Source: Actinosynnema sp. ALI-1.44 (lineage in GTDB: Bacteria; Actinomycetota; Actinomycetes; Mycobacteriales; Pseudonocardiaceae). Taken from it: 64,000 nucleotides of DNA. A program made the translations under genes and the position numbers. Below, piece after piece: positions 1 to 64,000 of this stretch. Where the stretch lies: NCBI RefSeq assembly GCF_001984155.1, contig NZ_MTQO01000052.1:124001-188000 (forward strand). Direction: 5' to 3'. The stretch's first letter is position 1. Each line of letters begins with the position of its first letter. The notes under the pieces were generated by a model. That model was not told the origin of the DNA and searched no databases. It saw only the letters and a program-made list of their open reading frames with translations.

Positions 1-1441
1 TGGTCGAGACAGCCGAGTTGACCGCGGCGTTGCCCGGGACGGCCACGTACGGGAACTTGTGCTCGAACGCGACGTCGTTCGCGTCGACCTTGTCGCCGGT
101 GGCCAGTGCCTGGACCAGCGCACCGGACTGCGCGGCGCCTTCCATGGCCTGGATGGCGATGTCGATGACGTCGTCGGTGAGCCTGCGGCCGTTGGGGAAG
201 CCCTGCTGGTCGCCGCCGAGCACGCCGAGGCGGTTGGGCTTGGCGTTGGGCGCGATGGACGTGTTGAGCCGCAGCATCTCCGACGGCGTGAACATGTGCG
301 CCATCACGTCGGCGTTGTCGAGCTGCGAGTTGAGGTCGGCCTTGATCGGGCCGCCCGCCTTGGTGGTGACCCCGGTCAGGAAGATCTCCACGAGATCGGC
401 ACGGGGCCCGGCCGGTGCCGGGATCCGGTAGATCTGCTCGACGAGTTTCGGCAGCTCGGGGTCGGTCACGCGGTCGAGCAGGGCCTTGACCTCGCCGTCC
501 TGGTCGGGGGTGAGGCCGTTGAACGCGTCCTTGAGGCCCGCCGGGGCGACGACCTCGTTGACCAGCGGGTTGCCCAATCGGGACACCTGCACGAACGGTC
601 CATCGGGTTTCGCCTGCCCGGGGGACAGTTTGATCGACTGGCGTTCGGTGTCGGCCCACACGCCGATCACCGGGTTGCGCTTGGCGTCACCCTTGAGCGC
701 CAGCATGGAGGTGGGGATCTGCAACGCGATCGTGTTGACGTTGAACCCGCGCAGGGTGTCCTGGCCGACCTCGGACAGGTTCCCGCCGTACAGCAGGTCG
801 AAGACGCGCAGATCGGCGAAGAAGGAGTCCTCGGCCGGGCCCGCGTAGCTCAGGCCGCCGCCGGGGACCTTGGCGATCGCCTGGTCGCGCAGGACCCGGA
901 AGTCCGGCATGGACGCCGCACCGGTGTTCGACGGCGCCGAGCGGGCGTTGCGCAGCAGCACCTTTCCGCCGCCGCGCTGGTCGATGAGTTCGAGCTGGTA
1001 GTTCTGCCGGAACAGCAGGTTCTCGTCATTGATCGACGTGACAGGCCCGTTGTTGTAGAGGAACGTGGCGTTCTTTCGGCGATCGTCCGTGTCGAAGGTG
1101 TAGCGGAATGTCAGATCGGCCTTGGCATCGCCGTCGTTGTCGACGTTGATGTCGTAGTGCGCGTTCTCCGCCCACGGGTAGAAGTTCGGCCCGCCGTTCG
1201 GTTCCTGCAGACCGAAGTAGTTGGCCACGACCGTCACGGTGTCCGGCTTGTCCGGACTGACGAACGCGTACAGGTCCGTGTTGTCCACGGTCGGGTCGGC
1301 GGCGATCAGCGGCGCTTCCCGGTGGCTGGACGCGGTGGCCGAGCCGGGGACCAACCCGCCTGCCAGCGCCGCGCCCACCGCGAGCAGCGCCACGGCAGCA
1401 CGTGACCGGCGTAAGACCCGCTCGGTATGGGGTTGTGGCAT
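1..1441 (-). CDS. DUF4331 family exported protein (C-terminus off the left edge)
   Basis: Reading leftward from an ATG at 1441, the frame stays open to the window edge, giving about 480 residues with no stop. The first ~35 residues look like a secretion signal: an Arg-rich start, then an Ala/Leu/Gly core ending near SATA. SSHREAP and TDLYAFVSP follow at once, the hallmark opening of DUF4331. Family members are exported and have no established activity. The frame is uninterrupted, so I see no sign of a pseudogene. It is divergent from the STAS/ATPase gene at 1613, with 171 bases between that include an eight-T run near 1535. Product family is confident; function is unknown. Confidence 0.85.
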   Translation of the reverse strand, partial: MPQPHTERVLRRSRAAVALLAVGAALAGGLVPGSATASSHREAPLIAADPTVDNTDLYAFVSPDKPDTVTVVANYFGLQEPNGGPNFYPWAENAHYDINVDNDGDAKADLTFRYTFDTDDRRKNATFLYNNGPVTSINDENLLFRQNYQLELIDQRGGGKVLLRNARSAPSNTGAASMPDFRVLRDQAIAKVPGGGLSYAGPAEDSFFADLRVFDLLYGGNLSEVGQDTLRGFNVNTIALQIPTSMLALKGDAKRNPVIGVWADTERQSIKLSPGQAKPDGPFVQVSRLGNPLVNEVVAPAGLKDAFNGLTPDQDGEVKALLDRVTDPELPKLVEQIYRIPAPAGPRADLVEIFLTGVTTKAGGPIKADLNSQLDNADVMAHMFTPSEMLRLNTSIAPNAKPNRLGVLGGDQQGFPNGRRLTDDVIDIAIQAMEGAAQSGALVQALATGDKVDANDVAFEHKFPYVAVPGNAAVNSAVST

Positions 1442-1612
1442 AACCAATCCTTGTCGGGGTCGGTTATGCGCCTCGTCCTCCCTGGACATCAGGTATACGG
1501 AGCCGTCCGTGGTCCGGATCGGTCGGTGGACGATTTTTTTTCGCCGCCTCGGGGTACCTGGGGTCCGGCGAGGTAGTTCCGGCAGGTCGACGGGGGCTGG
1601 GGAGGCGAACGA

Positions 1613-2392
1613 GTGAGGACCAGTGACCTGCGGTTCGGCGTGGACCGCCGTCGGGGCGTGGTCGTCGCCCACCCGGTCGGCGTGTTGGACGCGACGACGT
1701 ACCCCGAATTCCGGGACACCCTGCTGAGGTACGCGGCCGGGCGGCCTGGAGCGCTGCCCGAAGCACTGGTCGTCGACGTGGAGCGGCTGCGGATGCCGTC
1801 CGAGGCGGCACTGACCGTGTTCTCCCTGGTGTCGATGCGAGTGGCGGACTGGCCTGGGGTGCCGGTGCTGCTGGTCGCGCGGGACGAGTGCGCACGAGCG
1901 TCGCTCGCCGGGCGGTTCACGCCGGTGCACTCGTCGGTCGAAGCGGCGGTGGCCGCGGTGGGCAGCCCGCCGCGGAGGTCAAGGGCATCGCTCGAACTGC
2001 CGCCGTCACCGTTGAGTACACGTCGTGCCAGGTACTTCGTCCGCAAGACCTGTGAACGGTGGCACGTCGCGGATATGGTCATCGACGCGATGACCGTGGC
2101 GACCGCCTTCGTGGAGAACGCACTGATACACACCGATTCCATGGCGTTGCTGCGGGTGCAGCTGCGGCAGGGCCTGCTCACCGTCGCGGTGTCCGATGAC
2201 GACCCGCGGCCCGCTGTCATGCGGGAACGGCTGATGGGCGGCGTCCCGCCGTCGGGACTGCTGCTCGTCTCGGCCACGGCGCGCTCCTGGGCCTGCACAC
2301 CATCGCTGACCGGCGGGAAGACCGTGTGGGCCGCGTTGCGGGCGCCCGGGATCATCGCGACGACCGCGCCGTACGGGACCGCCGATGCCTAG
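1613..2392 (+). CDS. STAS plus HATPase_c regulatory protein (anti-sigma / anti-anti-sigma type)
   Basis: 259 residues. Residues ~5-110 look like a STAS domain (VDRRRGVVVAHPVGVLDATTY, then a LVVDVERLRMPSEAAL strand-helix). Residues ~130-245 look like an RsbW-type GHKL ATPase with an N-box-like FVENALIHTD and a degenerate end. Such proteins act in partner-switching control of sigma factors in the cytoplasm. The GTG start has GGAGG eight bases upstream (1601-1605). The STAS serine expected for phosphorylation may be in RMPSEAAL. No sigma gene is adjacent; the anti-sigma/sigma pair at 27.1 kb is a possible but unproven partner. Domain call is good, role inferred. Confidence 0.75.
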   Translation: MRTSDLRFGVDRRRGVVVAHPVGVLDATTYPEFRDTLLRYAAGRPGALPEALVVDVERLRMPSEAALTVFSLVSMRVADWPGVPVLLVARDECARASLAGRFTPVHSSVEAAVAAVGSPPRRSRASLELPPSPLSTRRARYFVRKTCERWHVADMVIDAMTVATAFVENALIHTDSMALLRVQLRQGLLTVAVSDDDPRPAVMRERLMGGVPPSGLLLVSATARSWACTPSLTGGKTVWAALRAPGIIATTAPYGTADA

Positions 2393-2410
2393 TCCACTAT
2401 GGATAGTTAT

Positions 2411-3074
2411 ACCGCTGAACGAATGCTCCGGACCAGCGGTTCCCGCCCCGCACGGCGCTACCGCGAAACAGGGGTATCATTGGTGGGGTCGACACGAGAA
2501 CTCCCTTCCGCTCCAACGGACTACCCAGGGCGAGCCACGTCACACCCGCGGGCGGAACACCAGAGCCCCTTGGCGAGTTAAGCTAAGTGACTGGTGCGGA
2601 ACGAGTCCCCGGGCCGCAACCGAAGCCATCGGGGGAATACCGGGAAACCGGAGCCCCCATGCGCCACTCGCCGAGAGGCGACCGCCGCACCAGTCAGTCC
2701 ACCTCCCGGCTCGCGTCCTCCCCCCTCCGCGAGCCGGGGGTGGTCTGACACAGGACCTGTTCCCCAACAGGCGGCCAACCCCCAGGGCCGTCTCGGCCTC
2801 TGGCCCGTGTATCCCCCCTCCACGGGCCAGGGACCTGTAAGAAAAGGGTGGTCGACCCCCAGGACCACCCTCGGCGCTCCCGGCTCGCACCACCCCCTCC
2901 GCGAGCCGGGAGCGCCTCAAACCCTTACAGAACACTGAGAAAGTCGATCAGTACCCCAGTAATCCACTGAGCACACAGTGGATCACGGCAAGACTGGGCA
3001 GACCACCGGAATGGGCGGCAACCCCGAGGCCGCCGCGCACCCCTGGATCGCGACCCCCAGGCGACCAGGGGTGC
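2411..3074 (+). ncRNA. C-rich-loop hairpin array, candidate large structured RNA (6C-like)
   Basis: No plausible coding frame, but hairpins run almost end to end. Stems (arms): 2411-2417/2434-2440; 2588-2599/2685-2696, enclosing GAAA- and GAGA-capped helices (2640-2651, 2669-2680); 2705-2715/2728-2738; 2756-2761/2766-2771; 2773-2776/2786-2789; 2800-2809/2821-2830; 2846-2853/2863-2870; 2873-2888/2901-2916 (16 perfect pairs); 2962-2969/2976-2983; 3014-3019/3029-3034; 3037-3046/3065-3074. The stem 2835-2841/2924-2930 closes a three-way junction. Loops from 2705 on are nearly all cytosine-rich: CCTCCCCCCTC, TATCCCCCCTC, ACCACCCCCTCC, and the nonamer RACCCCCAG three times (AACCCCGAG once). Loops with six Cs are the hallmark of the small actinobacterial 6C RNA; this array is far longer. 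Strand is assigned because the C-rich loops and GNRA caps read on +. The transcript ends are not known. Confidence 0.55.
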
Positions 3075-3114
3075 CCCGCCATCACTCCATTGAGGACGCG
3101 ACGTGCCGTGAAGG

Positions 3115-3173
3115 TGTGCAACCAATGTGGCCTTTGTTGCGTTTTTCGCTACGAAGGCCACATTGGTTGCCAA
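3115..3173. repeat. 58-base palindromic element, copy 1 (likely bidirectional terminator)
   Basis: Near-perfect 24-base arms (3118-3141 and 3147-3170) around a TTTTT loop. The core arm reads AACCAATGTGGCCTT. A second copy lies at 19356-19414 with the same TGTGCAACC and GGTTGCCAA edges. This copy has two arm mismatches (T at 3135, T at 3150) that are perfect in the other. It sits between the hairpin array (+) and the stop of the small gene at 3199 (-), so it could end transcription from both sides. Confidence 0.8.
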
Positions 3174-3198
3174 CGCCGCGTGAGATACGCACTGGGGG

Positions 3199-3315
3199 CT
3201 ACTCGAGGCCGCGCACGATGGTCGGTTCGAACTCGTACTCGTTCTCCTCGGTTTCCCGTGGTGAGGGCAAGTCGTCGGTCAGGGCGTGCTCGGTTTCGCG
3301 TATCGGGGTGGTCAT
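3199..3315 (-). CDS. 38-residue acidic peptide, possible RiPP-like precursor
   Basis: ATG at 3315 preceded five bases away by a very strong Shine-Dalgarno, AAAGGAG (3321-3327 complement), and closed by TAG at 3199. The peptide is strongly acidic in the middle (DDL, ETEENEYEFE) and ends EPTIVRGLE. The spaced aromatic-Pro-hydrophobic pattern near the C-terminus resembles leader motifs of some ribosomal peptides (YxxP), but no maturase, protease or transporter lies beside it. The 58-base palindrome 25 bases downstream could terminate it. The ribosome site makes it probably real; function is unknown. It could also be a small regulatory protein. Confidence 0.5.
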   Translation of the reverse strand: MTTPIRETEHALTDDLPSPRETEENEYEFEPTIVRGLE

Positions 3316-3455
3316 CCCATCTCCTTTCCGGTGTGGGCCGCACCCGTCCGCGCAGTCGCGCAAGTGGCTGCCGCGACGCTCAAGGTCGGCTTTGAGCAGT
3401 AGTACCCCGGCGATTCCGTCGTAACCGCTGGTTACGCGCAGTCGGCAACCATAGG

Positions 3456-4067
3456 ATGGGCCGAGTGGAATTCTCCGAAGTGATCCGGCGCCGCCGCATG
3501 GTCAGGCATTTCACCGACCAGCCGCTGGCTGGCGAAGTCGTCGAGAAGATCCTCGCCAGCGCGCTGCGCGCGCCGTCGGCCGGGTTCTCCCAGGGGTGGG
3601 CGTTCCTCGCGCTGACGTCAGCGCAGGACAGAGCCCGATTCTGGCAGTTCACCCCGGATGTGCCGGAGGCGTGGCCGACCACGCGCGACGTGCCGTTGAT
3701 CGTGATCCCCTTGGCCAACAAGCAGGCGTACCTGGACCGTTACGCCGAGGACGACAAAGGGTGGGAGGACCGCGCCGAGGCCAGGTGGCCCGCGCCTTAC
3801 TGGTTCATCGACACCGGAATGGCCACGCTGATGATGCTGCTCAGCGCGGTCGACGAGGGCCTGGGGGCGTTGTTCTTCGGTATCACCCCGGAAAACCTCG
3901 ACGGCGTGAAACAGGAGTACGGCATCCCGGCCGAGTACGCCCCGCTCGGTGCGATCCTGATCGGCTACCGCGCCGAGGACGCGCCCGTGCTGGGTTCAGC
4001 CGCGACGAGGGCGCGCCGCGGTGCGGACGAGGTCATCCACCACGGCCACTGGGGCGGCAAGAAGTAG
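3456..4067 (+). CDS. Nitroreductase-family flavoprotein
   Basis: 203 residues, the usual length for the FMN-dependent nitroreductase fold. The opening EFSEVIRRRRMVRHF matches the FMN-phosphate-binding Arg cluster. RAPSAGFSQGW and the later GLGALFFGI segment match the conserved FMN-contact regions. These enzymes reduce nitro-aromatics, quinones or related compounds with NAD(P)H in the cytosol; the substrate cannot be told here. ATG at 3456 is used; GTG at 3465, nine bases on, would give the common VEFSEV start and has AGGATGG upstream, so it is a real alternative. It faces the MarR gene at 4072 tail to tail, four bases apart. Confidence 0.85.
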   Translation: MGRVEFSEVIRRRRMVRHFTDQPLAGEVVEKILASALRAPSAGFSQGWAFLALTSAQDRARFWQFTPDVPEAWPTTRDVPLIVIPLANKQAYLDRYAEDDKGWEDRAEARWPAPYWFIDTGMATLMMLLSAVDEGLGALFFGITPENLDGVKQEYGIPAEYAPLGAILIGYRAEDAPVLGSAATRARRGADEVIHHGHWGGKK

Positions 4068-4071
4068 CGGT

Positions 4072-4530
4072 TCACGCCTTGGCGGGGCTGATCGGCAGCC
4101 GCGCCAAGGCGTCGACCAGGGGCGCGAGTTCGGGCAGTTTCTGTCCCTCCCGCAACGCTTCCGCCAGTGTGGCGTCGTGCAACGGACGGGCCTTGGCCAG
4201 CAGGTCGTGCCCGGCCGCTGTCACCTCGGTGTAGATGCCCCGGCGGTCGTCGATGCACAGGTAACGGGACAGCAAGCCCCGGTTCTCCATCCTGGTGACC
4301 AGCCGTGTCGTGGCGGACTGGCTGAGCACGACGGCTCGCGACAGCTGGTTCATCCGCATGTGCCACCCGTCCTGCCGGGCGAGGACGTCCAAAACGCTGT
4401 ATTCGCTCACGGACAGGTCGAACTCGCGCTGCAACGCCCGTTCGAGCGCGTCCTCGATCGAGGCGTGCAGGGCCGCGAGCGTGCGCCACCCCTGTGCCCG
4501 CGCTTCCGCGGCGTCGTCGTCCAGCGACAT
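4072..4530 (-). CDS. MarR-family transcriptional regulator
   Basis: 152 residues from the ATG at 4530, chosen because GGAG lies upstream in GGAGTGGAGCAGC; a longer frame exists but would run through the operator. Winged-helix DNA-binding region at ~40-105: LSVSEYSVLDVLARQDG, then LSQSATTRLVTRMENRGLL and the wing DDRRGIYTEVT. MarR dimers bind ~16-28-base palindromes and release on ligand binding. A 27-base palindrome lies 35 bases upstream (4565-4591), consistent with autoregulation. A copy with 24 of 27 identical bases precedes the MFS exporter at 9399. That makes exporter control the likely job, with a drug-like ligand inferred. Confidence 0.9.
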   Translation of the reverse strand: MSLDDDAAEARAQGWRTLAALHASIEDALERALQREFDLSVSEYSVLDVLARQDGWHMRMNQLSRAVVLSQSATTRLVTRMENRGLLSRYLCIDDRRGIYTEVTAAGHDLLAKARPLHDATLAEALREGQKLPELAPLVDALARLPISPAKA

Positions 4531-4564
4531 GCTGCTCCACTCCATCCCCGGTTGCACAGCGGCC

Positions 4565-4591
4565 GCAACTATCTCGGAAGCAGGTAGTTGC
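4565..4591. promoter_or_regulatory. MarR operator, copy at the regulator's own promoter
   Basis: Inverted repeat with outer arms GCAACTA and TAGTTGC around CTCGGAAGCAGG-like centre. It matches the site at 9337-9363 in 24 of 27 positions, the three differences lying in the centre. Position between the MarR start (4530) and upstream DNA fits autorepression. Confidence 0.75.
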
Positions 4592-4628
4592 AGCTGCCTG
4601 TAACACACTGTACGGGAGTGGAGCGCGG

Positions 4629-4947
4629 CTACCAGTCCGCAGCGGGGGCGGCCGGGGCGACCCAGACGATGCTTTTGGTGGCGCCTGGGGCTTCGCGGAT
4701 GTAGTTCAGCGCGTGCTCGGCCTCGGTCAGCACGAGGTGGTTGCTCGCGCCGGGAGTGACCATGTACGCGCCGTCGTCGAACTCCATGCCCCACCCGGCG
4801 ACCCGACAGTCGACGGTGGCGTCCAGTTTGGTCACCACGGCGGCGAACAGCCGGGGCGCCTGCTCCCTGACCAAAGCCTCGATGCGTTCCTGGTACGCGG
4901 CCTGCTCGGCCAGGTGCTGTTCACGCTCCGCGTCAATCTCATCCACG
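4629..4947 (-). CDS. Small WGMxF-family protein of unknown function (paralogue of 60478-60792)
   Basis: About 105 residues from a GTG at 4947; TTG at 4962 is possible and neither has a clear ribosome site, so the start is uncertain. The N-terminal ~30 residues are a charged helix (DAEREQHLAEQAAYQERIEA). Then come QAPRLFAAVVTKL, VAGWGMEFDDGAYMV and LTEAEHALNYIREAPG. The same blocks recur in order in the protein at 60478 ([39 protein letters not shown]), so the two define a family. It is divergent from the XRE/DUF5753 regulator at 5023, which probably controls it. No function is recognised; a small cytosolic effector of the adjacent regulator is a guess. Confidence 0.7.
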
Positions 4948-5022
4948 AGCAGACCATACAACGTACTGATACGACAGCGCTGTGCTCGATCGGGTGAAGC
5001 TCGCGATTTGTACGATCGCCGC

Positions 5023-5847
5023 ATGGCACGTCGACGCGGCCCCACGACTGGAAAACGCACCCTTGGCAGGGAACTTCGCAGACTGCGCGAGGCCGTCGAG
5101 TTGAGTGTGGAGACAGCCGCCGCGGAGCTCGACTGCTCACCGGCGAAGATCCGGCACATCGAGAACGGCCGCAACGTGGTCAAGAAGGCCGAACTGTCGG
5201 TGTTGGTCAGGCTGTACAAGGCCGACGAGGATCTGGCCGTGCTCGACGAGATCCGGCGCGACGCGTCCAAGCCCGGCTGGTGGTCGACCGCGAAGCTGCC
5301 GCCGAGCATGAACACGTATGTGGGCGCGGAGTCCGATGCAACATCGATGAGCACGTTCCAGATGGAACTCGTGCCTGGCCTGCTGCAGACCGAGGGCTAC
5401 ATCCGCCAACTCAACCGCACTTCTCAAGCCAAGGACGTCGATCACTACGTGGAGGTCCGCCTCAGGCGACAACAACGGCTCTTCGACAAAGAGTTTCCGT
5501 TGGCAGTACACGCGATCTGCTCGGAAGCGGTCATCCACCGCATGGCGACCATGCCCGTCGCGAAGGCTCAACTCCAGCACTTGATCCTGATGAGCGAGCG
5601 GCCGAACGTCACGATCCAGATCGTGCCGTTCAGTGCGGGCATGCACGCCTCACCGGCAGGCAGCTTCGTCCTGTTGGACTTCGACCCGGAGATCTCGCTG
5701 CCGGTCGCCTTCTTCGAGTACACCAACATCGGGCAGTTCGTCGACGACGAGAAAGTTGTCGACGAGGTGGCCTCGACGTTTGCCAAACTGGGAGAAGAAG
5801 CGATGACACCGGACGACAGCATCCGCTTCCTCCGAGAGCGGATCTAG
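5023..5847 (+). CDS. XRE-type regulator with DUF5753 domain
   Basis: 274 residues. The N-terminus is a basic arm followed by a Cro/C1 helix-turn-helix at ~12-70 (ELRRLREAVELSVETAAAEL, SPAKIRHIENG). From ~90 on is DUF5753 (GWWSTAKLPPSMNTYVGAESDA, QMELVPGLLQTEGYIRQL, then ERPNVTIQIVPFSAGMHASPAGSFVLLDF), the standard actinomycete partner of DUF397. The longer open frame starts at 4741 but overlaps the divergent gene, so I chose ATG 5023. There is no ribosome site; TACGAT at 5011-5016 lies at -10 spacing from the ATG, which suggests a leaderless mRNA. The DUF397 gene follows after 11 bases, clearly one operon. Confidence 0.9.
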   Translation: MARRRGPTTGKRTLGRELRRLREAVELSVETAAAELDCSPAKIRHIENGRNVVKKAELSVLVRLYKADEDLAVLDEIRRDASKPGWWSTAKLPPSMNTYVGAESDATSMSTFQMELVPGLLQTEGYIRQLNRTSQAKDVDHYVEVRLRRQQRLFDKEFPLAVHAICSEAVIHRMATMPVAKAQLQHLILMSERPNVTIQIVPFSAGMHASPAGSFVLLDFDPEISLPVAFFEYTNIGQFVDDEKVVDEVASTFAKLGEEAMTPDDSIRFLRERI

Positions 5848-5858
5848 CAAGGAGCGGT

Positions 5859-6029
5859 ATGGGTCAGCACTGGTCAACGTGGAAGAAGTCAACTTTCAGC
5901 GCCGACAAAACCAAGGAATGTGTGGAGGTTGCGCCGTGGGGCGAGGTACGTGACTCGAAGAACCCCGGTGTGTCCTTATCGGTCCCCACCAGCAGTTGGC
6001 GCCTGTTCACGGCCACGCTGAAGAAGTAG
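5859..6029 (+). CDS. DUF397 protein
   Basis: 56 residues with the family signature: W..STFS near the start, CVEVA in the middle (residues 21-25) and VRDSKNPG, then a Trp near the end (SSWRLFTATL). DUF397 proteins are small cytosolic partners of XRE/DUF5753 regulators; members of this gene pair are linked to Streptomyces development (for example WhiJ and its neighbours), perhaps as toxin/antitoxin-like modules. ATG 5859 has GGAG eight bases upstream (5851). It lies 11 bases after the regulator at 5023. Confidence 0.9.
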   Translation: MGQHWSTWKKSTFSADKTKECVEVAPWGEVRDSKNPGVSLSVPTSSWRLFTATLKK

Positions 6030-6062
6030 TCCCTCTCCCCACTTCAACATATAGCGCACCGG

Positions 6063-6082
6063 GGGGCTTGCCACAAGACCCC
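6063..6082 (+). promoter_or_regulatory. Rifamycin-associated element (RAE)
   Basis: GGGGCTTG and CAAGACCCC half-sites three bases apart, 73 bases before the rph start. This architecture is what I recall of the RAE, the inverted repeat found upstream of rifamycin-inactivation genes in actinomycetes and needed for rifamycin induction. The hexamer TATAGC at 6050-6055, just before it, is a possible -10. Consensus recalled from memory, not checked. Confidence 0.7.
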
Positions 6083-6154
6083 GGTCATGCCGCAAACTCT
6101 GCGTCCGCAGCAAGGACCTGCGAAAATCACCACCCGCGGCAAACAGGGGATGTA

Positions 6155-8734
6155 GTGGCACACGTACTGGGATTCCAGGAGATCGACCAGAGCCAGGTCG
6201 CGATCGTCGGGGGCAAGGGGGCGCACCTCGGGGAGCTTTCGCGCATCGACGGCGTCAGCGTGCCCGCCGGATACTGCGTGACGACGGAAGCTTTCCGGCG
6301 GGCCGTCTCGGCCGTGCCCTCGCTGGCAGACCTGCTAACCCAACTGTCGCACCTGGACCCGAACGACCGGGAAGCGGTCGGCGCGCTCAGCGCGAAGGTC
6401 AGGGAAGCCGTTGCGGCGATCGCCGTTCCCGGCGATCTCGCGGCGGAGATCACCGGCCGGGACGAGGCAGTCGCCTACGCCGTCCGGTCCAGCGCGACGG
6501 CCGAGGACTCGCCGACGGCCTCGTTCGCGGGCCAGCACGACACGTACCTGAACGTCGTCGGACCCGAGTCGGTCCTCGACCACATCAGGTTGTGCTGGGC
6601 GTCGCTTTTCACCGACCGAGCCGTGACCTACCGCCTGCGCAACGGTTTCGACCAGCGCAGGGTCACCATGGCCGTGGTCGTGCAGCGGATGGTGGTGCCG
6701 GACGTGTCGGGCATCCTGTTCACCGCCGACCCGGTCACGTCGAACCGCAGGATCACCAGCGTGGAGTCCAGTTTCGGGCTCGGCGAGGCGTTGGTGTCCG
6801 GTCTGGTGAACGCGGACATCCACAAGGTGCGGGACGGCGAGATCGTCGACAGGACCATCGCCACCAAGCAGTTGGCCATCCGAGCCACGCCGGAAGGCGG
6901 CACGCGGCAGGAGGCCATCAGTCCCGAGTCGCAGCGGCAGCCCGCGCTGACCGACGCGCAGGTCCTGCGGCTCGCGCAGGTGGGCAGGCAGATCGAGGCG
7001 CACTTCGGCCGTCCCCAGGACATCGAGTGGTGCCTGGCCGACGGGGAGTTCCAGATCGTCCAGAGCCGTCCGATCACCACGTTGTTCCCCATCCCGCCGA
7101 CCGACGACCAGGACAACCACGTCTACGTGTCCGTCGGCCACCAGCAGATGATGACCGACGCGATGAAGCCGCTCGGTCTGGCGTTCTGGCAGATGACCAC
7201 GCCACGGCCGATGGCGGAAGCTGGGAGCAGGCTGTTCGTCGACGTCACCCAGATCCTGGCGGCACCGGCCAGCCGCGAGGCGTATCTCAGCATCATCGAG
7301 GCGGACCCCCTGATCAAGGACGCGATGCAGACCGTTCTCGACCGTGACGGCTTCCTCCCGCCGCCACCAGAGAACAACAGCCCCACACTGGGCTCCGGCG
7401 GCGTGTCCGTTCCGATGATCGACCCCGATCCGGCCATCGTCGACGAGTTGATCGCGCACAGCCAGGCGTCACTGGCCGCCGTCAAGCGGGACATCCGGAC
7501 GAAGTCGGGACCGGACCTGTTCGACTTCATCCTCGAGGACTTCCCGGAGCTGCGGCGGGTGTTGTTCGACCCGCGCAGTCACCAGGTGTTCATGACGGCG
7601 ATGGACGCGGCGCACTGGCTCAACAAGCAGATGCGCGAGTGGTTGGGCGAGGACAACGCGGCCGACGTCCTCACCCAGTCCGTCCCCCACAACATCACGT
7701 CGGAGATGGGCCTGGCGCTCTTGGATGTCGCCGACGTGATCCGCCCATTCCCGGAGGTGGTGGCTTTCCTGCGGGACGTCGAGGACGACGGTTTCCTGGA
7801 CTCGCTTACCGGACTCGCGGGCGGAAGCGAAGCCCGGGACGCGATCCTGGACTACCTGGACAAGTACGGCGCGCGTTGTGTCGGCGAAATCGACATCACC
7901 AGGACGCGGTGGAGCGAACGCCCGTCCTCGCTCGTGCCCGTCATCCTCGGCAACGTCGACAACTTCGAGCCCGGCGCCAGCCGACGCCGCTTCGAGCAGG
8001 GACTACAGGAAGCGCAGCAGGAGGAGCAGCGGCTGCTGGGGCTGCTGCGGGACCTGCCGGACGGCGAGGAGAAGGCCGCGGAGACCAAGCTGATGATCGA
8101 CCGGCTGCGGACGTTCATCGGGTATCGGGAGTATCCCAAGTACGGCTTGGTCTGCCGCTACCTCGTCTACAAGCAGGCGCTGATGGCCGAGGCCGACCGC
8201 CTCGTGCGCGACGGTGTGCTCCATGACCGGGAGGACATCTTCTACCTCAGGTTCCAGGAGCTGCACGAGATCTCGCGCACCGGCAAGGCCGACGAGCGGC
8301 TGATCCGCGAGCGCAAGGAGCAGTTCAGCGTGGATCAGGCGCTCACGCCACCCCGGGTGCTCACGTCGGAAGGCGAGGCCATCAACGGGACCTACCGGCG
8401 TGACCACGTGCCAGACGGTGCGTTGGTCGGGCTCGCGGTGTCCACCGGGACCATCGAGGGGCGTGCCCGTGTCGTGCTGGACATGACGGACGCCCACCTC
8501 GAAGCGGGTGACATCCTGGTCACCACCTTCACCGACCCCAGCTGGTCCCCCTTGTTCGTGACGATCAGCGGCCTGGTGACGGAAGTCGGCGGCATGATGA
8601 CGCACGGCGCGGTCGTCGCCCGGGAGTACGGCCTGCCCGCCGTCGTCGCCGTCGCGGACGCCACGCGGCTGATCCAGGACGGTCAGCGGATCCGCGTGAA
8701 CGGAACAAGCGGGTACATCGAGATCCTGCCCTGA
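6155..8734 (+). CDS. rph: Rifampin phosphotransferase
   Basis: 859 residues from a GTG with AGGGG just upstream (6146-6149), matching the ~865-residue RPH family. The open frame extends back to 5996 but would cross the RAE. Residues ~1-320 are the PEP-synthase-like ATP-grasp domain (AIVGGKGAHLGEL, YAVRSSATAEDSPTASFAGQ, DIEWCLADGEFQIVQSRP). The middle is the rifampin-binding helical domain. The C-terminal swivelling phosphohistidine domain carries GGMMTHGAVVAREYG with the catalytic His at about residue 817. The enzyme uses ATP to give AMP, Pi and rifampin phosphorylated on the C21 hydroxyl, inactivating the drug. It is preceded by an RAE and is probably rifamycin-inducible. Confidence 0.95.
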   Translation: MAHVLGFQEIDQSQVAIVGGKGAHLGELSRIDGVSVPAGYCVTTEAFRRAVSAVPSLADLLTQLSHLDPNDREAVGALSAKVREAVAAIAVPGDLAAEITGRDEAVAYAVRSSATAEDSPTASFAGQHDTYLNVVGPESVLDHIRLCWASLFTDRAVTYRLRNGFDQRRVTMAVVVQRMVVPDVSGILFTADPVTSNRRITSVESSFGLGEALVSGLVNADIHKVRDGEIVDRTIATKQLAIRATPEGGTRQEAISPESQRQPALTDAQVLRLAQVGRQIEAHFGRPQDIEWCLADGEFQIVQSRPITTLFPIPPTDDQDNHVYVSVGHQQMMTDAMKPLGLAFWQMTTPRPMAEAGSRLFVDVTQILAAPASREAYLSIIEADPLIKDAMQTVLDRDGFLPPPPENNSPTLGSGGVSVPMIDPDPAIVDELIAHSQASLAAVKRDIRTKSGPDLFDFILEDFPELRRVLFDPRSHQVFMTAMDAAHWLNKQMREWLGEDNAADVLTQSVPHNITSEMGLALLDVADVIRPFPEVVAFLRDVEDDGFLDSLTGLAGGSEARDAILDYLDKYGARCVGEIDITRTRWSERPSSLVPVILGNVDNFEPGASRRRFEQGLQEAQQEEQRLLGLLRDLPDGEEKAAETKLMIDRLRTFIGYREYPKYGLVCRYLVYKQALMAEADRLVRDGVLHDREDIFYLRFQELHEISRTGKADERLIRERKEQFSVDQALTPPRVLTSEGEAINGTYRRDHVPDGALVGLAVSTGTIEGRARVVLDMTDAHLEAGDILVTTFTDPSWSPLFVTISGLVTEVGGMMTHGAVVAREYGLPAVVAVADATRLIQDGQRIRVNGTSGYIEILP

Positions 8735-8812
8735 TCACCGCCGGCCATCGTGCGCGAAGGATTGCGCGATCGCTTGTCCACGAATATGAGGCTGGGTCTT
8801 ACTGTCGGAGCC

Positions 8813-9241
8813 ATGAAGAAAAAGAACTTCTATACCGATGTCAAGGAGAAAACCAAGACCAAGGCAAGAAACAGGAAGGCCGAGCAGTCCGACGTCCTGA
8901 ATGAGATCGAGGACGGACCGGACGTGGTCACGGTGGCGGGCATCAAGGTCGACCAGGGCACGAACATGGCCACCTGGGTGCAGGACAACGTCAAGTACCA
9001 CCTCAACCTCACCTATGGCGAATTCCACGTGACCGTCGAGGACGGCATCAAGGTTCACTACTTCTTCACGGGCATGGGAATGCAGATCAAGGGCATTCGA
9101 CCGCCCCCGGACGAGCAGGGGCGCTCCATCAAGTGGAACCCCAAAACCAGGGCGAACGTGAACACGAAACGCATGTTCGAGGATCTCCCCGGGGACGTCC
9201 AGGACTTCATCAAGGAGCACTGGAGCGAAATCCTCAAGTAG
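8813..9241 (+). CDS. Hypothetical Lys-rich protein
   Basis: 142 residues from ATG 8813, with CGGAG just upstream; the frame is open from 8750 but the earlier start has no support. The first ~30 residues are very Lys-rich (MKKKNFYTDVKEKTKTKARNR). The rest looks like a mixed beta fold (VKYHLNLTYGEFHVTVEDGIKVHYFFTG) with a helical end (DVQDFIKEHWSEIL). No family recognised, no signal peptide or membrane segment. Its AT-rich opening and frequent AAG/AAA codons differ from the neighbours, hinting at transfer. It follows rph by 78 bases, so co-transcription is possible but unproven. Confidence 0.65.
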   Translation: MKKKNFYTDVKEKTKTKARNRKAEQSDVLNEIEDGPDVVTVAGIKVDQGTNMATWVQDNVKYHLNLTYGEFHVTVEDGIKVHYFFTGMGMQIKGIRPPPDEQGRSIKWNPKTRANVNTKRMFEDLPGDVQDFIKEHWSEILK

Positions 9242-9320
9242 CGCCGCACCCACTGGCGTGACGCGGCTCACGGCGTGATCACTTGCCCCGACTCCTTGCG
9301 CGCCCCAGTATTGAGCCTGA

Positions 9321-9363
9321 GCAACTACCCGCGTCTGCAACTATCTCGCGAGCGGGTAGTTGC
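9321..9363. promoter_or_regulatory. MarR operator (full site plus half site) before the MFS gene
   Basis: Full palindrome at 9337-9363: arms GCAACTA and TAGTTGC around TCTCGCGAGCGGG, nearly identical to 4565-4591. An extra half site GCAACTACCCGC at 9321-9332 is the exact reverse complement of the right half. The full site ends 35 bases before ATG 9399, the same spacing as in front of the MarR gene. Confidence 0.75.
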
Positions 9364-9398
9364 ACAGGCTCGAACTACTGGGAGTGGAGACCAACGCC

Positions 9399-10568
9399 AT
9401 GCCTGTTGCGCTTCTCGCGCTGGCAATCGGTGCCTTCGGGATCGGGACGACCGAGTTCGTCATCATGGGGCTGCTGCCCGAAGTCGCCGCCACCTACTCC
9501 GTCAGCATCCCCACCGCCGGGCTGCTGATCTCCGGATACGCGCTCGGCGTCGTGTTCGGCGCGCCGCTGCTGACCGCGATCGGGTCACGCTGGCCGCGCA
9601 AACCCATGCTGGTCGGGCTGATGGGCCTTTTCGTCCTCGGCAACGTGCTCTGCGCCGTCGCACTGTCCTACGAACTGCTGCTGGTCGGCCGGATCGTCAC
9701 TTCGCTGTCGCACGGCGCGTTCTTCGGCGTCGGCTCGGTCGTCGCCGCCAGCCTCGTCGCCCCCGCCAGGCAGGCCAGCGCGATCGCGTTGATGTTCACC
9801 GGCCTCACCCTGGCCAACGTTCTGGGCGTGCCGCTCGGCACCGCGCTCGGGCACGCCTTCGGCTGGCGGTCGGCGTTCTGGGCGGTGTCCGTGCTCGGTG
9901 TGATCGCGATGGCCGGTGTCGTCGCCCTCGTCCCCGCCATAGCCAAGGACACCACGACCAACCTGCGTCACGAACTGGCCGTGTTCCGGCGGCCGCAGGT
10001 GTGGCTGGCGCTGGCGATGACCACGTTCGGGTTCGCCGGGATCTTCACGTCGTTCACGTACATCGCGCCGATGATGACCGAGGTCGCCGGGTTCTCCCCC
10101 GGCATGGTCACCTGGTTGCTGGTGCTGTTCGGCGTCGGCGTGGTCGCCGGGAACCTCTTCGGCGGCAAAGCCGCGGACAAGGCGCTGATGCCGAGCCTCT
10201 ACGCCTTCCTCGCCGCGCTCGCGGTCGTGCTGGTGATCTTCACGTTCACCGCGCACTCACAGGTCCTGGCCGCCATCACGATCGTCGCGTTCGGCGCCGC
10301 GGGGTTCGCCACCATCGCCCCGCTGCAAATCCGTGCGCTCGCCAAGGCCGAAGGCGCGCCCGCGTTGGCGTCGGCGGCCAACATCGGCGCGTTCAACCTG
10401 GCCAACGCCATCGGCGCCTGGGTCGGCGGTCTGGCCATCGACGGCGGCCTGGGCTACGCGTCGACGAACTGGATCGGCGCGCTGCTGGTGCTGGTCGGCC
10501 TGGGCGTGGCGCTCTACTCGGGCAGGCTGGACCGCACCCGCGAGAAGGTGCTCGTTCAGAGCCCGTAG
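9399..10568 (+). CDS. MFS drug/solute exporter (DHA1, AraJ/Bcr-like)
   Basis: 389 residues with twelve predicted membrane helices. Motif A is recognisable after helix 2 (GSRWPRKPMLVGLMGLF) and the helix-5 motif in the GLTLANVLGVPLGTALG stretch. The opening LALAIGAFGIGTTEFVIMGLLPEVA is typical of the AraJ/YdhP/PbuE group of proton-driven effluxers. I chose ATG 9399 over the upstream TTG at 9360 because GGAGTGGAGA precedes it and the TTG lies inside the operator. The operator links it to the MarR gene 5 kb away. It overlaps the lactonase gene tail to tail by 13 bases. Substrate unknown. Confidence 0.9.
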   Translation: MPVALLALAIGAFGIGTTEFVIMGLLPEVAATYSVSIPTAGLLISGYALGVVFGAPLLTAIGSRWPRKPMLVGLMGLFVLGNVLCAVALSYELLLVGRIVTSLSHGAFFGVGSVVAASLVAPARQASAIALMFTGLTLANVLGVPLGTALGHAFGWRSAFWAVSVLGVIAMAGVVALVPAIAKDTTTNLRHELAVFRRPQVWLALAMTTFGFAGIFTSFTYIAPMMTEVAGFSPGMVTWLLVLFGVGVVAGNLFGGKAADKALMPSLYAFLAALAVVLVIFTFTAHSQVLAAITIVAFGAAGFATIAPLQIRALAKAEGAPALASAANIGAFNLANAIGAWVGGLAIDGGLGYASTNWIGALLVLVGLGVALYSGRLDRTREKVLVQSP

Positions 10569-11389
10569 ACGCGTTGTGCGGTAAGGCCGAAGACCTGATC
10601 CCGCTCGGTGCGCCCGAGGCCCGCGGTCAGGTCTTCCGCCGCGTCCACCACCTCGCCGTACGACCCGGCGAGCAGGCACACCGGCCAGTCCGAGCCGAAC
10701 ATCAGCCGCTCCGGGCCGAACGCCGCGAGCACGACATCGGCGTACGGGCGCAGGTCGTCAACCGTCCACTGTGCCCAGTCCGCCTCGGTGACCAGGCCGG
10801 ACAGCTTGCACGTGACGTTCTCGAAGCCCGCGAGCTCCCTGATCGCCGACGCCCACGGCTCCAGTTCACCGGACGCGACCGGCGGTTTCGCGCAGTGGTC
10901 CAGCACGAACGGGAAATCCTGGAACGCCGCCACAGTCTCGATCGCGGCCTGCAACTGATGCGGCAGTACCAGCAGTTCGTACAGCAAACCCGCGTCGAAC
11001 ACGGCCATCAGACCGCGTTGCACGTCATCACGGCACAACCAGCGCGGGTCCGTCTCGCCCTGGACCTGGTGCCGGATCCCGCGCAACCACTCACCACCTG
11101 GCCCGGACCGCAGCCGCGCCAGGTCGTCCACGACCGTCGGCGCTGTGAGGTCCACCCAGCCGACCACCGCGCCGATGCGGGCCGTCTCCGAGGCGACCGC
11201 CAGGAACTCGGGCGTCTCCTCGGCGACGGTGACCGTCTGCACGAGCACGGTCCGGTCGAACCCGGTGGCCGCCTTGGCCAAGTCCGCCGGGCCGAAGTCC
11301 CGCCGGATCGCGGACATCGTCACCGGGTCGATCCAGTCCTGGTCGCGGACTGACAGGTCCCAGAGGTGGTGGTGCGCGTCGACCTTCAT
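10556..11389 (-). CDS. Amidohydrolase, probable L-fucono-1,5-lactonase
   Basis: 277 residues from ATG 11389, overlapping the stop of the upstream dehydrogenase in an ATGA. Amidohydrolase_2 TIM barrel: VDAHHHLWD at the start (metal His pair and substrate loop), FVLDHCAKPP about two-thirds along (metal His), and MFGSDWPV near residue 240 (catalytic Asp). In the L-fucose pathway this cog acts after the dehydrogenase, opening L-fucono-lactone to L-fuconate. Last gene of the long operon. The exact sugar lactone (fucono-, rhamnono-, galactono-) is not fixed by sequence alone. Confidence 0.85.
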   Translation of the reverse strand: MKVDAHHHLWDLSVRDQDWIDPVTMSAIRRDFGPADLAKAATGFDRTVLVQTVTVAEETPEFLAVASETARIGAVVGWVDLTAPTVVDDLARLRSGPGGEWLRGIRHQVQGETDPRWLCRDDVQRGLMAVFDAGLLYELLVLPHQLQAAIETVAAFQDFPFVLDHCAKPPVASGELEPWASAIRELAGFENVTCKLSGLVTEADWAQWTVDDLRPYADVVLAAFGPERLMFGSDWPVCLLAGSYGEVVDAAEDLTAGLGRTERDQVFGLTAQRVYGL

Positions 11390-12330
11390 CCAGCCAGCAG
11401 TCCTTCCGCACGCAGGTCGTCCCACAGCTCGTCCGGTACCGGCTGGGCGAACAGACCCGCGTTGCGGACCGCCTGCGACGGCGACTTCACCCCGAGCACG
11501 ACCGAGGCCACCGCCGGATGGCGCAGCACGAACTGCACGGCCGCCTGCGGCAGCGTGGCGCCGTGCCGTTCACAGACCGCCGCGATCCGTTGCGCACGCA
11601 CAACCAGTTCCTTCGGCGCCTGAGCGTAGTTGTACTTGGCGTCGTCGGACACCAGCGTTCGCGCGAGCAGGCCGGAGTTGAACACACCGGCAGCGAGGAT
11701 CGACACACCGCGCTGTTCGCACAGCGGCAGGAACTCCTCCGCCGCGGTCTGTTCCAGCAGCGTGTACCGGCCAGCGAGCATCACCACGTCGATCGACGAC
11801 TCCCGGACGAACCTCGCGGGCATCTGCCACTGGTTCATCCCGGCCCCGACCGCGCCGACCACACCCTGGTCCCGCAGGTCCACCAACGCGGGAATGCCTT
11901 CCCGCAACGCCTGTTCGCCGTGGTCATCCGGGTCGTGCAACAGCAGGATGTCGACCTTGTCGAGACCGAGTCGTTCCAATGAGGACTCCAGTGACCTGCG
12001 GACACCGTCCGCGCTGAAGTCCCACACGCGCCGGTGGGTGCGCGGCACGGCGAACCCGTCCGCCAGGTCCAGTCCCGTGCCGTCGAACGGCTCAAGCAGC
12101 CGTCCGACCTTTGTGGACACGACGTACTCGTCGCGCGGGCGACCGGCGAGGAACTTGCCCAGCCGCCGCTCCGACAGGCCCAGACCGTAGTGCGGTGCGG
12201 TGTCGAAGTACCGAACTCCCGCGTCCCACGCCGCCTGCAACGCCGCTTCGGCATCGGCGTCTGTCACTTCGGTGTAGAGGTTGCCGATGCCGCCCGCACC
12301 GAACCCGAACTTCGTAACCTCGACGTTCAC
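11386..12330 (-). CDS. Aldo/keto reductase, probable L-fucose (D-threo-aldose) 1-dehydrogenase
   Basis: 314 residues from a GTG at 12330 that shares GTGA with the mutarotase stop; the frame extends to 12417 inside that gene, so coupling decides the start. AKR barrel with the catalytic tetrad in place: Asp and Tyr in FDTAPHYGLGLSERRLG, Lys in VSTKVGRLL, His in ILLLHDPDD. Family members such as D-threo-aldose 1-dehydrogenase oxidise L-fucose to the lactone with NAD(P). Context (mutarotase before, lactonase after) supports this step. Cytosolic. Confidence 0.88.
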   Translation of the reverse strand: MNVEVTKFGFGAGGIGNLYTEVTDADAEAALQAAWDAGVRYFDTAPHYGLGLSERRLGKFLAGRPRDEYVVSTKVGRLLEPFDGTGLDLADGFAVPRTHRRVWDFSADGVRRSLESSLERLGLDKVDILLLHDPDDHGEQALREGIPALVDLRDQGVVGAVGAGMNQWQMPARFVRESSIDVVMLAGRYTLLEQTAAEEFLPLCEQRGVSILAAGVFNSGLLARTLVSDDAKYNYAQAPKELVVRAQRIAAVCERHGATLPQAAVQFVLRHPAVASVVLGVKSPSQAVRNAGLFAQPVPDELWDDLRAEGLLAG

Positions 12331-12638
12331 GGCAGCTCCCACACCTTGTGTACGTCCGGCTGGGCGCCGGAGTAGTCGTCCGCGACCTCCAGCAGCTCGG
12401 CCATCCGCGCCTGCCACGGGACATTGGCGGGATGATCCCGCAGCAGCTCGCGCATCCGGGCGTAGTCGTCGACCTCGACGACGTGGAACAGATCACGGCC
12501 ACTGCGCCAGATCCGCCACGAGTGCACGCCCGCCTCCCGCAACGCCACGTCCAGATCGGGCGGGATGACCGCGTGCACACGGTCGTAGTCGGCTTCCTTG
12601 CCCGGTCTGAGCCGGGTGTGCAACGCAACCGTCTCCAT
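12327..12638 (-). CDS. L-rhamnose mutarotase-family protein (sugar mutarotase)
   Basis: 103 residues, full family length. Shows the RhaM-like pattern: an early His (VALHTRLRPGKEADYDRVH), SWRIWRSGRDLFHVVEVDDY and a C-terminal Trp-Glu-Leu. These dimeric ferredoxin-like enzymes interconvert alpha and beta anomers of deoxy sugars and speed entry into the dehydrogenase. Here the next gene oxidises the anomeric carbon, which fits. ATG 12638 lies seven bases after the permease stop. Confidence 0.88.
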   Translation of the reverse strand: METVALHTRLRPGKEADYDRVHAVIPPDLDVALREAGVHSWRIWRSGRDLFHVVEVDDYARMRELLRDHPANVPWQARMAELLEVADDYSGAQPDVHKVWELP

Positions 12639-12644
12639 GCGGTT

Positions 12645-13670
12645 CTACTCCTGGGCTTTTCCGGTGGTCAGTCGGGACAGCACGAGCGCGAGCAGGATGA
12701 TGACACCCTTGATCGCGTTGAACCAGTGGCCATCCACAGCGGTCAGCCGCAGGATGTTCAGGATCAGGCCGAGCACGAGGACACCGCACAGCGCGCCGAA
12801 CAGGGTGCCCTTGCCGCCGTTGAGGCTGATCCCGCCGATCACCGCGGCGGCGAACACGTCGAAGATCATGCCGTCGCCGAGGTTGGCGCCGATCGCGCCG
12901 AGCCTGCCGGTCTCCAGCATGCCCGCGAGCGCCGCCAGCACACCGCCGATGATCAGGACCGTCCAGATCACCTTGTTGGTGCGGATACCAGCCGCCTTGG
13001 CGGCGTCGACGTTGCCGCCGACGGCGTACAGCGAACGCCCCTGGCGGAAGTACGACAGCACCACCATCCCGACCACGAACAGCGCCAACGAGATCCACAC
13101 CGACAGCGGCAGCCCGAGCCAGGTCTCGAAACCGAGGAACATGAACGACTGCGGGATCTGGAACAGGCTGTTGCCGCCGGAGACGCCCTCGTGCAGACCG
13201 CGGACGGTGATCAGCATGCCCAGCGTGACGATGAACGCCGACAGCTGGAACTTCAGGATCAGCAACCCGTTGAACGCGCCGATCAGCGCCCCGGTCAGCA
13301 GGCACAGCGGAACCGCCAGCCACGCGGCCCACTCCGTGCCCAGGCCGTGCGCGGACGTGGGCACGACGAGCGCGATCGCCAGCACCGGCGCGAACCCGAT
13401 CGTCGACTCCAGCGACAGGTCGAACTTGCCGGTGATCAGGATCATCGCCTCGGCCAGCACGAGCAGGCTCAACGCGCTCTGCTGTTGCAGCACGCCCAGC
13501 AGGTTGCCGGTGGTGAGGAAGGTCGGATCCAGCAACGCGCCGACCACCAGCAGGATCACGATCGCCGGGACCAGTGCCAGGTCGCGGAACCGCGCGAACC
13601 GCAGCGGCGGGCGGCGGCCGGAGGCGGGGGCCGTCGACGCGCCGGTGTCCGGCGAGAGCGTTTCGGTCAT
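12645..13670 (-). CDS. Sugar ABC importer, permease (RbsC-like)
   Basis: 341 residues with ~9-10 membrane helices and the BPD_transp_2 signature (AALAGMLETGRLGAIGANLGDGMIFDVFAAAVIGGISLNGGKGTLFGAL is the conserved late loop region, spread over ~235-285). The N-terminal ~25 residues are cytoplasmic and Ser/Pro-rich. One protein probably forms a homodimeric channel served by the double ATPase. The start ATG overlaps the ATPase stop by one base (TAATG), so the two are translationally coupled. Confidence 0.92.
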   Translation of the reverse strand: MTETLSPDTGASTAPASGRRPPLRFARFRDLALVPAIVILLVVGALLDPTFLTTGNLLGVLQQQSALSLLVLAEAMILITGKFDLSLESTIGFAPVLAIALVVPTSAHGLGTEWAAWLAVPLCLLTGALIGAFNGLLILKFQLSAFIVTLGMLITVRGLHEGVSGGNSLFQIPQSFMFLGFETWLGLPLSVWISLALFVVGMVVLSYFRQGRSLYAVGGNVDAAKAAGIRTNKVIWTVLIIGGVLAALAGMLETGRLGAIGANLGDGMIFDVFAAAVIGGISLNGGKGTLFGALCGVLVLGLILNILRLTAVDGHWFNAIKGVIILLALVLSRLTTGKAQE

Positions 13671-15190
13671 TACTCAGACACCCCTTCAATGGCTGCGACC
13701 AAGTCCTGCTCGGTCCAGTCCCGCCCGAACTCGTGCGCCACCTCGCCGTGGAACATCACCAGCACCCGGTCGCACACCCTTAGATCGTCCAGCTCGTCGG
13801 ACACCACGATCACCGCCGTACCCGTGCGGGCGACCCGGTCGACCACGCCGAGCAGGGACTCCTTCGACTTCACGTCGACGCCCGCGGTCGGGTTGATCAG
13901 CACGAGCACCTTCGGGTCGCTCGCCAGCGCCCGTGCCATCACGACTTTCTGCTGGTTCCCGCCGGACAGGTCCGACACCGGCTGGTCGGCGCCGGAGGTG
14001 ACGATGTCGTACGACTCGATCGCCTTGCTGCCGACGCCAGCCAGCTGCTTCGGCGGGACGAGCCCGGCCGGGCCGAGCTTGTTCATCACGGTCATCGCCG
14101 CGTTCTCCGCGATGCTCAGGCCCAGCACGAGACCCTGGTGGTGGCGGTCGCGGGGCACGCAGCCGATTCCGTGCTTCAACGCGTCGAGCACCGAGCCGGG
14201 CTTGACCTTGCGCCCGTCCACCTCGATCACACCGGACGACGGCTTGCGCAGGCCGTACACGGTCTCGGCCAGTTGGTGCTTGCCGGACGACGCGCTGCCC
14301 GCGAACCCGATCACCTCGCCCCTGCGGATGCGCAGGCTGACATCGCTGAACGAGTCCCCGGTGAGGTTCTCGACGTTCAGCGCCACCTCGGAGTCCTGCG
14401 AGACGTCCGGGCGGTCGGCCGCGCCCGGCACGGTCAGGCCGCCGGGCTCGCCGGTCATCGCGTCCACCAGTTCGGCCCGGCCCAGTTCGGCCACCGGAGC
14501 GGTGAGGATGTGCCTGGCGTCGCGGAAGACCGTGACGGTCTGGCACACCTCGTAGATCTCCTCCAGGTGGTGCGAGATGAACATGAACGTGATGCCGGTG
14601 TCCTGCAACGCCCGCAGCCGCTCGAACAAGCGCTCGATCGCCGGACCGTCGAGTTGCGCGGTCGGTTCGTCGAGGATGATGAACCTGGCGCCGACCGACA
14701 GCGCACGGGCGATCTCGACGAGCTGGCGTTGTTCGACGGTCAGATCCGACGCGGGCGTGTTCACGTCCACGTCCACGCCGAAGGGCTCCAGCAGTTCACC
14801 CGCTTGTCGGCGCATCTTCGACCAGCTGATCAACCGCTTGCCCTGCCGGTTGATGAACAGGTTCTCCGCCACGGACAACGCGGGCATGATCGTGGACCGC
14901 TGGTACACGCAGGCCACGTTGCGCCGCCAGCCCTCGCGGTCGCTCAGCGCGGGCGCGGGCTTGCCGAAGAAGGACACCTCGCCGCTGTCGGCGGCCTGCA
15001 GACCGGTCAGTATCGAGACCAAAGTGGACTTACCGGCGCCGTTGCGGCCGACGAGCGCGTGCGACTCGCCGTCCTTGATCTCGATGCCGACGTCGTCGAG
15101 GGCCACCGTTCTGCCGTAGCGCTTGGTGACGTTGCGCGCCACGGCGGCGAGCCCTTCGCTCGCCGCCGGGTGGTTGACAGCACTCATCAT
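13670..15190 (-). CDS. Sugar ABC importer, double ATP-binding protein (RbsA-like)
   Basis: 506 residues from ATG 15190, which overlaps the binding-protein stop; a second ATG follows at once. Two nucleotide-binding domains. The first has Walker A ALVGRNGAGKST, signature-region LTVEQRQLVEIARAL and Walker B FIILDEPTA. The second has a degenerate Walker A (GFAGSASSGK), signature LSGGNQQKVVMARAL and LVLINPTAGVD, where the usual Glu is replaced by Asn. This asymmetry is normal for CUT2 sugar ATPases. Energises uptake with the permease at 12645. Confidence 0.93.
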   Translation of the reverse strand: MMSAVNHPAASEGLAAVARNVTKRYGRTVALDDVGIEIKDGESHALVGRNGAGKSTLVSILTGLQAADSGEVSFFGKPAPALSDREGWRRNVACVYQRSTIMPALSVAENLFINRQGKRLISWSKMRRQAGELLEPFGVDVDVNTPASDLTVEQRQLVEIARALSVGARFIILDEPTAQLDGPAIERLFERLRALQDTGITFMFISHHLEEIYEVCQTVTVFRDARHILTAPVAELGRAELVDAMTGEPGGLTVPGAADRPDVSQDSEVALNVENLTGDSFSDVSLRIRRGEVIGFAGSASSGKHQLAETVYGLRKPSSGVIEVDGRKVKPGSVLDALKHGIGCVPRDRHHQGLVLGLSIAENAAMTVMNKLGPAGLVPPKQLAGVGSKAIESYDIVTSGADQPVSDLSGGNQQKVVMARALASDPKVLVLINPTAGVDVKSKESLLGVVDRVARTGTAVIVVSDELDDLRVCDRVLVMFHGEVAHEFGRDWTEQDLVAAIEGVSE

Positions 15191-16227
15191 TTGCCGATCT
15201 GGTTGCCCCACAACGCCTTGTCATCGACGTTGTCCTTGGTCACGAGCGGCGCGGGCAGCTGGTCCTCCAGGTTGCCGTTGCCCACGTCCACAATGGTCGA
15301 TTCATGGTCGGTCGGGCCCGGCTTGAACGTCTTGCCCTCCAGCGCTGCCTTGGCGTAGAACAGCGCCCACTTCGCGTACAGGTCCGCGGGCTGCGAGACG
15401 GTCGCGTCGATCTCACCCTTGCGGATCGCCTCGAACTCCTGCGGGATGCCGTCGTTGGACACGATGGCGATGTGGTTCGGGTCGCCCGCCGGAAGCAAGT
15501 GGTTGGTCGAGCGCAGCACCTGCAGGGTGGGTGCCAGGAACACACCACCGGCCTGCATGTAGATGCCCTTGATGTCCGGGTGCTGGTTCAGGCGGGTCTG
15601 CAGCGCGGACGCGGCCTTCGAGCCCTCCCAGTCGGTCGGCTCCTCGAACACCGTGATCTCCGGGTAATTGTCCTTCATGCACTTGGCGAACGCCTCGGAG
15701 CGGTCGCGGCCGTTCACGCTGGACAACGCGCCCTGGAACTCGACGACCTTGCCCTTCTTGCCGAGCTTCTCGCCGAGGAACTTGCACGCCTTCTCGCCGT
15801 ACGCCTTGTTGTCCGCGCGCACGACCATGTACACCTTGCCGCTGTCCGGCCGGGTGTCCACTGTGACCACAGGGATCTTCTGCTGTTCCAGGCGCTGCAA
15901 CGTGGTCGCGATCGCCCCGGTGTCCTGCGGCGCCATCACGATCGCCTTCGCGCCCTGCCCCTGCAACGTCTGCACGTTGGCGACGAGGTTCTCGACCTTG
16001 TTCTGCGAGTTGGTCGACGGCATCAGGTTGACGTCCAGTTCCTTGCCGAACTGCGGCACGTACTTGATGTACGAGTTCCAGAAGTCCGAGTCGGCACGCG
16101 GGAAGTCCACGCCCACCTTGGCGTTGCCGTCGGCCGTGCCGCCACCGGACTGTTGGCCGCAAGCGGCGGCGGCCAGGACGACCGTGGCAACCGTGGCCAC
16201 GGTCTTGATCGAACTGCGGACGGGCAC
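15187..16227 (-). CDS. Sugar ABC importer, substrate-binding lipoprotein (RbsB-like)
   Basis: 346 residues. The lipobox LAAAAC gives an N-terminal lipoprotein of the cell membrane. The mature protein is a periplasmic-binding-protein type 1 fold (VGVDFPRADSDFWNSYIKYV, AIVMAPQDTGAIATTL, VVTVDTRPDSGKVYMVVRADN). Two GTG codons are adjacent at 16230 and 16227; I use 16227, seven bases from AGGAGG. Sits first of the importer genes and probably binds L-fucose or a similar sugar; no ligand can be read from sequence. Confidence 0.9.
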   Translation of the reverse strand: MPVRSSIKTVATVATVVLAAAACGQQSGGGTADGNAKVGVDFPRADSDFWNSYIKYVPQFGKELDVNLMPSTNSQNKVENLVANVQTLQGQGAKAIVMAPQDTGAIATTLQRLEQQKIPVVTVDTRPDSGKVYMVVRADNKAYGEKACKFLGEKLGKKGKVVEFQGALSSVNGRDRSEAFAKCMKDNYPEITVFEEPTDWEGSKAASALQTRLNQHPDIKGIYMQAGGVFLAPTLQVLRSTNHLLPAGDPNHIAIVSNDGIPQEFEAIRKGEIDATVSQPADLYAKWALFYAKAALEGKTFKPGPTDHESTIVDVGNGNLEDQLPAPLVTKDNVDDKALWGNQIGK

Positions 16228-16268
16228 CACAGGTCCTCCTTGACGGCGGTGTCTGCCTGGTCAGGAAT

Positions 16269-16310
16269 CGTGAGTGTTCAGACGGGTCAGAACCCGGCTG
16301 AACACCCACG
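16269..16310. terminator. Palindrome between dehydrogenase and binding-protein genes (family shared with 31542-31589)
   Basis: Outer arms CGTGAGTGTTCA and TGAACACCCACG (one wobble) with an inner GGGT/ACCC helix. It lies in the only sizeable gap of the operon, just upstream of the binding-protein gene. It may be an RNA-processing or attenuation stem that changes the ratio of transporter to enzyme mRNA. No U-run. Confidence 0.5.
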
Positions 16311-16315
16311 AGGTT

Positions 16316-17071
16316 CTACTGGGTTGGTGGACGGAGGCGGAGGCCGTGCATGCCGCCGTCCACGGCAAGTACCGTTCCCACCGTGGCGCCCGACAACGGG
16401 CTGGCCAGGTAGGCGATCGCGTTGGCCACCTCGTCGGCCGACACCAGGCGGCCCGTCGGTTGACGTGCGTTCAGGGCGAGCCGCTCCGCTGCCGGGTCCG
16501 GTGCCTGGTCGAGCAACCTGCTCACCCACGGCGTGTCCGCAGTGCCTGGGGCGACGCAGTTGACTCGGATGCCCTCGCGGACGTGGTCCGCTGCCATCGC
16601 CAGGGTCAACGCGTACACCGCGCCCTTGCTCGCGGAGTACAGCGCGCGCTGCGGGAGTCCGGCCCACGCGGCGATCGAGCACGTGTTGACGATCGCGGCG
16701 GCCGGTGACCGCCGCAAGTGCGGCACGGCGTGCCGGGCGACCCTGGCCATGCCGACCACGTTCACGTTCAGCACCCGCAGCCACTCGTCGTCGCCGTTCG
16801 CGGTGACGTCGCCGATCGCGCCGATCCCGGCGTTGTTGACCACCACGTCCAACCGGCCGAACCGCTCGACCACGGCGTCCACAGCGGACTTGACCTGTGC
16901 GTCGTCGGTGACGTCCACCTCGAACCCGGCGATGCCCTCCGGCAGGCCGTCCGGTTTCAGGTCGAGCGCGGCGACCGTCGCTCCCCTGCCTGCCAGCAGG
17001 TTCGCTGTGGCCAGGCCGATGCCCGACGCGCCACCGGTGACCACGGCGACAAGCCCGGCGAAGTCACTCAC
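16316..17071 (-). CDS. SDR dehydrogenase, probable 2-keto-3-deoxy-L-fuconate dehydrogenase
   Basis: 251 residues. GTG at 17071 overlaps the dehydratase stop as GTGA and has GGGAGA just upstream; the frame is open to 17089 but without support. Classical [13 protein letters not shown] at ~10-19, NNAG at ~82, catalytic Ser in CSIAAWAG and YSASKGA with Tyr and Lys near 147-151. In the pathway it oxidises C4 of 2-keto-3-deoxy-L-fuconate with NAD. Cytosolic. SDR substrate assignment rests on operon context. Confidence 0.87.
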
Positions 17072-18369
17072 GAGTTCTCTCCCGTCCACTCCGGACCTTC
17101 AGGGAAGCGGTAGCGGCGCAGCGTGGCGTCGTGCATCCGCGCGGAGAAGCCGGGTTTGCGCGGCGCGAGGTAGTACCCGGCGCGCACCACGGCCGGGTCC
17201 GTGAAGTGCTCGTGCAAGTGGTCGACCCACTCGATGGCCCGGTTCTCCTGGTCGGCCGACACCGCGACGTAGTCGAACATCGACAGGTGCCTGACCAGCT
17301 CGCACAGCCCGACACCGCCAGCGTGCGGACACACCGGGACACCGAACTTGGCCGCCAGCAACAGGATCGCCACGTTCTCGTTGACGCCGCCGACGCGGGC
17401 GGCGTCCAGCTGCAGCACCGAGATCGCCTCGGCCTGCAGCATCTGCTTGAACACCACGCGGTTCTGCACGTGCTCGCCGGACGCGACCCGGATCGGCGCG
17501 ATCCGCTGGGCGATCGCCTGGTGGCCGAGGACGTCGTCCGGTGAGGTCGGCTCCTCGATCCAGTACGGGTCGAACGGCGCCAGTGCCCGCATCCACTCGA
17601 CGGCCGTGGCGACGTCCCAGCGCTGGTTGGCGTCGACGGCGATCCGGATGTCGTCGCCGACCGCGGCCCTGGCCAGGCGCAGCCTGCGGATGTCGTCGTC
17701 GAGGTTGCCGCCGACCTTCAGCTTGATCATGTCGAAGCCGTCGGCGACGGCCTGCTTGGACAGCCGGACCAGCTTGTCGTCGGAGTAGCCGAGCCAGCCG
17801 GGCGAGGTCGTGTACGCGCGGTACCCGTTGTCGAGGATGTGCTGGGCCCGTTCGGCTTTGCCGTCCTGGGCCCGCGCGAGGATGTCGTACGCTTCGTCCG
17901 GCGTGATCGCGTCCGTCAGGTACCGGAAGTCGACGAGACCGACGATCTCCTCCGGTGTCATGTCGCTCAGGAACTGCCAGACCGGCTTGTCCGCGCGCCG
18001 TGCCGCCAGGTCCCACGCGGCGTTCACGACCGCGCCGACCGCCATGTGCGCCACGCCCTTCTCCGGGCCGAGCCAGCGCAGCTGCGAGTCCCCGACCAGT
18101 TGCCGGGAAAGGGAAGCCAGTGCCGTCGCGTCCTGCGGCACTGGCAACCCGACCACGTGCCCTTCCAGCGCGCGGATCGCCGCGGCCTGCACGTCGTTGC
18201 CTCGGCCGATGGTGAACGCGAAGCCGTACCCGTCGGGGCCTTCGTCGGCGTGCAGCACGACGTAGGCGGCCGAGTAGTCGGGGTCCGGGTTCATCGCGTC
18301 CGAACCGTCGAGCTCGCGTGAGGTGGGAAACCGGACATCGAGGACGTCCATACCGACGATGTGGGCCAT
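17068..18369 (-). CDS. L-fuconate dehydratase (enolase superfamily)
   Basis: 433 residues, matching the ~435 of L-fuconate dehydratases. Mandelate-racemase-like capping domain then barrel: IKLKVGG (catalytic Lys pair, ~residue 220), [10 protein letters not shown] (metal Asp), [10 protein letters not shown] and GEHVQNR (metal Glu), and [11 protein letters not shown] (catalytic His). Converts L-fuconate to 2-keto-3-deoxy-L-fuconate with Mg2+. ATG 18369 follows the hydrolase stop by one base. The [15 protein letters not shown] region is typical of this subgroup, which makes it the strongest anchor for reading the operon as L-fucose-specific. Confidence 0.9.
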
Positions 18370-18370
18370 G

Positions 18371-19240
18371 TCAGGCCTGCCCGACGGTCTGCCGTTGGCG
18401 GCCAAGGCCTTCGATCTCCAGCTCGACCACATCCCCCTGCCGCAGGTACGGCTTGGGCTCCGGCTGGCCGAGCGCGACGCCTTGCGGCGTACCGGTGTTG
18501 ATCACGTCCCCCGGCCGCAGCACCATGTACTGGCTCAGGGCGTGGACGATCTCGGCCACCGGGAAGATCATGTCCTTGGTGCTGGAGTCCTGCTTGAGCT
18601 CGCCGTTGACCCACAGCCGCAACGCCAGGTCCTGCGGGTCGGCGATCTCGTTCGCGGGCCGCAGCCACGGGCCGAGCGGGTTGAACGTCTCACACGACTT
18701 GCCCTTGTCCCACTGGCCGCCGGGCCGCTCGAGCTGGAACTCGCGCTCGGAGACGTCGTTGGAGATCGCATACCCGGCGATGTGCTCGTAGGCCTGATCG
18801 GGCGAGTCGAGATACCGCGCGGGCTTGCCGATCACGATCGCCAACTCGACCTCCCAGTCGGTCTTCGTGGACTTCCGGGGAATGAGTACGTCATCGTACG
18901 GGCCGACCACGCAGTCGGGGGCCTTCATGAAGACGACGGGTTCGCTGGGTATCGCCGCGCGGGACTCCGCGGCGTGCTCGCGGTAGTTCAGACCGATGCA
19001 GACCACTTTCCCCGGCTGCACGACAGGCGCGCCGACCCGTAGACCGGTACCGTCACCCGCGTCGTCGACGCGTGGTAGCGAGCCGTTCGCCACAGCGTCG
19101 GCAACACGCGCGATCCCGTCCCCGGCAAGGAAAGCACCATCGATGTCGCCGGTCAGCCCACTGAGGTCGTACAACGACCCGTCGTCGGCGCGGACCATCG
19201 GCCTCTCCTCGCCGATCCCGCCGAGGCGCATCAGGTGCAT
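18371..19240 (-). CDS. Fumarylacetoacetate-hydrolase-family enzyme, probable 2,4-diketo-3-deoxy-L-fuconate hydrolase
   Basis: 289 residues from ATG 19240, preceded by GGAGGAAGGG; the frame runs back to 19333 through the promoter. FAH fold with [22 protein letters not shown], the metal-binding [12 protein letters not shown] (Glu/Asp set) and [14 protein letters not shown]. Final step: splits 2,4-diketo-3-deoxy-L-fuconate to pyruvate and L-lactate. First gene of the operon, so the whole ~8.7 kb transcript probably starts near 19270. Confidence 0.87.
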
Positions 19241-19265
19241 GTCGGTCTTCCCTTCCTCCCCGCCG

Positions 19266-19310
19266 TCAAGACATCCGATGTATATCGCCTCCAGGGGGCC
19301 TTCGTCCAGT
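19266..19310 (-). promoter_or_regulatory. Putative promoter/operator of the sugar-acid operon
   Basis: On the minus strand TATACA (19284-19279) is a fair -10, followed downstream by the palindrome ACATCCGATGT (19271-19281) that would overlap the start site. The -35 is weak. The spacing leaves ~30 bases of leader before ATG 19240. A regulator gene is not found in or beside the operon. Confidence 0.35.
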
Positions 19311-19355
19311 CCTGTGACCGCATCGAGCCCCACAACTCCGATGATTCACCACTGT

Positions 19356-19414
19356 TGTGCAACCAATGTGGCCTTCGTTGCGTTTTTCGCAACGAAGGCC
19401 ACATTGGTTGCCAA
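19356..19414. repeat. 58-base palindromic element, copy 2
   Basis: Perfect 24-base arms (19359-19382 and 19388-19411) around TTTTT. Same element as 3115-3173, differing at two arm positions. It lies between two divergent genes (operon start 19240, esterase 19449), so here it cannot simply be a downstream terminator for either gene. That favours a dispersed mobile or structural repeat. Confidence 0.8.
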
Positions 19415-19448
19415 AACTCCGGGGTGGAGTGAGAGAAAAGAGAGGTGA

Positions 19449-20675
19449 ATGTCGATCCACGGCAAGCACGAGCCGGAGTTCGTCGAAGTGCTCGCGGAGT
19501 TCGAGCGCAACTTCGCCGAACGCAGCGAGGTCGGCGCGTCGGTGACGGTCACGGTCGACGGGCGCACAGTCGTCGACCTGTGGGGCGGCGTGGCCGACCC
19601 GGCGACCGGTGCGCAATGGGACGAACAGACCCTGGTCGACGTCTGGTCGTGCACCAAGGGCGCGACGGCGCTCTGCGCGCACATCCTGGCCGACCACGGC
19701 GACCTCGATCTGACGGCCCCGGTCGCGAGGTACTGGCCGGAGTTCGCCCGCAACGGCAAGGAAGGCGTCCGCGTCCAGCACCTTCTCGACCACCAGGCCG
19801 GGCTCGCGGGCGTGCGGGACCGGCTGCCCGACGGCGCGTTCTACGACTGGGAGCTGATGACCGGCACCCTCGCCGCCGCCGAACCGCTGTGGACCCCGGG
19901 CACCACCCACGGCTACCACGGCCTGACGTTCGGGTTCCTCGTCGGCGAAGTGGTGCGGCGGGTCAGCGGACTGCCACTGGCCGACTTCTTCGCCACGGAG
20001 GTGGCGGGCCCGCTCGGCCTGGACTTCTGGCTGAGCCTCCCGGAAGGCGAGGAGGCCAGGGTCGCCCCGACCATCCCGCCGGACATGACCGAACCGGGCA
20101 CACCGGTGCCGAGCCTCACCATGATCGCGATGAGCGATCCGACGTCCGTCCCCGGCCTGATGGTCCTGAACACCGGCGGATACATGCTGCCCGGCCAGTT
20201 CAACTCCAGGACCGCGCACGCGTCGACGATCGGGTCGGTCGGCGCGCTCACCAACGCCCGCGGACTCGCCGGGATGTACCGCCCGCTGGCCCTCGGCGGC
20301 ACGTTCGGCGACGTGCGCCTGGTCAGTCCCAACCAGGTCGCCGCGATGGGCCGGGTGACGTCGGCGTGCTCGGTGGACGCGGCCGTGCTCGTGCCCACCA
20401 GGTTCGCCAGCGGGTTCGTCAAGTCGGTCGACAACCGGCACCTGCCACCGAACGACCAGGAAGGCATCCTGCTCTCGGAGGACGCGTTCGGGCACAGCGG
20501 AATGGGCGGCGCCCTGGGCTTCGCGGACCCCCGTGCCCGCGTGTCCTTCGGTTACGCGATGAACCGGCAGGGCATCGGAATCGGCGTGAACGAACGCGGC
20601 CAGTCGCTGGTGGACGCCGTGTACCGGGCGCTGGGATACCACCGGATCACCGAGGGTGGCGCCTGGTTCGGCTGA
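19449..20675 (+). CDS. Beta-lactamase-fold serine hydrolase (EstB/class C-like)
   Basis: 408 residues, no signal peptide, hence probably cytosolic. SxxK motif in VWSCTKGATAL (~residue 72-75), a YHG-type second motif (HGYHGLTFGFLVGEV) and HSGMGGALGFADP near the end in place of KTG. That set is typical of esterases and peptidases of the family rather than true beta-lactamases. ATG 19449 has AGAGGTGA before it. The gene is divergent from the sugar operon. Substrate unknown. Confidence 0.88.
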   Translation: MSIHGKHEPEFVEVLAEFERNFAERSEVGASVTVTVDGRTVVDLWGGVADPATGAQWDEQTLVDVWSCTKGATALCAHILADHGDLDLTAPVARYWPEFARNGKEGVRVQHLLDHQAGLAGVRDRLPDGAFYDWELMTGTLAAAEPLWTPGTTHGYHGLTFGFLVGEVVRRVSGLPLADFFATEVAGPLGLDFWLSLPEGEEARVAPTIPPDMTEPGTPVPSLTMIAMSDPTSVPGLMVLNTGGYMLPGQFNSRTAHASTIGSVGALTNARGLAGMYRPLALGGTFGDVRLVSPNQVAAMGRVTSACSVDAAVLVPTRFASGFVKSVDNRHLPPNDQEGILLSEDAFGHSGMGGALGFADPRARVSFGYAMNRQGIGIGVNERGQSLVDAVYRALGYHRITEGGAWFG

Positions 20676-20699
20676 AAGGTCGCCCTTCGGACAGTCCGA

Positions 20700-21350
20700 T
20701 CACGGCACATCAGGGATGACGTACTTGGTGAAGCCGAGCGCGACAAGGTCTTCGTAGGCCTGCCAGACGTTTCCGGGGATGTCCATCGGGATCTGGAACC
20801 CCAGTTCGGCGTAGACCCTGATCCGCTGCAGGTCGCCGACCATCAGCTCCAGCGTGGTCCGCGCGGTCGCCTCGTCGGCCGTGTAGTCCACAAAGGATAT
20901 TTCCGGCGTGCTGACCAGCCACCGCGGGCCCGGCCACTGTTTCGCCGCCGTCGCGACGCCACGGCGCGCCATGTACGGCTTCGCCACGAGGATGGCGCGC
21001 TCGACCGGGATGCCCTGGCGCGTGAGCAGATCCCGCGTCCTGGTGACGTTCTCGCCCGTGTTGGTCGCCTGCTTCTCCAGTATCATCGCCGACCTCGGCA
21101 CACCGAGACCCTCCGCGACCGACGCGAAGACCTCGGCCTCCGAGTCGGCCCACGACTCGGTCACCTTGCCCCGGCCGCCGGAGATCGCCAGCAGCGGCGC
21201 CCAGCCCCCGTGCCAGACCTTGGCGGCGTGCTCGGCGACGCGGGTGTCGTGACTGCCGAGCACGAGGATGACGTCACTGCGCTCAAGCGCGGGCGCGAGA
21301 CGGTGGTAGTCCCACAGGACCTCGGCGAGCGAACGGACAGTGCTGTTCAT
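20700..21350 (-). CDS. DUF218 / YdcF-ElyC-SanA family protein
   Basis: 216 residues. VILVLGSHD near residue 28 and PLLAISGGRG, then ATNTGENVTRTRDLL and KPYMARRG, match DUF218 (YdcF). Members with a membrane anchor act in envelope homeostasis; this one has none and resembles cytosolic YdcF, which binds S-adenosylmethionine. ATG 21350 overlaps the PgeF stop as ATGA, so the two genes are coupled. Faces the esterase gene tail to tail. Role unknown. Confidence 0.85.
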   Translation of the reverse strand: MNSTVRSLAEVLWDYHRLAPALERSDVILVLGSHDTRVAEHAAKVWHGGWAPLLAISGGRGKVTESWADSEAEVFASVAEGLGVPRSAMILEKQATNTGENVTRTRDLLTRQGIPVERAILVAKPYMARRGVATAAKQWPGPRWLVSTPEISFVDYTADEATARTTLELMVGDLQRIRVYAELGFQIPMDIPGNVWQAYEDLVALGFTKYVIPDVP

Positions 21351-22054
21351 GCCCCCAGCCAGATGTACCCGGCGAAACGGCCGGTGACGCGGTCTCTTCG
21401 GTACGAGTACAGCTCCGGCGACTCGATCGTGCAGCGCCGGTCGTGCCGGACGTCGGCCACGCCGTGGTCGGTCAACTGGGCGGTGATCGTCGCGCGGATG
21501 TCCAGCGCGGGATTGCCGTGACGGCTCGTCGACCAGCCGGTGGCGGGGAACGAAGCCTGGACGTCCGCGGGGACCTCGTAGCACGCGCCGCACGCGGCGG
21601 GGCCGACCAACGCGACCATCCGCGCCGGATCCGCGCCACGCGAGACCATGGACCGGACCAGGTTGAGCACGACCCCGGCAGCGGTGCCAGGCCGCCCGGA
21701 ATGTGCCGCGCCGACCAACCCGGCGGTCGCGTCGGCGATCAGCGTCGGCGCGCAATCAGCAACCAGCACGCCCAAAGCCAACCCGACCTGGTCGGTGCAA
21801 AGCGCGTCGGCGGCCGGGGTCTCCGCACGCCACGGCTCGGTCACATATTCGACATCGACACCGTGCACCTGGTTCATCAGCACCACACGCGACGGGTCGA
21901 AACCGTGCTCCAGCGCGGTCTTGTGCCGGTTCTCCAGCACGTTGGACGCTGTGTCGCCGACGGCGCCGCCGAGGTTGCGGCTGTCGTACGGATCCGCGCT
22001 GACGCCGCCGTGGCGGTCGGTGATCACGACATGCACCCGGTCAGTCAGCAACAA
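21347..22054 (-). CDS. pgeF: Laccase-domain protein (YfiH/PgeF family)
   Basis: About 235 residues. The zinc-binding set is in place: His in MNQVHGVD, Cys in VADCAPTLIA, His in AAHSGRPG. The family acts as peptidoglycan-editing factor or purine nucleoside phosphorylase/adenosine deaminase. HSGRPG replaces the usual HAGWRG. Start is uncertain: TTG 22054 sits eight bases from GGAGGAAA and is preferred; GTG 22036 matches homologue length but has no ribosome site. Its start overlaps the end of the NB-ARC gene, unlike the usual ftsZ neighbourhood. Confidence 0.85.
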   Translation of the reverse strand: MLLTDRVHVVITDRHGGVSADPYDSRNLGGAVGDTASNVLENRHKTALEHGFDPSRVVLMNQVHGVDVEYVTEPWRAETPAADALCTDQVGLALGVLVADCAPTLIADATAGLVGAAHSGRPGTAAGVVLNLVRSMVSRGADPARMVALVGPAACGACYEVPADVQASFPATGWSTSRHGNPALDIRATITAQLTDHGVADVRHDRRCTIESPELYSYRRDRVTGRFAGYIWLGA

Positions 22055-24734
22055 CAGGGTTTCCTCCGTCCGGGGGCCGCGCGCCGAGCCTATCAAGCAG
22101 CGTGGCGAGCGCATTCGCTGTGCTCGAGCCGAGATCCACGCACAGCGCCTCGGCGGCGGAGGCGTGTTCGCAGGCCGCGTCGTGCTCACCCGTGTCCAGC
22201 AGGCAGTGCGCGGCCTCGATCAAGGCGTTGACCTGGCCACCACGGCTGCTCACTTCGTCGCGATACCACTCCAACGATTCCGTGGCATACGTGAGCGCGT
22301 CGCCGGGACGGCCTGCGCGTCGCACGACCGACGCGAGTTGGGTGAGCACTCCGGCGGTACCGAAGGACGCACGGGTCGCGCGGTAGATGTCCAGCGCCTC
22401 CAGCAGTTCACTCTCCGCCTCGGCGAACGCGCCGGCCCGGGTCTTCAGCCGCGCCGTCACGCGCAGCACGTCCGCGACACCGCCGGGGTTGCGGATCGCC
22501 GAGAAGATCGACATCGCCTCGTCGAGCAACGGCAACGCCCGCTCCGGGTGACCGGCGAGTTCCAGCGCGGAAGCCATGTTGTTCAACGTGTTGCCGACGC
22601 CGCGCTGGTCGCCCGTCCCCCGGTAGATCACCAGTGCCCGCTGGTACTGGCTGTGCGCGGCCTCGTAGTCGCCGAGCAGCCGGTGGATGACGCCGATGTT
22701 GGCGATGCTGCGCGCCTCGCCCAGCGCGTAACCCAGGCGCCCGTACAGGTCGATGGCCTGGCGGTGGTTGTCGAGCGCCGCCGGGTAGGCGCCGGTGACC
22801 CGGTGCACCATGGCGATCAGGTAGTGCGACTCGGCCGCGCCGAAGGCGTCGTCGAGTCCACTGTGCTCGGTCAACGCCTGCGAGTGCCGCTCCAGCGCGG
22901 CGGTGTACCGGCCGTTCATCCGATGACCGATCCCGGCCCGGTTGAGCATGTCCGCGGCGGCGACCGGATCGCCGAGACGCAGGTACAGTTCGCGCGCCCC
23001 CAGGTATCCGTCGATGGCCGCGGCGTGGTTGCCGTGTGCGTTGTTGACGTCGCCGATCCGGGCCGTCATGTCCGCGACGGCCCGCTGGTCGCTGGAGATC
23101 GTGGCCAGGCTCAGGCCCAGCCCGTACTGGTTGCCCGCGTCGTCGATACCGGCCCGCAGCCCGAGGAAGTGCGCGATGGCACGCGGAACACGCCAGATGT
23201 ACGACTGCAGGTCGAACTCCGCGGCCATTCCCCGGCAGCTCAACAGGTTGTCCAGCTCCAGATCGCACCACTCGACGGCGGCCTGCTCGTCGGCGAACTC
23301 ACGGGCGAGGTCCGGCAGCACGACGACCTCGTCCTTGATCGGCCGGTACGGCATCAGGGTGGCGTGCGCCGACAACGCCGCGTGCAGGTAGTAGTCGAGC
23401 GCACGAGCGGTGGCGCGCTTGCGTTCCGGCCGCGGATCGGTCTCCGCGACGCACTCACGCGCGAACTGGCGCATCAAGTCGTGCAGGCGGTAGCGGTGCC
23501 GCCCGACTTCCTTGACGAAGCTGTACTCCACCAGCTTGTCCAACGCGTCCCGGCCCGGCGCGTTGCCGCAACCGCTGAGCGCGACCGCGACGGGCAAGCC
23601 GAGATCGCCGGGAACGTGCAGACCCAGTCGCCGGAACACGACCTGCTCCGGCTCGGCCAGCCGCCGGTAGGACAGCTCGAACGCCGCACGGACGGACTTG
23701 TTCTCCGCGCGCATGGCGCGCAGCCGGGTCTGCTCGTCGGCCAGTTCCTCGGCCATGTCCGCCGCGGTCCAACTGGGACGTGCCGCCAGCGCCGCCGCCA
23801 CCAGCCGGATCGCCAGCGGCAGGCCGCCGCACAGCCGCACGATCTGATCGATCACAGCCGGGTCCTCGCCCTTGCGGCCCACGGTCGTGAACAACGAGAC
23901 CGCCGCCGGGTGCGGCAGGATGTCGACGCTGTGGCTGACGGCGCCGCGCACCCGCAACCCGTCCAGCCTGCGGCGGCTGGTGACGAGAACCAACGAGTTC
24001 GTGGACCCGGGCAGCAGGTGCTCGACCTGCTCGGTCGACGCCGCGTTGTCGAGGACCACCAGCACACCGCGGCCGCCGAGCGTGGCACGCCAGACCTCAC
24101 CCCACTCCGCCGCCGTCGCGGGTCGCTGTGCCGGCGTCTTGTTCAGCATCGCCAGCAGCCGTGCCAACGCATGCGCCGGGTCGAGTTCCTCATCCGTGTT
24201 GGCCTGCAGGTCGATGAACAGCTGTCCGTCGGGGAACCGCGCGGCCAGCCGGTGCGCCAGTTCCACCGCCAGTGTCGTCTTCCCGATCCCGGCCATGCCG
24301 TCGATGGCGAGCACGGCCGCACCACGGGTGATCACCTGCTCGGTCAGCGTTTCCAGCTCGTCGTCGCGGCCGGTGAAGTCCGGGTCCGCGCCGATCAGCG
24401 TGTTCACCGGGGACTTGAGGGCCTTGCGCGGCGCTCGGGACGCCGACACGCGGTACCAGGCGTCGGCCCACTCGCGTTGTTCCCCCGGCGACGCCCCGAG
24501 CGCGATCACGATCGCGTCCAGCACCTCCGCGGGCACCATCGTCTTGCCGGTGACGTAACTGTGCACAGTGGACTTGCTGGACGCGGGCAGGCCCAGCCTG
24601 CGGGTCAGCTCGGCGAGGCTGACCCTGCTCCGGCCGGTGCCCCGCGCGGCGCGTGCGGACAGCAGGCCGAGTTCAGCGGCCAAGTCGTCCGGCTTGTGCA
24701 CGCGCTGTGGATCCGGCCCCGCGGTGGTGGTCAC
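22041..24734 (-). CDS. HTH / NB-ARC / TPR regulator (STAND ATPase)
   Basis: 897 residues. Helix-turn-helix at ~30-85 (RVSLAELTRRLGLPASSKSTVHSYVTG), NB-ARC ATPase from ~120 (TGRDDELETL, P-loop IDGMAGIGKTT, LVVLDNA, LVTSRRRLDGL, GLPLAIRLVAAAL), winged-helix then a long tetratricopeptide array from ~560 to the end. STAND proteins oligomerise on sensing a signal through the repeats. In actinomycetes this design is usually a transcription regulator. It is divergent from a DUF397 gene at 24812, which looks like its target. I prefer regulator over phage-defence because no effector domain is present. Confidence 0.85.
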   Translation of the reverse strand: MTTTAGPDPQRVHKPDDLAAELGLLSARAARGTGRSRVSLAELTRRLGLPASSKSTVHSYVTGKTMVPAEVLDAIVIALGASPGEQREWADAWYRVSASRAPRKALKSPVNTLIGADPDFTGRDDELETLTEQVITRGAAVLAIDGMAGIGKTTLAVELAHRLAARFPDGQLFIDLQANTDEELDPAHALARLLAMLNKTPAQRPATAAEWGEVWRATLGGRGVLVVLDNAASTEQVEHLLPGSTNSLVLVTSRRRLDGLRVRGAVSHSVDILPHPAAVSLFTTVGRKGEDPAVIDQIVRLCGGLPLAIRLVAAALAARPSWTAADMAEELADEQTRLRAMRAENKSVRAAFELSYRRLAEPEQVVFRRLGLHVPGDLGLPVAVALSGCGNAPGRDALDKLVEYSFVKEVGRHRYRLHDLMRQFARECVAETDPRPERKRATARALDYYLHAALSAHATLMPYRPIKDEVVVLPDLAREFADEQAAVEWCDLELDNLLSCRGMAAEFDLQSYIWRVPRAIAHFLGLRAGIDDAGNQYGLGLSLATISSDQRAVADMTARIGDVNNAHGNHAAAIDGYLGARELYLRLGDPVAAADMLNRAGIGHRMNGRYTAALERHSQALTEHSGLDDAFGAAESHYLIAMVHRVTGAYPAALDNHRQAIDLYGRLGYALGEARSIANIGVIHRLLGDYEAAHSQYQRALVIYRGTGDQRGVGNTLNNMASALELAGHPERALPLLDEAMSIFSAIRNPGGVADVLRVTARLKTRAGAFAEAESELLEALDIYRATRASFGTAGVLTQLASVVRRAGRPGDALTYATESLEWYRDEVSSRGGQVNALIEAAHCLLDTGEHDAACEHASAAEALCVDLGSSTANALATLLDRLGARPPDGGNPVVAD

Positions 24735-24811
24735 GCCCCTCCCGTCCAGGATCGTCCGGACCCGTACGAGACAAGCGTCCGGACGCCTCGCCGTCGCGTC
24801 CCCTTGTCGCC

Positions 24812-25015
24812 ATGCCTGATGCGAAGTGGTTCAAAAGTAGCCGATGCGGTCCGAGCGCTGCCTGCGTCGAGGTGGCGTTCCTGCCTGATCGAGTGCCCGA
24901 TCGAATGCCTGGTCGAGTCGCGGTCCGGGACAGCAAGAACCCGGGCCCCGCGTTCACGTTCGACGGCTCGTCGTGGCGGGCTTTCCTCAGCAGGGTCCCC
25001 CTGACGTGTGAATGA
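24812..25015 (+). CDS. DUF397 protein with an internal repeat
   Basis: 67 residues: WFKSSRCG, CVEVAF, VRDSKNPGPAFTF and SSWRAFL are the family blocks. Between CVEVAF and VRDSKNPG sits an extra DRVPDRMPGRV encoded by imperfect 12-base repeats (24884-24922), an in-frame expansion. No clear ribosome site before ATG 24812. Divergent from the STAND regulator; the usual XRE/DUF5753 partner is absent here, so the STAND protein may have taken that place. Confidence 0.85.
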   Translation: MPDAKWFKSSRCGPSAACVEVAFLPDRVPDRMPGRVAVRDSKNPGPAFTFDGSSWRAFLSRVPLTCE

Positions 25016-25028
25016 CCCGGTCACCAAT

Positions 25029-25090
25029 CTGCAAATCTTGCAGTTGATCTTACATATGTATACGCTCCGTGCATCTTGCAATACTTGCAC
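25029..25090. promoter_or_regulatory. TTGCA-rich palindromes before the membrane module
   Basis: CTGCAAATCTTGCAG (25029-25043) and an imperfect palindrome starting GTGCATC and ending CTTGCAC (25069-25090) flank ACATATGTATAC, an AT-rich stretch that would serve as -10. The repeats share ATCTTGCA. A likely operator pair for the gene at 25111. Confidence 0.5.
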
Positions 25091-25110
25091 ATGATCCCGG
25101 GAGTTGTCCG

Positions 25111-25860
25111 ATGCCCGCGCTCCGCGAACTCATGGACGAGGTCTTCCCCAAGCTGCTCGAGAAGTTCCCCCGCAAGCTGGTGTACTGGCTGTACGGCGTG
25201 ATCACGACCTACGTGGGGATTGTGTTCGCCGGTGCGGGCGACGTGCTCGGCCTGATCATGATCGGCGCGTCGATCCTCCTGCTCGTCGCGGCCCGGTACT
25301 GGGGGCTGCCGCACATCCCCGGTCCGCTGCTCGCGATCGGCGCCCTCGGCGGGTTCTTCCCCGCGTTCATGGTCGGCAAGTACCGGATGTCCGACGACAT
25401 GCCAACCGGACTGATCCTGGTCGGCTACGTGGTGTTCCTGGTCTGGATGGCGCTCTTCCCGATCCTGCTCGACAAGCTCGACGAGCAGTACCACCTGCGG
25501 CAGTTGCCACCCGGGTCCGGGATCACCTCGCTGCCCAAGGCGGACCGGGACGAACGCAGCCAGTACCGCCTCCTGGTGGTCGATCTGTGGGCGGCGACGA
25601 TCATCATGATCGTCGTCAGCGGCGGCGACTCCCTCGCGGCGCTGCTGTGCGTGTTCGCCCTGATCCGGCAGCGCAGGTGGACCGCCGCGCTCGCCGCGGT
25701 GGCGTGTCTGCTCGATCCGGTGCTGTCCTTCGGCTACGGCGGGTTCGAACTGGACCTCGACGTGTTCGCGATCGCCGGCGGGGTGTTCGCGGCCATGGTG
25801 TGGTTCAAGGCCTGGCGAACCCCGTGGTGGGACCGGCGGATCCGGGCGGTGCTGGTATGA
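25111..25860 (+). CDS. Polytopic membrane protein, unknown function
   Basis: 249 residues from ATG 25111 with GGGAG upstream; the frame is open from 25069 through the palindromic region. About seven membrane segments: two around residues 25-70, one near 75-95, one near 105-125, and three after 165. A charged loop of ~45 residues between the fourth and fifth faces the cytosol by positive-inside rule. No family recognised. It overlaps the next gene by four bases (ATGA), a tight pair. Confidence 0.75.
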   Translation: MPALRELMDEVFPKLLEKFPRKLVYWLYGVITTYVGIVFAGAGDVLGLIMIGASILLLVAARYWGLPHIPGPLLAIGALGGFFPAFMVGKYRMSDDMPTGLILVGYVVFLVWMALFPILLDKLDEQYHLRQLPPGSGITSLPKADRDERSQYRLLVVDLWAATIIMIVVSGGDSLAALLCVFALIRQRRWTAALAAVACLLDPVLSFGYGGFELDLDVFAIAGGVFAAMVWFKAWRTPWWDRRIRAVLV

Positions 25861-26423
25861 CTGCCGTCCCCGACTGGCTCACCGCCGCGCTGAGCCGGAT
25901 GAAGATGCCCGACGCGCCCGTCGCCGAGCCGTGGGAGTTCGCCGTGAGCACGCTGATCGGCCAGCGCGTCAAGGTCCCCGGCGCACTCGACCGGTTCGGC
26001 GCGGTCCGGATCAGCCGCCAGGAGATCGGCATCGACGCCACGACCGTGCCGTGGGCATCCGTGGTGCAGGTGCGGACCCGGCCGCTGCGTGACGTCATCT
26101 CCGGGGCCGTCGGCAGACAGGCGTCGCAAGCCGCGCCGTGGGGAACCCGGTTCGTCGCACGTGCCATCACAACCCGGGCCACGGACGCCGTCGCGGGCCT
26201 GTTCCAGATCGCCGACCGGGACGGACCCGCCGGTGCGATGGTGCCGTGTCAGATCATCTACCGCCTGCGCCGCAAGCCGATCGTGATCAACCCGAGCCTC
26301 GCCGCGCTCGCTGTGCTGTGTCTGCCCGCGGTGTCCGCCAGCGTGCTGGCGACCGCGCCCGCCGGTGTCCTCCAGCACAGGCCGACCGGTCACTCGACCG
26401 GTCACTCGACTCCGGGGCCGTAG
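25857..26423 (+). CDS. Hypothetical protein, partner of the membrane protein
   Basis: 188 residues, coupled to 25111 by ATGA. The first ~145 residues look like a soluble mixed fold (GQRVKVPGALDRFGAVRISRQEIGID, WASVVQVRTRPLRDVI) reminiscent of a PH-like domain but not assignable. One hydrophobic segment lies at ~145-170 (SLAALAVLCLPAVSASVLATAP). The C-terminus is a short TGHSTGHST repeat encoded by a 12-base tandem duplication. It ends inside the 3' end of the TetR gene (22-base tail-to-tail overlap). Confidence 0.65.
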   Translation: MTAVPDWLTAALSRMKMPDAPVAEPWEFAVSTLIGQRVKVPGALDRFGAVRISRQEIGIDATTVPWASVVQVRTRPLRDVISGAVGRQASQAAPWGTRFVARAITTRATDAVAGLFQIADRDGPAGAMVPCQIIYRLRRKPIVINPSLAALAVLCLPAVSASVLATAPAGVLQHRPTGHSTGHSTPGP

Positions 26424-27064
26424 ATCGTGCGCAGCCAGATCTCGGCGAGCGTGTCCACGATGTCCGCGTCCCACTTCGCCGACCGCTTGGCCATCGACTG
26501 GTGGTAGCAGGTGGTCTCGTTCATCAGCACGAGCACCCTGGCCAGTGTTTTCGCCGAGGGCGGGCCCGCGATCGCGAGGCCCGCCCGGCGCTCGCTCTCG
26601 ATCTGGACCGCGGTCGACCGCATGAACCGCCGGGCGACCTGGTCCCACAGTTCGGCCAGGTGCACGTCCGTCTCACGACCCCGCACCGAGGCACGCAGCA
26701 CCGGACCGTGTCGCCGCCACAAGGCGACGGTCTCGGTCAACGCGCGGCGCACGGCTGTGCTCGGGGTCTCATCACTGCGCCGGAACCACACGACACCGCC
26801 CGCGTATATCTCCCGCAGGACACGTTCGGACAACGCGTACAGCACGGCTTCACGCGACTCGAAGTGGAAGTAGAACGTCGAACGGGAGACCCCGGCGCCG
26901 GCCGTCAGCTCGTCGATCGCGATGTCGCGCAGGGATCGCTTGGCCAGCAGCCGTTCCGCAGTGTCCAGAATGGCCTGCGCGGTCAGGTCGCCCTTGCTCG
27001 GCCTGCGGGCCTGGTCGTCGTCACCAGGCCGCGTCTGCTCAGGCTGCTGGCGACGGACCGTCAT
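26402..27064 (-). CDS. TetR-family regulator, EthR-like
   Basis: 220 residues. The N-terminal RRPSKGDLTAQAILDTAERLL and GVSRSTFYFHFESREAVL give a classical TetR helix-turn-helix (~25-75). The order RRPSKGD..AIL.TAERLL, AELWDQ, LMNETTCYHQ and DTLAEIWLRTIYG closely follows Mycobacterium EthR, which represses the monooxygenase EthA and binds hydrophobic ligands. I chose ATG 27064; the open frame is much longer but crosses the divergent operon. Only 43 bases separate it from the anti-sigma gene at 27108, so shared promoter DNA is likely. No EthA homologue is nearby. Confidence 0.87.
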   Translation of the reverse strand: MTVRRQQPEQTRPGDDDQARRPSKGDLTAQAILDTAERLLAKRSLRDIAIDELTAGAGVSRSTFYFHFESREAVLYALSERVLREIYAGGVVWFRRSDETPSTAVRRALTETVALWRRHGPVLRASVRGRETDVHLAELWDQVARRFMRSTAVQIESERRAGLAIAGPPSAKTLARVLVLMNETTCYHQSMAKRSAKWDADIVDTLAEIWLRTIYGPGVE

Positions 27065-27107
27065 GCCCTCATTCTTGCAAACAGGTGCACGGACTACTGT
27101 TGTGCGG

Positions 27108-27530
27108 GTGACGAAGCCTGAGCAGCCGGACCCGTCCGGTGACGAGATCGAGGTCCGCGTCGCGGCGGACGCCGCACAGCTGCCGATGCTGCGCGCCATC
27201 ACCTCCGCGGTCGCCATGCGCCAGGACTGCGACCTCGACTCGATCGCCGACCTGAAGATGGCGGTCGACGAGGCGTGTTCGATGTTGGTGCTCAGGGCGA
27301 TCGCCGGATCGATCCTGACCGTGCGGTTCACCCCGAAGAACGAGATCAAGGTCGTCGCGACGGTGTTGTCGGACAGCGACGACTGGCCCGACACCGGCGC
27401 CTTCTCCTGGCACGTGCTGTCCACCCTGACCGACACGCTCGAAGCGGGTGTCGTGCAGGGGCCTGCCGACCCCGGTGGTTTCGTCCTGTGGATCGAGTTC
27501 ACCAAACGCAACGTGGTGGGCAACGAGTGA
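27108..27530 (+). CDS. Anti-sigma factor, RsbW-type ATPase
   Basis: 140 residues from GTG 27108. GHKL fold: VRVAADAAQLPMLRAITSAVA and the N-box region LKMAVDEACSMLVLRAI, then a degenerate end (GGFVLWIEFTK). RsbW/RsbF/UsfX-type proteins hold their sigma factor until an anti-anti-sigma binds. The stop overlaps the sigma gene start (GTGA), the classical coupled pair. No anti-anti-sigma is beside it; the STAS protein at 1613 is one candidate. Confidence 0.88.
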   Translation: MTKPEQPDPSGDEIEVRVAADAAQLPMLRAITSAVAMRQDCDLDSIADLKMAVDEACSMLVLRAIAGSILTVRFTPKNEIKVVATVLSDSDDWPDTGAFSWHVLSTLTDTLEAGVVQGPADPGGFVLWIEFTKRNVVGNE

Positions 27531-28294
27531 ACCCGCGCGGCGGTTACGACCACCTCGCCCCGCTGTTCGAAGAGCTCGCCACGTTGCCCGCGGACAGCGC
27601 CCAACGGGCACGGATGCGGGAACGGCTGGTCACCGAACACATGCCGGTCGCCGAGCACATCGCGCGCCGGTTCAGCCACCAGGGCGCGCCGCTGGAGGAC
27701 CTCGCGCAGGTCGCCAGGATCGGCCTGATCAACGCGGTCGACCGGTTCGACCCGCAGCACGGCTCGGACTTCATGTCGTACGCGGTGCCGACCATCATGG
27801 GCGAGGTCCGGCGGCACATCAGGGACACCAGCTGGGCCGTGCACGTCCCGCGCAGGCTCAAGGAGCTGCGGCTGTCGATCGGCAGCGCGGTGACCGAGCT
27901 GTCGCAGAAGCTCGGCAGGGCGCCGACACCGAGCCAGATCGCCGAGCACCTCGGGATCAGCAGGGAAGAGGTGTTCGAGGGCCTGGAGGCCACGAACGCG
28001 CACCACTCGCTGTCGCTGGACTACCTGCTCACCGACGACCCCGACTCGGCGTCATTGGCCGACACGCTCGGCGCCGACGACCCGGAGCTGAGCGTCGTCG
28101 ACGCCCGTGAGGCGCTGTATCCGCTGATCAAACGGCTGCCGGAGCGGCAGCAGAAGATCATCACGCTGCGGTTCTTCGGCAACCTCACCCAGACGCAGAT
28201 CGCCGACCGGCTCGGCATCAGCCAGATGCACGTGTCCCGGTTGCTGGCAAAGAGCCTCGACACGCTGCGCGCGAGCCTCTCCAATGACGGCTGA
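27527..28294 (+). CDS. RNA polymerase sigma factor, SigB/SigF family
   Basis: 255 residues. Region 2 with DLAQVARIGLINAVDRFDP and GSDFMSYAVPTIMGEVRRHIRD, region 3 HVPRRLKELRL and QIAEHLGISREEV, region 4 LPERQQKIITLRFFGNLTQTQIADRLGISQMHVSRLL. This matches stress/sporulation sigma factors of the SigB/SigF group, which read promoters of GNNT-N14-16-GGGTAY type. GTG 27527 is coupled to the anti-sigma stop. The Ku gene starts 60 bases downstream with a GGGTAC in its upstream DNA. Confidence 0.93.
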   Translation: MNPRGGYDHLAPLFEELATLPADSAQRARMRERLVTEHMPVAEHIARRFSHQGAPLEDLAQVARIGLINAVDRFDPQHGSDFMSYAVPTIMGEVRRHIRDTSWAVHVPRRLKELRLSIGSAVTELSQKLGRAPTPSQIAEHLGISREEVFEGLEATNAHHSLSLDYLLTDDPDSASLADTLGADDPELSVVDAREALYPLIKRLPERQQKIITLRFFGNLTQTQIADRLGISQMHVSRLLAKSLDTLRASLSNDG

Positions 28295-28339
28295 CCTGCC
28301 GTTACTCAGCCCATTGGGGTTGCGCGATCGGCTGCGGAT

Positions 28340-28345
28340 GGGTAC
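28340..28345 (+). promoter_or_regulatory. Possible SigB-type -10 (GGGTAC) before ku
   Basis: GGGTAC ten bases before ATG 28355, with GGTT at 28318-28321. The spacer is 18, longer than the 14-16 usual for this class, so the match is weak. Confidence 0.25.
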
Positions 28346-28354
28346 CAAGCCACT

Positions 28355-29179
28355 ATGAGACCCGTTTGGCGAGGTGCCATCTCATTCGGTCTGGTGACCA
28401 TCGCCGTCCGGATGTTCGGCTCGACCGAGGAGCACGACTTCCGGTTCCACCAGGTCCACCCCGAGGACGGGGGCCGGATCCGGTACAAGCGCGTCTGCGA
28501 GATCTGCGGCAACGAGATCGAGTACCGCGACATCGCCAAGGGCTACGAGCTGGAAGACGGCCGGGTGGTGATCCTCACCGACGAGGATTTCGAGAAGCTG
28601 CCCGTGTCGACCGACAAGTCGATCCAGGTGCTGGAGTTCGTGCCGACCGAAGAGGTCGACCCGATCTTCTTCCAGAAGACGTACTACCTCGACCCGGACA
28701 AGACGGCCGGTCGCCCCTATGTGCTGTTGCGTCAGGCGCTCGAGGACACCGACCGGCACGCGCTGGTCAAGATCACCGTCAGGCAACGCGAGTCGCTCGG
28801 CATCCTGCGCGCTCGTGACGACGTTTTGGTTCTGCACACGATCTTCTGGCCGGACGAGATCAGGAAACCCGATTTCGGATTCCTTGATCAAGATCTCGAG
28901 GTGCGCCCGCAGGAGCTCAAGATGGCCACCTCGTTGATCGACAACATGTCCGGTTCGTTCAAACCCGAGCAGTTCACCGACGAATACCGCGACGCCATGG
29001 CCGAGCTCGTCGCGGCCAAGGCGGACGGCGCTGAACTGCCGGAACGACCGGAAGAAGAAGACACCGGCGACGTGATCGACCTGATGACCGCATTGGAACG
29101 CAGTGTCGAACAGACTCGCGCGAAGACCGAGGCCGAGCCGCCGAAGAAGAAGCGCTCTTCGAAGACCAAGTCCGCGTAA
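28355..29179 (+). CDS. ku: Ku DNA-end-binding protein (NHEJ)
   Basis: 274 residues. Bacterial Ku core ~1-230: WRGAISFGLVTIAVRMF, FHQVHPEDGGRIRYKRVCEICGNEI, YELEDGRVVILTDEDFE, and VDPIFFQKTYYLDPD. The C-terminal tail is a Lys/Ser extension (PPKKKRSSKTKS) of the sort that aids DNA binding. Homodimeric ring that threads onto broken DNA ends and recruits LigD. No ligD is in the window. ATG 28355. Placement after a stress sigma factor suggests stationary/spore-phase expression. Confidence 0.96.
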   Translation: MRPVWRGAISFGLVTIAVRMFGSTEEHDFRFHQVHPEDGGRIRYKRVCEICGNEIEYRDIAKGYELEDGRVVILTDEDFEKLPVSTDKSIQVLEFVPTEEVDPIFFQKTYYLDPDKTAGRPYVLLRQALEDTDRHALVKITVRQRESLGILRARDDVLVLHTIFWPDEIRKPDFGFLDQDLEVRPQELKMATSLIDNMSGSFKPEQFTDEYRDAMAELVAAKADGAELPERPEEEDTGDVIDLMTALERSVEQTRAKTEAEPPKKKRSSKTKSA

Positions 29180-29197
29180 GCACTAATAGTGGGCCCC

Positions 29198-29226
29198 ATT
29201 CCACGCCGAGTGGTGCGGCATGGAAT
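29198..29226. promoter_or_regulatory. Palindrome before TetR gene 29236
   Basis: Arms ATTCCACGCCG and CGGCATGGAAT (one mismatch) seven bases apart, ten bases before ATG 29236. Typical size and place for TetR autorepression. Confidence 0.55.
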
Positions 29227-29235
29227 CCTTAACGC

Positions 29236-29850
29236 ATGAGTTCTGCTTCCGAACCACGCTGGCGACGACTCGAACCAGATGCTCGGCGGGAACAGATCCT
29301 CGTCTGTGCTATGCGCCTATTTTCCGAACGCCCGTACCCAGCGGTCTCGACAACGGACATCGCGCAGGAAGCCGGGGTCGCGAGAGGGTTGATCAACCAC
29401 TATTTCGGCACGAAACGCGATCTTTATCTGGAAGTCGTCCGCCGAATGGTGACTATTCCCAGTTCAGCGCCCCAGGCGTTGCCACCCGGCAGGTTGGAAG
29501 AGCGGATCGACGCCAGTGTGAACTGGTTCCTCGACCGGGTGCTGCGGCACAGCAAGACGTGGCTCGTCGCGGTCGGCGGCGTCGGCCACGACCCGGACAT
29601 CGAACGGATCCTGGCCGAGGCGGACGAGAACGCCGCCGACCGGGTACTGGAGTTCGTCGGACTCACCGACGTGAGCGAGCACCGCGAACAACTACGCGCG
29701 ATGGTCCGGGCGTACGCGGCGATGGTGAAAGCCGCGGGCCGCGAATGGGTGATGGGCAACCACCTCAACCGCGACCAGGTCCACCTCCTGCTCAGCCAGA
29801 CCCTGCTCACCCTGGTGCGAGACACGTTCCCGCAGGTCAGGGCAAGGTGA
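29236..29850 (+). CDS. TetR-family regulator
   Basis: 204 residues. Helix-turn-helix at ~18-65 (REQILVCAMRLFSERPYPAVSTTDIAQEAGVARGLINHYFGTKRDLY in that region). The C-terminal ligand domain is alpha-helical (LVAVGGVGHDPDIERILAEADENAADRVLE). ATG 29236. It runs into the KAS III gene tail to tail (14-base overlap). A fatty-acid-related role is plausible from the neighbour but not shown; the palindrome before it suggests self-control. Confidence 0.88.
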   Translation: MSSASEPRWRRLEPDARREQILVCAMRLFSERPYPAVSTTDIAQEAGVARGLINHYFGTKRDLYLEVVRRMVTIPSSAPQALPPGRLEERIDASVNWFLDRVLRHSKTWLVAVGGVGHDPDIERILAEADENAADRVLEFVGLTDVSEHREQLRAMVRAYAAMVKAAGREWVMGNHLNRDQVHLLLSQTLLTLVRDTFPQVRAR

Positions 29851-30826
29851 CGACCTGCGCGGCGTAGCTGAGGCCCGCGCCGAAGCCGACCAGCAGCGCC
29901 AGCGAGTCCCGTTCGACCGCCTTGGCCTCGATCAGCCGCTGCAGGGCGAGGGGGATCGAGGCGGCCGACGTGTTGCCCGACCGCACCACGTCCTGCGCGA
30001 CGACCGCGTCCGGTGCGCCGATCTTCTTGGCCATGGCGTGGATGATCCGCAGGTTGGCCTGGTGCGGCACGATCGCGGCCAGGTCGCCCGGCTTCACCCC
30101 GGCGCGTTCGCACGCGGCGAGCGCGATCGGGTGAACTTCGGTCGTGGCCCAGCGGAACACCGCCTGGCCCTCCATGTGCATGCCGTGCGAGAAGTCGGGG
30201 ATGCGGATCAGGTCGGCCCCCTGGCCGTCGCTGCCCCACACGACCGGGCCGATCCCCGCGTCGGACGACGGTCCGACCACGGCGGCGCCCGCGCCGTCGC
30301 CGAAGATGATGGACGTGCCCAGGTCGGCGGGATCGACCCACGCGGTCATCCGCTCGGTCCCGACGACGAGCACGTACCGCGCGGAACCACTGCGCACCAC
30401 GTCCGCCGCGACGGTTAACGCGTAGCAGAACCCGGCGCACGCCGCGTTCAGGTCGAAAGCCCCCGCCGTCCGCGCCCCGATGCGGTACGCGACCTCCGAC
30501 GCGACATCCGGCATCGGCCGTTCGGCACTGCAACTGGCCACGATCACCAGGCCGACGCTCGCCGCGTCGAGACCGGCGTTCTCCAGCGCCTGACGCCCAG
30601 CCTCGACCGCCATCTCCTGCACGGTCTCGGCGGCACTGGCCTTGCGCAGCGACACGATGCCCGTGCGCCCCTGTACCCACTCCCCCGTCCGACCGAAGCG
30701 CTTGGCCGTCTCCTCGCTGGTGACCACAGTAGACGGCTGGTAGGCACCGAATCCGATGATCCGGGACCCGGCAACCGGCGTGGCCTGCTGAAGGCGCGAA
30801 ACTTTCACTGCGGAAACTCCACCCAT
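29837..30826 (-). CDS. fabH: 3-oxoacyl-ACP synthase III (KAS III)
   Basis: 329 residues from ATG 30826 (AGGA upstream); GTG 30832 is an alternative. Catalytic triad present: Cys in NAACAGFCYAL (~residue 125), His in VPHQANLRII and Asn in SGNTSAASIP. Condenses acyl-CoA with malonyl-ACP to begin fatty-acid synthesis; such stand-alone copies in actinomycetes can also start polyketides or make branched-chain primers. Flanked by two TetR genes. The primer specificity is not evident. Confidence 0.93.
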   Translation of the reverse strand: MGGVSAVKVSRLQQATPVAGSRIIGFGAYQPSTVVTSEETAKRFGRTGEWVQGRTGIVSLRKASAAETVQEMAVEAGRQALENAGLDAASVGLVIVASCSAERPMPDVASEVAYRIGARTAGAFDLNAACAGFCYALTVAADVVRSGSARYVLVVGTERMTAWVDPADLGTSIIFGDGAGAAVVGPSSDAGIGPVVWGSDGQGADLIRIPDFSHGMHMEGQAVFRWATTEVHPIALAACERAGVKPGDLAAIVPHQANLRIIHAMAKKIGAPDAVVAQDVVRSGNTSAASIPLALQRLIEAKAVERDSLALLVGFGAGLSYAAQVVTLP

Positions 30827-30869
30827 GGTCACACATCCTGGTGGCTACCAATGAGTAAGAGTGTCATCC

Positions 30870-31523
30870 TCAGGTCTCTGTTTCCGACGGAGCCACACCC
30901 GGCGCCATCAATACTGCCAAGTAACTTCTGGCGAATGCCCGAACGGACTCGTCGTCACCCAGCGGAATGCAACTGTCCGGCGTGAGGGTGAACGAGATGG
31001 CAAGCCGGACGAAAAGCTCGGCGACACCCGACGGATCCCGCCCGTCAACCGGCTTGTCACCATCCGGGAGCCCTTCCGCATGGCCGACAAGGAAATCACG
31101 CGCGACAGCGACCACAAGGCCACCATTGACTGTGAGATACGGCAACAACGCTTCCGGGTCGCTCGCCAGAAGGCGGGTCAGCAACGGGTCGTCCCTGGTG
31201 TAGCGCACGCCCACCACAAAGCCTTCCACCAGCCGTTCACGGGCGGTGGGCAAGCCATCCACGGCCGCGGCGATGCTCCCGAAGAACCTCCGGCATTCGC
31301 GGATCAGGACGGCTTGGACGAGGACGTCCTTGTTCTCGAAGCGGCGGTACAGGGTGGCACGGGACACACCCGATCGCTTGGCCACCGCGTCCACGTTGGT
31401 CCGGCGCAGGCCGTAGTCGAGGAACTCCGCGAGGGCGGCGTCCAGTATCGCTTCACTGGCCGGGTCTTCCTCGCCGTTCTCGAGGACCAGGTTCAGCAGG
31501 GCGTTGGGCTCCTCCGCGTTCAC
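30870..31523 (-). CDS. TetR-family regulator
   Basis: 217 residues from GTG 31523. Helix-turn-helix at ~25-70: AILDAALAEFLDYGLRRTNVDAVAKRSGVSRATLYRRFENKDVL in that region. Ligand domain with VRYTRDDPLLTRLLASDPEALLPYL, common in TetR proteins tied to acyl-CoA or fatty-acid genes. It is followed 43 bases later by fabH and preceded by the icmF-hbd operon, all on the same strand. The long palindrome at 31542-31589 lies 19 bases upstream of its start. Confidence 0.88.
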   Translation of the reverse strand: MNAEEPNALLNLVLENGEEDPASEAILDAALAEFLDYGLRRTNVDAVAKRSGVSRATLYRRFENKDVLVQAVLIRECRRFFGSIAAAVDGLPTARERLVEGFVVGVRYTRDDPLLTRLLASDPEALLPYLTVNGGLVVAVARDFLVGHAEGLPDGDKPVDGRDPSGVAELFVRLAISFTLTPDSCIPLGDDESVRAFARSYLAVLMAPGVAPSETET

Positions 31524-31541
31524 GCCGGTGAGCCTAGAACA

Positions 31542-31589
31542 CCTCGTGAGTGTTTATCGGGCCTGGAACACCGATAAACACTCACGAGG
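31542..31589. terminator. 19-base perfect palindrome after the icmF-hbd operon
   Basis: Arms CCTCGTGAGTGTTTATCGG at 31542-31560 and its complement at 31571-31589, loop of ten. Six bases after the hbd stop, so probably a terminator without a U-run, as is common in actinomycetes. Shares the CGTGAGTGTT / AACACTCACG core with 16269-16310. Confidence 0.65.
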
Positions 31590-31594
31590 GTTTC

Positions 31595-32473
31595 TCAGTA
31601 CTGGAAGAAGCCCCGGCCGCTCTTCTTGCCGAGCAACCCGGCGTCCACCATCCGCAGCAACAGTGGTGGCGGCGAGTACAACGGCTCCTTGAACTCGGCG
31701 TACATCGACTCGGCGATCGCCTTCGTCGTGTCCAGGCCGATCAGGTCCGTCAGGTGCAGTGGCCCCATCGGGTGCGCGCAGCCGAGGATCATGCCGTTGT
31801 CGATGTCGTCCGGCGACGCGAACCCCGATTCCAGCATCCGGATCGCCGACAGCAAATACGGCACCAGCAGTGCGTTCACCACGAAACCCGCGCGGTCCTG
31901 TGAGCGGATCACCTGCTTGCCGAGCTTGCCGGTGACGAACTCGTCCGCGCGCGACTGCGTTTCCCGACCGGTCAGCAGGGACGGCACCAGTTCCACCAGT
32001 TTCAGGACCGGGACCGGGTTGAAGAAGTGCACACCGATCACCTGCTCGGGGCGATTGGTCGCCATTCCGAGTTTCATGATGGGGATCGACGACGTGTTCG
32101 ACGCGAAGATCGCGTTCTCGTCCTCGACCACCTTGTCCAACGCGGTGAAGACGTCCGTCTTGATCTGCTCGTTCTCCGCTACCGCTTCCACCGTGAACTG
32201 GCGGTCGGCCAGGTCGCCGATGTCGGTGGAAAAGGTGATCCGGCCGAACGCCGCGTCGCGGTCGTCCGCCGAAAGCTTGCCGTTGCGGACGCCCCGGTCC
32301 AGTGATTTCTCGATGCGTGCCTTTCCGGCCGCCAGCGCGTCCGGCGACGCTTCCGTCACCTTCACGTCCAGTCCGGAACGGGCGCTCACCTCCGCGATGC
32401 CCGACCCCATCAGCCCACACCCGATCACACCCACGCGGCGGATCTCGCTCACGTTCGTCCCTTCGCTGCTCAT
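31595..32473 (-). CDS. 3-hydroxyacyl-CoA (3-hydroxybutyryl-CoA) dehydrogenase
   Basis: 292 residues. NAD-binding GVIGCGLMGSGIAEV at the start, SNTSSIPI, GVHFFNPVPVLKLVELV with the catalytic His, and the C-terminal helical domain GMILGCAHPMGPLHLTDLIGLD. Oxidises L-3-hydroxyacyl-CoA with NAD. It begins three bases after the icmF stop, hence one operon, tying four-carbon acyl-CoA chemistry together: butyryl-CoA/crotonyl-CoA on one side, isobutyryl-CoA on the other. ATG 32473; a GTG at VSEIRR is possible. Confidence 0.93.
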   Translation of the reverse strand: MSSEGTNVSEIRRVGVIGCGLMGSGIAEVSARSGLDVKVTEASPDALAAGKARIEKSLDRGVRNGKLSADDRDAAFGRITFSTDIGDLADRQFTVEAVAENEQIKTDVFTALDKVVEDENAIFASNTSSIPIMKLGMATNRPEQVIGVHFFNPVPVLKLVELVPSLLTGRETQSRADEFVTGKLGKQVIRSQDRAGFVVNALLVPYLLSAIRMLESGFASPDDIDNGMILGCAHPMGPLHLTDLIGLDTTKAIAESMYAEFKEPLYSPPPLLLRMVDAGLLGKKSGRGFFQY

Positions 32474-32476
32474 GGC

Positions 32477-35400
32477 CTAGACATTACGGCGGTACTGACC
32501 GCCGACCTCGAAGAACGCCTCTGTCACCTGTCCGAGGGTGCAGACGCGGGCCGCCGACATCAACTCGGCGAAGACGTTCTCGCCCGAGACGGCCGCGGCG
32601 CGCAGCCTGCGCAGCGCCTCCTGCGCTTCCTCGCCGTGCTTGGCCTGGAAGTCGCGGGTCCGGTCGACCTGCGACTTCTTCTCCTCCTCCGTCGCCCTGG
32701 CCAGCTCGATCTCGATCGTCTCCGCGCTGCCCGCCTCCGGCAGGAACGTGTTCACGCCGATCAGCGGCAGCGAACCGTCGTGCTTGCGGGTCTCGTAGAG
32801 CATCGACTCGTCCTGGATGCGGCCGCGCTGGTAGCCGGTCTCCATCGCGCCCAGCACGCCACCGCGGTCCGACAGCCGGTCGAACTCCGCCAGCACGGCT
32901 TCCTCGACCAGGTCGGTCAGCTCGTCGATGATGAACGAGCCCTGCAGCGGGTTCTCGTTCTTCGACAGGCCCCACTCCTTGTTCACGATCAGCTGGATCG
33001 CCATCGCGCGGCGGACCGACTGCTCGGTCGGCGTGGTGATCGCTTCGTCGTAGGCGTTGGTGTGCAGGGAGTTGCAGTTGTCGTACAGCGCGCACAGCGC
33101 CTGCAGCGTGGTGCGGATGTCGTTGAAGCTCATCTCCTGCGCGTGCAGCGAGCGGCCTGAGGTCTGCACGTGGTACTTGAACTTCTGGGACCGCTCGTTC
33201 GCGCCGTAGCGCTCGCGCATAGCGACCGACCAGATGCGCCTGGCGACCCGGCCGATCACGCTGTACTCGGCGTCCATCCCGTTGGAGAAGAAGAACGACA
33301 GGTTCGGCGCGAAGTCGTCGATGTGCATCCCGCGTGCCAGGTACGACTCGACGTAGGTGAAGCCGTTGGCCAGGGTGAAGGCCAGCTGGCTGATCGGGTT
33401 CGCCCCCGCCTCCGCGATGTGGTAGCCGGAGATCGACACCGAGTAGAAGTTGCGGACCTTCTGCTGGATGAACCACTCCTGCACGTCCGCCATCATCCGC
33501 AGCGAGAACTCCGTGGAGAAGATGCACGTGTTCTGGCCCTGGTCCTCTTTGAGGATGTCGGCCTGGACCGTGCCGCGCACGTTCGCCAGCGCCCACGCCG
33601 CCAGTTCGGCGTGCTCCTCCTCCGACGGCTCACGGCCGTGCTCCGCACGGAACGCGTCCACGCGCTGGTCGATCGCGGTGTTCAGGAAGTACGCCAGGAT
33701 CGTGGGCGCCGGGCCGTTGATCGTCATCGACACCGACGTGGTCGGCGCGGTCAGGTCGAAGCCGTCGTACAGCGCCTTCATGTCGTCCAGCGACGCGATG
33801 GACACGCCCGACGTGCCGATCTTGCCGTAGACGTCCGGCGGGGTGTCCGGGTCGCGGCCGTAGAGCGTGACGGAGTCGAACGCCGTGGACAGCCGCGTCG
33901 CCTCCGAACCCGACGACAGGTACTTGAAGCGGCGGTTGGTGCGGAACGCGTCGCCCTCACCGGCGAACATCCGCGCCGGGTCCTCGCCGTCCCGCTTGAA
34001 CGGGAAGACACCCGCGGTGAACGGGAACCGGCCGGGCAGGTTCTCCTTGCGCAGGAACCGCAGCACTTCGCCGTCGTCGTCGAACGCGGGCAGCGCCACG
34101 CGGCGGATCTTGCTGCCGGACAACGTCTCTCGGATCAGGGGCGTGTGCAGTTCCTTGTCCCTGATCTTCACCACCAGCTCGTCGCCGGTGTAGTCGTCCT
34201 TGGTCTTCGGCCAGTCCGCCAGCAGCTCCCTGGCCTCCTGGTCGACCTTCTTCGCCGCGTCGGCGACGAGACCTTCGACATCCTCCGTGGACTTCTCGGC
34301 ACGGGCGAGCGCGTCCTTGGTCGCCTCGAAGTGGCTCAGCTCGCGCACCGCCGCGACCTGCTGCTCGGTCTTGGCGTGGTAGCCGCGGACGGTGTCGGCG
34401 ATGTCCGACAGGTAGCGGGCGCGGGACGCGGGCACGACCGTCGCCGCCGAGGTGGAGGTCTTGTGGCCGATCACCGGCAGCGTGCCCTCGGTGATCGACA
34501 GCCCCTTCTCGACCAGCTCGTCGCGCAGGTACTGGTACAGCGCGGTCACGCCGTCGTCGTTGAAGGTCGCGGCGCTCGTGCCGAAGACCGGCATGTCCTC
34601 CCACGACTTGCCGAACGCCTCGCGGTTGCGCACCATCTGGCGGCCGACGTCACGCCGGGCGTCCTCGGCGCCGCGGCGCTCGAACTTGTTGATCGCCACC
34701 GCGTCGGCGAAGTCCAGCATGTCGATCTTCTCCAGCTGCGACGCGGCGCCGAACTCCGGCGTCATCACGTACAGCGAGAAGTCGACGAACGGCACGATCG
34801 CCGCGTCGCCCTGGCCGATGCCCGGCGTCTCCACGATGATCAGGTCGAACCCGGCCGCCTTGCACGTGTCGATCACGTCGGCGAGGCCGTCCGGCACCTC
34901 CGCTCCGGCCCGGCGCGTGGCCAGCGACCGGAAGAACACGGTCTCACCGTCCACGCTGTTCATCCGGATCCGGTCGCCGAGCAGCGCGCCGCCGCCCTTG
35001 CGCCGCGTCGGGTCGATCGCCAGCACCGCGATGCGGACCTTGTCCTGCTGGTCCTGGCGGAACCGGCGGACGATCTCGTCGGTCAACGAGGACTTGCCGG
35101 ACCCACCGGTGCCCGTGATGCCGAGGACCGGCACCTGGCGGCTGGTGCCGACCGCGTCCTTGCCCGTGAACACCCCGGCCTCGATCTGCGTGATCGCCCG
35201 CGCCAGCACGTCCTGCTGACCCGACAGCAGCCCCTCCCACGAGTCGGGCGCCTGGTCGGCCAGGTTGTGGTCGCAGTCCTCGACCATCGTGTTGATCATC
35301 TTGGCCAGGCCCATCTGCTGGCCGTCGGCGGGCGAGAAGATGTGCGCGACACCGCGCGAGTGCAGCAGCTCGATCTCGGCGGGCACGATCACGCCACCGC

Positions 35401-35704
35401 CGCCGCCGAAGACCTTGATGTGCCCGGCGCCCCGCTCGTTGAGCAGCTCGACCAGGTACGAGAAGTACTCGACGTGCCCGCCCTGGTACGCGCTGATCGC
35501 CACGCCCTGGACGTCCTCCTGGATCGCGGCCGCGACGACTTCCCTGACCGAGCGGTTGTGGCCGAGGTGGATCACCTCGGCGCCCTGCGACTGCAGGATC
35601 CGCCGCATGATGTTGATCGCGGCGTCGTGGCCGTCGAACAAGCTGGCCGCCGTGACGAACCTGACCGGGTTCGCCGGACGGTGCAAAGGCACCTGAGGGG
35701 TCAT
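32477..35704 (-). CDS. icmF: Fused isobutyryl-CoA mutase IcmF
   Basis: 1075 residues, the full IcmF length. Order of domains: B12-binding (~12-145, with DGHD at residues 24-27, the cobalamin-binding Asp/His), MeaI-type GTPase chaperone (~160-430, P-loop ITGTGGSGKSS, then VETPGIGQGD), and methylmalonyl-CoA-mutase-like barrel (~560-1075; YHIAEAGANPISQLAFTLANG, CNSLHTNAYDEAITTPTEQS). Interconverts isobutyryl-CoA and n-butyryl-CoA with adenosylcobalamin; some relatives also act on isovaleryl/pivalyl-CoA. ATG 35704 with no clear ribosome site. Links valine breakdown to butyrate-derived building blocks for lipids or polyketides. Confidence 0.95.
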   Translation of the reverse strand: MTPQVPLHRPANPVRFVTAASLFDGHDAAINIMRRILQSQGAEVIHLGHNRSVREVVAAAIQEDVQGVAISAYQGGHVEYFSYLVELLNERGAGHIKVFGGGGGVIVPAEIELLHSRGVAHIFSPADGQQMGLAKMINTMVEDCDHNLADQAPDSWEGLLSGQQDVLARAITQIEAGVFTGKDAVGTSRQVPVLGITGTGGSGKSSLTDEIVRRFRQDQQDKVRIAVLAIDPTRRKGGGALLGDRIRMNSVDGETVFFRSLATRRAGAEVPDGLADVIDTCKAAGFDLIIVETPGIGQGDAAIVPFVDFSLYVMTPEFGAASQLEKIDMLDFADAVAINKFERRGAEDARRDVGRQMVRNREAFGKSWEDMPVFGTSAATFNDDGVTALYQYLRDELVEKGLSITEGTLPVIGHKTSTSAATVVPASRARYLSDIADTVRGYHAKTEQQVAAVRELSHFEATKDALARAEKSTEDVEGLVADAAKKVDQEARELLADWPKTKDDYTGDELVVKIRDKELHTPLIRETLSGSKIRRVALPAFDDDGEVLRFLRKENLPGRFPFTAGVFPFKRDGEDPARMFAGEGDAFRTNRRFKYLSSGSEATRLSTAFDSVTLYGRDPDTPPDVYGKIGTSGVSIASLDDMKALYDGFDLTAPTTSVSMTINGPAPTILAYFLNTAIDQRVDAFRAEHGREPSEEEHAELAAWALANVRGTVQADILKEDQGQNTCIFSTEFSLRMMADVQEWFIQQKVRNFYSVSISGYHIAEAGANPISQLAFTLANGFTYVESYLARGMHIDDFAPNLSFFFSNGMDAEYSVIGRVARRIWSVAMRERYGANERSQKFKYHVQTSGRSLHAQEMSFNDIRTTLQALCALYDNCNSLHTNAYDEAITTPTEQSVRRAMAIQLIVNKEWGLSKNENPLQGSFIIDELTDLVEEAVLAEFDRLSDRGGVLGAMETGYQRGRIQDESMLYETRKHDGSLPLIGVNTFLPEAGSAETIEIELARATEEEKKSQVDRTRDFQAKHGEEAQEALRRLRAAAVSGENVFAELMSAARVCTLGQVTEAFFEVGGQYRRNV

Positions 35705-35784
35705 GAGAATAGTTTGACGTCCTACTTTCGGATGGGCAACCTCATGTGGGCCGCGTCTCCCGAAAACATGCTTCCACCTGCGGA

Positions 35785-36486
35785 TCAACGCAGCAGCAAG
35801 AACACCACACCGCCCGCGACAGGGCCGAGAAATGACCCGACGATCACCTGAGCGGCCGTGTGGTCGCTCACCCGCACACGGGCCCACGCCACCAACGCGA
35901 CCAACGGGATCAGCGCGGCAGCCCACCACCCGTAGATCAGGATGACCGTGGCGACCGCGCCGCCCGCGACCGTCGCGTGCAACGACACCTTCCACCACTT
36001 GGTGATCACGACGCACACCGCGAGCACCGCGATCATCGACCAACCCAGCGCGACCACGTCCCTCGGCGCGTCGCCCACCAGCAGGATCACCAGCCCCACG
36101 ACCGCGGACAGCAGGCACATCAGCAACGGGACCGCCCGGCGCTCGCGTTCCCGCACCCAATGGCCGTCCCACTTGCCCTTGCGGGCGCCGCTGACGATGA
36201 ACGCCATCGGCAACACGCTGAAGAACGCGGCGACCACGAGCGACCACACGAGCGTGGCGACGACCTTGTGCCCGGTCGCGTTCCACGCCACCGCGAACGG
36301 CAGGAGCACCACGATCGTGGCGGGCGAGAGCACTTCGGTGACGATCTTGGCCAGCCGGAGCCCAGTCCTGGACCCGGTGTCCGGGGAGTTGTCGTTCTCA
36401 GCGATCACGGACGCGATCTTGTCACTCGGGCCGCTCGAGGCGCTGTGGCAGGGGTTCAGGTCAAGGCGCAGGTGGGCAGGTGTCAC
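35785..36486 (-). CDS. PAP2-like integral membrane protein
   Basis: Up to 233 residues. Six membrane helices after a ~45-residue hydrophilic N-terminus. SLHATVAG and WARVRVSDHTAAQVIVGS echo the second and third motifs of PAP2 phosphatases (SGH, SRxxxxxHxxxD), though the KxxxxxxRP motif is not evident, so activity is in doubt. GTG 36486 overlaps the SWIM stop as GTGA and is used; GTG 36408 would give a shorter, more homologue-like start. Confidence 0.65.
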   Translation of the reverse strand: MTPAHLRLDLNPCHSASSGPSDKIASVIAENDNSPDTGSRTGLRLAKIVTEVLSPATIVVLLPFAVAWNATGHKVVATLVWSLVVAAFFSVLPMAFIVSGARKGKWDGHWVRERERRAVPLLMCLLSAVVGLVILLVGDAPRDVVALGWSMIAVLAVCVVITKWWKVSLHATVAGGAVATVILIYGWWAAALIPLVALVAWARVRVSDHTAAQVIVGSFLGPVAGGVVFLLLR

Positions 36487-37298
36487 TCACGGCGCGTGAA
36501 CTGGTGGTACAGCGGGACGAGGACGTCGATCAACGGCTGCCCGCGCACGTCGATCGCCGGGGCGTCGACGCGGAGCAGCACCAGGTCGGCATTCCGGTCC
36601 TCGGGCAGGGCGGGCAGTGGCCCGGTGCCGAAGAAGTCGTCGAACGCCGGTTCCGGCGGGGGCGGCGGCGCGGGCGCTTCCTCCGCGCGGCTGCGGCGCA
36701 GCCTGTCCAGCAGTTCGGTCTTGGACCGCCCGCGCCATTCGAAGATCAGGAACGGGTCGTCGTCGAACCGCTCGGCCAGCAGGAAGCACACGGCGGCGAC
36801 GTGTTTGCACGGCACCGCCCAGTCCGGGCAGCTGCAGTGCATCGGCAGATCCCGGGCGGCGGCGGGGAACAACGGGACGTCCAGCTCGGCGAAGACCTCC
36901 TCGATCTCCGACGGCATCTGCCCGGCGAGCAGCTTCGCCGCGAACAGGGCCATGCCTGCCAGCCGTTCGGTGACCAGGTCCCACTGCTGGGGCGACAGCG
37001 GCTTGGAGATCAGCTTCACCGCGTACGGCTCCGGCCGGGAGCCCTGCACCTTGGCGATGACCTTGCCTGCCGAGATGTCCAGTGACATCACCTGACCGGC
37101 CCGCGCGTACGTCTTGCCCCTGGTCATCCGGCCGCCGAGCTGCAGCTCTTCCAGCACGGTGATGAACCGCTGCGACCACCAGCTGGTCGCCATCTTGCCA
37201 CGGGTCCGGCGCGCCTTGATGCCGTTCTCGACCTTGATCGGCCCGGTCGACGGGTAGTCCTCCCACCACCTGGCATCGGGTTTGGCATCGTCCGGCAC
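36483..37298 (-). CDS. SWIM zinc-finger protein
   Basis: 271 residues from GTG 37298, overlapping the helicase stop (TAGTG). Zinc motif CSCPDWAVPCKHVAAV near residue 155 (CxCxnCxH). A Pro-rich linker near 215 leads to a C-terminal domain. In actinomycetes SWIM proteins stand next to SNF2 helicases and probably act with them on DNA or protein-DNA complexes. The coupled starts support a complex. Confidence 0.9.
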   Translation of the reverse strand: MPDDAKPDARWWEDYPSTGPIKVENGIKARRTRGKMATSWWSQRFITVLEELQLGGRMTRGKTYARAGQVMSLDISAGKVIAKVQGSRPEPYAVKLISKPLSPQQWDLVTERLAGMALFAAKLLAGQMPSEIEEVFAELDVPLFPAAARDLPMHCSCPDWAVPCKHVAAVCFLLAERFDDDPFLIFEWRGRSKTELLDRLRRSRAEEAPAPPPPPEPAFDDFFGTGPLPALPEDRNADLVLLRVDAPAIDVRGQPLIDVLVPLYHQFTRRE

Positions 37299-40234
37299 TA
37301 CGCCACCTCCTCGACCGCGTCCGGGGCGAGCTCGAACAGCTCACGCAGGGCGTTGGTGGACAGCTCCGTCAGCCAGTCCTCGCCGCTGCCGACGACCATC
37401 TCCGCCAACGCCTTCTTGCTGCGGATCATCGCGTCGATCCGGTCCTCGACCGTGCCCGCGCAGACGAACTTGCGGACCTGGACATTGCGGCGCTGGCCGA
37501 TGCGGAACGCGCGGTCGGTCGCCTGGTCCTCCACTGCCGGGTTCCACCAGCGGTCCACGTGCACGACGTGGCTCGCGGCGGTCAGGTTCAGCCCCACACC
37601 ACCGGCTTTCAGCGACAGCACGAAGATCGGCGGGCCGGCGTCCGACTGGAACCGGTCCACCATCGCGTCCCGCTGCGACTTGGACACGCCGCCGTGCAGG
37701 AACAGCACCGGCTGCTCGAACCTGGCGGTCAGGTGCGCCCGCAGCATCTCGCCGAACTCGGCGAACTGCGTGAAGCACAACACCTTGTCCCCTTCGGACA
37801 GTGCCTCCTCGAGCAGTTCCTCCAGCCTGGCCAGCTTGCCGGAGCGGCCCGGCATCCGGGACCCGTCCTTGAGCAGGTGCGCCGGGTGGTTGCAGACCTG
37901 TTTGAGCCGCGACAGCGTGGACAGCACCAGGCCACGGCGTTCCATGCCCTCGCTGTTCTCGATGCGGTCCATCATGTCCGCGACCACCGCCTGGTACAGC
38001 GAGCCCTGTTCGGCGGTGAGCTGGCAGACCTCGGTCATCTCGATCTTGTCCGGCAGGTCGGAGATGATCTGCTTGTCCGTCTTGACCCGGCGCAGGATGA
38101 ACGGCTGGGTCCGGCGGCGCAACGCCGCCGTGGCGGCCTGGTTCTTGTCGCGTTCGATCGGCACGGCGAACTTGCTGCGGAACGCGCTCGCCGGGCCGAG
38201 CAGGCCGGGGTTGGCGAACTCCATCACCGACCACAGCTCGGCCAGCCGGTTCTCCACCGGCGTCCCGGTCAGCGCGATCCGGTGCGCGGCAGGCAAAGCA
38301 CGCACCGCCCGCGCCTGCTTCGACGCGGAGTTCTTGATGTTCTGCGCCTCGTCGAGCACGACCCGGTGCCAGCCGAGCTCGGCCAGTTCCCCGGTGTCCC
38401 GGGAGACCACGCCGTACGTCGTGATCACCAGGTCGGACTCGGCGACCTTGGCGGCGAGGTCGCCACCGCCGACCCGGCCCGCGCCGTGGTGGACGTACAC
38501 CCGCAGGTCCGGCGTGAACCGCGCGGCCTCCCGCTGCCAGTTGCCGACCACGGACATCGGGCACACCAACAGGTTCGGCCCGGTCCCCTCGGCGGCGAGC
38601 AGCGCGAGCAGCTGCACGGTCTTGCCCAGCCCCATGTCGTCGGCCAGGCACCCGCCGAGCCCCAGCCTCGACAGGAAACTCAGCCACGCCAGCCCGCGTT
38701 CCTGGTACGGCCGCAGCACCGCGGTGAAACTGTCCGGAGTGGACACCGGGGCCAGCTGGTCGTCGACGCGGCCCGTGAGCACGTCACCCAGCCAGCCGTC
38801 CGCGACGACATCGGTGACCGGCACGTCCACGCCCTGCTCGGCCAACGCGGAGTCGGCCTGCAGCAGGTCACGCGCGGTCATCTCGCCCTCACCGGACCGC
38901 TCGAGGAACGTCAGCGCCCGCCGCAGCCTGGCGTTGTCCAGCTCGACCCACTTGCCGCGCAGCCGCACCAGCGGCGCCTTCGCCTTGGCGAGCTCGGCGA
39001 TCTCGGTCTCGGTGAGCTCGTCCTCGCCGACGGCGATCTTCCACTGGTAGTCGAGGATCTCGTTGAGCCCCATACCGCCCTTGACGACCGCGCTCTGCCC
39101 CTGTTTCGACGAACTCGCCTTGAGCTTCAGGCCGAGCTCCGGGCCGCGCTGCAACGCCGACGGCAATTGCACGCCGAACCCCGCCATCGTCAGCGCGTTC
39201 GCCGACTGGCGCAGAAACCGGTACGCCCCTTGCGGATCCGTGTGCAACTCGGCCGGAGTGCTGACCCGCAGCGCCGCGTCCAGCTCCGGGTACACCCGGC
39301 TCGCCCTGCCCAGCCCGGCGAGCAGCACCTCCTCCGGGTGTTCGGCGTACCGGGACAGCAGCGTGGCAGCGCCTGACCGCTGCCACACGTCCCGTGCGCT
39401 CGCCGTCAGACTGGGGTCGGCCGTCGACTGCAGGAGGAACTCCACACGCCAGTCCTCGCCGTCGTCCTCAGGCAGGGCAAGCCGGAAACACGTCCGCAAC
39501 GGGCCCGCGGGCGGCGCGGCCGACCGGTGCCACGACCGGAGTTCCCCGCCGAGACCGCCCAGGTCACCGTCGACCACAGCGTCCTGTGTGGTCAGTGCGC
39601 GCACCCACCGCTGAGCGGCCGTCGGGCTCTCGGCTGCGGGGATCTCGGCGAGACGGTCCCGCACGATCGCGTCCGTCAACGCCGTCAGCACGAACGGAAC
39701 CAGGTCATCCCGGCCGTCACGGACCACCGCGGGCGTCGCCTTGTCCAACGCCCTGGCATGCTCGGCCTCGTCGCCGGTCAACTGCGGTATCCATCGCGCA
39801 TGCCCGGCCACCAGGCCCGGCAGGACCTGCCCGCGGTCGGCCAACGCCACCGCGAACCGAGCGACCGCGGCCATCCACCGCCAGGAACCGCTCGGCGTCT
39901 CCGGGGGCTCCTGACCGAGCAGCCGAACGGCTTCGCCGGGAGTCAACGACAACGCGTTCACGGTCCACGGCGCCAGTTTCAGCTTCTTGGGCCTGCCCGC
40001 GGCAGGCCGCACGAGCTCAGGCGCGGCGACCGGCCCCGCACTCGACGAAGGCAGCTGGAGCGTGAACGTGCACTCGTCACCGGCGTCGAAGACCTTCCGA
40101 AGGGTTTCCACCGAGGCGCCGAACGGGTGCTTCTTCGGTCTGACACCGGGTTTCGCTGTGCCGGACAGCGTCGCGTCCTCCGCCCACACGCACACGCCAC
40201 CGGTCGCGGACCACGTAGCGTGCACGACAAGCAT
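37298..40234 (-). CDS. SNF2-family DEAD-like helicase (HepA/RapA type)
   Basis: 978 residues from ATG 40234; other in-frame starts at 40246 and 40270 exist and none has a ribosome site. An N-terminal half of actinobacterial SNF2-associated sequence, then the motor: LRPYQERGLAWL, motif I LADDMGLGKTVQLLALL, motif II VLDEAQNIKN, ITTYG, TGTPVENRLAELWSV, then LSLKAGGVGLNLTAASHVVHVDRWWNPAVEDQATDRAFRIGQ. ATP-driven translocase that remodels protein-DNA complexes. Forms an operon with the SWIM protein. Confidence 0.95.
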   Translation of the reverse strand: MLVVHATWSATGGVCVWAEDATLSGTAKPGVRPKKHPFGASVETLRKVFDAGDECTFTLQLPSSSAGPVAAPELVRPAAGRPKKLKLAPWTVNALSLTPGEAVRLLGQEPPETPSGSWRWMAAVARFAVALADRGQVLPGLVAGHARWIPQLTGDEAEHARALDKATPAVVRDGRDDLVPFVLTALTDAIVRDRLAEIPAAESPTAAQRWVRALTTQDAVVDGDLGGLGGELRSWHRSAAPPAGPLRTCFRLALPEDDGEDWRVEFLLQSTADPSLTASARDVWQRSGAATLLSRYAEHPEEVLLAGLGRASRVYPELDAALRVSTPAELHTDPQGAYRFLRQSANALTMAGFGVQLPSALQRGPELGLKLKASSSKQGQSAVVKGGMGLNEILDYQWKIAVGEDELTETEIAELAKAKAPLVRLRGKWVELDNARLRRALTFLERSGEGEMTARDLLQADSALAEQGVDVPVTDVVADGWLGDVLTGRVDDQLAPVSTPDSFTAVLRPYQERGLAWLSFLSRLGLGGCLADDMGLGKTVQLLALLAAEGTGPNLLVCPMSVVGNWQREAARFTPDLRVYVHHGAGRVGGGDLAAKVAESDLVITTYGVVSRDTGELAELGWHRVVLDEAQNIKNSASKQARAVRALPAAHRIALTGTPVENRLAELWSVMEFANPGLLGPASAFRSKFAVPIERDKNQAATAALRRRTQPFILRRVKTDKQIISDLPDKIEMTEVCQLTAEQGSLYQAVVADMMDRIENSEGMERRGLVLSTLSRLKQVCNHPAHLLKDGSRMPGRSGKLARLEELLEEALSEGDKVLCFTQFAEFGEMLRAHLTARFEQPVLFLHGGVSKSQRDAMVDRFQSDAGPPIFVLSLKAGGVGLNLTAASHVVHVDRWWNPAVEDQATDRAFRIGQRRNVQVRKFVCAGTVEDRIDAMIRSKKALAEMVVGSGEDWLTELSTNALRELFELAPDAVEEVA

Positions 40235-40276
40235 GCCGGAGACCATATAAGGCCCCACCGACAAGATCACCAGGTG

Positions 40277-41308
40277 CTAGGACTTGCGGCGGGCGTTGCG
40301 CAGCTCGACGGCCAGGACGGCGGCTTGCGTCCTGCGCACCATGCCGAGCTTGGACAGCAGGTTCGACACGTAGTTCTTCACGGTCTTCTCAGCGAGGTTC
40401 AACTGGGCGGCGATCTGCCGGTTCGTCAGGCCGTACCCGATCTGCTCGAGCACCTTGCGCTCCTGCTCGGTGAGCTCCGCCACCCGGTCGGCCGCCGGGC
40501 GCCCACGCAGCCGGGTGACCATCTCGGTGACCGTGGCGGGGTCAAGCAACGACCCGCCCATCGCCACGATCCTGATCGCACGCAGCAGATCACCCGCATT
40601 GGCCTCTTTGAGCACGTATCCTGCGGCACCCGCCATCACCGACTCGAACAACGCCTGGTCGTCAGAGTAGGACGTGAGCATCAGGCAAGTCAGGTCCGGT
40701 ATCGCGGCACGCAGGTCACGGCACACCTGGACACCGTCGCCGTCAGGCAGACGCACATCCAACACAGCTACATCCGGCTTCAACACCGGCACCGTGGCCA
40801 ACGCCTCCGCTGCCGTGGACGCCGCACCGACCACGGTCATATCCGAGTTGTCGTTGATCAGAGTCTTGAGTGCATCAAGCAGAAGTACGTGGTCGTCCAG
40901 CAGGAACACGGAGATCGGCTTGGCCCTCGTGCTGCGTGGCGGTGGTTCGTTCCCGCCGACGTCGGCCAGGCGGAGCAGCTTCTCGACATGGCTGTAACCG
41001 CCACGACCGGTTCGCCCCGGCTCGGCATTCCGGGTCGCCTCGGCCTTGGACACCCGTTGCCACAGCAGTTCCCACTCGTGGACATCGCCGCCGCAGGCTT
41101 CGACAAAGGCACGCACGACCGGCCATGACGGCAGATTCACACCGGCGGCCGCCTGGGACAACACCGACGCCGAATAGTGTGTGCGCGCGGACATTTCGCG
41201 GTACGACAACCCGCCGGCGTCAGCGCGCAACTCCCGTAGCCGAGCGGCCAGAAAGGCCCGTGGCCCCTGGCTTTCGTCGATCGGGTTCTCGCGTCGTGGC
41301 ACTTCCAC
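40277..41308 (-). CDS. XRE-HTH fused to a DosR/NarL-type response regulator
   Basis: 343 residues from GTG 41308, chosen because GGGAGA lies eight bases upstream; the frame runs on through a perfect 17-base palindrome to 41356. Residues ~15-85 are a Cro/C1-like domain (FLAARLRELRADAGGLSYREMSARTHYSASVLSQAAAG). Residues ~130-245 are a receiver: acidic pair LLDDH, phospho-acceptor Asp in VAVLDVRLPDG, LMLTS and YVLKEA. Residues ~275-340 are a LuxR HTH (LTNRQIAAQLNLAEKTVKNYVSNLLSKLGMVRRTQAAV in that region) very like DevR/DosR. No sensor kinase nearby. Two DNA-binding domains in one chain are unusual. Confidence 0.85.
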   Translation of the reverse strand: MEVPRRENPIDESQGPRAFLAARLRELRADAGGLSYREMSARTHYSASVLSQAAAGVNLPSWPVVRAFVEACGGDVHEWELLWQRVSKAEATRNAEPGRTGRGGYSHVEKLLRLADVGGNEPPPRSTRAKPISVFLLDDHVLLLDALKTLINDNSDMTVVGAASTAAEALATVPVLKPDVAVLDVRLPDGDGVQVCRDLRAAIPDLTCLMLTSYSDDQALFESVMAGAAGYVLKEANAGDLLRAIRIVAMGGSLLDPATVTEMVTRLRGRPAADRVAELTEQERKVLEQIGYGLTNRQIAAQLNLAEKTVKNYVSNLLSKLGMVRRTQAAVLAVELRNARRKS

Positions 41309-41315
41309 CCCACCA

Positions 41316-41353
41316 TCTCCCGGTTCCGGATCACGCGATCCGGAACCGGGAGA
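41316..41353. promoter_or_regulatory. 17-base perfect palindrome in the regulator's leader
   Basis: Arms TCTCCCGGTTCCGGATC and GATCCGGAACCGGGAGA around ACGC, starting four bases after the stop of the small upstream gene and ending eight bases before the regulator GTG. Could be a terminator, attenuator or binding site for the fusion protein itself. Confidence 0.65.
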
Positions 41354-41356
41354 CAC

Positions 41357-41581
41357 TCATCGGGCCGCGGCCCGGCCGGACGCGGTGCTGATCCGCGCGC
41401 CGATCGCTGCCGTCACGGCGGTGGCCAGCGCGGCCACCGGACCGTAGCCACCGGCGACGAGCACCTCGACGTAGCAGGCGATCCCCGCGAAGGTGACCAA
41501 CTGGAACGCGGGCGGGACCAGGTTTTGCCAGTACTGCGGCGAAACCTCTCGTGTCCGCGCGCGCCGAAATGGGTCTGTCAA
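41357..41581 (-). CDS. Small membrane protein
   Basis: 74 residues from TTG 41581; AGGAGG eight bases upstream decides this start. A basic N-terminal arm (DPFRRARTRE), then two membrane segments (AFQLVTFAGIACYVEVLVAG and GPVAALATAVTAAIGARIS) separated by a Gly turn. Lies immediately upstream of the XRE-DosR fusion on the same strand, with the palindrome between. No family recognised; a membrane input for the orphan regulator is a speculation. Confidence 0.65.
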   Translation of the reverse strand: MTDPFRRARTREVSPQYWQNLVPPAFQLVTFAGIACYVEVLVAGGYGPVAALATAVTAAIGARISTASGRAAAR

Positions 41582-42109
41582 GGGCGGGACCTCCTATACC
41601 GCTACCGGGATGGGACAGCGGAGCCGCGACGCGAGAGGGGTTCTCCCGGCGAGTAGGCGCTCACCGGGCCTCCGCGTCAGGCTCCGTCATCGCCCATCAT
41701 CCCGCACGGCACGGCCCGACACCAGGGTTTGCGAGGTTTGTTCGGTTGATTGGAGACGTTGGTCCCTGGCCAGGATCCGCATGTGACGGTCAAGAAATCC
41801 CGGGGAGGCCGATCCGGGCAGGTCAGGCGTTGTTCGGCGGTTTCGGGACCTTGGCCCCTACACCCGACCGCACCCGGCAGATGATCCTGTGCGTGGAGCG
41901 AGGCACCGTTCTACCGGGATGGGCATCGACTCTCGCGGTCTCCTGTAGGCGCAGGAGGCCGCTTTTTCGTGCTTTCACGATACCGGCCGGGCGGCTCAAG
42001 GGCGTGGGCCGGCGACACCTCCAGCAAGCCGCCGGACCACGCGACAGCGACAGCGGCGGACCCAGGCTAAGTCGCCCGCGTACAGCGGTCCGTACAGTTG
42101 GACCGGTAG
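41582..42109. other. 528-base gap with a terminator and no clear gene
   Basis: No frame with convincing start and codon use. Holds the intrinsic terminator at 41935-41967 (+) and a repeated CTACCGGGATGGG at ~41600 and ~41912. TATAGG (minus) just before the TTG gene could be its -10. A + strand small RNA ending at the terminator is possible. Confidence 0.5.
41935..41967 (+). terminator. Intrinsic terminator with U-tract
   Basis: Arms GCGGTCTCCTG (41935-41945) and CAGGAGGCCGC (41952-41962), one wobble, followed by TTTTT. The only strong U-tract terminator in the window; no + strand gene lies upstream of it for 1 kb or more. Confidence 0.7.
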
Positions 42110-44869
42110 TCATTGGGCGTGCGCGGACAGTACTTCTTCGAGCATCGGGTCACGGCGCGTCGACGGCGCCGCGAACAGTTCGAACGCCCGCCGCCGGTCC
42201 TGTCCCGCGGCCGCCACGTCGCCCAGCGCCGTCCTCGCCCTCGCCAGTTGCCTCGCCGACGCGGCCTGCCCGTAGTCGTCCTCGATCTGGACGGTCAGCC
42301 GTTGGGCCCGTAGCGCGTCGTTGAGCGCGTTGCGGGGCTCGTCCTCACGCAGCCAGATCTCCGAACGGCACAACAACGCTTCCCACTCGTCGTCGCGGTT
42401 GCCCATCCGACGGCACGCGGCCAGACCGGCGTCCAACGTGCGCAACGCCTCGCCACGGTCGTCCATCAGGCAGTACGCCCGGCCGAGCGCGACCAGCGTG
42501 ATGCTCTCACCGATCCGGTCGCCGCCGCGGCGGCGCATCGCCAGGCACTCGTTGAGGCAGTCGACGGCTTCGGTGTGCTTGCCCAGCCTGAGCAGGACCT
42601 CACCCAGGTTGTGCCGCACGACGGCCAGCTTCGGCGACCCCTCTTCGGCCAGCAACGCGATGCCTTCGGTGAAGTAGTCGTGCGCGCGGTGCAGGTCACG
42701 CGTCCACATGCACAACCAGCCGAGGTTGTGCAGCGCGAGCCCTTCGCCCTCGCGGTCACCGAGTTCACGCCAGATCCGCAGTGCCCGGGTCATGCATTCC
42801 CGCGCGGACGACACCCGTCCGGCCCGGTACTCGATCGTGGCGTGGATGCCCAGCATCGCCGCCTCACCGCGGCTGTCGTCGTCGCGCCGCGCGACGTCCA
42901 GCGCGAGCCGGGCCAACGCCGCCAGCTCACGCCAGTGGCTGCGTTTCGTCGCCAACGCACGGACCGCCGTGACCAGGTCGACGGTGAACCGGGCGATCGC
43001 GGGTTCACGCTCGGCCGCCTGCGTCGCCACGGCCACCAGGCACGGCATTTCCGCGTCGAACTGCTCGATCCCGGCGCTCGCGCACATCGTGCGATACCAC
43101 CCCAGTGCGCGCTGCAACGCGTACGTGCGCTCGGTCGCCGGGTCGGTCTCGGCGGCCAGTTCGGCCGCATACAGCCGGAGCAGGTCATGGGTGCGGAACC
43201 GGCCGCCGGGGACCGGGTCGAGCAGCCGGACCTCGACCAGCCGGTCCAGCGCGCGTTCGGCACGCGGTTCGTCCACATCGAGCAGAACCGCCACCAGTTC
43301 GACGCCGACCTCGGGCACACCGAGCACGCCGAGCAGTCGGAAAGCCCTCGCCGCCAGCACAGCCGTGACGTCGGCGCCGAGGGATTCGTAGCCGACCGAG
43401 AAACACGCCCGCACACCGAGGTCCGCGACGCGCAGCTCGTCCAGCGTGCGGCGCCGGTCGGCCAGCCGCGCACCGAACTGCGCGAGCGACCAGTCCGGGC
43501 GGCTGGCCAGCCGCGCGCCCGCGATCCGCAACGCCAGCGGATGCCCGCCGCATGACCTGGTGATGTCGTCGGCCGCACCGCGCTGGGCCATGACCCGATC
43601 GTCACCTGCCAGCTTTCCCAGCAGCCGCACCGAATCCCCGTCGTCGAGCACACCGACCGCGATCTGCCGCGCGTCCACAGTGGTCAACGCGACCCTGCTG
43701 GTGATCATCACCGCGCAGTCCCGGTTGGCCGGCAGCAACGGCGTCACCTGGCCGGCGTCGGCGGCGTTGTCCAGCACCACCAGCATCGTCCGGGACGCCA
43801 GCAGCGACTGGTAGCGGGCGGCTGCCTCACCCGGGTCGACGGTCAGCTCATCCGGCGGCACCCCGAGCGCGCGCAGGAACCGGCCGATCACCTCGGCGGG
43901 ATCGAGCTGGCGCAGGCCGGGACTCGATCCCTGCAGGTCCACGTACAGCTGACCATCCGGGTAACGGCGGGCCACGGCGTGCGCGGCCTTCAACGCGATC
44001 GTGGACTTGCCCAGCCCGCCAGGCCCGTGCAGTGCCACCACACCACCAGCGGACGCCAGCTCGATCTCGGTTTGCCTGCCCACGAACACCACGGGCTCCG
44101 GCGGCAGCTGGCGGGGCACGACCGGCTCGGCCCGGCTGGGTGACAACGCCGGGTCACGCCGAAGCACCTGCTCGTGCAGCCGGCTGAGCTCCGGTCCGGG
44201 ATCGATCCCCAGCTCGTCGGCGAGCGTCCGGCGAGCCGACTGGTAGGCGTCCAACGCACCCGGCACGTCCCCCGAGCGGTACAGCGCGAGCACGAGCTGG
44301 CTGTGCAGGCGTTCCCGCAACGGGTGCTGCCTGATCCAGCCACGCAACCGGGCCGTGACCTCCGCGTGCCCACCCGTCGCGAGCTGGACTTCCGCGTAGT
44401 CCTCGGCGACCGCGAGGTACTGCTCGGTGAGCCGGGCGACGGTCTCGCCGAGCACCGGGCCGAGCGGCACACCACTGGCGGCCGGTCCACGCCACAGGCC
44501 CAGTGCCTCGCCGAAGGCCTGGGCGGCCGTGCCGAGGTCGGACCGGATCAGCGCCAGCCTGCCCTTGGTGGCGAGGTCCTCGAAGACGGGCACGTCGAAG
44601 TCACCGGGCTCGATGTCGAGCTGGTAACCCGACCGCGAGGTCACCAGCAGCTCCTCGCTGGGCAGCAACCGGCGCAGCTGCATCACGTACCCACGCAGGT
44701 TCGGCGCGGCCGAACGCGGCGGCTGCTCACCCCACACCTCGGCGATCAGGGTGTGCGCTGGAACCGTGCGCCCGGCGTTGACCAGCAGCATCGCGAGTAC
44801 GGTGCGCTGTTTGTCCGCGGCGATCGGGGTGTCGTCGATCTCCAGTGCGCCGAGCAGCCGAAACCTCAT
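42110..44869 (-). CDS. AfsR/SARP-type transcriptional regulator (BTAD / NB-ARC / TPR)
   Basis: 919 residues. OmpR-like winged helix at ~1-95 (MRFRLLGALEIDD, RTVLAMLLVNAGRTVPAHTLIAEVWG), bacterial transcriptional activation domain ~100-240 (LRERLHSQLVLALYRSGDVPGALDAYQSARRTLADELGIDPGPEL region), NB-ARC ~260-520 (HGPGGLGKST, LVVLDNAADAGQV), then TPR repeats from ~640 (LHNLGWLCMW, VRHNLGEVLLRLG). SARPs activate secondary-metabolite or developmental genes. No biosynthetic cluster is beside it, so it may be global like AfsR. ATG 44869. Confidence 0.92.
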   Translation of the reverse strand: MRFRLLGALEIDDTPIAADKQRTVLAMLLVNAGRTVPAHTLIAEVWGEQPPRSAAPNLRGYVMQLRRLLPSEELLVTSRSGYQLDIEPGDFDVPVFEDLATKGRLALIRSDLGTAAQAFGEALGLWRGPAASGVPLGPVLGETVARLTEQYLAVAEDYAEVQLATGGHAEVTARLRGWIRQHPLRERLHSQLVLALYRSGDVPGALDAYQSARRTLADELGIDPGPELSRLHEQVLRRDPALSPSRAEPVVPRQLPPEPVVFVGRQTEIELASAGGVVALHGPGGLGKSTIALKAAHAVARRYPDGQLYVDLQGSSPGLRQLDPAEVIGRFLRALGVPPDELTVDPGEAAARYQSLLASRTMLVVLDNAADAGQVTPLLPANRDCAVMITSRVALTTVDARQIAVGVLDDGDSVRLLGKLAGDDRVMAQRGAADDITRSCGGHPLALRIAGARLASRPDWSLAQFGARLADRRRTLDELRVADLGVRACFSVGYESLGADVTAVLAARAFRLLGVLGVPEVGVELVAVLLDVDEPRAERALDRLVEVRLLDPVPGGRFRTHDLLRLYAAELAAETDPATERTYALQRALGWYRTMCASAGIEQFDAEMPCLVAVATQAAEREPAIARFTVDLVTAVRALATKRSHWRELAALARLALDVARRDDDSRGEAAMLGIHATIEYRAGRVSSARECMTRALRIWRELGDREGEGLALHNLGWLCMWTRDLHRAHDYFTEGIALLAEEGSPKLAVVRHNLGEVLLRLGKHTEAVDCLNECLAMRRRGGDRIGESITLVALGRAYCLMDDRGEALRTLDAGLAACRRMGNRDDEWEALLCRSEIWLREDEPRNALNDALRAQRLTVQIEDDYGQAASARQLARARTALGDVAAAGQDRRRAFELFAAPSTRRDPMLEEVLSAHAQ

Positions 44870-44977
44870 GGCACCAGGACACCCGCTGGAACTCGCCGCA
44901 TCCGCGCAGTGTGTCGATGTCCCCGCTGTCCGGTCAAGGGGGCGCCGCAGGGCACCGGTGGTTGTACAAATACGGGT

Positions 44978-46015
44978 ATGAGCAAGCCGTCAGCGCGGAC
45001 CCCGACCCTCGAGGACGTCGCGAGGGTGGCCGGGGTGTCCCGCGCGACGGTGTCCCGCGTGATCAACGGCATCCGGAACGTGGACAGCGAGATCCAGGAG
45101 ACGGTCCGCGAGGCGATCCGGGCAACCGGCTACGCGCCCAACCAGGCAGCCCGCTCGCTGGTGACCCGCAGGGCAGGCACGATCGTGCTGGTGATGGCGG
45201 GTGCGCCGGGCGAAGGAGAGGAGTTCGCCACCCAGGTGTTCGGCGACCCGTTCTTCGGCCGGGTGGCCGGTGGAGTGGTGAACTTCCTGCGCAACCACGG
45301 CATCCACCCGGTGCTGATGCTGGCGGAGACGGGCGAGGCCCGGACCGAGGTGATCGACTTCCTGCGGCGGGGCAACGCGGACGGCGCGCTGCTGGTCTCG
45401 ACCCACCCGGAGGACCCGCTGCCCAGACTGCTGATCGACGCGGGACTGCCCGCGGTGCTGTTCGCCCGCCCGGCACGCCCCGTCCCGATCAGCTACGTGG
45501 ACACGGCCCACCAGGCAGGAGCGGAACTGGCCGCAGACCACCTGGTCAGCCGAGGCAGGACGAAGGTGGCCACCATCTGCGGCCCACTGGACGTCCCGGC
45601 GGCCCAAGCACGGCTGGCCGGGTTCCAGCAGGCCATGGACAGGCACGGGTACCCGTACATCCCGATCGCCGAGGGCGACTTCACCCAGCAGAGCGGCGAG
45701 ACGGCGATGGCGCGGCTGCTCACCGAACACCCCGACTTGGATGGTGTGTTCGCGGCCAACGACCTGATGGCTCATGGGGCTGTGCTCGTGCTGCAGAAGA
45801 ATGGTCGTCGTGTCCCTGAGGACGTGGCGGTGGTCGGCTACGACAACAGCCCGCCCGCGCTGGCTTCCCGGCCGCGACTGACCACAGTGGTCCAGCCGGT
45901 TGAGGAGATGGTGGCGGAGATGGCTCGGATTCTGCTTGACCGGATCGAGTCTCCCGAGCAGGCTCCTCGGTCCGTCGTCTTCGATCCCGCTCTGGTTGTC
46001 CGGGAGTCGACGTGA
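44978..46015 (+). CDS. LacI-family transcriptional regulator
   Basis: 345 residues. N-terminal HTH TLEDVARVAGVSRATVSRVING at ~10-31 with hinge NQAARSLVTRRAGTI, then a periplasmic-binding-like sensor domain (VFGDPFFGRVAGGVVNFL, GVFAANDLMAHGAV, VAVVGYDNSPPALASRPRLTTV). ATG 44978 lies 109 bases from the divergent SARP. Typical target is a sugar transport operon; none adjoins. It could control the sugar-acid operon at 10-19 kb in trans, but nothing in the sequence proves this. Confidence 0.93.
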   Translation: MSKPSARTPTLEDVARVAGVSRATVSRVINGIRNVDSEIQETVREAIRATGYAPNQAARSLVTRRAGTIVLVMAGAPGEGEEFATQVFGDPFFGRVAGGVVNFLRNHGIHPVLMLAETGEARTEVIDFLRRGNADGALLVSTHPEDPLPRLLIDAGLPAVLFARPARPVPISYVDTAHQAGAELAADHLVSRGRTKVATICGPLDVPAAQARLAGFQQAMDRHGYPYIPIAEGDFTQQSGETAMARLLTEHPDLDGVFAANDLMAHGAVLVLQKNGRRVPEDVAVVGYDNSPPALASRPRLTTVVQPVEEMVAEMARILLDRIESPEQAPRSVVFDPALVVREST

Positions 46016-46019
46016 AGAA

Positions 46020-46055
46020 GACGCCGGAGGAAGCCCCGATACTCCCTCCGGCGTC
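46020..46055. terminator. Bidirectional terminator between LacI and ABC permease genes
   Basis: Arms GACGCCGGAGG and CCTCCGGCGTC, loop of 14, in the 56-base gap between converging genes. No U-run. Confidence 0.65.
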
Positions 46056-46071
46056 AGGAATGACGACCGCC

Positions 46072-48333
46072 CTACTCGTCCGAGTAATCCCTCGCGGAAA
46101 CCCGCCGCAGAACGGGCCCGCAGGCGGCAGCGGCCATCAAAGCCACGACAAGCCCCAGCACCACAGGCGTGATGATCCACAGGTTGAGCTGCAGACTCCC
46201 CTTGATCAAGGTGAGCAGCCCCGCCCCGACGAGCACACCGGCGACCCCGGCGCCCACAGTGGCCACCAGCGCGGGCAACATCGCCTCTCGCCGCAGTGCC
46301 TTGGTGAGCACCTTCACCGGCGTCCCCGCGGCGATCAGCGCACCGAACGTCCTGCGCCTGTCGACCACCGAACCCGCGGCAGCGACACCGGCGCTCACTC
46401 CACCGAGGACGGTCGCGATGCTCAGGCCCAGCAGCGTTGCCCGCCGGAGGTCGCCGGTCAGGGTATCCGCCCGGCCGTCGTACCGTTCGTTGCTGTACAC
46501 CGACACGCCCGGCAAGTTGCGGACAACCGCGGTGTGCACCACGTCGGCGTTGGCCGGTGTGGTCACCACGGCCACGGTGTCCATCGCTTCCGGGCCGAAG
46601 CCGAACACCGCGGGGTCCACGACGAACCCGTGGTAGCCGACCGGCTCGTACTCCCGGATCTCTGTTCCCTTCGGCAACGACATCGGCTTGGTGTCACGCA
46701 TGGCCCTGTTCCCATAGGGTGTGAACTTCAGCGTCGAAGCGTCAACGGCGGTTCCCTGGGGAACGTAGACGGCCGGTCCCGGGCGGCACCCCTCGATCCG
46801 GCCGCCGAGCACCTTGGCGACGTCGGCGCAGTTGATCACCATCGCCGAGAAGCCGCGGTCGCTGCCCGCCACGTCGAACCCGCCTCCGCCGATCTCCACG
46901 ACCGACGCGTCACCGGCACCACGCGCGGCGAGGTCTGCCTTCAGGTCGCTGATCTGCTCCGTGCTGTGCCCGGCACCCTCGGCGACGAACACGCCGTCAC
47001 GCCATTTGCCTGAGCTGTAACCGATCTGGTCCTCCACGCTGGGGAACATGGCCAGTGCCATGGATCCCGCGAAGACCGCGAGCACCACCCCGGCTGACGC
47101 GCGGAACGCGGCCTTGGGGTCGTCGCGCAACCTGCGCCCGGCCAGCAGGGTCGCCGGCGAGCGCCAGTTGGCCGTGAAGACCTTGCCGAGCAACGACGTC
47201 ACCAGTGGGCCCGCGAACACCAGCGACACCGCGACCGCGGCGATCCCGAACAGGACCACGTACATCGCGGTGTCCTCGCCGCCGACTTTCGCCGCGCCCA
47301 GTGCGACGACGAAAACCAGGGCGGCGCCGACGAGCCAGAGCAGCCGTGCCACGTTCGGCTGGCGCTTGGTCTGCTGTTGCGCCGCACCCAGCGGCCTGCT
47401 CACCGCGCGCCGCAACCCGAGCACAGCGGCGCCGACGACCAGAAGTGGCCCCAGGATCAGCACTCCGGCGCTCAGCGGACCGGACGGCGTCCAGTCCGAC
47501 GGATACCAGTCACCACCGTCCCACGGGATCAGCGCGACCAGTTCCCGCAGCGGGAACGACAGCGCCACACCGAGAACGGCACCGCCGATCGCGGCGATGG
47601 CGGTCTCCGCGGCGGTCATGGAGATCACTTGCTGCGGTGTCGCGCCTGCCAGTCGCAGTGCAGCCAACCGGCGCTCGCGGCGGGCCGCCGTCAGCCTCGC
47701 GGCCGACGCGACCAGCACAAGACACGGCGCGATCAGCACGACGATGCCGATCTGGCTGAGCACGACCAGCAGCGAGTTGATCGACCCCGGCTGTCCCGAC
47801 GGCGTCAGCCCGGGGCGCGGTGTCCCGGTCGGCATCTCCTTGGCGTCGTGCCCGACGATCGCGACCAGTTCGTCCGGGTACAACAGCGCCTGGGGCCCGA
47901 TCGTCCCGATCACCTTGCCCTTGAACCGGTCAGCCAGCTGTGCGGCCGGTTTCTCCGCCGCCAGCTTGGCCAACGCGGGCGACAGCAGCACTTCGTCCGG
48001 CCCCGGCACCTTCGGGATCCCGGCCGCGACAGGCGGGTCCGGCTTGAGCGCGGCGACGTCGAAGCGCTGGATCTGCTGCTGACCGACGTTGTCGCGGGTC
48101 TGACTCGCCAGAACCGCCGCGTTGGTCTTCGCCTCCTCGAAACTCGCCTCAGTGCTGTAGAACGGCTGGCGCCACGTCGCCCGGTCCGCACGGGACTGCA
48201 GGGCGTCCGGAACCGTTGCCAGCCACAGCACCAGTGTCACCCCGACCGCGACACCGACAGCTGTGAAGATGGCCGACAAGCGGCTCCGGGAGTCGCCCCG
48301 CAGCACACGCAACGCGAGCTGGACGGGGTTCAT
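46072..48333 (-). CDS. FtsX/MacB-type ABC transporter permease
   Basis: 753 residues with ~10 membrane helices in the FtsX arrangement: one at the N-terminus (SAIFTAVGVAVGVTLVLWLA), a ~140-residue outer domain, helices around 180-330, a second FtsX block with another large outer domain (~430-590) and three terminal helices. ATG 48333 overlaps the ATPase stop (ATGA). Such exporters release lipids, peptides or drugs or transmit signals through the envelope. No two-component system adjoins. Confidence 0.9.
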   Translation of the reverse strand: MNPVQLALRVLRGDSRSRLSAIFTAVGVAVGVTLVLWLATVPDALQSRADRATWRQPFYSTEASFEEAKTNAAVLASQTRDNVGQQQIQRFDVAALKPDPPVAAGIPKVPGPDEVLLSPALAKLAAEKPAAQLADRFKGKVIGTIGPQALLYPDELVAIVGHDAKEMPTGTPRPGLTPSGQPGSINSLLVVLSQIGIVVLIAPCLVLVASAARLTAARRERRLAALRLAGATPQQVISMTAAETAIAAIGGAVLGVALSFPLRELVALIPWDGGDWYPSDWTPSGPLSAGVLILGPLLVVGAAVLGLRRAVSRPLGAAQQQTKRQPNVARLLWLVGAALVFVVALGAAKVGGEDTAMYVVLFGIAAVAVSLVFAGPLVTSLLGKVFTANWRSPATLLAGRRLRDDPKAAFRASAGVVLAVFAGSMALAMFPSVEDQIGYSSGKWRDGVFVAEGAGHSTEQISDLKADLAARGAGDASVVEIGGGGFDVAGSDRGFSAMVINCADVAKVLGGRIEGCRPGPAVYVPQGTAVDASTLKFTPYGNRAMRDTKPMSLPKGTEIREYEPVGYHGFVVDPAVFGFGPEAMDTVAVVTTPANADVVHTAVVRNLPGVSVYSNERYDGRADTLTGDLRRATLLGLSIATVLGGVSAGVAAAGSVVDRRRTFGALIAAGTPVKVLTKALRREAMLPALVATVGAGVAGVLVGAGLLTLIKGSLQLNLWIITPVVLGLVVALMAAAACGPVLRRVSARDYSDE

Positions 48334-49007
48334 GCCGCCGCTCGCACTGCGATCAGGCCGTCGCGCATCTCGATGATCCGTTGCGCCCGATTCGCAACGG
48401 ACTCGTCGTGCGTCACGATGACGACGGCCGCGTTCGTCTCCCGCGCGGCGGTCAGCAGCGCGCTGATCGTCTCCTGGCCGGTGCGGGTGTCCAACGCCCC
48501 GGTCGGCTCGTCCGCGAAGATCACCCGCGGGCTGTGTGCCAGCGCGCGGGCGATCGCCATGCGCTGCATCTGCCCACCGGACACCTCACCCGGCCTGCGG
48601 GTGGACAGGCCACCGAGGCCGAGGCGCACCAGCCACTCCCTCGCGGCGGCGATGCCCTTGTCCCGCGGGGTGCCCGCGAGCAGCATCGGCAGTGCGACGT
48701 TCTCCTCCGCGGTCAACTCCGCGACCAGCATCCCCGACTGGAACACGAACCCGAACTCCGTGCGGCGGAGCTTGCTGCGCTCGGTCTCCGACATCCGGGT
48801 GATCGGCTCACGGCCGACGAACACCTCACCGCCGTCGGCGGGCAGGATTCCGGCGAGCACGTGCAGCAGGGTCGACTTCCCCGACCCCGACGGCCCGACG
48901 ATGGCGACCACTTCGCCTGTCCCGATGGTGATGTCCACCCCGGCGAGCGCGGTCACGTCGCCGTAGCGCTTCACCACGCTCCGTCCCGCCAGAATCGGCT
49001 CTGTCAC
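48330..49007 (-). CDS. ABC transporter ATP-binding protein (MacB/LolD type)
   Basis: 225 residues from GTG 49007 (GAGGAAC upstream). Walker A AIVGPSGSGKST, signature VSGGQMQRMAIARAL, Walker B VIFADEPTGALD, and VTHDESVANRAQRI. Complete and probably active. Coupled to the FtsX permease at 46072. Confidence 0.95.
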   Translation of the reverse strand: MTEPILAGRSVVKRYGDVTALAGVDITIGTGEVVAIVGPSGSGKSTLLHVLAGILPADGGEVFVGREPITRMSETERSKLRRTEFGFVFQSGMLVAELTAEENVALPMLLAGTPRDKGIAAAREWLVRLGLGGLSTRRPGEVSGGQMQRMAIARALAHSPRVIFADEPTGALDTRTGQETISALLTAARETNAAVVIVTHDESVANRAQRIIEMRDGLIAVRAAA

Positions 49008-49091
49008 CGTTCCTCCTCATCGATGTTCCGCGAACGACGAGGAGACTGCCGGGGCCAGATGGGTTGCCGCTTCGTCCTGGGAGCCGGGGAA

Positions 49092-49133
49092 ACCGATCGG
49101 CACATCAGCCATCTGGCCGATGTGCCGATCGGT
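49092..49133. terminator. Long palindrome after the alpha-carbonic anhydrase gene
   Basis: Arms ACCGATCGGCACATC and GATGTGCCGATCGGT with an inner GCC/GGC helix, 24 bases beyond the stop at 49157. Likely terminator; being upstream of the ABC operon it could also be an operator for it. Confidence 0.6.
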
Positions 49134-49156
49134 CAATCGGCGATCTTGGGCAGGTG

Positions 49157-49900
49157 TTAGATGTGCGGGCGGTCCACCACGACGGTCCGGCCGTTGAGCG
49201 GCTGGGGCGCACGGGCGTTTCCGCTGGTGAACAAGTGCTGGAAGCGGCTGAGGGTGGCCTGCGAGACGGTCTTGTCCTTCATCAGGAACCACTTGACGCC
49301 CTCGCTGTACGGGTACGTCGTCAAGGACCCGGTGTACCGGGCGGAGGTCCGCTCGTGCGGCAGCAGGGAGTTCAGGTCGATCTCGCCGACGTGTACGTTC
49401 GCGCCGCACTCCGGCGCCAACGCAGCCAGCACCTTGTCCACAGTAGACGGATCGCCCGCTTTCAGCGGGACGCCGATGACCAGGAGTTCCTGCGCGGCGT
49501 CGCGGTGCACGAGGTGCATCTCCAGCGGCGCGGTCTGGCCATCGAACCTGTGCTCGGACGGGGTGTGGAAGTGGAACTGGATCAGGTCGTAGCGCACACC
49601 GGCCAGCGTCACGTGCGCGGTGCCGGGCTCGACCTCGGCTTCCTCGGTTTCCTCGTGCTGCCGGGTGGAGCAGCCGCCCGGCGTGCTCGCGTCCTTCTGG
49701 ACGTACCGCAGTTGGATGTCGGAATGGTGGTAGGAAATGTGTAACAGCGGCAAGCTCGGGTCGTATCTGACCGCACCGTACGTCACGTCGACCGGGCTTT
49801 GCCGCGGGAGCCGCGACTCGGCCGGCCCCGCCAGTGCGACGAGACCGGCCGACAGTGCCAAGGAAAGGCCAATGACGGCAACTTTTCTCTGTCGTGCCAT
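49157..49900 (-). CDS. Alpha-carbonic anhydrase, exported
   Basis: 247 residues from ATG 49900 (AGGA upstream). Signal peptide at ~1-28 (ARQRK, then a VIGLSLALSAGLVALAG core). QSPVDV at the start of the mature domain, zinc His pair in IQFHFHTPSEHRFDG, third His in LEMHLVHRDA and YTGSLTTYPYSEGVKW are all alpha-CA hallmarks. Interconverts CO2 and bicarbonate outside the membrane. Downstream of the SulP transporter on the same strand, with a palindrome between. The longer frame upstream has no support. Confidence 0.93.
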   Translation of the reverse strand: MARQRKVAVIGLSLALSAGLVALAGPAESRLPRQSPVDVTYGAVRYDPSLPLLHISYHHSDIQLRYVQKDASTPGGCSTRQHEETEEAEVEPGTAHVTLAGVRYDLIQFHFHTPSEHRFDGQTAPLEMHLVHRDAAQELLVIGVPLKAGDPSTVDKVLAALAPECGANVHVGEIDLNSLLPHERTSARYTGSLTTYPYSEGVKWFLMKDKTVSQATLSRFQHLFTSGNARAPQPLNGRTVVVDRPHI

Positions 49901-50025
49901 CTGCGCGATCCTGCAGATGGCCGCAGACTGCATACAACCAACGAAAGACAGTTTCCGGACAAATTCCTGACGGAATTTCGGCGATTTTCCGCCAGGCGAC
50001 AATCACCGTCGTACGTCCGTTTTTC

Positions 50026-50045
50026 CTGTATGTCAGGACATACAG
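50026..50045. promoter_or_regulatory. Palindrome before the alpha-carbonic anhydrase
   Basis: CTGTATGTC and GACATACAG around AG, 126 bases before ATG 49900 and 11 bases after the SulP stop. Perfect arms suggest an operator; a weak terminator is the alternative. Confidence 0.5.
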
Positions 50046-50055
50046 TCCCTCGCAT

Positions 50056-51522
50056 TTATTGGGCTAATTGTTCCGATTGGACGATATCGACGTTTTCCTC
50101 GCGATCGGCCCATGCCATGAGCGCGATCCGGCACGCGTGGTCGAGGTGGTGCACGTCGGTCAGGTCGAGATCCACCGGCCGTCCCCGCGGCAGCGACTCC
50201 AGCTTGTCCAGGATCGCGGGCAACCGCAGGAAGGTCGCGTTGCCCGACAGCCGCACCCTGATCGGCCCGCTGCCGGTGTCCTTCACGCGAACCTGCACGT
50301 GGGACGCCTGCCAAGCGACCTTGACGACCGCGAGGGCGATGCCGATCAGGACACCCTCGAACATGTTGAGCCCCACGATCGCCAACGCCGTGACCACCAG
50401 GATGACGGCCTCACCGCGGTGCTCACGCCACAGCGGCACCAGTTTGCGCAGCGGAAGCAGTTTGCAGCCCGCGTGCACCAGCACACCGGCCAGCGCCGCC
50501 AACGGGATGACGCCGATCGTGGCGGGCAGCAACGCGGCGAACAGCAGCAGCCACACGCCATGCAGCACCCGGGACGCCTTGGTGCGCGCGCCCGCCTCCA
50601 CGTTGGCGGAACTCCGGACGATGACAGCGGTCAAGGGCAACGCACCCAGGACGCCACAGACCGTGTTGCCCACGCCCTGGGCGACGAGTTCCTTGTTGTA
50701 GTCGGTACGCGGTCCGTCGTGCATCCGATCCACCGCCGCGGCGCTGAACAGGCTTTCCGCGGACGCGATCAGCACGAAGGCGAGCACCGTGCCCAGCAGC
50801 GCGATGTCGCCGAGCCTGGCCAACTCGCCCGGCGACGTCAGGTTGATCGACCCGAGCAGACCCTGCACCTCGATCCGCTGCACGGGCAGGTCGAACACCG
50901 CGCTCACCAGGGTGGCCAGCGCCACGGCGACGAGCGCGCCTGGCACGAGCCTGACCTTGCGGGGCAACCGCGCCCACAACACCATCACCAGGATCGTGCC
51001 CACGCCGATGGCGAACGCCGTCCACGCGGCGGCCGAACTGAAGATCTTCCCGGCCAGGTCAGGCACGCCGGTCAGCTTGCCGAGACCGCTTGCGGGGGCG
51101 GTGACACCCGCCATTGTGTACAGCTGCCCGGCGATGAGCACCAGGCCGATCCCGGCGAGCATCCCTTCGACCACCGCGGGGGAGATCGCTCGGAACCACC
51201 GCCCGAACCGCACCAGGCCGAGCAGGATCTGCAATAACCCCGCGGCAAGGACGATGACGCCGAGCGCGGCGAGGCCGAACTGCCTGACCGCTTCGAACAC
51301 GAGCACGGTCAGCCCGGCCGCGGGGCCGGACACCTGCAGGCTGCTGCCCGGCAGCAGACCGACGACGAGCCCACCGACGATCCCGGTCACCAGACCGAGT
51401 TCGGCGGGCACCCCGGACGCGACGGCCACTCCGACGCAGAGCGGCAACGCGACAAGGAACACCACGATGGACGCGGTGAGATCGGCACGCCAGGCGCGCC
51501 GGGACAGCGAGGGCGAGGGCAT
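50056..51522 (-). CDS. SulP-family anion transporter (possible bicarbonate transporter)
   Basis: 488 residues from ATG 51522 (GGAG nine bases upstream). About twelve membrane segments with the SulP start (RRAWRADLTASIVVFLVALPLCVGVAVASGV region), LQVSGPAAGLTVLVFEAV and TDYNKELVAQGVGNTVCGVLGALP. A C-terminal STAS domain at ~405-488 (RVRLSGNATFLRLPAILDKLESL, DLDLTDVHHLDHACRIAL). SulP proteins carry sulfate, bicarbonate or dicarboxylates. Genes for carbonic anhydrases on both sides favour bicarbonate; sequence alone does not decide. Confidence 0.9.
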   Translation of the reverse strand: MPSPSLSRRAWRADLTASIVVFLVALPLCVGVAVASGVPAELGLVTGIVGGLVVGLLPGSSLQVSGPAAGLTVLVFEAVRQFGLAALGVIVLAAGLLQILLGLVRFGRWFRAISPAVVEGMLAGIGLVLIAGQLYTMAGVTAPASGLGKLTGVPDLAGKIFSSAAAWTAFAIGVGTILVMVLWARLPRKVRLVPGALVAVALATLVSAVFDLPVQRIEVQGLLGSINLTSPGELARLGDIALLGTVLAFVLIASAESLFSAAAVDRMHDGPRTDYNKELVAQGVGNTVCGVLGALPLTAVIVRSSANVEAGARTKASRVLHGVWLLLFAALLPATIGVIPLAALAGVLVHAGCKLLPLRKLVPLWREHRGEAVILVVTALAIVGLNMFEGVLIGIALAVVKVAWQASHVQVRVKDTGSGPIRVRLSGNATFLRLPAILDKLESLPRGRPVDLDLTDVHHLDHACRIALMAWADREENVDIVQSEQLAQ

Positions 51523-51582
51523 TTCAAGGAGCTCCATCCAAGTCAGCCGCGCAAAGACCGGCACAAACGCTTCGTGCGCAGG

Positions 51583-52167
51583 TCAGAGCGGGCGGAAGTT
51601 CGGCGTGCCAGTCTGGTTGGCGAGGACTTCGCCGGTTGTCACGCGGTAGAACCACGCGTGCAACCGCAGAGTCCCGGCGGCGACACCTTCGACGACACAG
51701 GGATGCGTTCGCACGTGATCCAGCTGTGTCAGCACATGGCGCCGGACGGCGCCGTCGAGGTCCACATCGGAGTGGGCCGTGCCGTGACCCGCCTGCGTCA
51801 GCCACCGCTTGACCTGCGGCATGACCGACAGACCGGCCTGACTGCGCAGGCCTTGCACGGCACCGCAGTGGGAATGTCCACAGACGACGATGTCGGACAC
51901 ACCGAGCGCGCGCACCGCGAACTCGATGGTTCCGGCGACCGCGCAGCTGGCGTCGGCCCGGTACGGCGGCACGATGTTGCCGGCGTTGCGCAACTCGAAC
52001 AGCTGACCGGGTTGCGCGCCGGTGAACATCCCGGGCATCACCCGGGAATCGGAGCAGGAGATGAAAAGGGCTTCCGGCTTCTGCCCGTCACCCAGGCGCG
52101 CGAACTGTTCGCGGCGCTCGGCGACGGCTTCGGGAAAACTGCGTGCGTGATCGATCAGCGGCTGCAT
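51583..52167 (-). CDS. Beta-carbonic anhydrase
   Basis: 194 residues from ATG 52167 (GAGG upstream). Zinc ligands in FISCSDSRVMP (Cys, Asp-Arg dyad) and VCGHSHCGAVQGL (His, Cys). Dimeric cytosolic enzyme. The gene ends 60 bases before the SulP start on the same strand, so they are probably co-transcribed. The frame upstream to 52746 is not used. Confidence 0.94.
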   Translation of the reverse strand: MQPLIDHARSFPEAVAERREQFARLGDGQKPEALFISCSDSRVMPGMFTGAQPGQLFELRNAGNIVPPYRADASCAVAGTIEFAVRALGVSDIVVCGHSHCGAVQGLRSQAGLSVMPQVKRWLTQAGHGTAHSDVDLDGAVRRHVLTQLDHVRTHPCVVEGVAAGTLRLHAWFYRVTTGEVLANQTGTPNFRPL

Positions 52168-52318
52168 GTCGGCCTCGTTCTGGCTCGGTCCAACTGGAGT
52201 GGTGACCCAGGACCGCCGCAACCGGAACTTCGCGTGCACCGCCATGGCGGCAGCGCGCACCCACGCTGATTCTCGTTGAGAGGCCAGCGCTGCGTTCCGG
52301 CAGCGAGCGTCTGACCGA

Positions 52319-52645
52319 TCAGATGCGGAGCACGGATAAAAGGTCGAGCGGCAGGGCGATGCCGCTGTGTTCCACGCGCACGATCCGGCGCGCCATCTCG
52401 TTCGCGGGGCGGCCGAGCACCGCGTCGTTCCTGCCCAGCTGCGGTGAGCCCGGCATGATCGCGCCGGACGGGTCCGCGCCGTCCGCGGCGCCGAGCAGAT
52501 GCCTGCGGGCGGCCAACTGGACGGTTTCCTCGGCCTTCTCACTGGTCTTGGCCCGTGCTTCGACGCCGGCGTGCAGTGGGTGCTGCATGAACAGGACGGC
52601 CGCGAGCACGGCGAAGATCGCCAGTACCCCGAACCGTCGCGCCAC
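52319..52645 (-). CDS. Small membrane-anchored or secreted protein
   Basis: 108 residues from GTG 52645, preceded by GGAGGAGTC. A basic start then a hydrophobic stretch ARRFGVLAIFAVLAAVLF (~1-20), then a soluble part with a possible helix (VEARAKTSEKAEETVQLAARRHLL). No family recognised. It precedes the carbonic anhydrase cluster on the same strand by 150 bases and may belong with it. Confidence 0.6.
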   Translation of the reverse strand: MARRFGVLAIFAVLAAVLFMQHPLHAGVEARAKTSEKAEETVQLAARRHLLGAADGADPSGAIMPGSPQLGRNDAVLGRPANEMARRIVRVEHSGIALPLDLLSVLRI

Positions 52646-52762
52646 GACTCCTCCTCCGTACACACCGGACCCAACCAGGAACAACACCGTTGATTGCCGG
52701 AAAGTTCCCCACCGCCGCACAGTCCGCATCGACCAAACCTGAACACTTTTCAGGGCGCGGTA

Positions 52763-52783
52763 GCCGGGGTCACCTGACCCGGC
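52763..52783. terminator. Hairpin after the LLM oxidoreductase gene
   Basis: GCCGGGGTCA and TGACCCGGC pair with one bulge, around CC, in the 250-base gap between 52645 and 52899. Probable terminator of the gene at 52899; the rest of the gap holds no gene I can support. Confidence 0.45.
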
Positions 52784-52898
52784 CCAGTCGACTGTACCGT
52801 GATTCCGGGATCTTGAAAATCCTCAACGCAAACTGAAAGCGTTGGCATCCAACAAACACGCCGCGTTCACCCGGCTGTCACATCGCGACAGTATGGCC

Positions 52899-53807
52899 TT
52901 ACCGAGAAGTAGCCGCCCGGACGGCGGGGGCGATCTCGTTGGCCCACCGGCCCAGATCGACGAGATTCTGTGAGGTCCCCCCATCGGTGGAGAACAGCGT
53001 GAACCCGGACGCTCCGTGCTCGAGCACCGCTCCCACGAGCTCATCGACCCACTGATCAGGTGAACCGCCAATCCAGCGTCCCCCGTCGTCCCGCGTCGCG
53101 CGCAGCGGCCTGTCGGTGACCCGCCCGACGAAGTTGAAGATTGTTCGGATCTCGCCGGGATCGCGCCCGGCCGCCACCGCCGCCTCGTCGATGACCGGCC
53201 GGGACTCCCGGTAGCGCTTGCTCAGCCAGTCGGCCGCGTGACCGGGGATCCAGCCGTCGGCGACGCGCCCGGTGGCCGCCAGCGACTTGCGGCCGTTCGA
53301 CCCCGTCCACACCGGTGGTGCCGCCGCCCGCGCCGGTTCGATGTCCTCGACCCGCCAGTGCCTGCCCTCGAAGGTGACCGGCGGACCTCCGCCCGACAGC
53401 TTCCGCACCAGAACGATCGCCTCCTCGAACGCGTCGACGGCGTCACCGGGCGACAACCGCGGAATTCCCAGCGCGGCGATCCGTTCCCACAGGCCGCCCG
53501 CTCCCATCCCGAGAACGATGCGACCGCCGGAAAGCGTCGACAAGGACGTGACGGACCGCGCGAGCATCGGCGCGGGCCTCGTCGGCGAGTTCGTGACGTT
53601 CACCAGACCGGAAATCCGCCGCGTCCGACCGAGCACGAATCCGATCGCCGCGTACGCGTCCAGGCGCGTTCCGGCATACGGATGGTCGGAAACGGACACG
53701 ATGTCCAGTCCGTCCCGATCGGCAAGTTCGGCCAAACGGAGCAAATCGGACACGTCATCGACACCGCTCGGCGCGCCGAAACCGAAGACAACCCCAGGTA
53801 GAGACAT
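52899..53807 (-). CDS. LLM-class F420-dependent oxidoreductase
   Basis: 302 residues, single-domain luciferase-like barrel. IVSVSDHPYAGTRLDAYAAIGFVLGRT, TNSPTRPAPMLARSVTSLSTLSGGRIVLGMGAG and VWTGSNGRKSLAATGRVADGWIPG match F420 members. Reduces an unknown substrate with F420H2. ATG 53807. The 20-base palindrome at 53829-53875 covers its likely -10, so the MarR gene just upstream probably represses it. Confidence 0.88.
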   Translation of the reverse strand: MSLPGVVFGFGAPSGVDDVSDLLRLAELADRDGLDIVSVSDHPYAGTRLDAYAAIGFVLGRTRRISGLVNVTNSPTRPAPMLARSVTSLSTLSGGRIVLGMGAGGLWERIAALGIPRLSPGDAVDAFEEAIVLVRKLSGGGPPVTFEGRHWRVEDIEPARAAAPPVWTGSNGRKSLAATGRVADGWIPGHAADWLSKRYRESRPVIDEAAVAAGRDPGEIRTIFNFVGRVTDRPLRATRDDGGRWIGGSPDQWVDELVGAVLEHGASGFTLFSTDGGTSQNLVDLGRWANEIAPAVRAATSR

Positions 53808-53828
53808 GACACCCTCATCAGACAGGTT

Positions 53829-53875
53829 TTGAAGTTCGCAGTACGAACCATATTAGTTCGTACTGCGAACTTCAA
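53829..53875. promoter_or_regulatory. Large MarR-type operator over the LLM promoter
   Basis: Perfect 20-base arms at 53829-53848 and 53856-53875 containing GTTCGTACTGCGAAC. The seven-base centre reads TAATATG on the minus strand, a good -10, so a bound repressor would cover the polymerase site of the gene at 53807. It lies 19 bases from the MarR stop. Confidence 0.75.
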
Positions 53876-53893
53876 CCCGCCTCGAGTGTGTTC

Positions 53894-54355
53894 CTAGTGA
53901 CGCTCGTCCAGCTCCATGAACACCTCGGGCACGTCGTTGTCCAACACCACACGGCTCAGCAGAGCGGCGAGCTCGTCCCTGGCGTCGTCACCGAGCCCCG
54001 CAGGCAGCTTCTCGACCCGGCGGCAGGTCTCGGCGTAGAACTCCTTCGCCAGCTCGGCGCCCCGCTCGGTGAGCTCCACGCGGACCGCGCGGGCCTCATC
54101 GGGATCGGATCCGCGCCGCACCAGGCCGTTGCGCTCGGTGCGGTCCACCAGGCCGGTCAGGCTGGACTTGGCCAGCCCCAACGTCGCACTGAGTTCACCC
54201 ATGCCGTACGACCTGGACATCAGCACGCACAACAGCTGCCCTTGCTGCGGGGTGAGTCCGTACTCCCGTGCCGACTCGGCGTACACGGCGTTGACCAGGT
54301 ACGAGGCACGCACCAGCGCCGTCACCACGCCGAACCCATCCTGATTGGCACTCAC
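53894..54355 (-). CDS. MarR-family transcriptional regulator
   Basis: 153 residues from GTG 54355. Winged helix at ~30-100: YGLTPQQGQLLCVLMSRSYGMGELSATLGLAKSSLTGLVDRTERNGLVRRG region, wing DPDEARAVRVELT. Lies just upstream of the LLM oxidoreductase on the same strand, with the 20-base palindrome between. Likely a ligand-released repressor of that gene. Confidence 0.9.
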   Translation of the reverse strand: MSANQDGFGVVTALVRASYLVNAVYAESAREYGLTPQQGQLLCVLMSRSYGMGELSATLGLAKSSLTGLVDRTERNGLVRRGSDPDEARAVRVELTERGAELAKEFYAETCRRVEKLPAGLGDDARDELAALLSRVVLDNDVPEVFMELDERH

Positions 54356-54699
54356 ACATTCAAGGCTAGTGCACGGTCAAGAACGCACCGAGGCCGTGGA
54401 CAGACCGCCCGGCGGGAGCGGGTCCCGCCGGGCGGATCCACTGTGGAGTATCAGAAGCCCGCCGTGATCCGGCTGACGCCACCGCCGAAAAGCCAGAAGA
54501 CAACCGATATTCCGACCTTCCGGCGGCGACGCCAGGAACCGCCCCACTGAATCCCAACTCCGGCCTCCGGCCGGGGCAGACTCTCATCGAACGAGGACAC
54601 CGATACACGACCACGAGGCGAGCAACCTGGCCACGCGCCGTGACCGGGTCATTCACGTCCATGAAGCATTGGCTTAGACCAATCCAAAGGTCAAGGGTG
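54356..54699. other. 344-base gap with a strong hairpin and one tiny frame
   Basis: Contains a 13-base perfect hairpin (54405-54417 / 54423-54435, loop GCGGG) and the small frame at 54443. Otherwise no gene seen. The hairpin may terminate a transcript from the right. Confidence 0.5.
54443..54550 (+). CDS. Possible 35-residue peptide
   Basis: GTG start, TGA at 54550. It begins VEYQKPAVIRL, which fits the YxxPx-hydrophobic leader pattern of lasso-type and related peptides, and ends in Arg-rich FRRRRQEPPH. No good ribosome site and no modification genes nearby; chance is possible. Confidence 0.22.
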   Translation: MEYQKPAVIRLTPPPKSQKTTDIPTFRRRRQEPPH

Positions 54700-55560
54700 T
54701 CAGTCGGCCAGGAACGCGCGAACCAGCTCGTTGACCTCGTCGGGGCTCTCGATGAACGGGAAGTGCCCGACGCCGTCCAGCATCACCCCGTCCGACCCGG
54801 CGGGCAGCGCGGCGACGATGTCGGGAAGCGTTTCCGCGTCCACGCTCGGATCCTCAGTGCCGTGCAGGTACAGCGTCGGCTGGGTGGGGAGCTCGGCCAG
54901 GAGCGGCCCGGCCTCCCATCGATCCGTGCCGAACGTCGCAATCGGGAAGTTCTGCCGGTACGCCTCGATCGCCATCCGGAGGTTTTCCGGCTCCCGCAAG
55001 GCGCTCTTGCCCGCCTCGAGATCGGACACGAGGTCGACGCCCTGCTTGGTGCCGCTCCAGTAGCGCCACTGCCAGTCGAAGTAGGCGAAGTCGTCCTGGC
55101 GCACGACCTGCTCGGCCACGTCCATCTGGAAGAAGAAGAAATGCCCGAGCTTGTGGATCATCTCCGGGCCCAGCGGCTTTATGAAACGCAAGGGCGGGAT
55201 GTCGGCCGCCACGACCTTCGCCCACCGCTGCGGCGCGGCGGCGGCTGCGCCCCAGGTGGTGTACGCACCCCAGTCGGTCCCGATGATCACGGCGTTCTCG
55301 TCGCCGCCCAGTTCGTTGTGCAGGGCGTTGGCGTCGGCGACGAGGTCCGCCAGTTTCATGCTGCCGTCCGGCGGAACCTGCGTGGGGGCGTATCCGCGCA
55401 TCGCCGGAGCGACCGCCCGATACCCCGCGTCGGCGAGAACGGGCATCAGGTGCCTGAAGACACGGGGCGTCTCCGCCATGCCGTGCAGCAATAACGCCAA
55501 CGGACCGTCGCCCTGCTCGGCGTAGGCGAAGTCGATCCCGTTGGCGGTGATGTGGTGCAT
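54700..55560 (-). CDS. Alpha/beta hydrolase, epoxide-hydrolase-like
   Basis: 286 residues. LLLHGMAETPRVF near residue 24 is the oxyanion HG motif. Nucleophile Asp in IIGTDWGAYTTWG (~94), a late Asp in GTEDPSVDAE and His in GVGHFPFIE. An Asp nucleophile and cap rich in Trp/Phe point to epoxide hydrolase or haloalkane dehalogenase-like enzymes. ATG 55560. Divergent from a TetR gene with two identical GAACGTTC-centred sites between, so probably under its control. Confidence 0.9.
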   Translation of the reverse strand: MHHITANGIDFAYAEQGDGPLALLLHGMAETPRVFRHLMPVLADAGYRAVAPAMRGYAPTQVPPDGSMKLADLVADANALHNELGGDENAVIIGTDWGAYTTWGAAAAAPQRWAKVVAADIPPLRFIKPLGPEMIHKLGHFFFFQMDVAEQVVRQDDFAYFDWQWRYWSGTKQGVDLVSDLEAGKSALREPENLRMAIEAYRQNFPIATFGTDRWEAGPLLAELPTQPTLYLHGTEDPSVDAETLPDIVAALPAGSDGVMLDGVGHFPFIESPDEVNELVRAFLAD

Positions 55561-55581
55561 GAGGTCCCCTCAGTGACTGTA

Positions 55582-55630
55582 ACGAACGTTCCACCCAGAA
55601 CGTAGCACGCACTAGAACGAACGTTCCACC
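55582..55630. promoter_or_regulatory. Twin TetR operators between hydrolase and tetR
   Basis: ACGAACGTTCCACC occurs at 55582-55595 and again at 55617-55630, start points 35 bases apart. Each holds the palindrome GAACGTTC. Lies in the shared promoter gap. Confidence 0.7.
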
Positions 55631-55645
55631 GGGTAAACTGCGGCC

Positions 55646-56230
55646 ATGAGCACCAGGGACCGGATCCTCCATGTCACCTCGCAGCTGATGCAGCGCCAGG
55701 GCTATGAGGGGACTGCGATCAAGCAGATCGCCAAGGAGGCACAGGTCGCGCTGAGCTCGGTCTACCACTTCTTCCCCCGCGGCAAGCAGGAACTGGCGGC
55801 CGACGCGGTCCGGCACGCCGACGCGCACTTCGCCGGGATGCTGGCCGAAGCACTGGCGAGCGAGGACGACCCCGCGGACGCGATCGTCGCACTGGCCCGG
55901 GTGGTCGCGGACTACCTGCGTGACTCGGACTGGCAGGACGGCTGCCCGATCACGGCAACGGCGCTGGAGACGGCGGGCCGCATCCCGGAGATCCAGGCCG
56001 CCGTCGAGGAGGCGTTCGAGCGCTGGCGCGGCCTGGTCGCCGAGAAGCTGCGGACCACCGGAATCCCCGAGCAGGACGTGAAAGACCTGGCGTACACGGT
56101 GATCAACACACTGGACGGCGCGGAACTGGCCGCCACGGTGTCACGGACCACCGAGCCGCTGGAGATCGCCGGGCGACACCTGGCCCGGTTGATCAACTCC
56201 TACATCACCAACCGGGCGGACGTGCCGTGA
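55646..56230 (+). CDS. TetR-family regulator (LmrA/YxaF-like)
   Basis: 194 residues. HTH at ~5-50 (RDRILHVTSQLMQRQGYEGTAIKQIAKEAQVALSSVYHFFPRGKQEL region), where FPRGKQEL is typical of the LmrA/QacR-like group. C-terminal helices with GCPITATALETA. ATG 55646, divergent from the hydrolase. Binds the twin sites upstream by inference. Confidence 0.92.
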   Translation: MSTRDRILHVTSQLMQRQGYEGTAIKQIAKEAQVALSSVYHFFPRGKQELAADAVRHADAHFAGMLAEALASEDDPADAIVALARVVADYLRDSDWQDGCPITATALETAGRIPEIQAAVEEAFERWRGLVAEKLRTTGIPEQDVKDLAYTVINTLDGAELAATVSRTTEPLEIAGRHLARLINSYITNRADVP

Positions 56231-56250
56231 AGGCCACCTTACCGGCATGA

Positions 56251-56283
56251 GACGCCCGTAAAGTTCCCCTCACGCCGGGCGTC
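56251..56283. terminator. Hairpin between converging tetR and GH31 genes
   Basis: GACGCCCG and CGGGCGTC, loop 17; the right arm touches the GH31 stop. Plausible weak bidirectional terminator. Confidence 0.45.
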
Positions 56284-58705
56284 ACCGAGTGATCGTCACG
56301 CTGCTAATGCCCGCGCGGGGCTTGAGTTTCAACAGCAAACCGCCGAAGGGCCCCGGTTTCGTCGTCCAGCCGACCGGATCACCGGACAGTGTGGACGACT
56401 CAGGGACGCGGCGGCCGTCGATCATAACCACCGCTGGCTTGGCCTTGACCGTGATCATCACTTGGCTTTCCCCAGGGGCGTTGGCGAGCAGCACTGTCGT
56501 CGTGTCACCACGGCTGTGGGCGATGAAGGTGCCGCCGGTAGGGCTGGTGGCATGGGTCAAGCCTGTTCCCGGTGCGTACATCCACCCGGAACGGTCCATG
56601 CGGTCCAAGTCGTTGAGCTGCCACGGCCGGGACCAGACGCCGTCGATCCTCTGGTTGAAGCCGATCGCCGCGCCTGCCCGCAGGTAGAGGGGGAAGTCGT
56701 CCAGAGTGGAGTTCCGGGTTGTTCGCTGGTTCCCTTCGTGCACTGTCCCTGTGTGCAGGTCGATCCAACGGCCCGCTGGGAGGTAGACGTCGACCGGGGT
56801 GGGTTGCCCTGCTGCCGCGTCCGCTTCGTTGCGATCCGCCGTGACCGGGACCGCCAGTAGGTCATCGCCGACCAGCATGTGCTGGTCCGCTGCCCAGGCC
56901 TGCTCGTCCGCCGGGTGGTCGTACGCCATCGGCCGGACGATCGGTTCTCCCGTGCGGGCGGAGTTCTGGGCCAGGCCGTAGAGGTACGGGAACAGCGCGT
57001 AGTGCAGCAGGACGTTGTCACGGAATCGGCCGACGGTTTTTTCGTCGTAGTTCCAAGGAGTCGCGTTCCGGCCCGCTCCCCCGACCTCGAAGACCGGGGA
57101 CACCGCCGAGAACTGGCTCCAGCGAGTGAACAAGGTGGGGCTCGGCGCGCCCGGGCCGCCGCCGTTGAAGCCACCTGTGTCCGTTCCCCATGCCGGGTGG
57201 CCCGACAGCCAGGAGTTGAGGCCACGGCGGACCGAGAGCCGCAGGCCGTCGTAGGTCGCCTGCGGGTCACCGCCCCACACACCGTTCACGATGGACGGCA
57301 CACCGGTGTATCCGCCACGCCACAAGGTCGTGAACTGGTCACCGTGGATCTTGCGGAGCACGTCCACTGTGGATTTGGCGTAACGGACCGGGCTCGTGTT
57401 CATCAGCTCGGTTCCCGGCCCGGCCGCGAAGGTGGCGTCCTCCAGCTCGAACTCCTCACCCCTGTCCCCCTTGACCATGTCGATTCCCAGCGCGAACAGC
57501 TTCGCCAGCTTCGCTTCGAAATGCGCCCGGGTGGCCGGGTTGGTCAGGTCCAGTTGCAGCGGGTCGGTACGGGCGGTCCGGATGAACGAGCCCGGCGGGT
57601 AGTCCGTTGCCGGGCACGGGCGTTCGGCCGCCACGGTTCGTACGTGCGGGGAGATCCAGATGCCCAGGTGTACCCCGCGGTTGCGCAGGTCCGTGACCAT
57701 TCCGCGCGGATCGGGGAACTGGGTCGGGTCGAACGTCAGCGTCCCGTTGCACGCGTAACGGCTGTTCTGGCTCTCTCCCGGGAGTTTCGTCGACGTCTCC
57801 CACGGGTTGTCGATCCATTCCGTGGCGAGGGGGATCCCCCGGTTCAGCAGCTGGTTCACGTCATCGACCACGGTTGCCTGGTCCGCCACTGTGTCGCGCC
57901 AGTGCGTCAGCGCGAACTGACGGGGTGGCGGCAGGGTTGGCCGTCCCGCCTTCGCCGTGTACGCGTTGACGACCTGAGATGGCCTGCCCGCGTAGATCTC
58001 GTAGTCGAGTTTGTTGGTCTTGAAGCACAACTGCGTTCGGTCGGGCTGGCCGAGTTGCACCGCGCACGGCGGTGGGTTGCCCGAGCAGTGAGGCGGGTCG
58101 TCGGTCGCGTTGGGGAAGGCGATCCGGCCGATCGCGTCGGTCTCCGGGAACACCGCGTATCCGCGTGAACTGAGGAAGAAGGGACTCGGCATGCCACTCT
58201 TGTTGCAGCGGCCCAACGTTGACGCACCGGTGAAGTGCGCCTTGTTGAGCACCACGCGGTGCCGGAGATCCGTGTAGATGAAGTTGGCGCCGCCGCCCAG
58301 GAAATGTTCGGCATCGTCGCCCGTGAGTGATTCGCGGACCTCGACGACGTCCACCGCAGGAGTCAGGCGCCACTCCACCCGGATGCCGCGCGGTGTGCGC
58401 TGCACAGAGACGTGCGCGGTGCGAGCGGGTTCAGACGTTGCGACTACGTATGTGTCGCGCTCAGTTCGTAGGACGTTGGTGAGGCGATGTGGTGTGCCGT
58501 CGGCGAGTGTGTACGACATCCGTCCGTTGGCTTGGCCGATGAGGGGGCGATCGCCGTCGAAGACCTGGAGGTGGAACGGCGAGCGGTCGACCGTCCACCG
58601 CAGGCCCGACTGCACGGCTTGCGCGAGCGACGGCAACCCGGTGACCAGCAACACCGTTGCGACCAGCAGTACACGCACACGCCGCCAGGCAAGGCGCACG
58701 TCCAT
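56282..58705 (-). CDS. Secreted glycoside hydrolase family 31
   Basis: 807 residues from ATG 58705 (AGGAG six bases upstream). Signal peptide ~1-30 (LLVATVLLVTGLPSLAQA). N-terminal beta domain, then the barrel: FALTHWRDTVADQATVV, GIDMVKGDRGEEFE (nucleophile Asp), and HPAWGTDTGGFNGG (acid/base Asp), followed by beta domains with RPMAYDHP and LYLRAGAAIGFNQ. GH31 includes alpha-glucosidases, xylosidases and sulfoquinovosidases; the substrate cannot be fixed. Stand-alone, extracellular. Confidence 0.92.
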   Translation of the reverse strand: MDVRLAWRRVRVLLVATVLLVTGLPSLAQAVQSGLRWTVDRSPFHLQVFDGDRPLIGQANGRMSYTLADGTPHRLTNVLRTERDTYVVATSEPARTAHVSVQRTPRGIRVEWRLTPAVDVVEVRESLTGDDAEHFLGGGANFIYTDLRHRVVLNKAHFTGASTLGRCNKSGMPSPFFLSSRGYAVFPETDAIGRIAFPNATDDPPHCSGNPPPCAVQLGQPDRTQLCFKTNKLDYEIYAGRPSQVVNAYTAKAGRPTLPPPRQFALTHWRDTVADQATVVDDVNQLLNRGIPLATEWIDNPWETSTKLPGESQNSRYACNGTLTFDPTQFPDPRGMVTDLRNRGVHLGIWISPHVRTVAAERPCPATDYPPGSFIRTARTDPLQLDLTNPATRAHFEAKLAKLFALGIDMVKGDRGEEFELEDATFAAGPGTELMNTSPVRYAKSTVDVLRKIHGDQFTTLWRGGYTGVPSIVNGVWGGDPQATYDGLRLSVRRGLNSWLSGHPAWGTDTGGFNGGGPGAPSPTLFTRWSQFSAVSPVFEVGGAGRNATPWNYDEKTVGRFRDNVLLHYALFPYLYGLAQNSARTGEPIVRPMAYDHPADEQAWAADQHMLVGDDLLAVPVTADRNEADAAAGQPTPVDVYLPAGRWIDLHTGTVHEGNQRTTRNSTLDDFPLYLRAGAAIGFNQRIDGVWSRPWQLNDLDRMDRSGWMYAPGTGLTHATSPTGGTFIAHSRGDTTTVLLANAPGESQVMITVKAKPAVVMIDGRRVPESSTLSGDPVGWTTKPGPFGGLLLKLKPRAGISSVTITR

Positions 58706-58792
58706 GACGTCTCCTTGAAGCTCCTTGCGGCGGGAGCAGTACCTCTCGCAGCCTACACATCCGATGTCTGCTTGTCGTGGGACGCTCAGCAG

Positions 58793-59533
58793 GTGATCCA
58801 ACTCGGTCCGTTGCTCGTCGTCGTGCTGTCCGTGTTCGCGGCGGCAACGGCAGTGCTTGTCTGGTTGGGGCGTCTCGGGGCATGGCACTCCATAGCCACG
58901 GCAGCGGTGCGCGCGACTGTGCAACTCGGCGCGGTGTCGTTGCTCATCACGGCCGTCCTGCACTCGGGTTGGTTGACGGCCGCGTTCGTGCTGATGATGT
59001 TCACCGTCGCCAGCGTCACCTCCGCGAGGCGGTTCGGCACCTGGTCGGACACGGTGTGGTCAGCAGCCGCGATCGCCGCGGGAGTCGCGCCACCGTTGGC
59101 CGCGCTGATCCTGTCCGGCCTGGTCCCGGCTACGCCCGTGGCCGTCGTGCCGATCGCGGGGATCCTCATCGGCGGCGCGATGACCGCGACAACCCTGGCG
59201 GGCAGACGCGCACTCGACGAGCTGAAGACACGCCACGGCGAGTACGAGGCCGCGTTGGCGTTGGGGTTGTTGCCCCGGGACGCCACCTTGTTGATCTGCC
59301 GACCGAGCGCGGGTCAGGCGCTTGTTCCAGCGCTCGACCAGACAAGGACGGTCGGGTTGGTGACGTTGCCGGGCGCGTTCGTGGGCGTGCTGCTCGGCGG
59401 CGCCTCACCGATGCAGGCCGGAGCGACACAGCTGGTCGTACTGGTCAGTCTGCTGCTGGTGGAAGCGGTCGCGGTGCTGGTGATCGTTGAGTTGATCGCT
59501 GGGCAGCGCGTTCAGTCTGCGGGCAGCTCGTAA
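58793..59533 (+). CDS. FetB/UPF0014-like membrane permease
   Basis: 246 residues with about seven membrane helices; GLLPRDATLLICRPSAGQALVPALDQTRTVGLVTLPGAFVGVLLGGASPMQAG region is the family hallmark (UPF0014, E. coli YbbM/FetB, an iron exporter permease). The ATPase partner FetA is not adjacent. GTG 58793 lacks a clear ribosome site; an upstream TTG is possible. Ends inside the 3' end of the GntR gene. Confidence 0.85.
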   Translation: MIQLGPLLVVVLSVFAAATAVLVWLGRLGAWHSIATAAVRATVQLGAVSLLITAVLHSGWLTAAFVLMMFTVASVTSARRFGTWSDTVWSAAAIAAGVAPPLAALILSGLVPATPVAVVPIAGILIGGAMTATTLAGRRALDELKTRHGEYEAALALGLLPRDATLLICRPSAGQALVPALDQTRTVGLVTLPGAFVGVLLGGASPMQAGATQLVVLVSLLLVEAVAVLVIVELIAGQRVQSAGSS

Positions 59534-60285
59534 TGCAGCTCGTACCTGTTCGCCGCGAGGATCATGTCGTTGACCTCGATAGGCCGCTTTGCTGTGTGCG
59601 CGACACGGGTCACCACCAACACCGGACTGCCTTCCGGCAGTTGCAGGCGTGACTGTTCCTCGGCGGTCGGCATCCTGGCCGCCACCACCTCGTCGTACCG
59701 GCGCAGAATGTAACCGGCTTCTTCGAGGCGGGCGTAGATGCCGCCGGGTCCCGTTTCGATCTCCTCGACCGCCAGCCCTTTGGTGAGTTCGCGTGGCAGC
59801 CGGGAAACCGCGAGCTGCACCACTACCCCGTCGGCGCGCATCACCCGGTCCCGCACGAGCACTTCCGCGCCCGGGGCGATGTTCAGCAGGTTCGCGATAC
59901 GGTCGTCGGCGGCCTCCACTCGCACGTCGACCGCGACGCTGGGAACGAAGTTGCTCGCCGACGCGTCGCCCATGAACGCGCCCTTGTCTTCTGCTCGCGC
60001 TGTTCGAGACAGTCGCGTCCGCGCGAGTCTGGTTACAAAGGCATCCGGCCGGACAAACACGCCTCGGCCATGCCGGGCGACAACAAGACCACCGTTGCGG
60101 AGAAGCTTGATGGCGTCTCGGATGGTGGGCCGCGAGGCGTCATAGATGTCGACGAGTTCACGCTCCGACGGGAGCGGCGCACCTGGTGCGAGCTTTCCGG
60201 ACTGGATCTGACCGCGAAGGTCGTCGGCGATCTGACGGTAGACGGGCACGCCGCTGGTCCGATCGACCACGGCAGGCACCTCCAC
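59512..60285 (-). CDS. GntR-family regulator (HutC/UTRA type)
   Basis: 257 residues. Winged HTH at ~10-80 (GVPVYRQIADDLRGQIQSGKLAPGAPLPSERELVDIYDASRPTIRDAIKLL region) and a UTRA ligand domain ~95-250 (GAEVLVRDRVMRADGVVVQLAVSRLPREL, SPVLVVTRVAHTAKRPIEV). Upstream DNA has ACTGGT-ATTG-ACCAGT, close to the HutC/DasR operator type ACTGGTCTAGACCAGT. Divergent from the small WGMxF protein at 60478, the likely target. Confidence 0.9.
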   Translation of the reverse strand: MEVPAVVDRTSGVPVYRQIADDLRGQIQSGKLAPGAPLPSERELVDIYDASRPTIRDAIKLLRNGGLVVARHGRGVFVRPDAFVTRLARTRLSRTARAEDKGAFMGDASASNFVPSVAVDVRVEAADDRIANLLNIAPGAEVLVRDRVMRADGVVVQLAVSRLPRELTKGLAVEEIETGPGGIYARLEEAGYILRRYDEVVAARMPTAEEQSRLQLPEGSPVLVVTRVAHTAKRPIEVNDMILAANRYELHYELPAD

Positions 60286-60353
60286 TAACTGGTCAGGACG
60301 TCACGATATGGAGCCAAGGCTATCGACTGTCACTCCACCAGGGACGGCTTGCC

Positions 60354-60412
60354 GACTGGTATTGACCAGTCGTGTCGACGTCCTTACAGTCTTCATGTCA
60401 AGACGTCTTGAC
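60354..60412. promoter_or_regulatory. GntR/HutC-type operators
   Basis: GACTGGTATTGACCAGTC (60354-60371) and GTCAAGACGTCTTGAC (60397-60412), both inverted repeats; the second overlaps TTGACC at 60408-60413. TACAAT at 60434-60439 lies 20 bases on, a long but possible -10 partner for the gene at 60478. A half site ACTGGTCA sits at 60288. Confidence 0.65.
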
Positions 60413-60477
60413 CACTGATCGATCTCGATCGCTTACAATTAGCCCTGAGCGCCCCGTATAGCCTAAGGAGTCCCTTC

Positions 60478-60792
60478 ATGCCCGGAATCACCGACCATGA
60501 GCAGTTGATTGCCGAAGTTGTCGCCGCCCAGGCTCCGCGCGTGTTCGCCACAGTCGTGACCACCGACGTCTCTGATGGCGTCACCACGGACGACTCGGAG
60601 GTCAACGTGCTCGGCTGGGGCATGCAGTTCACGGACAACTCCGCCTACATGGTGTCCGCCGACGGCCGGAACCAGTACTTCCTCGCCGAAGCCGAGAACG
60701 CGTTGATGTACATCCGGACAGGCCCGGACGCCGTCGCCGACCTCGTCTGGCTCGACGGCGAACAGGAAGAAGCCGGTCAGGACGCGATCTGA
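60478..60792 (+). CDS. Small WGMxF-family protein of unknown function (paralogue of 4629-4947)
   Basis: 104 residues from ATG 60478 with AAGGAGT upstream. Blocks [31 protein letters not shown] and [26 protein letters not shown] align in order with the protein at 4629. Acidic, no signal peptide or membrane segment. Both copies are divergent from a ligand-sensing regulator (GntR here, XRE/DUF5753 there). Function unknown. The better start here supports the real extent of the family. Confidence 0.82.
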
Positions 60793-61625
60793 CTCGCGAC
60801 TTGCGCGGCGGCGTCGCGTGGTTCACGGCCGAGGAGTTCGGCAAGCAGCGGATGATGGCCCGCGAAGGACCCTCCGCGCGCGGCTTGGAACATGGCGAGC
60901 GTCAACTGGGCCACGAACTCCGGCACGCCGTCGGCGATCTGCTCGGTCACCCACTGCTCGTCGGCCACGACGACGCGTTCGATGGTGCGGCCGGTGAGTC
61001 CGGAGACGATCTTGGCGAAGTCGTCGAGGGTAACGGCAGGCGCCGCGAGCGTGACGGGCCCGTCGAACCTGCGGGTGCCGGTGAGGATGACGGCGGCGGC
61101 CTCGGCCAGGTCGGCGCGATCGGTCCACGGTATGGGGCCGTCCGCGGGCATGGCGATCACGCCGGTCCGCTGCCAAGGACCGAGTAGCTGTTCGAGGCTG
61201 CCGAAGAAGCCGTTGCGCAGCGCGGTCCAGGCGACTCCCGAGTCGGCGAGCATCGCTTCGGTGGCGGCGTGGATGGCCGCCGGAGGGTATGCACTGCCGA
61301 CAGCACCTTGCTGGCTGGTGTACAGAATCCGCCGGGCACCAGTCACCACCGCAGCCTCGACCGCCGTGCGGTGCTGACCGACCACGTCGGCCGCCATGTC
61401 GTTGGAAGACACCAAAAGCACCTGCTCGGCGTCGACCAAAGAGGCTCGCAGCGCGACGGGGTCGTCGTAGGAGCCCTGCCGTACACGCACGCCGCGTTCG
61501 GCGAAGTGCCGCGCCTTGGCGACGTCGCGCACGCTGACACCGATCCGGTCGGCCGGTATGCGCTGGAGGAGGTGTTCGACGGTGGCACCGTTGAGGGCAC
61601 CGGTGGCGCCCGTGACAACGATCAT
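60777..61625 (-). CDS. NAD(P)-binding NmrA/atypical-SDR protein
   Basis: 282 residues. [18 protein letters not shown] gives the dinucleotide loop (TGATG), then [35 protein letters not shown] and [23 protein letters not shown]. Matches the NmrA/quinone-oxidoreductase (QorB)-like atypical SDR group, which lacks the usual YxxxK. ATG 61625. Divergent from the TetR gene at 61744 with two operator copies between, so probably induced when its ligand is sensed. 16-base tail overlap with 60478. Confidence 0.9.
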
Positions 61626-61659
61626 GCTTGTGGCCTTCCCACGTACGGAGTCGCTTAAG

Positions 61660-61722
61660 TTGACTACCTGAGTCAGTTTGCTGTCCCTCGACGACGGTAA
61701 GTAAACTGACCAGGCGAGTCAA
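61660..61722. promoter_or_regulatory. Two inverted TetR operators between nmrA-like and tetR
   Basis: TTGACTACCTGAGTCAGTTT (61660-61679) and, on the opposite strand, TTGACTCGCCTGGTCAGTTT (61703-61722). The two agree at 16 of 20 positions. Set between the divergent starts 61625 and 61744. Confidence 0.7.
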
Positions 61723-61743
61723 ATTAGGAAGGCGAGGAAGCGC

Positions 61744-62319
61744 ATGCCGGACGCCCGGCCTCGGCTGCGCGCTGACGCCCAGCGCAACACCGAACAGATC
61801 CGCCGCGTCGCGATCGACGCGTTTCAGGGACGGGGCCTCACCGTGCCGCTGGAAGAGGTCGCCAAGGCGGCAGGCGTGAGCAAAGCGACGATCTTCAACC
61901 GCTTCGGCGGCCGGATCGGCCTCATCGAAGCTGTCATCGATGAGGTCGTCGCGAACGAGCTGTACGCCATCGTCGACCGGACCCGGGCTGTCGAGGACAT
62001 CAGCGAGCGGATCGCGTACTACATCACGGCGATCCGCGACCTCCAGTACCGCCAGCCCGCCGCCAACGACGTCATGCTGCAGGCATACCCCCACGCACCG
62101 CAGCTCATGGAGATCTGCCGGGCCGCGGGGGAGATCAACGACGAGCTCATCGCGGCGGGCCGCGTCTCCGGCGCGCTACGGCCGGAGTTCACGGCAGGCG
62201 ACCTCCACGCGTACATCCACGACAACGCGCTCGCCCTCAAGCACGGACCTCGCCCTGCCCGTGACGACTACGACCGCCGGACCAGGTTCTTCCTGGACGG
62301 GATCCGCGCCGGAAGGTGA
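61744..62319 (+). CDS. TetR-family regulator
   Basis: 191 residues. HTH at ~15-60 (TEQIRRVAIDAFQGRGLTVPLEEVAKAAGVSKATIFNRFGGRIGLIEAV region). Ligand domain with QPAANDVMLQAYPHAPQLMEICRAAGEINDELI. ATG 61744 with GGCGAGG upstream. Divergent from the NmrA-like gene. Confidence 0.92.
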   Translation: MPDARPRLRADAQRNTEQIRRVAIDAFQGRGLTVPLEEVAKAAGVSKATIFNRFGGRIGLIEAVIDEVVANELYAIVDRTRAVEDISERIAYYITAIRDLQYRQPAANDVMLQAYPHAPQLMEICRAAGEINDELIAAGRVSGALRPEFTAGDLHAYIHDNALALKHGPRPARDDYDRRTRFFLDGIRAGR

Positions 62320-62327
62320 CGGACTCG

Positions 62328-62705
62328 TCAGAAGTCGTCGGTGCCCGCGAGTTCCCGCTCGAAGTGGTCCGCGTTCGCGACGATCTGCTTCAGCACGGGT
62401 TCGAAGTCCTCACGCGCGCTCAGCTCCGTCACCGGGACGCTGTGCTTCAGCAGCGCGACGCCGTCGACCACCTCGACCTCGCCGACCTTCTCGGCACCGG
62501 CCAGCTCACGGAGCTTGCCCATGTCGATCTTGTCGGCCCAGCCGACGGGCGAGGACAGCTCCAGCGTTTCCGGCTCGGCGTGCACCGAGACCTGCTGGGT
62601 ACGACCGCCTTCGGTGTCCAGGCGGAATCGCAGCCAGTCGTCGTTCTCCTCCAGCACCTCGTACCGGATTCGCACGTAGTTGATCACTTCGGTCCAGCTG
62701 GTCAC
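62328..62705 (-). CDS. Hypothetical protein, YbjN/secretion-chaperone-like fold
   Basis: 125 residues from GTG 62705, with GGAGAGG eight bases upstream; the frame is open to 62726. WTEVINYVRIRYEVLEENDDWLRFRL and QQVSVHAEPETLELSSPVG suggest an alpha-beta-beta fold like YbjN / type III chaperones, common in actinobacteria with unknown role. Soluble, acidic. It lies between tetR and the P450 and may be unrelated to both. Confidence 0.7.
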   Translation of the reverse strand: MTSWTEVINYVRIRYEVLEENDDWLRFRLDTEGGRTQQVSVHAEPETLELSSPVGWADKIDMGKLRELAGAEKVGEVEVVDGVALLKHSVPVTELSAREDFEPVLKQIVANADHFERELAGTDDF

Positions 62706-62791
62706 CCGCGTCGCCTCTCCGATCACACCCGCTCGCGCGGCGAAAGCATCTCATGCCGGTCCGGGCGGCACTACCGGGGACTTCCCCGGTT

Positions 62792-64000
62792 TCACCGTCG
62801 GCCGACTTCGACCGGCAGCTCCTTGATCCCGTTGACGAAGTTCGACCGCACCCTCGGCACGTCACCAGTCAACCGCATCCCCGCTGCCCGCGGCACCAGT
62901 TCCTCGAACATGATCCGCATTTCGGTACGGGCGAGCAGGCCGCCGAGGCACACGTGCGGCCCGCCTTTGCCGAAGGTCACGTGGTCGTTGCGGGTCCTGG
63001 TGACGTCGAAGGTGTCCGGGTCGTCGAAGACCTCCTCGTCGCGGTTGGCCGAGCCGTACCACATGACGACCTTGTCGCCCGCCTTGATCTGTTTGCCGCC
63101 TAGTTCGACGTCGCGGACCGCCGTCCTCCGGAAGTGGTACACCGGCGTGCCCCAGCGCAGGAACTCCTCCACCGCGCCCGGGATGAGCGACGGGTCGTCA
63201 CTGAGTTTGGCCAGCTGGGCGGGGTGTTGCAGCAGCGCGAGCATCGCGTGGGTGATCGCGTGCCTGGTCGTCTCGTTGCCCGCCACCACCAGCAGGAGGA
63301 AGTAGTTGTCGAAATCCCTCGCCGACAACGGGACGCCGTCACGCGGTGTGTCGTTCACGAGTTTGGACACCAGGTCCGCGCCGGAGACACCCCGGCGTTG
63401 CCTGGCCAGTTCCCGCCCGTACGCGAACACCTCGAGGGACGCCGGGGAGCGGAACGGCAGGTCCCGGTAGCGATCGCTCTCCGCGCTCCCGAGCAGGACG
63501 TCCGCGTAGTCCGGGTCGGTGTTGCCGATGATCCGGTTGCCCCAGTCGATCAACTGCCGGGTGTCGCTTTCCGGCACGTCCAGCAACCGGGCGAGGACGT
63601 TGATCGGGAAGTCCGCGGCCACCTCGGCCACGAAGTCGAAGCGGCCCTTGGCGAACGCGGCGTCCAGCGTCCTCACCGTCAGTCCCCGCAGGAACTCCGC
63701 GTACTGGTTGATCACGGTCGGCCCGAACTGGCGCTGCAACAGGCCCCGCAGCGCCCGGTGCCGCAGGCCGTCCATCTCCAGCATCGACGCGCGGATGGCG
63801 ATCTGGTCGTCGTCGACCTCTTCGAGGTTGACGAACTTCGCCGAGGTGAACGTCTCGGTGTCCTTGCTGATCCGCACCACGTCCGCGTGCTTCGTGATCG
63901 CCCAGAAGCCGGAGCTCGGCTCGGGTTCCGGCTGCCAGTACACCGGGTCGTTGTGGCGCAACGTGTGGAACATCCGCCACGGCGTCACGCCGTCGGTGAA
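62792..64000 (-). CDS. Cytochrome P450 (CYP124/125/142-like), N-terminus off the right edge
   Basis: About 403 residues are seen and the frame stays open at the window edge (FTDGVTPWRMF lies at the margin), so ~20-40 residues are missing. I-helix VVAGNETTRH, ExxR in EEFLRW, heme loop FGKGGPHVCLGG with the Cys ligand. The end RVRSNFVNGIKELPVEV and YHFRRTAVRDVELGGKQIKAGDKVVMWYGSANRDE region resemble mycobacterial sterol and branched-lipid hydroxylases. Needs a ferredoxin partner; none is in view. Confidence 0.92.
   Translation of the reverse strand, partial: FTDGVTPWRMFHTLRHNDPVYWQPEPEPSSGFWAITKHADVVRISKDTETFTSAKFVNLEEVDDDQIAIRASMLEMDGLRHRALRGLLQRQFGPTVINQYAEFLRGLTVRTLDAAFAKGRFDFVAEVAADFPINVLARLLDVPESDTRQLIDWGNRIIGNTDPDYADVLLGSAESDRYRDLPFRSPASLEVFAYGRELARQRRGVSGADLVSKLVNDTPRDGVPLSARDFDNYFLLLVVAGNETTRHAITHAMLALLQHPAQLAKLSDDPSLIPGAVEEFLRWGTPVYHFRRTAVRDVELGGKQIKAGDKVVMWYGSANRDEEVFDDPDTFDVTRTRNDHVTFGKGGPHVCLGGLLARTEMRIMFEELVPRAAGMRLTGDVPRVRSNFVNGIKELPVEVGRR

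Follow-up and report, generated by a model that had tools for sequence, protein, structure and literature searches.

A conserved structured core followed by an array of C-rich-loop hairpins: a probable small RNA gene in Actinosynnema sp. ALI-1.44

The feature described here occupies the + strand of the window, by which we mean the whole 64,000-nt stretch of DNA analysed, and consists of a predicted ECF (SigR/SigH-like) promoter motif at 2554-2579, a structured core at 2586-2696 and an array of C-loop hairpins at 2697-3074. A preliminary description of this DNA had singled out the array as the feature. The array is indeed real, but the core and the ECF-type promoter motif had been missed, and the 5′ part of the region then delimited (2411-2584) is upstream and promoter DNA. 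From the promoter motif we infer that the core, and with it the RNA, most likely begins at about 2586; the 3′ end of the RNA is provisionally put at the last arm, about 3074/3075. On the 5′ side, the open reading frame at 1613-2392 sits where loci L002-L007 of the genus have a DUF4383 gene divergent to the core (identified with Pfam in L006 and by eye in the others). This frame gave no Pfam match at E 0.01; its N and C parts may correspond to STAS and HATPase. The segment 2455-2550 on the − strand appears, by eye, to preserve the ribosome site and the sequence upstream of a DUF4383 gene now missing, and the relatives have at the equivalent place GTGTGA-N14-GGGTA, which we take to resemble a SigB-type promoter consensus. 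Across 16 loci viewed by eye the neighbouring genes vary, and the gene therefore looks free-standing.

The core, about 110 nt long and immediately 5′ of the array, is the most conserved part of the locus. It is built of a closing helix P1 (2589-2599/2685-2695), the conserved segment GTCCCCGGGCC, an irregular arm P3 and a GNRA hairpin, CGCC-GAGA-GGCG. Support for this structure comes from two alignments. The first, A1, is a MAFFT alignment of 23 cores that was not fitted to any covariance model and from which model R1 was built; R1 scores the window at 118.1 bits over 2585-2702, the window locus (L001) being one of its 23 model-building sequences. RNAalifold and a count of pairs in A1 gave two-sided changes at all 11 pairs of P1 and at two pairs of P3, together with the GNRA hairpin. 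In total, 13 of 25 pairs show such changes, in 54 cells as compared with a shuffled mean of 14.3; none of 500 shuffles reached the observed covariation, and slid controls gave 2-16 cells. The + strand is favoured by G-U variants in P1 and by GAGA/GCGA loops among the 23 cores.

The second alignment, A4, contains 107 cores. These are matches at E ≤0.01 in 95 loci that we chose, from which model R2 was built, and counts over them are not independent, since the cores are related, author-chosen and in eight cases from one genus at this locus. A4 yields 332 two-sided cells against 69.5 in shuffles, a count that leans towards the model because A4, unlike A1, was fitted to it. By the weakest measure, 15 pairs of A4 have two-sided changes (12.9 when shuffled, the observed value being reached by 15 of 500 shuffles); with added pairs the figures are 17 and 13.6, with 17 attained in 3 of 500 shuffles. 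When every pair of columns in A4 was scanned, most of P1 and part of P3 came back, and G24-C133, U25-A132 and C51-G114 were added; three further pairs, 112-141, 12-65 and 40-114, were taken for noise. With the added pairs, the GUCCCCGGGCCUCA segment is mostly unpaired and lies between P1 and P3. A helix P2 proposed by RNAalifold (GGC/GCC, A1 columns 31-33/48-50) is nearly invariant, and the pair scan gave other pairs in its stead.

With respect to known families, Rfam 15 gave no match at gathering score in a scan of the window or in 20 core loci, and in 20 further loci its matches, all off the core, were an SAH riboswitch and two tRNAs. The riboswitch match (L093:18-92) scores 37.7 bits, barely over the gathering score of 37; E-value matches to miRNA, Thr-leader, ar7 and similar entries lie below the cut-offs and were taken as chance. 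Five sequence strings from the core had no occurrence in the literature texts searched, a set that excludes supplements and most subscription papers. As far as this search reaches, mostly without subscription papers, the core family is undescribed, and it is without an Rfam 15 match in the scanned loci.

The core is widespread. Of 60 genomes searched at the DNA level, this one and its relatives, 22 gave matches, including all eight of the genus (the present one counted), and outside the genus the matches cluster, with four short exceptions, on query positions 201-302, the part 5′ of the array. Short non-core matches outside the genus (L021, L022, G008:C2 and G011:C19) were set aside, L021 and L022 appearing coding-like by eye. 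Homologues were also recovered by covariance search, as the preliminary description had suggested: of 200 genomes drawn from the family, 164 have the core, in up to five copies each. The corresponding count is 171 of 298 in the order sample, and R2 matches 121 of 394 genomes at class level and 18 of 396 at phylum level; these four samples overlap, and searches of over 40 genomes used stricter filters that lose weak matches. All 18 phylum-level matches belong to the same class or nearer, so the family seems confined to the class. When genomes of named species were scanned by pattern (80 of at least 118 stretches listed), the core was found, among the matches listed, in Streptomyces, Micromonospora, Nonomuraea, Actinomadura, Actinoallomurus, Microbispora and Planobispora, and further genera among the matches listed are Saccharothrix, Lentzea, Saccharomonospora, Actinoplanes, Phytohabitans and Asanoa. 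Against phage and plasmid records, blastn with the window core gave nothing at E 1e-5, a search that would catch close relatives only. The genome itself holds two copies at E ≤1 with R1, that of the window (contig C49) and another on contig C50. This second copy (L032, G000:C50:298521-298642) adjoins, by eye, a YqgE/AlgH-like gene and has no C4-loop hairpin within 150 nt.

Upstream of the core, the predicted promoter motif on the + strand consists of GGAAC (2554-2558), an 18-nt spacer and GTT (2577-2579). The pattern GGAA[CT]-N15-20-GTT recurs at this distance upstream of 77 of the 107 cores, with a spacer of 18 in 72 of the 77, as compared with 20 of 3800 windows taken at random; shuffled upstream stretches gave a mean of 0.21 per 107. 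For GGAAN-N17-19-GTT, sought at any position in the 70 nt upstream plus 12 nt, the counts are 94 of 107 cores and 63 of 4280 random windows. The consensus of SigR is GGAATN18GTT and that of Mycobacterium tuberculosis SigH is GGGAACAN16CGTT, as excerpted from PMC2375139; the exact motifs occur in 15 and 16 of the 107 cores, respectively, and the GGAAC-N18-GTT of the window is one letter off the SigR motif. On sequence grounds, then, the motif upstream of the cores resembles SigR/SigH-type promoters. It also overlaps a SigE-type motif: in Streptomyces coelicolor the −35 motif of SigE matches GGAACTT, and an 18-bp spacer is found in 59 of 100 sites (excerpt of PMC10771440). Because this −35 motif and spacer overlap the motif upstream of the cores, the RNA may instead be under SigE-type control. 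Neither a sigma-70 promoter nor an intrinsic (U-tract) terminator was found in 2390-3300.

The array itself comprises seven C-loop arms, all on the + strand; its hairpins are stable and their loops carry C4-C6 runs. Loops of class A (CCCCCCUC type) and class B (GACCCCCAG type) take turns along 2699-2916. Specifically, arm 1 (2699-2743, class A, loop TCCTCCCCCCTC) has a counterpart in L002, L003, L004 and L008 and is followed by a small hairpin, CCTGTT-CCCC-AACAGG (2756-2771), of which 2769-2771 also take part in the outer pairs of arm 2 (2769-2793, class B, loop AACCCCCAG at 2777). Arm 3 (2798-2832, class A, loop TATCCCCCCTC), arm 4 (2845-2871, class B, loop GACCCCCAG at 2854) and arm 5 (2873-2916, class A, loop ACCACCCCCTCC) come next; the stem of arm 5 is the one with 16 perfect pairs. 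Beyond a hairpin with the loop AGCACA (2962-2983) lie arm 6 (3014-3034, class B, loop AACCCCGAG at 3020) and arm 7 (3037-3074, class B, GACCCCCAG again at 3052, with one bulge in its stem). The loop motifs, their positions and the perfect stem had all been reported in the preliminary description and are confirmed by direct reading, as is its count of eight C-run loops, which amounts to eight out of nine hairpins, or out of ten if the weak hairpin at 2934-2952 is included; this hairpin and that at 2962-2983 are the ones whose loop has no C-run. The three-way junction that it had also described is present in the predicted fold, where helix 2835-2841/2924-2930 closes it, but by eye is not kept in the nearest relative, L002.

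What sets this region apart is the nature of its loops. Counting hairpins of at least seven perfect pairs, 2411-3074 contains five with a C4 loop, against a mean of 0.23 and a maximum of 2 in 300 dinucleotide shuffles, and when both strands of the window are cut into 382 tiles of the same size, each of the two tiles overlapping the array has five, and none of the other 380 has more than one. The total of such hairpins is ordinary (six, with a tile maximum of 9 and a shuffle maximum of 6), and it is therefore the C-loops, rather than the number of hairpins, that stand out. Over 2393-3110 the fold z-score is −10.7 on the + strand and −5.0 on the − strand (20 shuffles each), the raw fold energy being lower on the G-rich − strand (−388.6 kcal/mol, versus −352.8 kcal/mol on the +); over 2586-3080 the z-score is −10.6 (100 shuffles). 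Stems change in a compensating manner while loops stay constant, as anticipated in the preliminary description: one C-G pair of the 16-pair stem is U-A in L002, and a U-A pair of the last arm is C-G in L005, with an identical loop. The window locus and L002 differ by indels of 1-2 nt, which speaks against a coding region. Past the array, at 3112-3178, there is a near-perfect inverted repeat, CAACCAATGTGGCCTT...AAGGCCACATTGGTTG, that by eye is absent there in L002.

The array had been likened to a large 6C RNA, and this likeness holds in part: the structure is many-armed, and its arms resemble 6C hairpins and show compensating stem changes in relatives, but it is not 6C itself. The 6C RNA (RF01066; B11 in mycobacteria) has a GACCCCCCGG-like loop followed by a CUCCCCCCU-like loop, and arms of the array stand in the same order in two pairs (2769-2793/2798-2832 and 2845-2871/2873-2916, arms 2 and 4 being the first hairpins). 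These two pairs, over 2767-2837 and 2843-2920, align with the full 6C model (1-75) at E 0.0051 and 0.015, scoring 34.9 and 32.2 bits against a gathering cut-off of 47. The genome has a 6C gene elsewhere, on another contig (G000:C45:435402-435477, 72.5 bits, the sole match of the 6C search), with the loops GACCCCCCGG then CUCCCCCCUGG; these scores and this separate gene rule out the array as the 6C RNA. Further differences from 6C/B11 are the seven arms in place of two, the conserved 5′ core and the ECF-type promoter motif. Given the 6C order and the full-model alignment at a score below cut-off, the array may work as tandem 6C-type modules without being filed as 6C. CsrB-like RNAs titrate CsrA through GGA loops, and CsrB/RsmZ resemble the present locus as hairpin arrays with one repeated loop motif; the array here differs in having C-runs and no known partner. 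Among actinobacterial RNAs, scr5583 and scr1434 of Streptomyces are highly expressed intergenic sRNAs with a C-rich loop, and the likeness to them is by description only (excerpt of PMC3765725).

Among the eight genomes of the genus, L008 has a single C-loop arm behind the core, whereas L001 and L002 have about seven, the two ends of the range; a stricter counting script, which misses bulged arms, gave six each in L001, L002 and L003. Since arm number varies between species, the array is a lineage-specific extension. Over the wider set, 44 of the 107 cores have a C4-loop hairpin within 150 nt on the 3′ side, versus 114 of 2140 windows placed at random in the same loci. Some of the 44, L133, L151 and L027 among them, look fortuitous. 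Streptomyces has one C4 loop in 15 of 16 aligned cores, the sixteenth (L136) being cut by a contig end. In four named Lentzea loci (L188, L190, L175 and L158) the core is present in two or three tandem copies, and a C4-loop hairpin lies within 150 nt of 10 of these 11 tandem cores. In Micromonospora and Streptosporangiaceae, what follows most cores is, by eye, a plain terminator-like hairpin. As 63 of the 107 cores have no C4 loop within 150 nt, and as the tails of Micromonospora and Streptosporangiaceae are plain, C-loops cannot be the general function of the core.

Taken together, the covarying, class-wide core and the upstream promoter motif indicate that the locus is probably a free-standing sRNA gene on the + strand, at about 2586-3075. 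The structure, its strand, the promoter motif, the conservation and the constancy of the loops are read from the sequences themselves; as to function, the account that we favour by a modest degree is a stress-induced RNA acting through C-loops that base-pair with G-rich ribosome-binding sites. Thiol-oxidative or heat stress would free an ECF sigma factor, which would transcribe the RNA; the core would provide stability or a docking site for a protein or ligand; and the exposed C-loops would pair with G-rich ribosome-binding sites, repressing several mRNAs at once and more strongly with more arms, a dosage by arm number. Such pairing is plausible by analogy with what has been proposed for B11/6C. 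A reporter carrying the 5′ UTR of eccB4, with its tract of six Gs, is repressed by B11, also when either C-loop alone is mutated (excerpt of PMC10470900). More speculatively, the core could be a class-wide, so far uncatalogued RNA of the actinobacterial thiol/heat-stress regulon, a docking module to which lineages have added effector tails of their own, whether a terminator, a single C-loop hairpin or an array of 6C type serving as a multivalent brake on translation under stress. If these proposals are true, the actinobacterial redox and heat stress response would have an RNA arm, from a multi-copy structured RNA. This is significant as the core RNA spans Streptomyces, Micromonospora and Pseudonocardiaceae-type genera with no Rfam 15 match in the scanned loci, and as the series from one to about seven arms within one genus offers a natural means of asking whether the strength of repression is set by multivalency.

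The same loops could act on a protein. Their being steadier than the stems, the variable arm number and the alternation of loop classes, together with multiplication by a different route in Lentzea through tandem cores, would all suit a sponge in which repeated C-loops titrate an RNA-binding protein and the core is a stability element. We regard this as unlikely: we know of no C-rich-binding partner in these bacteria, and the loops resemble those of 6C/B11, which is reported to repress mRNA (excerpt of PMC10470900). An explanation to which we give a similarly low standing makes the core the functional RNA, binding a protein or the ribosome or sensing a ligand, and the C-loop hairpins mere terminators or decay blockers of drifted number. 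The core is kept without C-loops in several genera, and elsewhere the 3′ hairpin stands at the terminator position, as this would have it; yet C4 loops occur behind cores at about eight times their frequency in random windows, seven arms exceed the needs of termination, and the loops are constant despite changes in the stems. Very improbable, in our view, is a dispersed or DNA-level repeat (REP/BIME-like or mobile) that makes no RNA. Although there are several copies per genome, in some genomes in tandem, a search of the genome with its 718-base region gave one match at E 0.001, the covariation includes G-U pairs, and the promoter motif keeps a near-fixed spacing.

Finally, a short subtype of the core lacks most of P3, which is reduced to a simple GCCGC-UACGA-GCGGC-like hairpin, and scores 33 to 61 bits with R1. 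This subtype was seen in other families (L095, L097-L105 and L107-L110), and two genomes carry both the long and the short form (L091 with L107, and L093 with L108).
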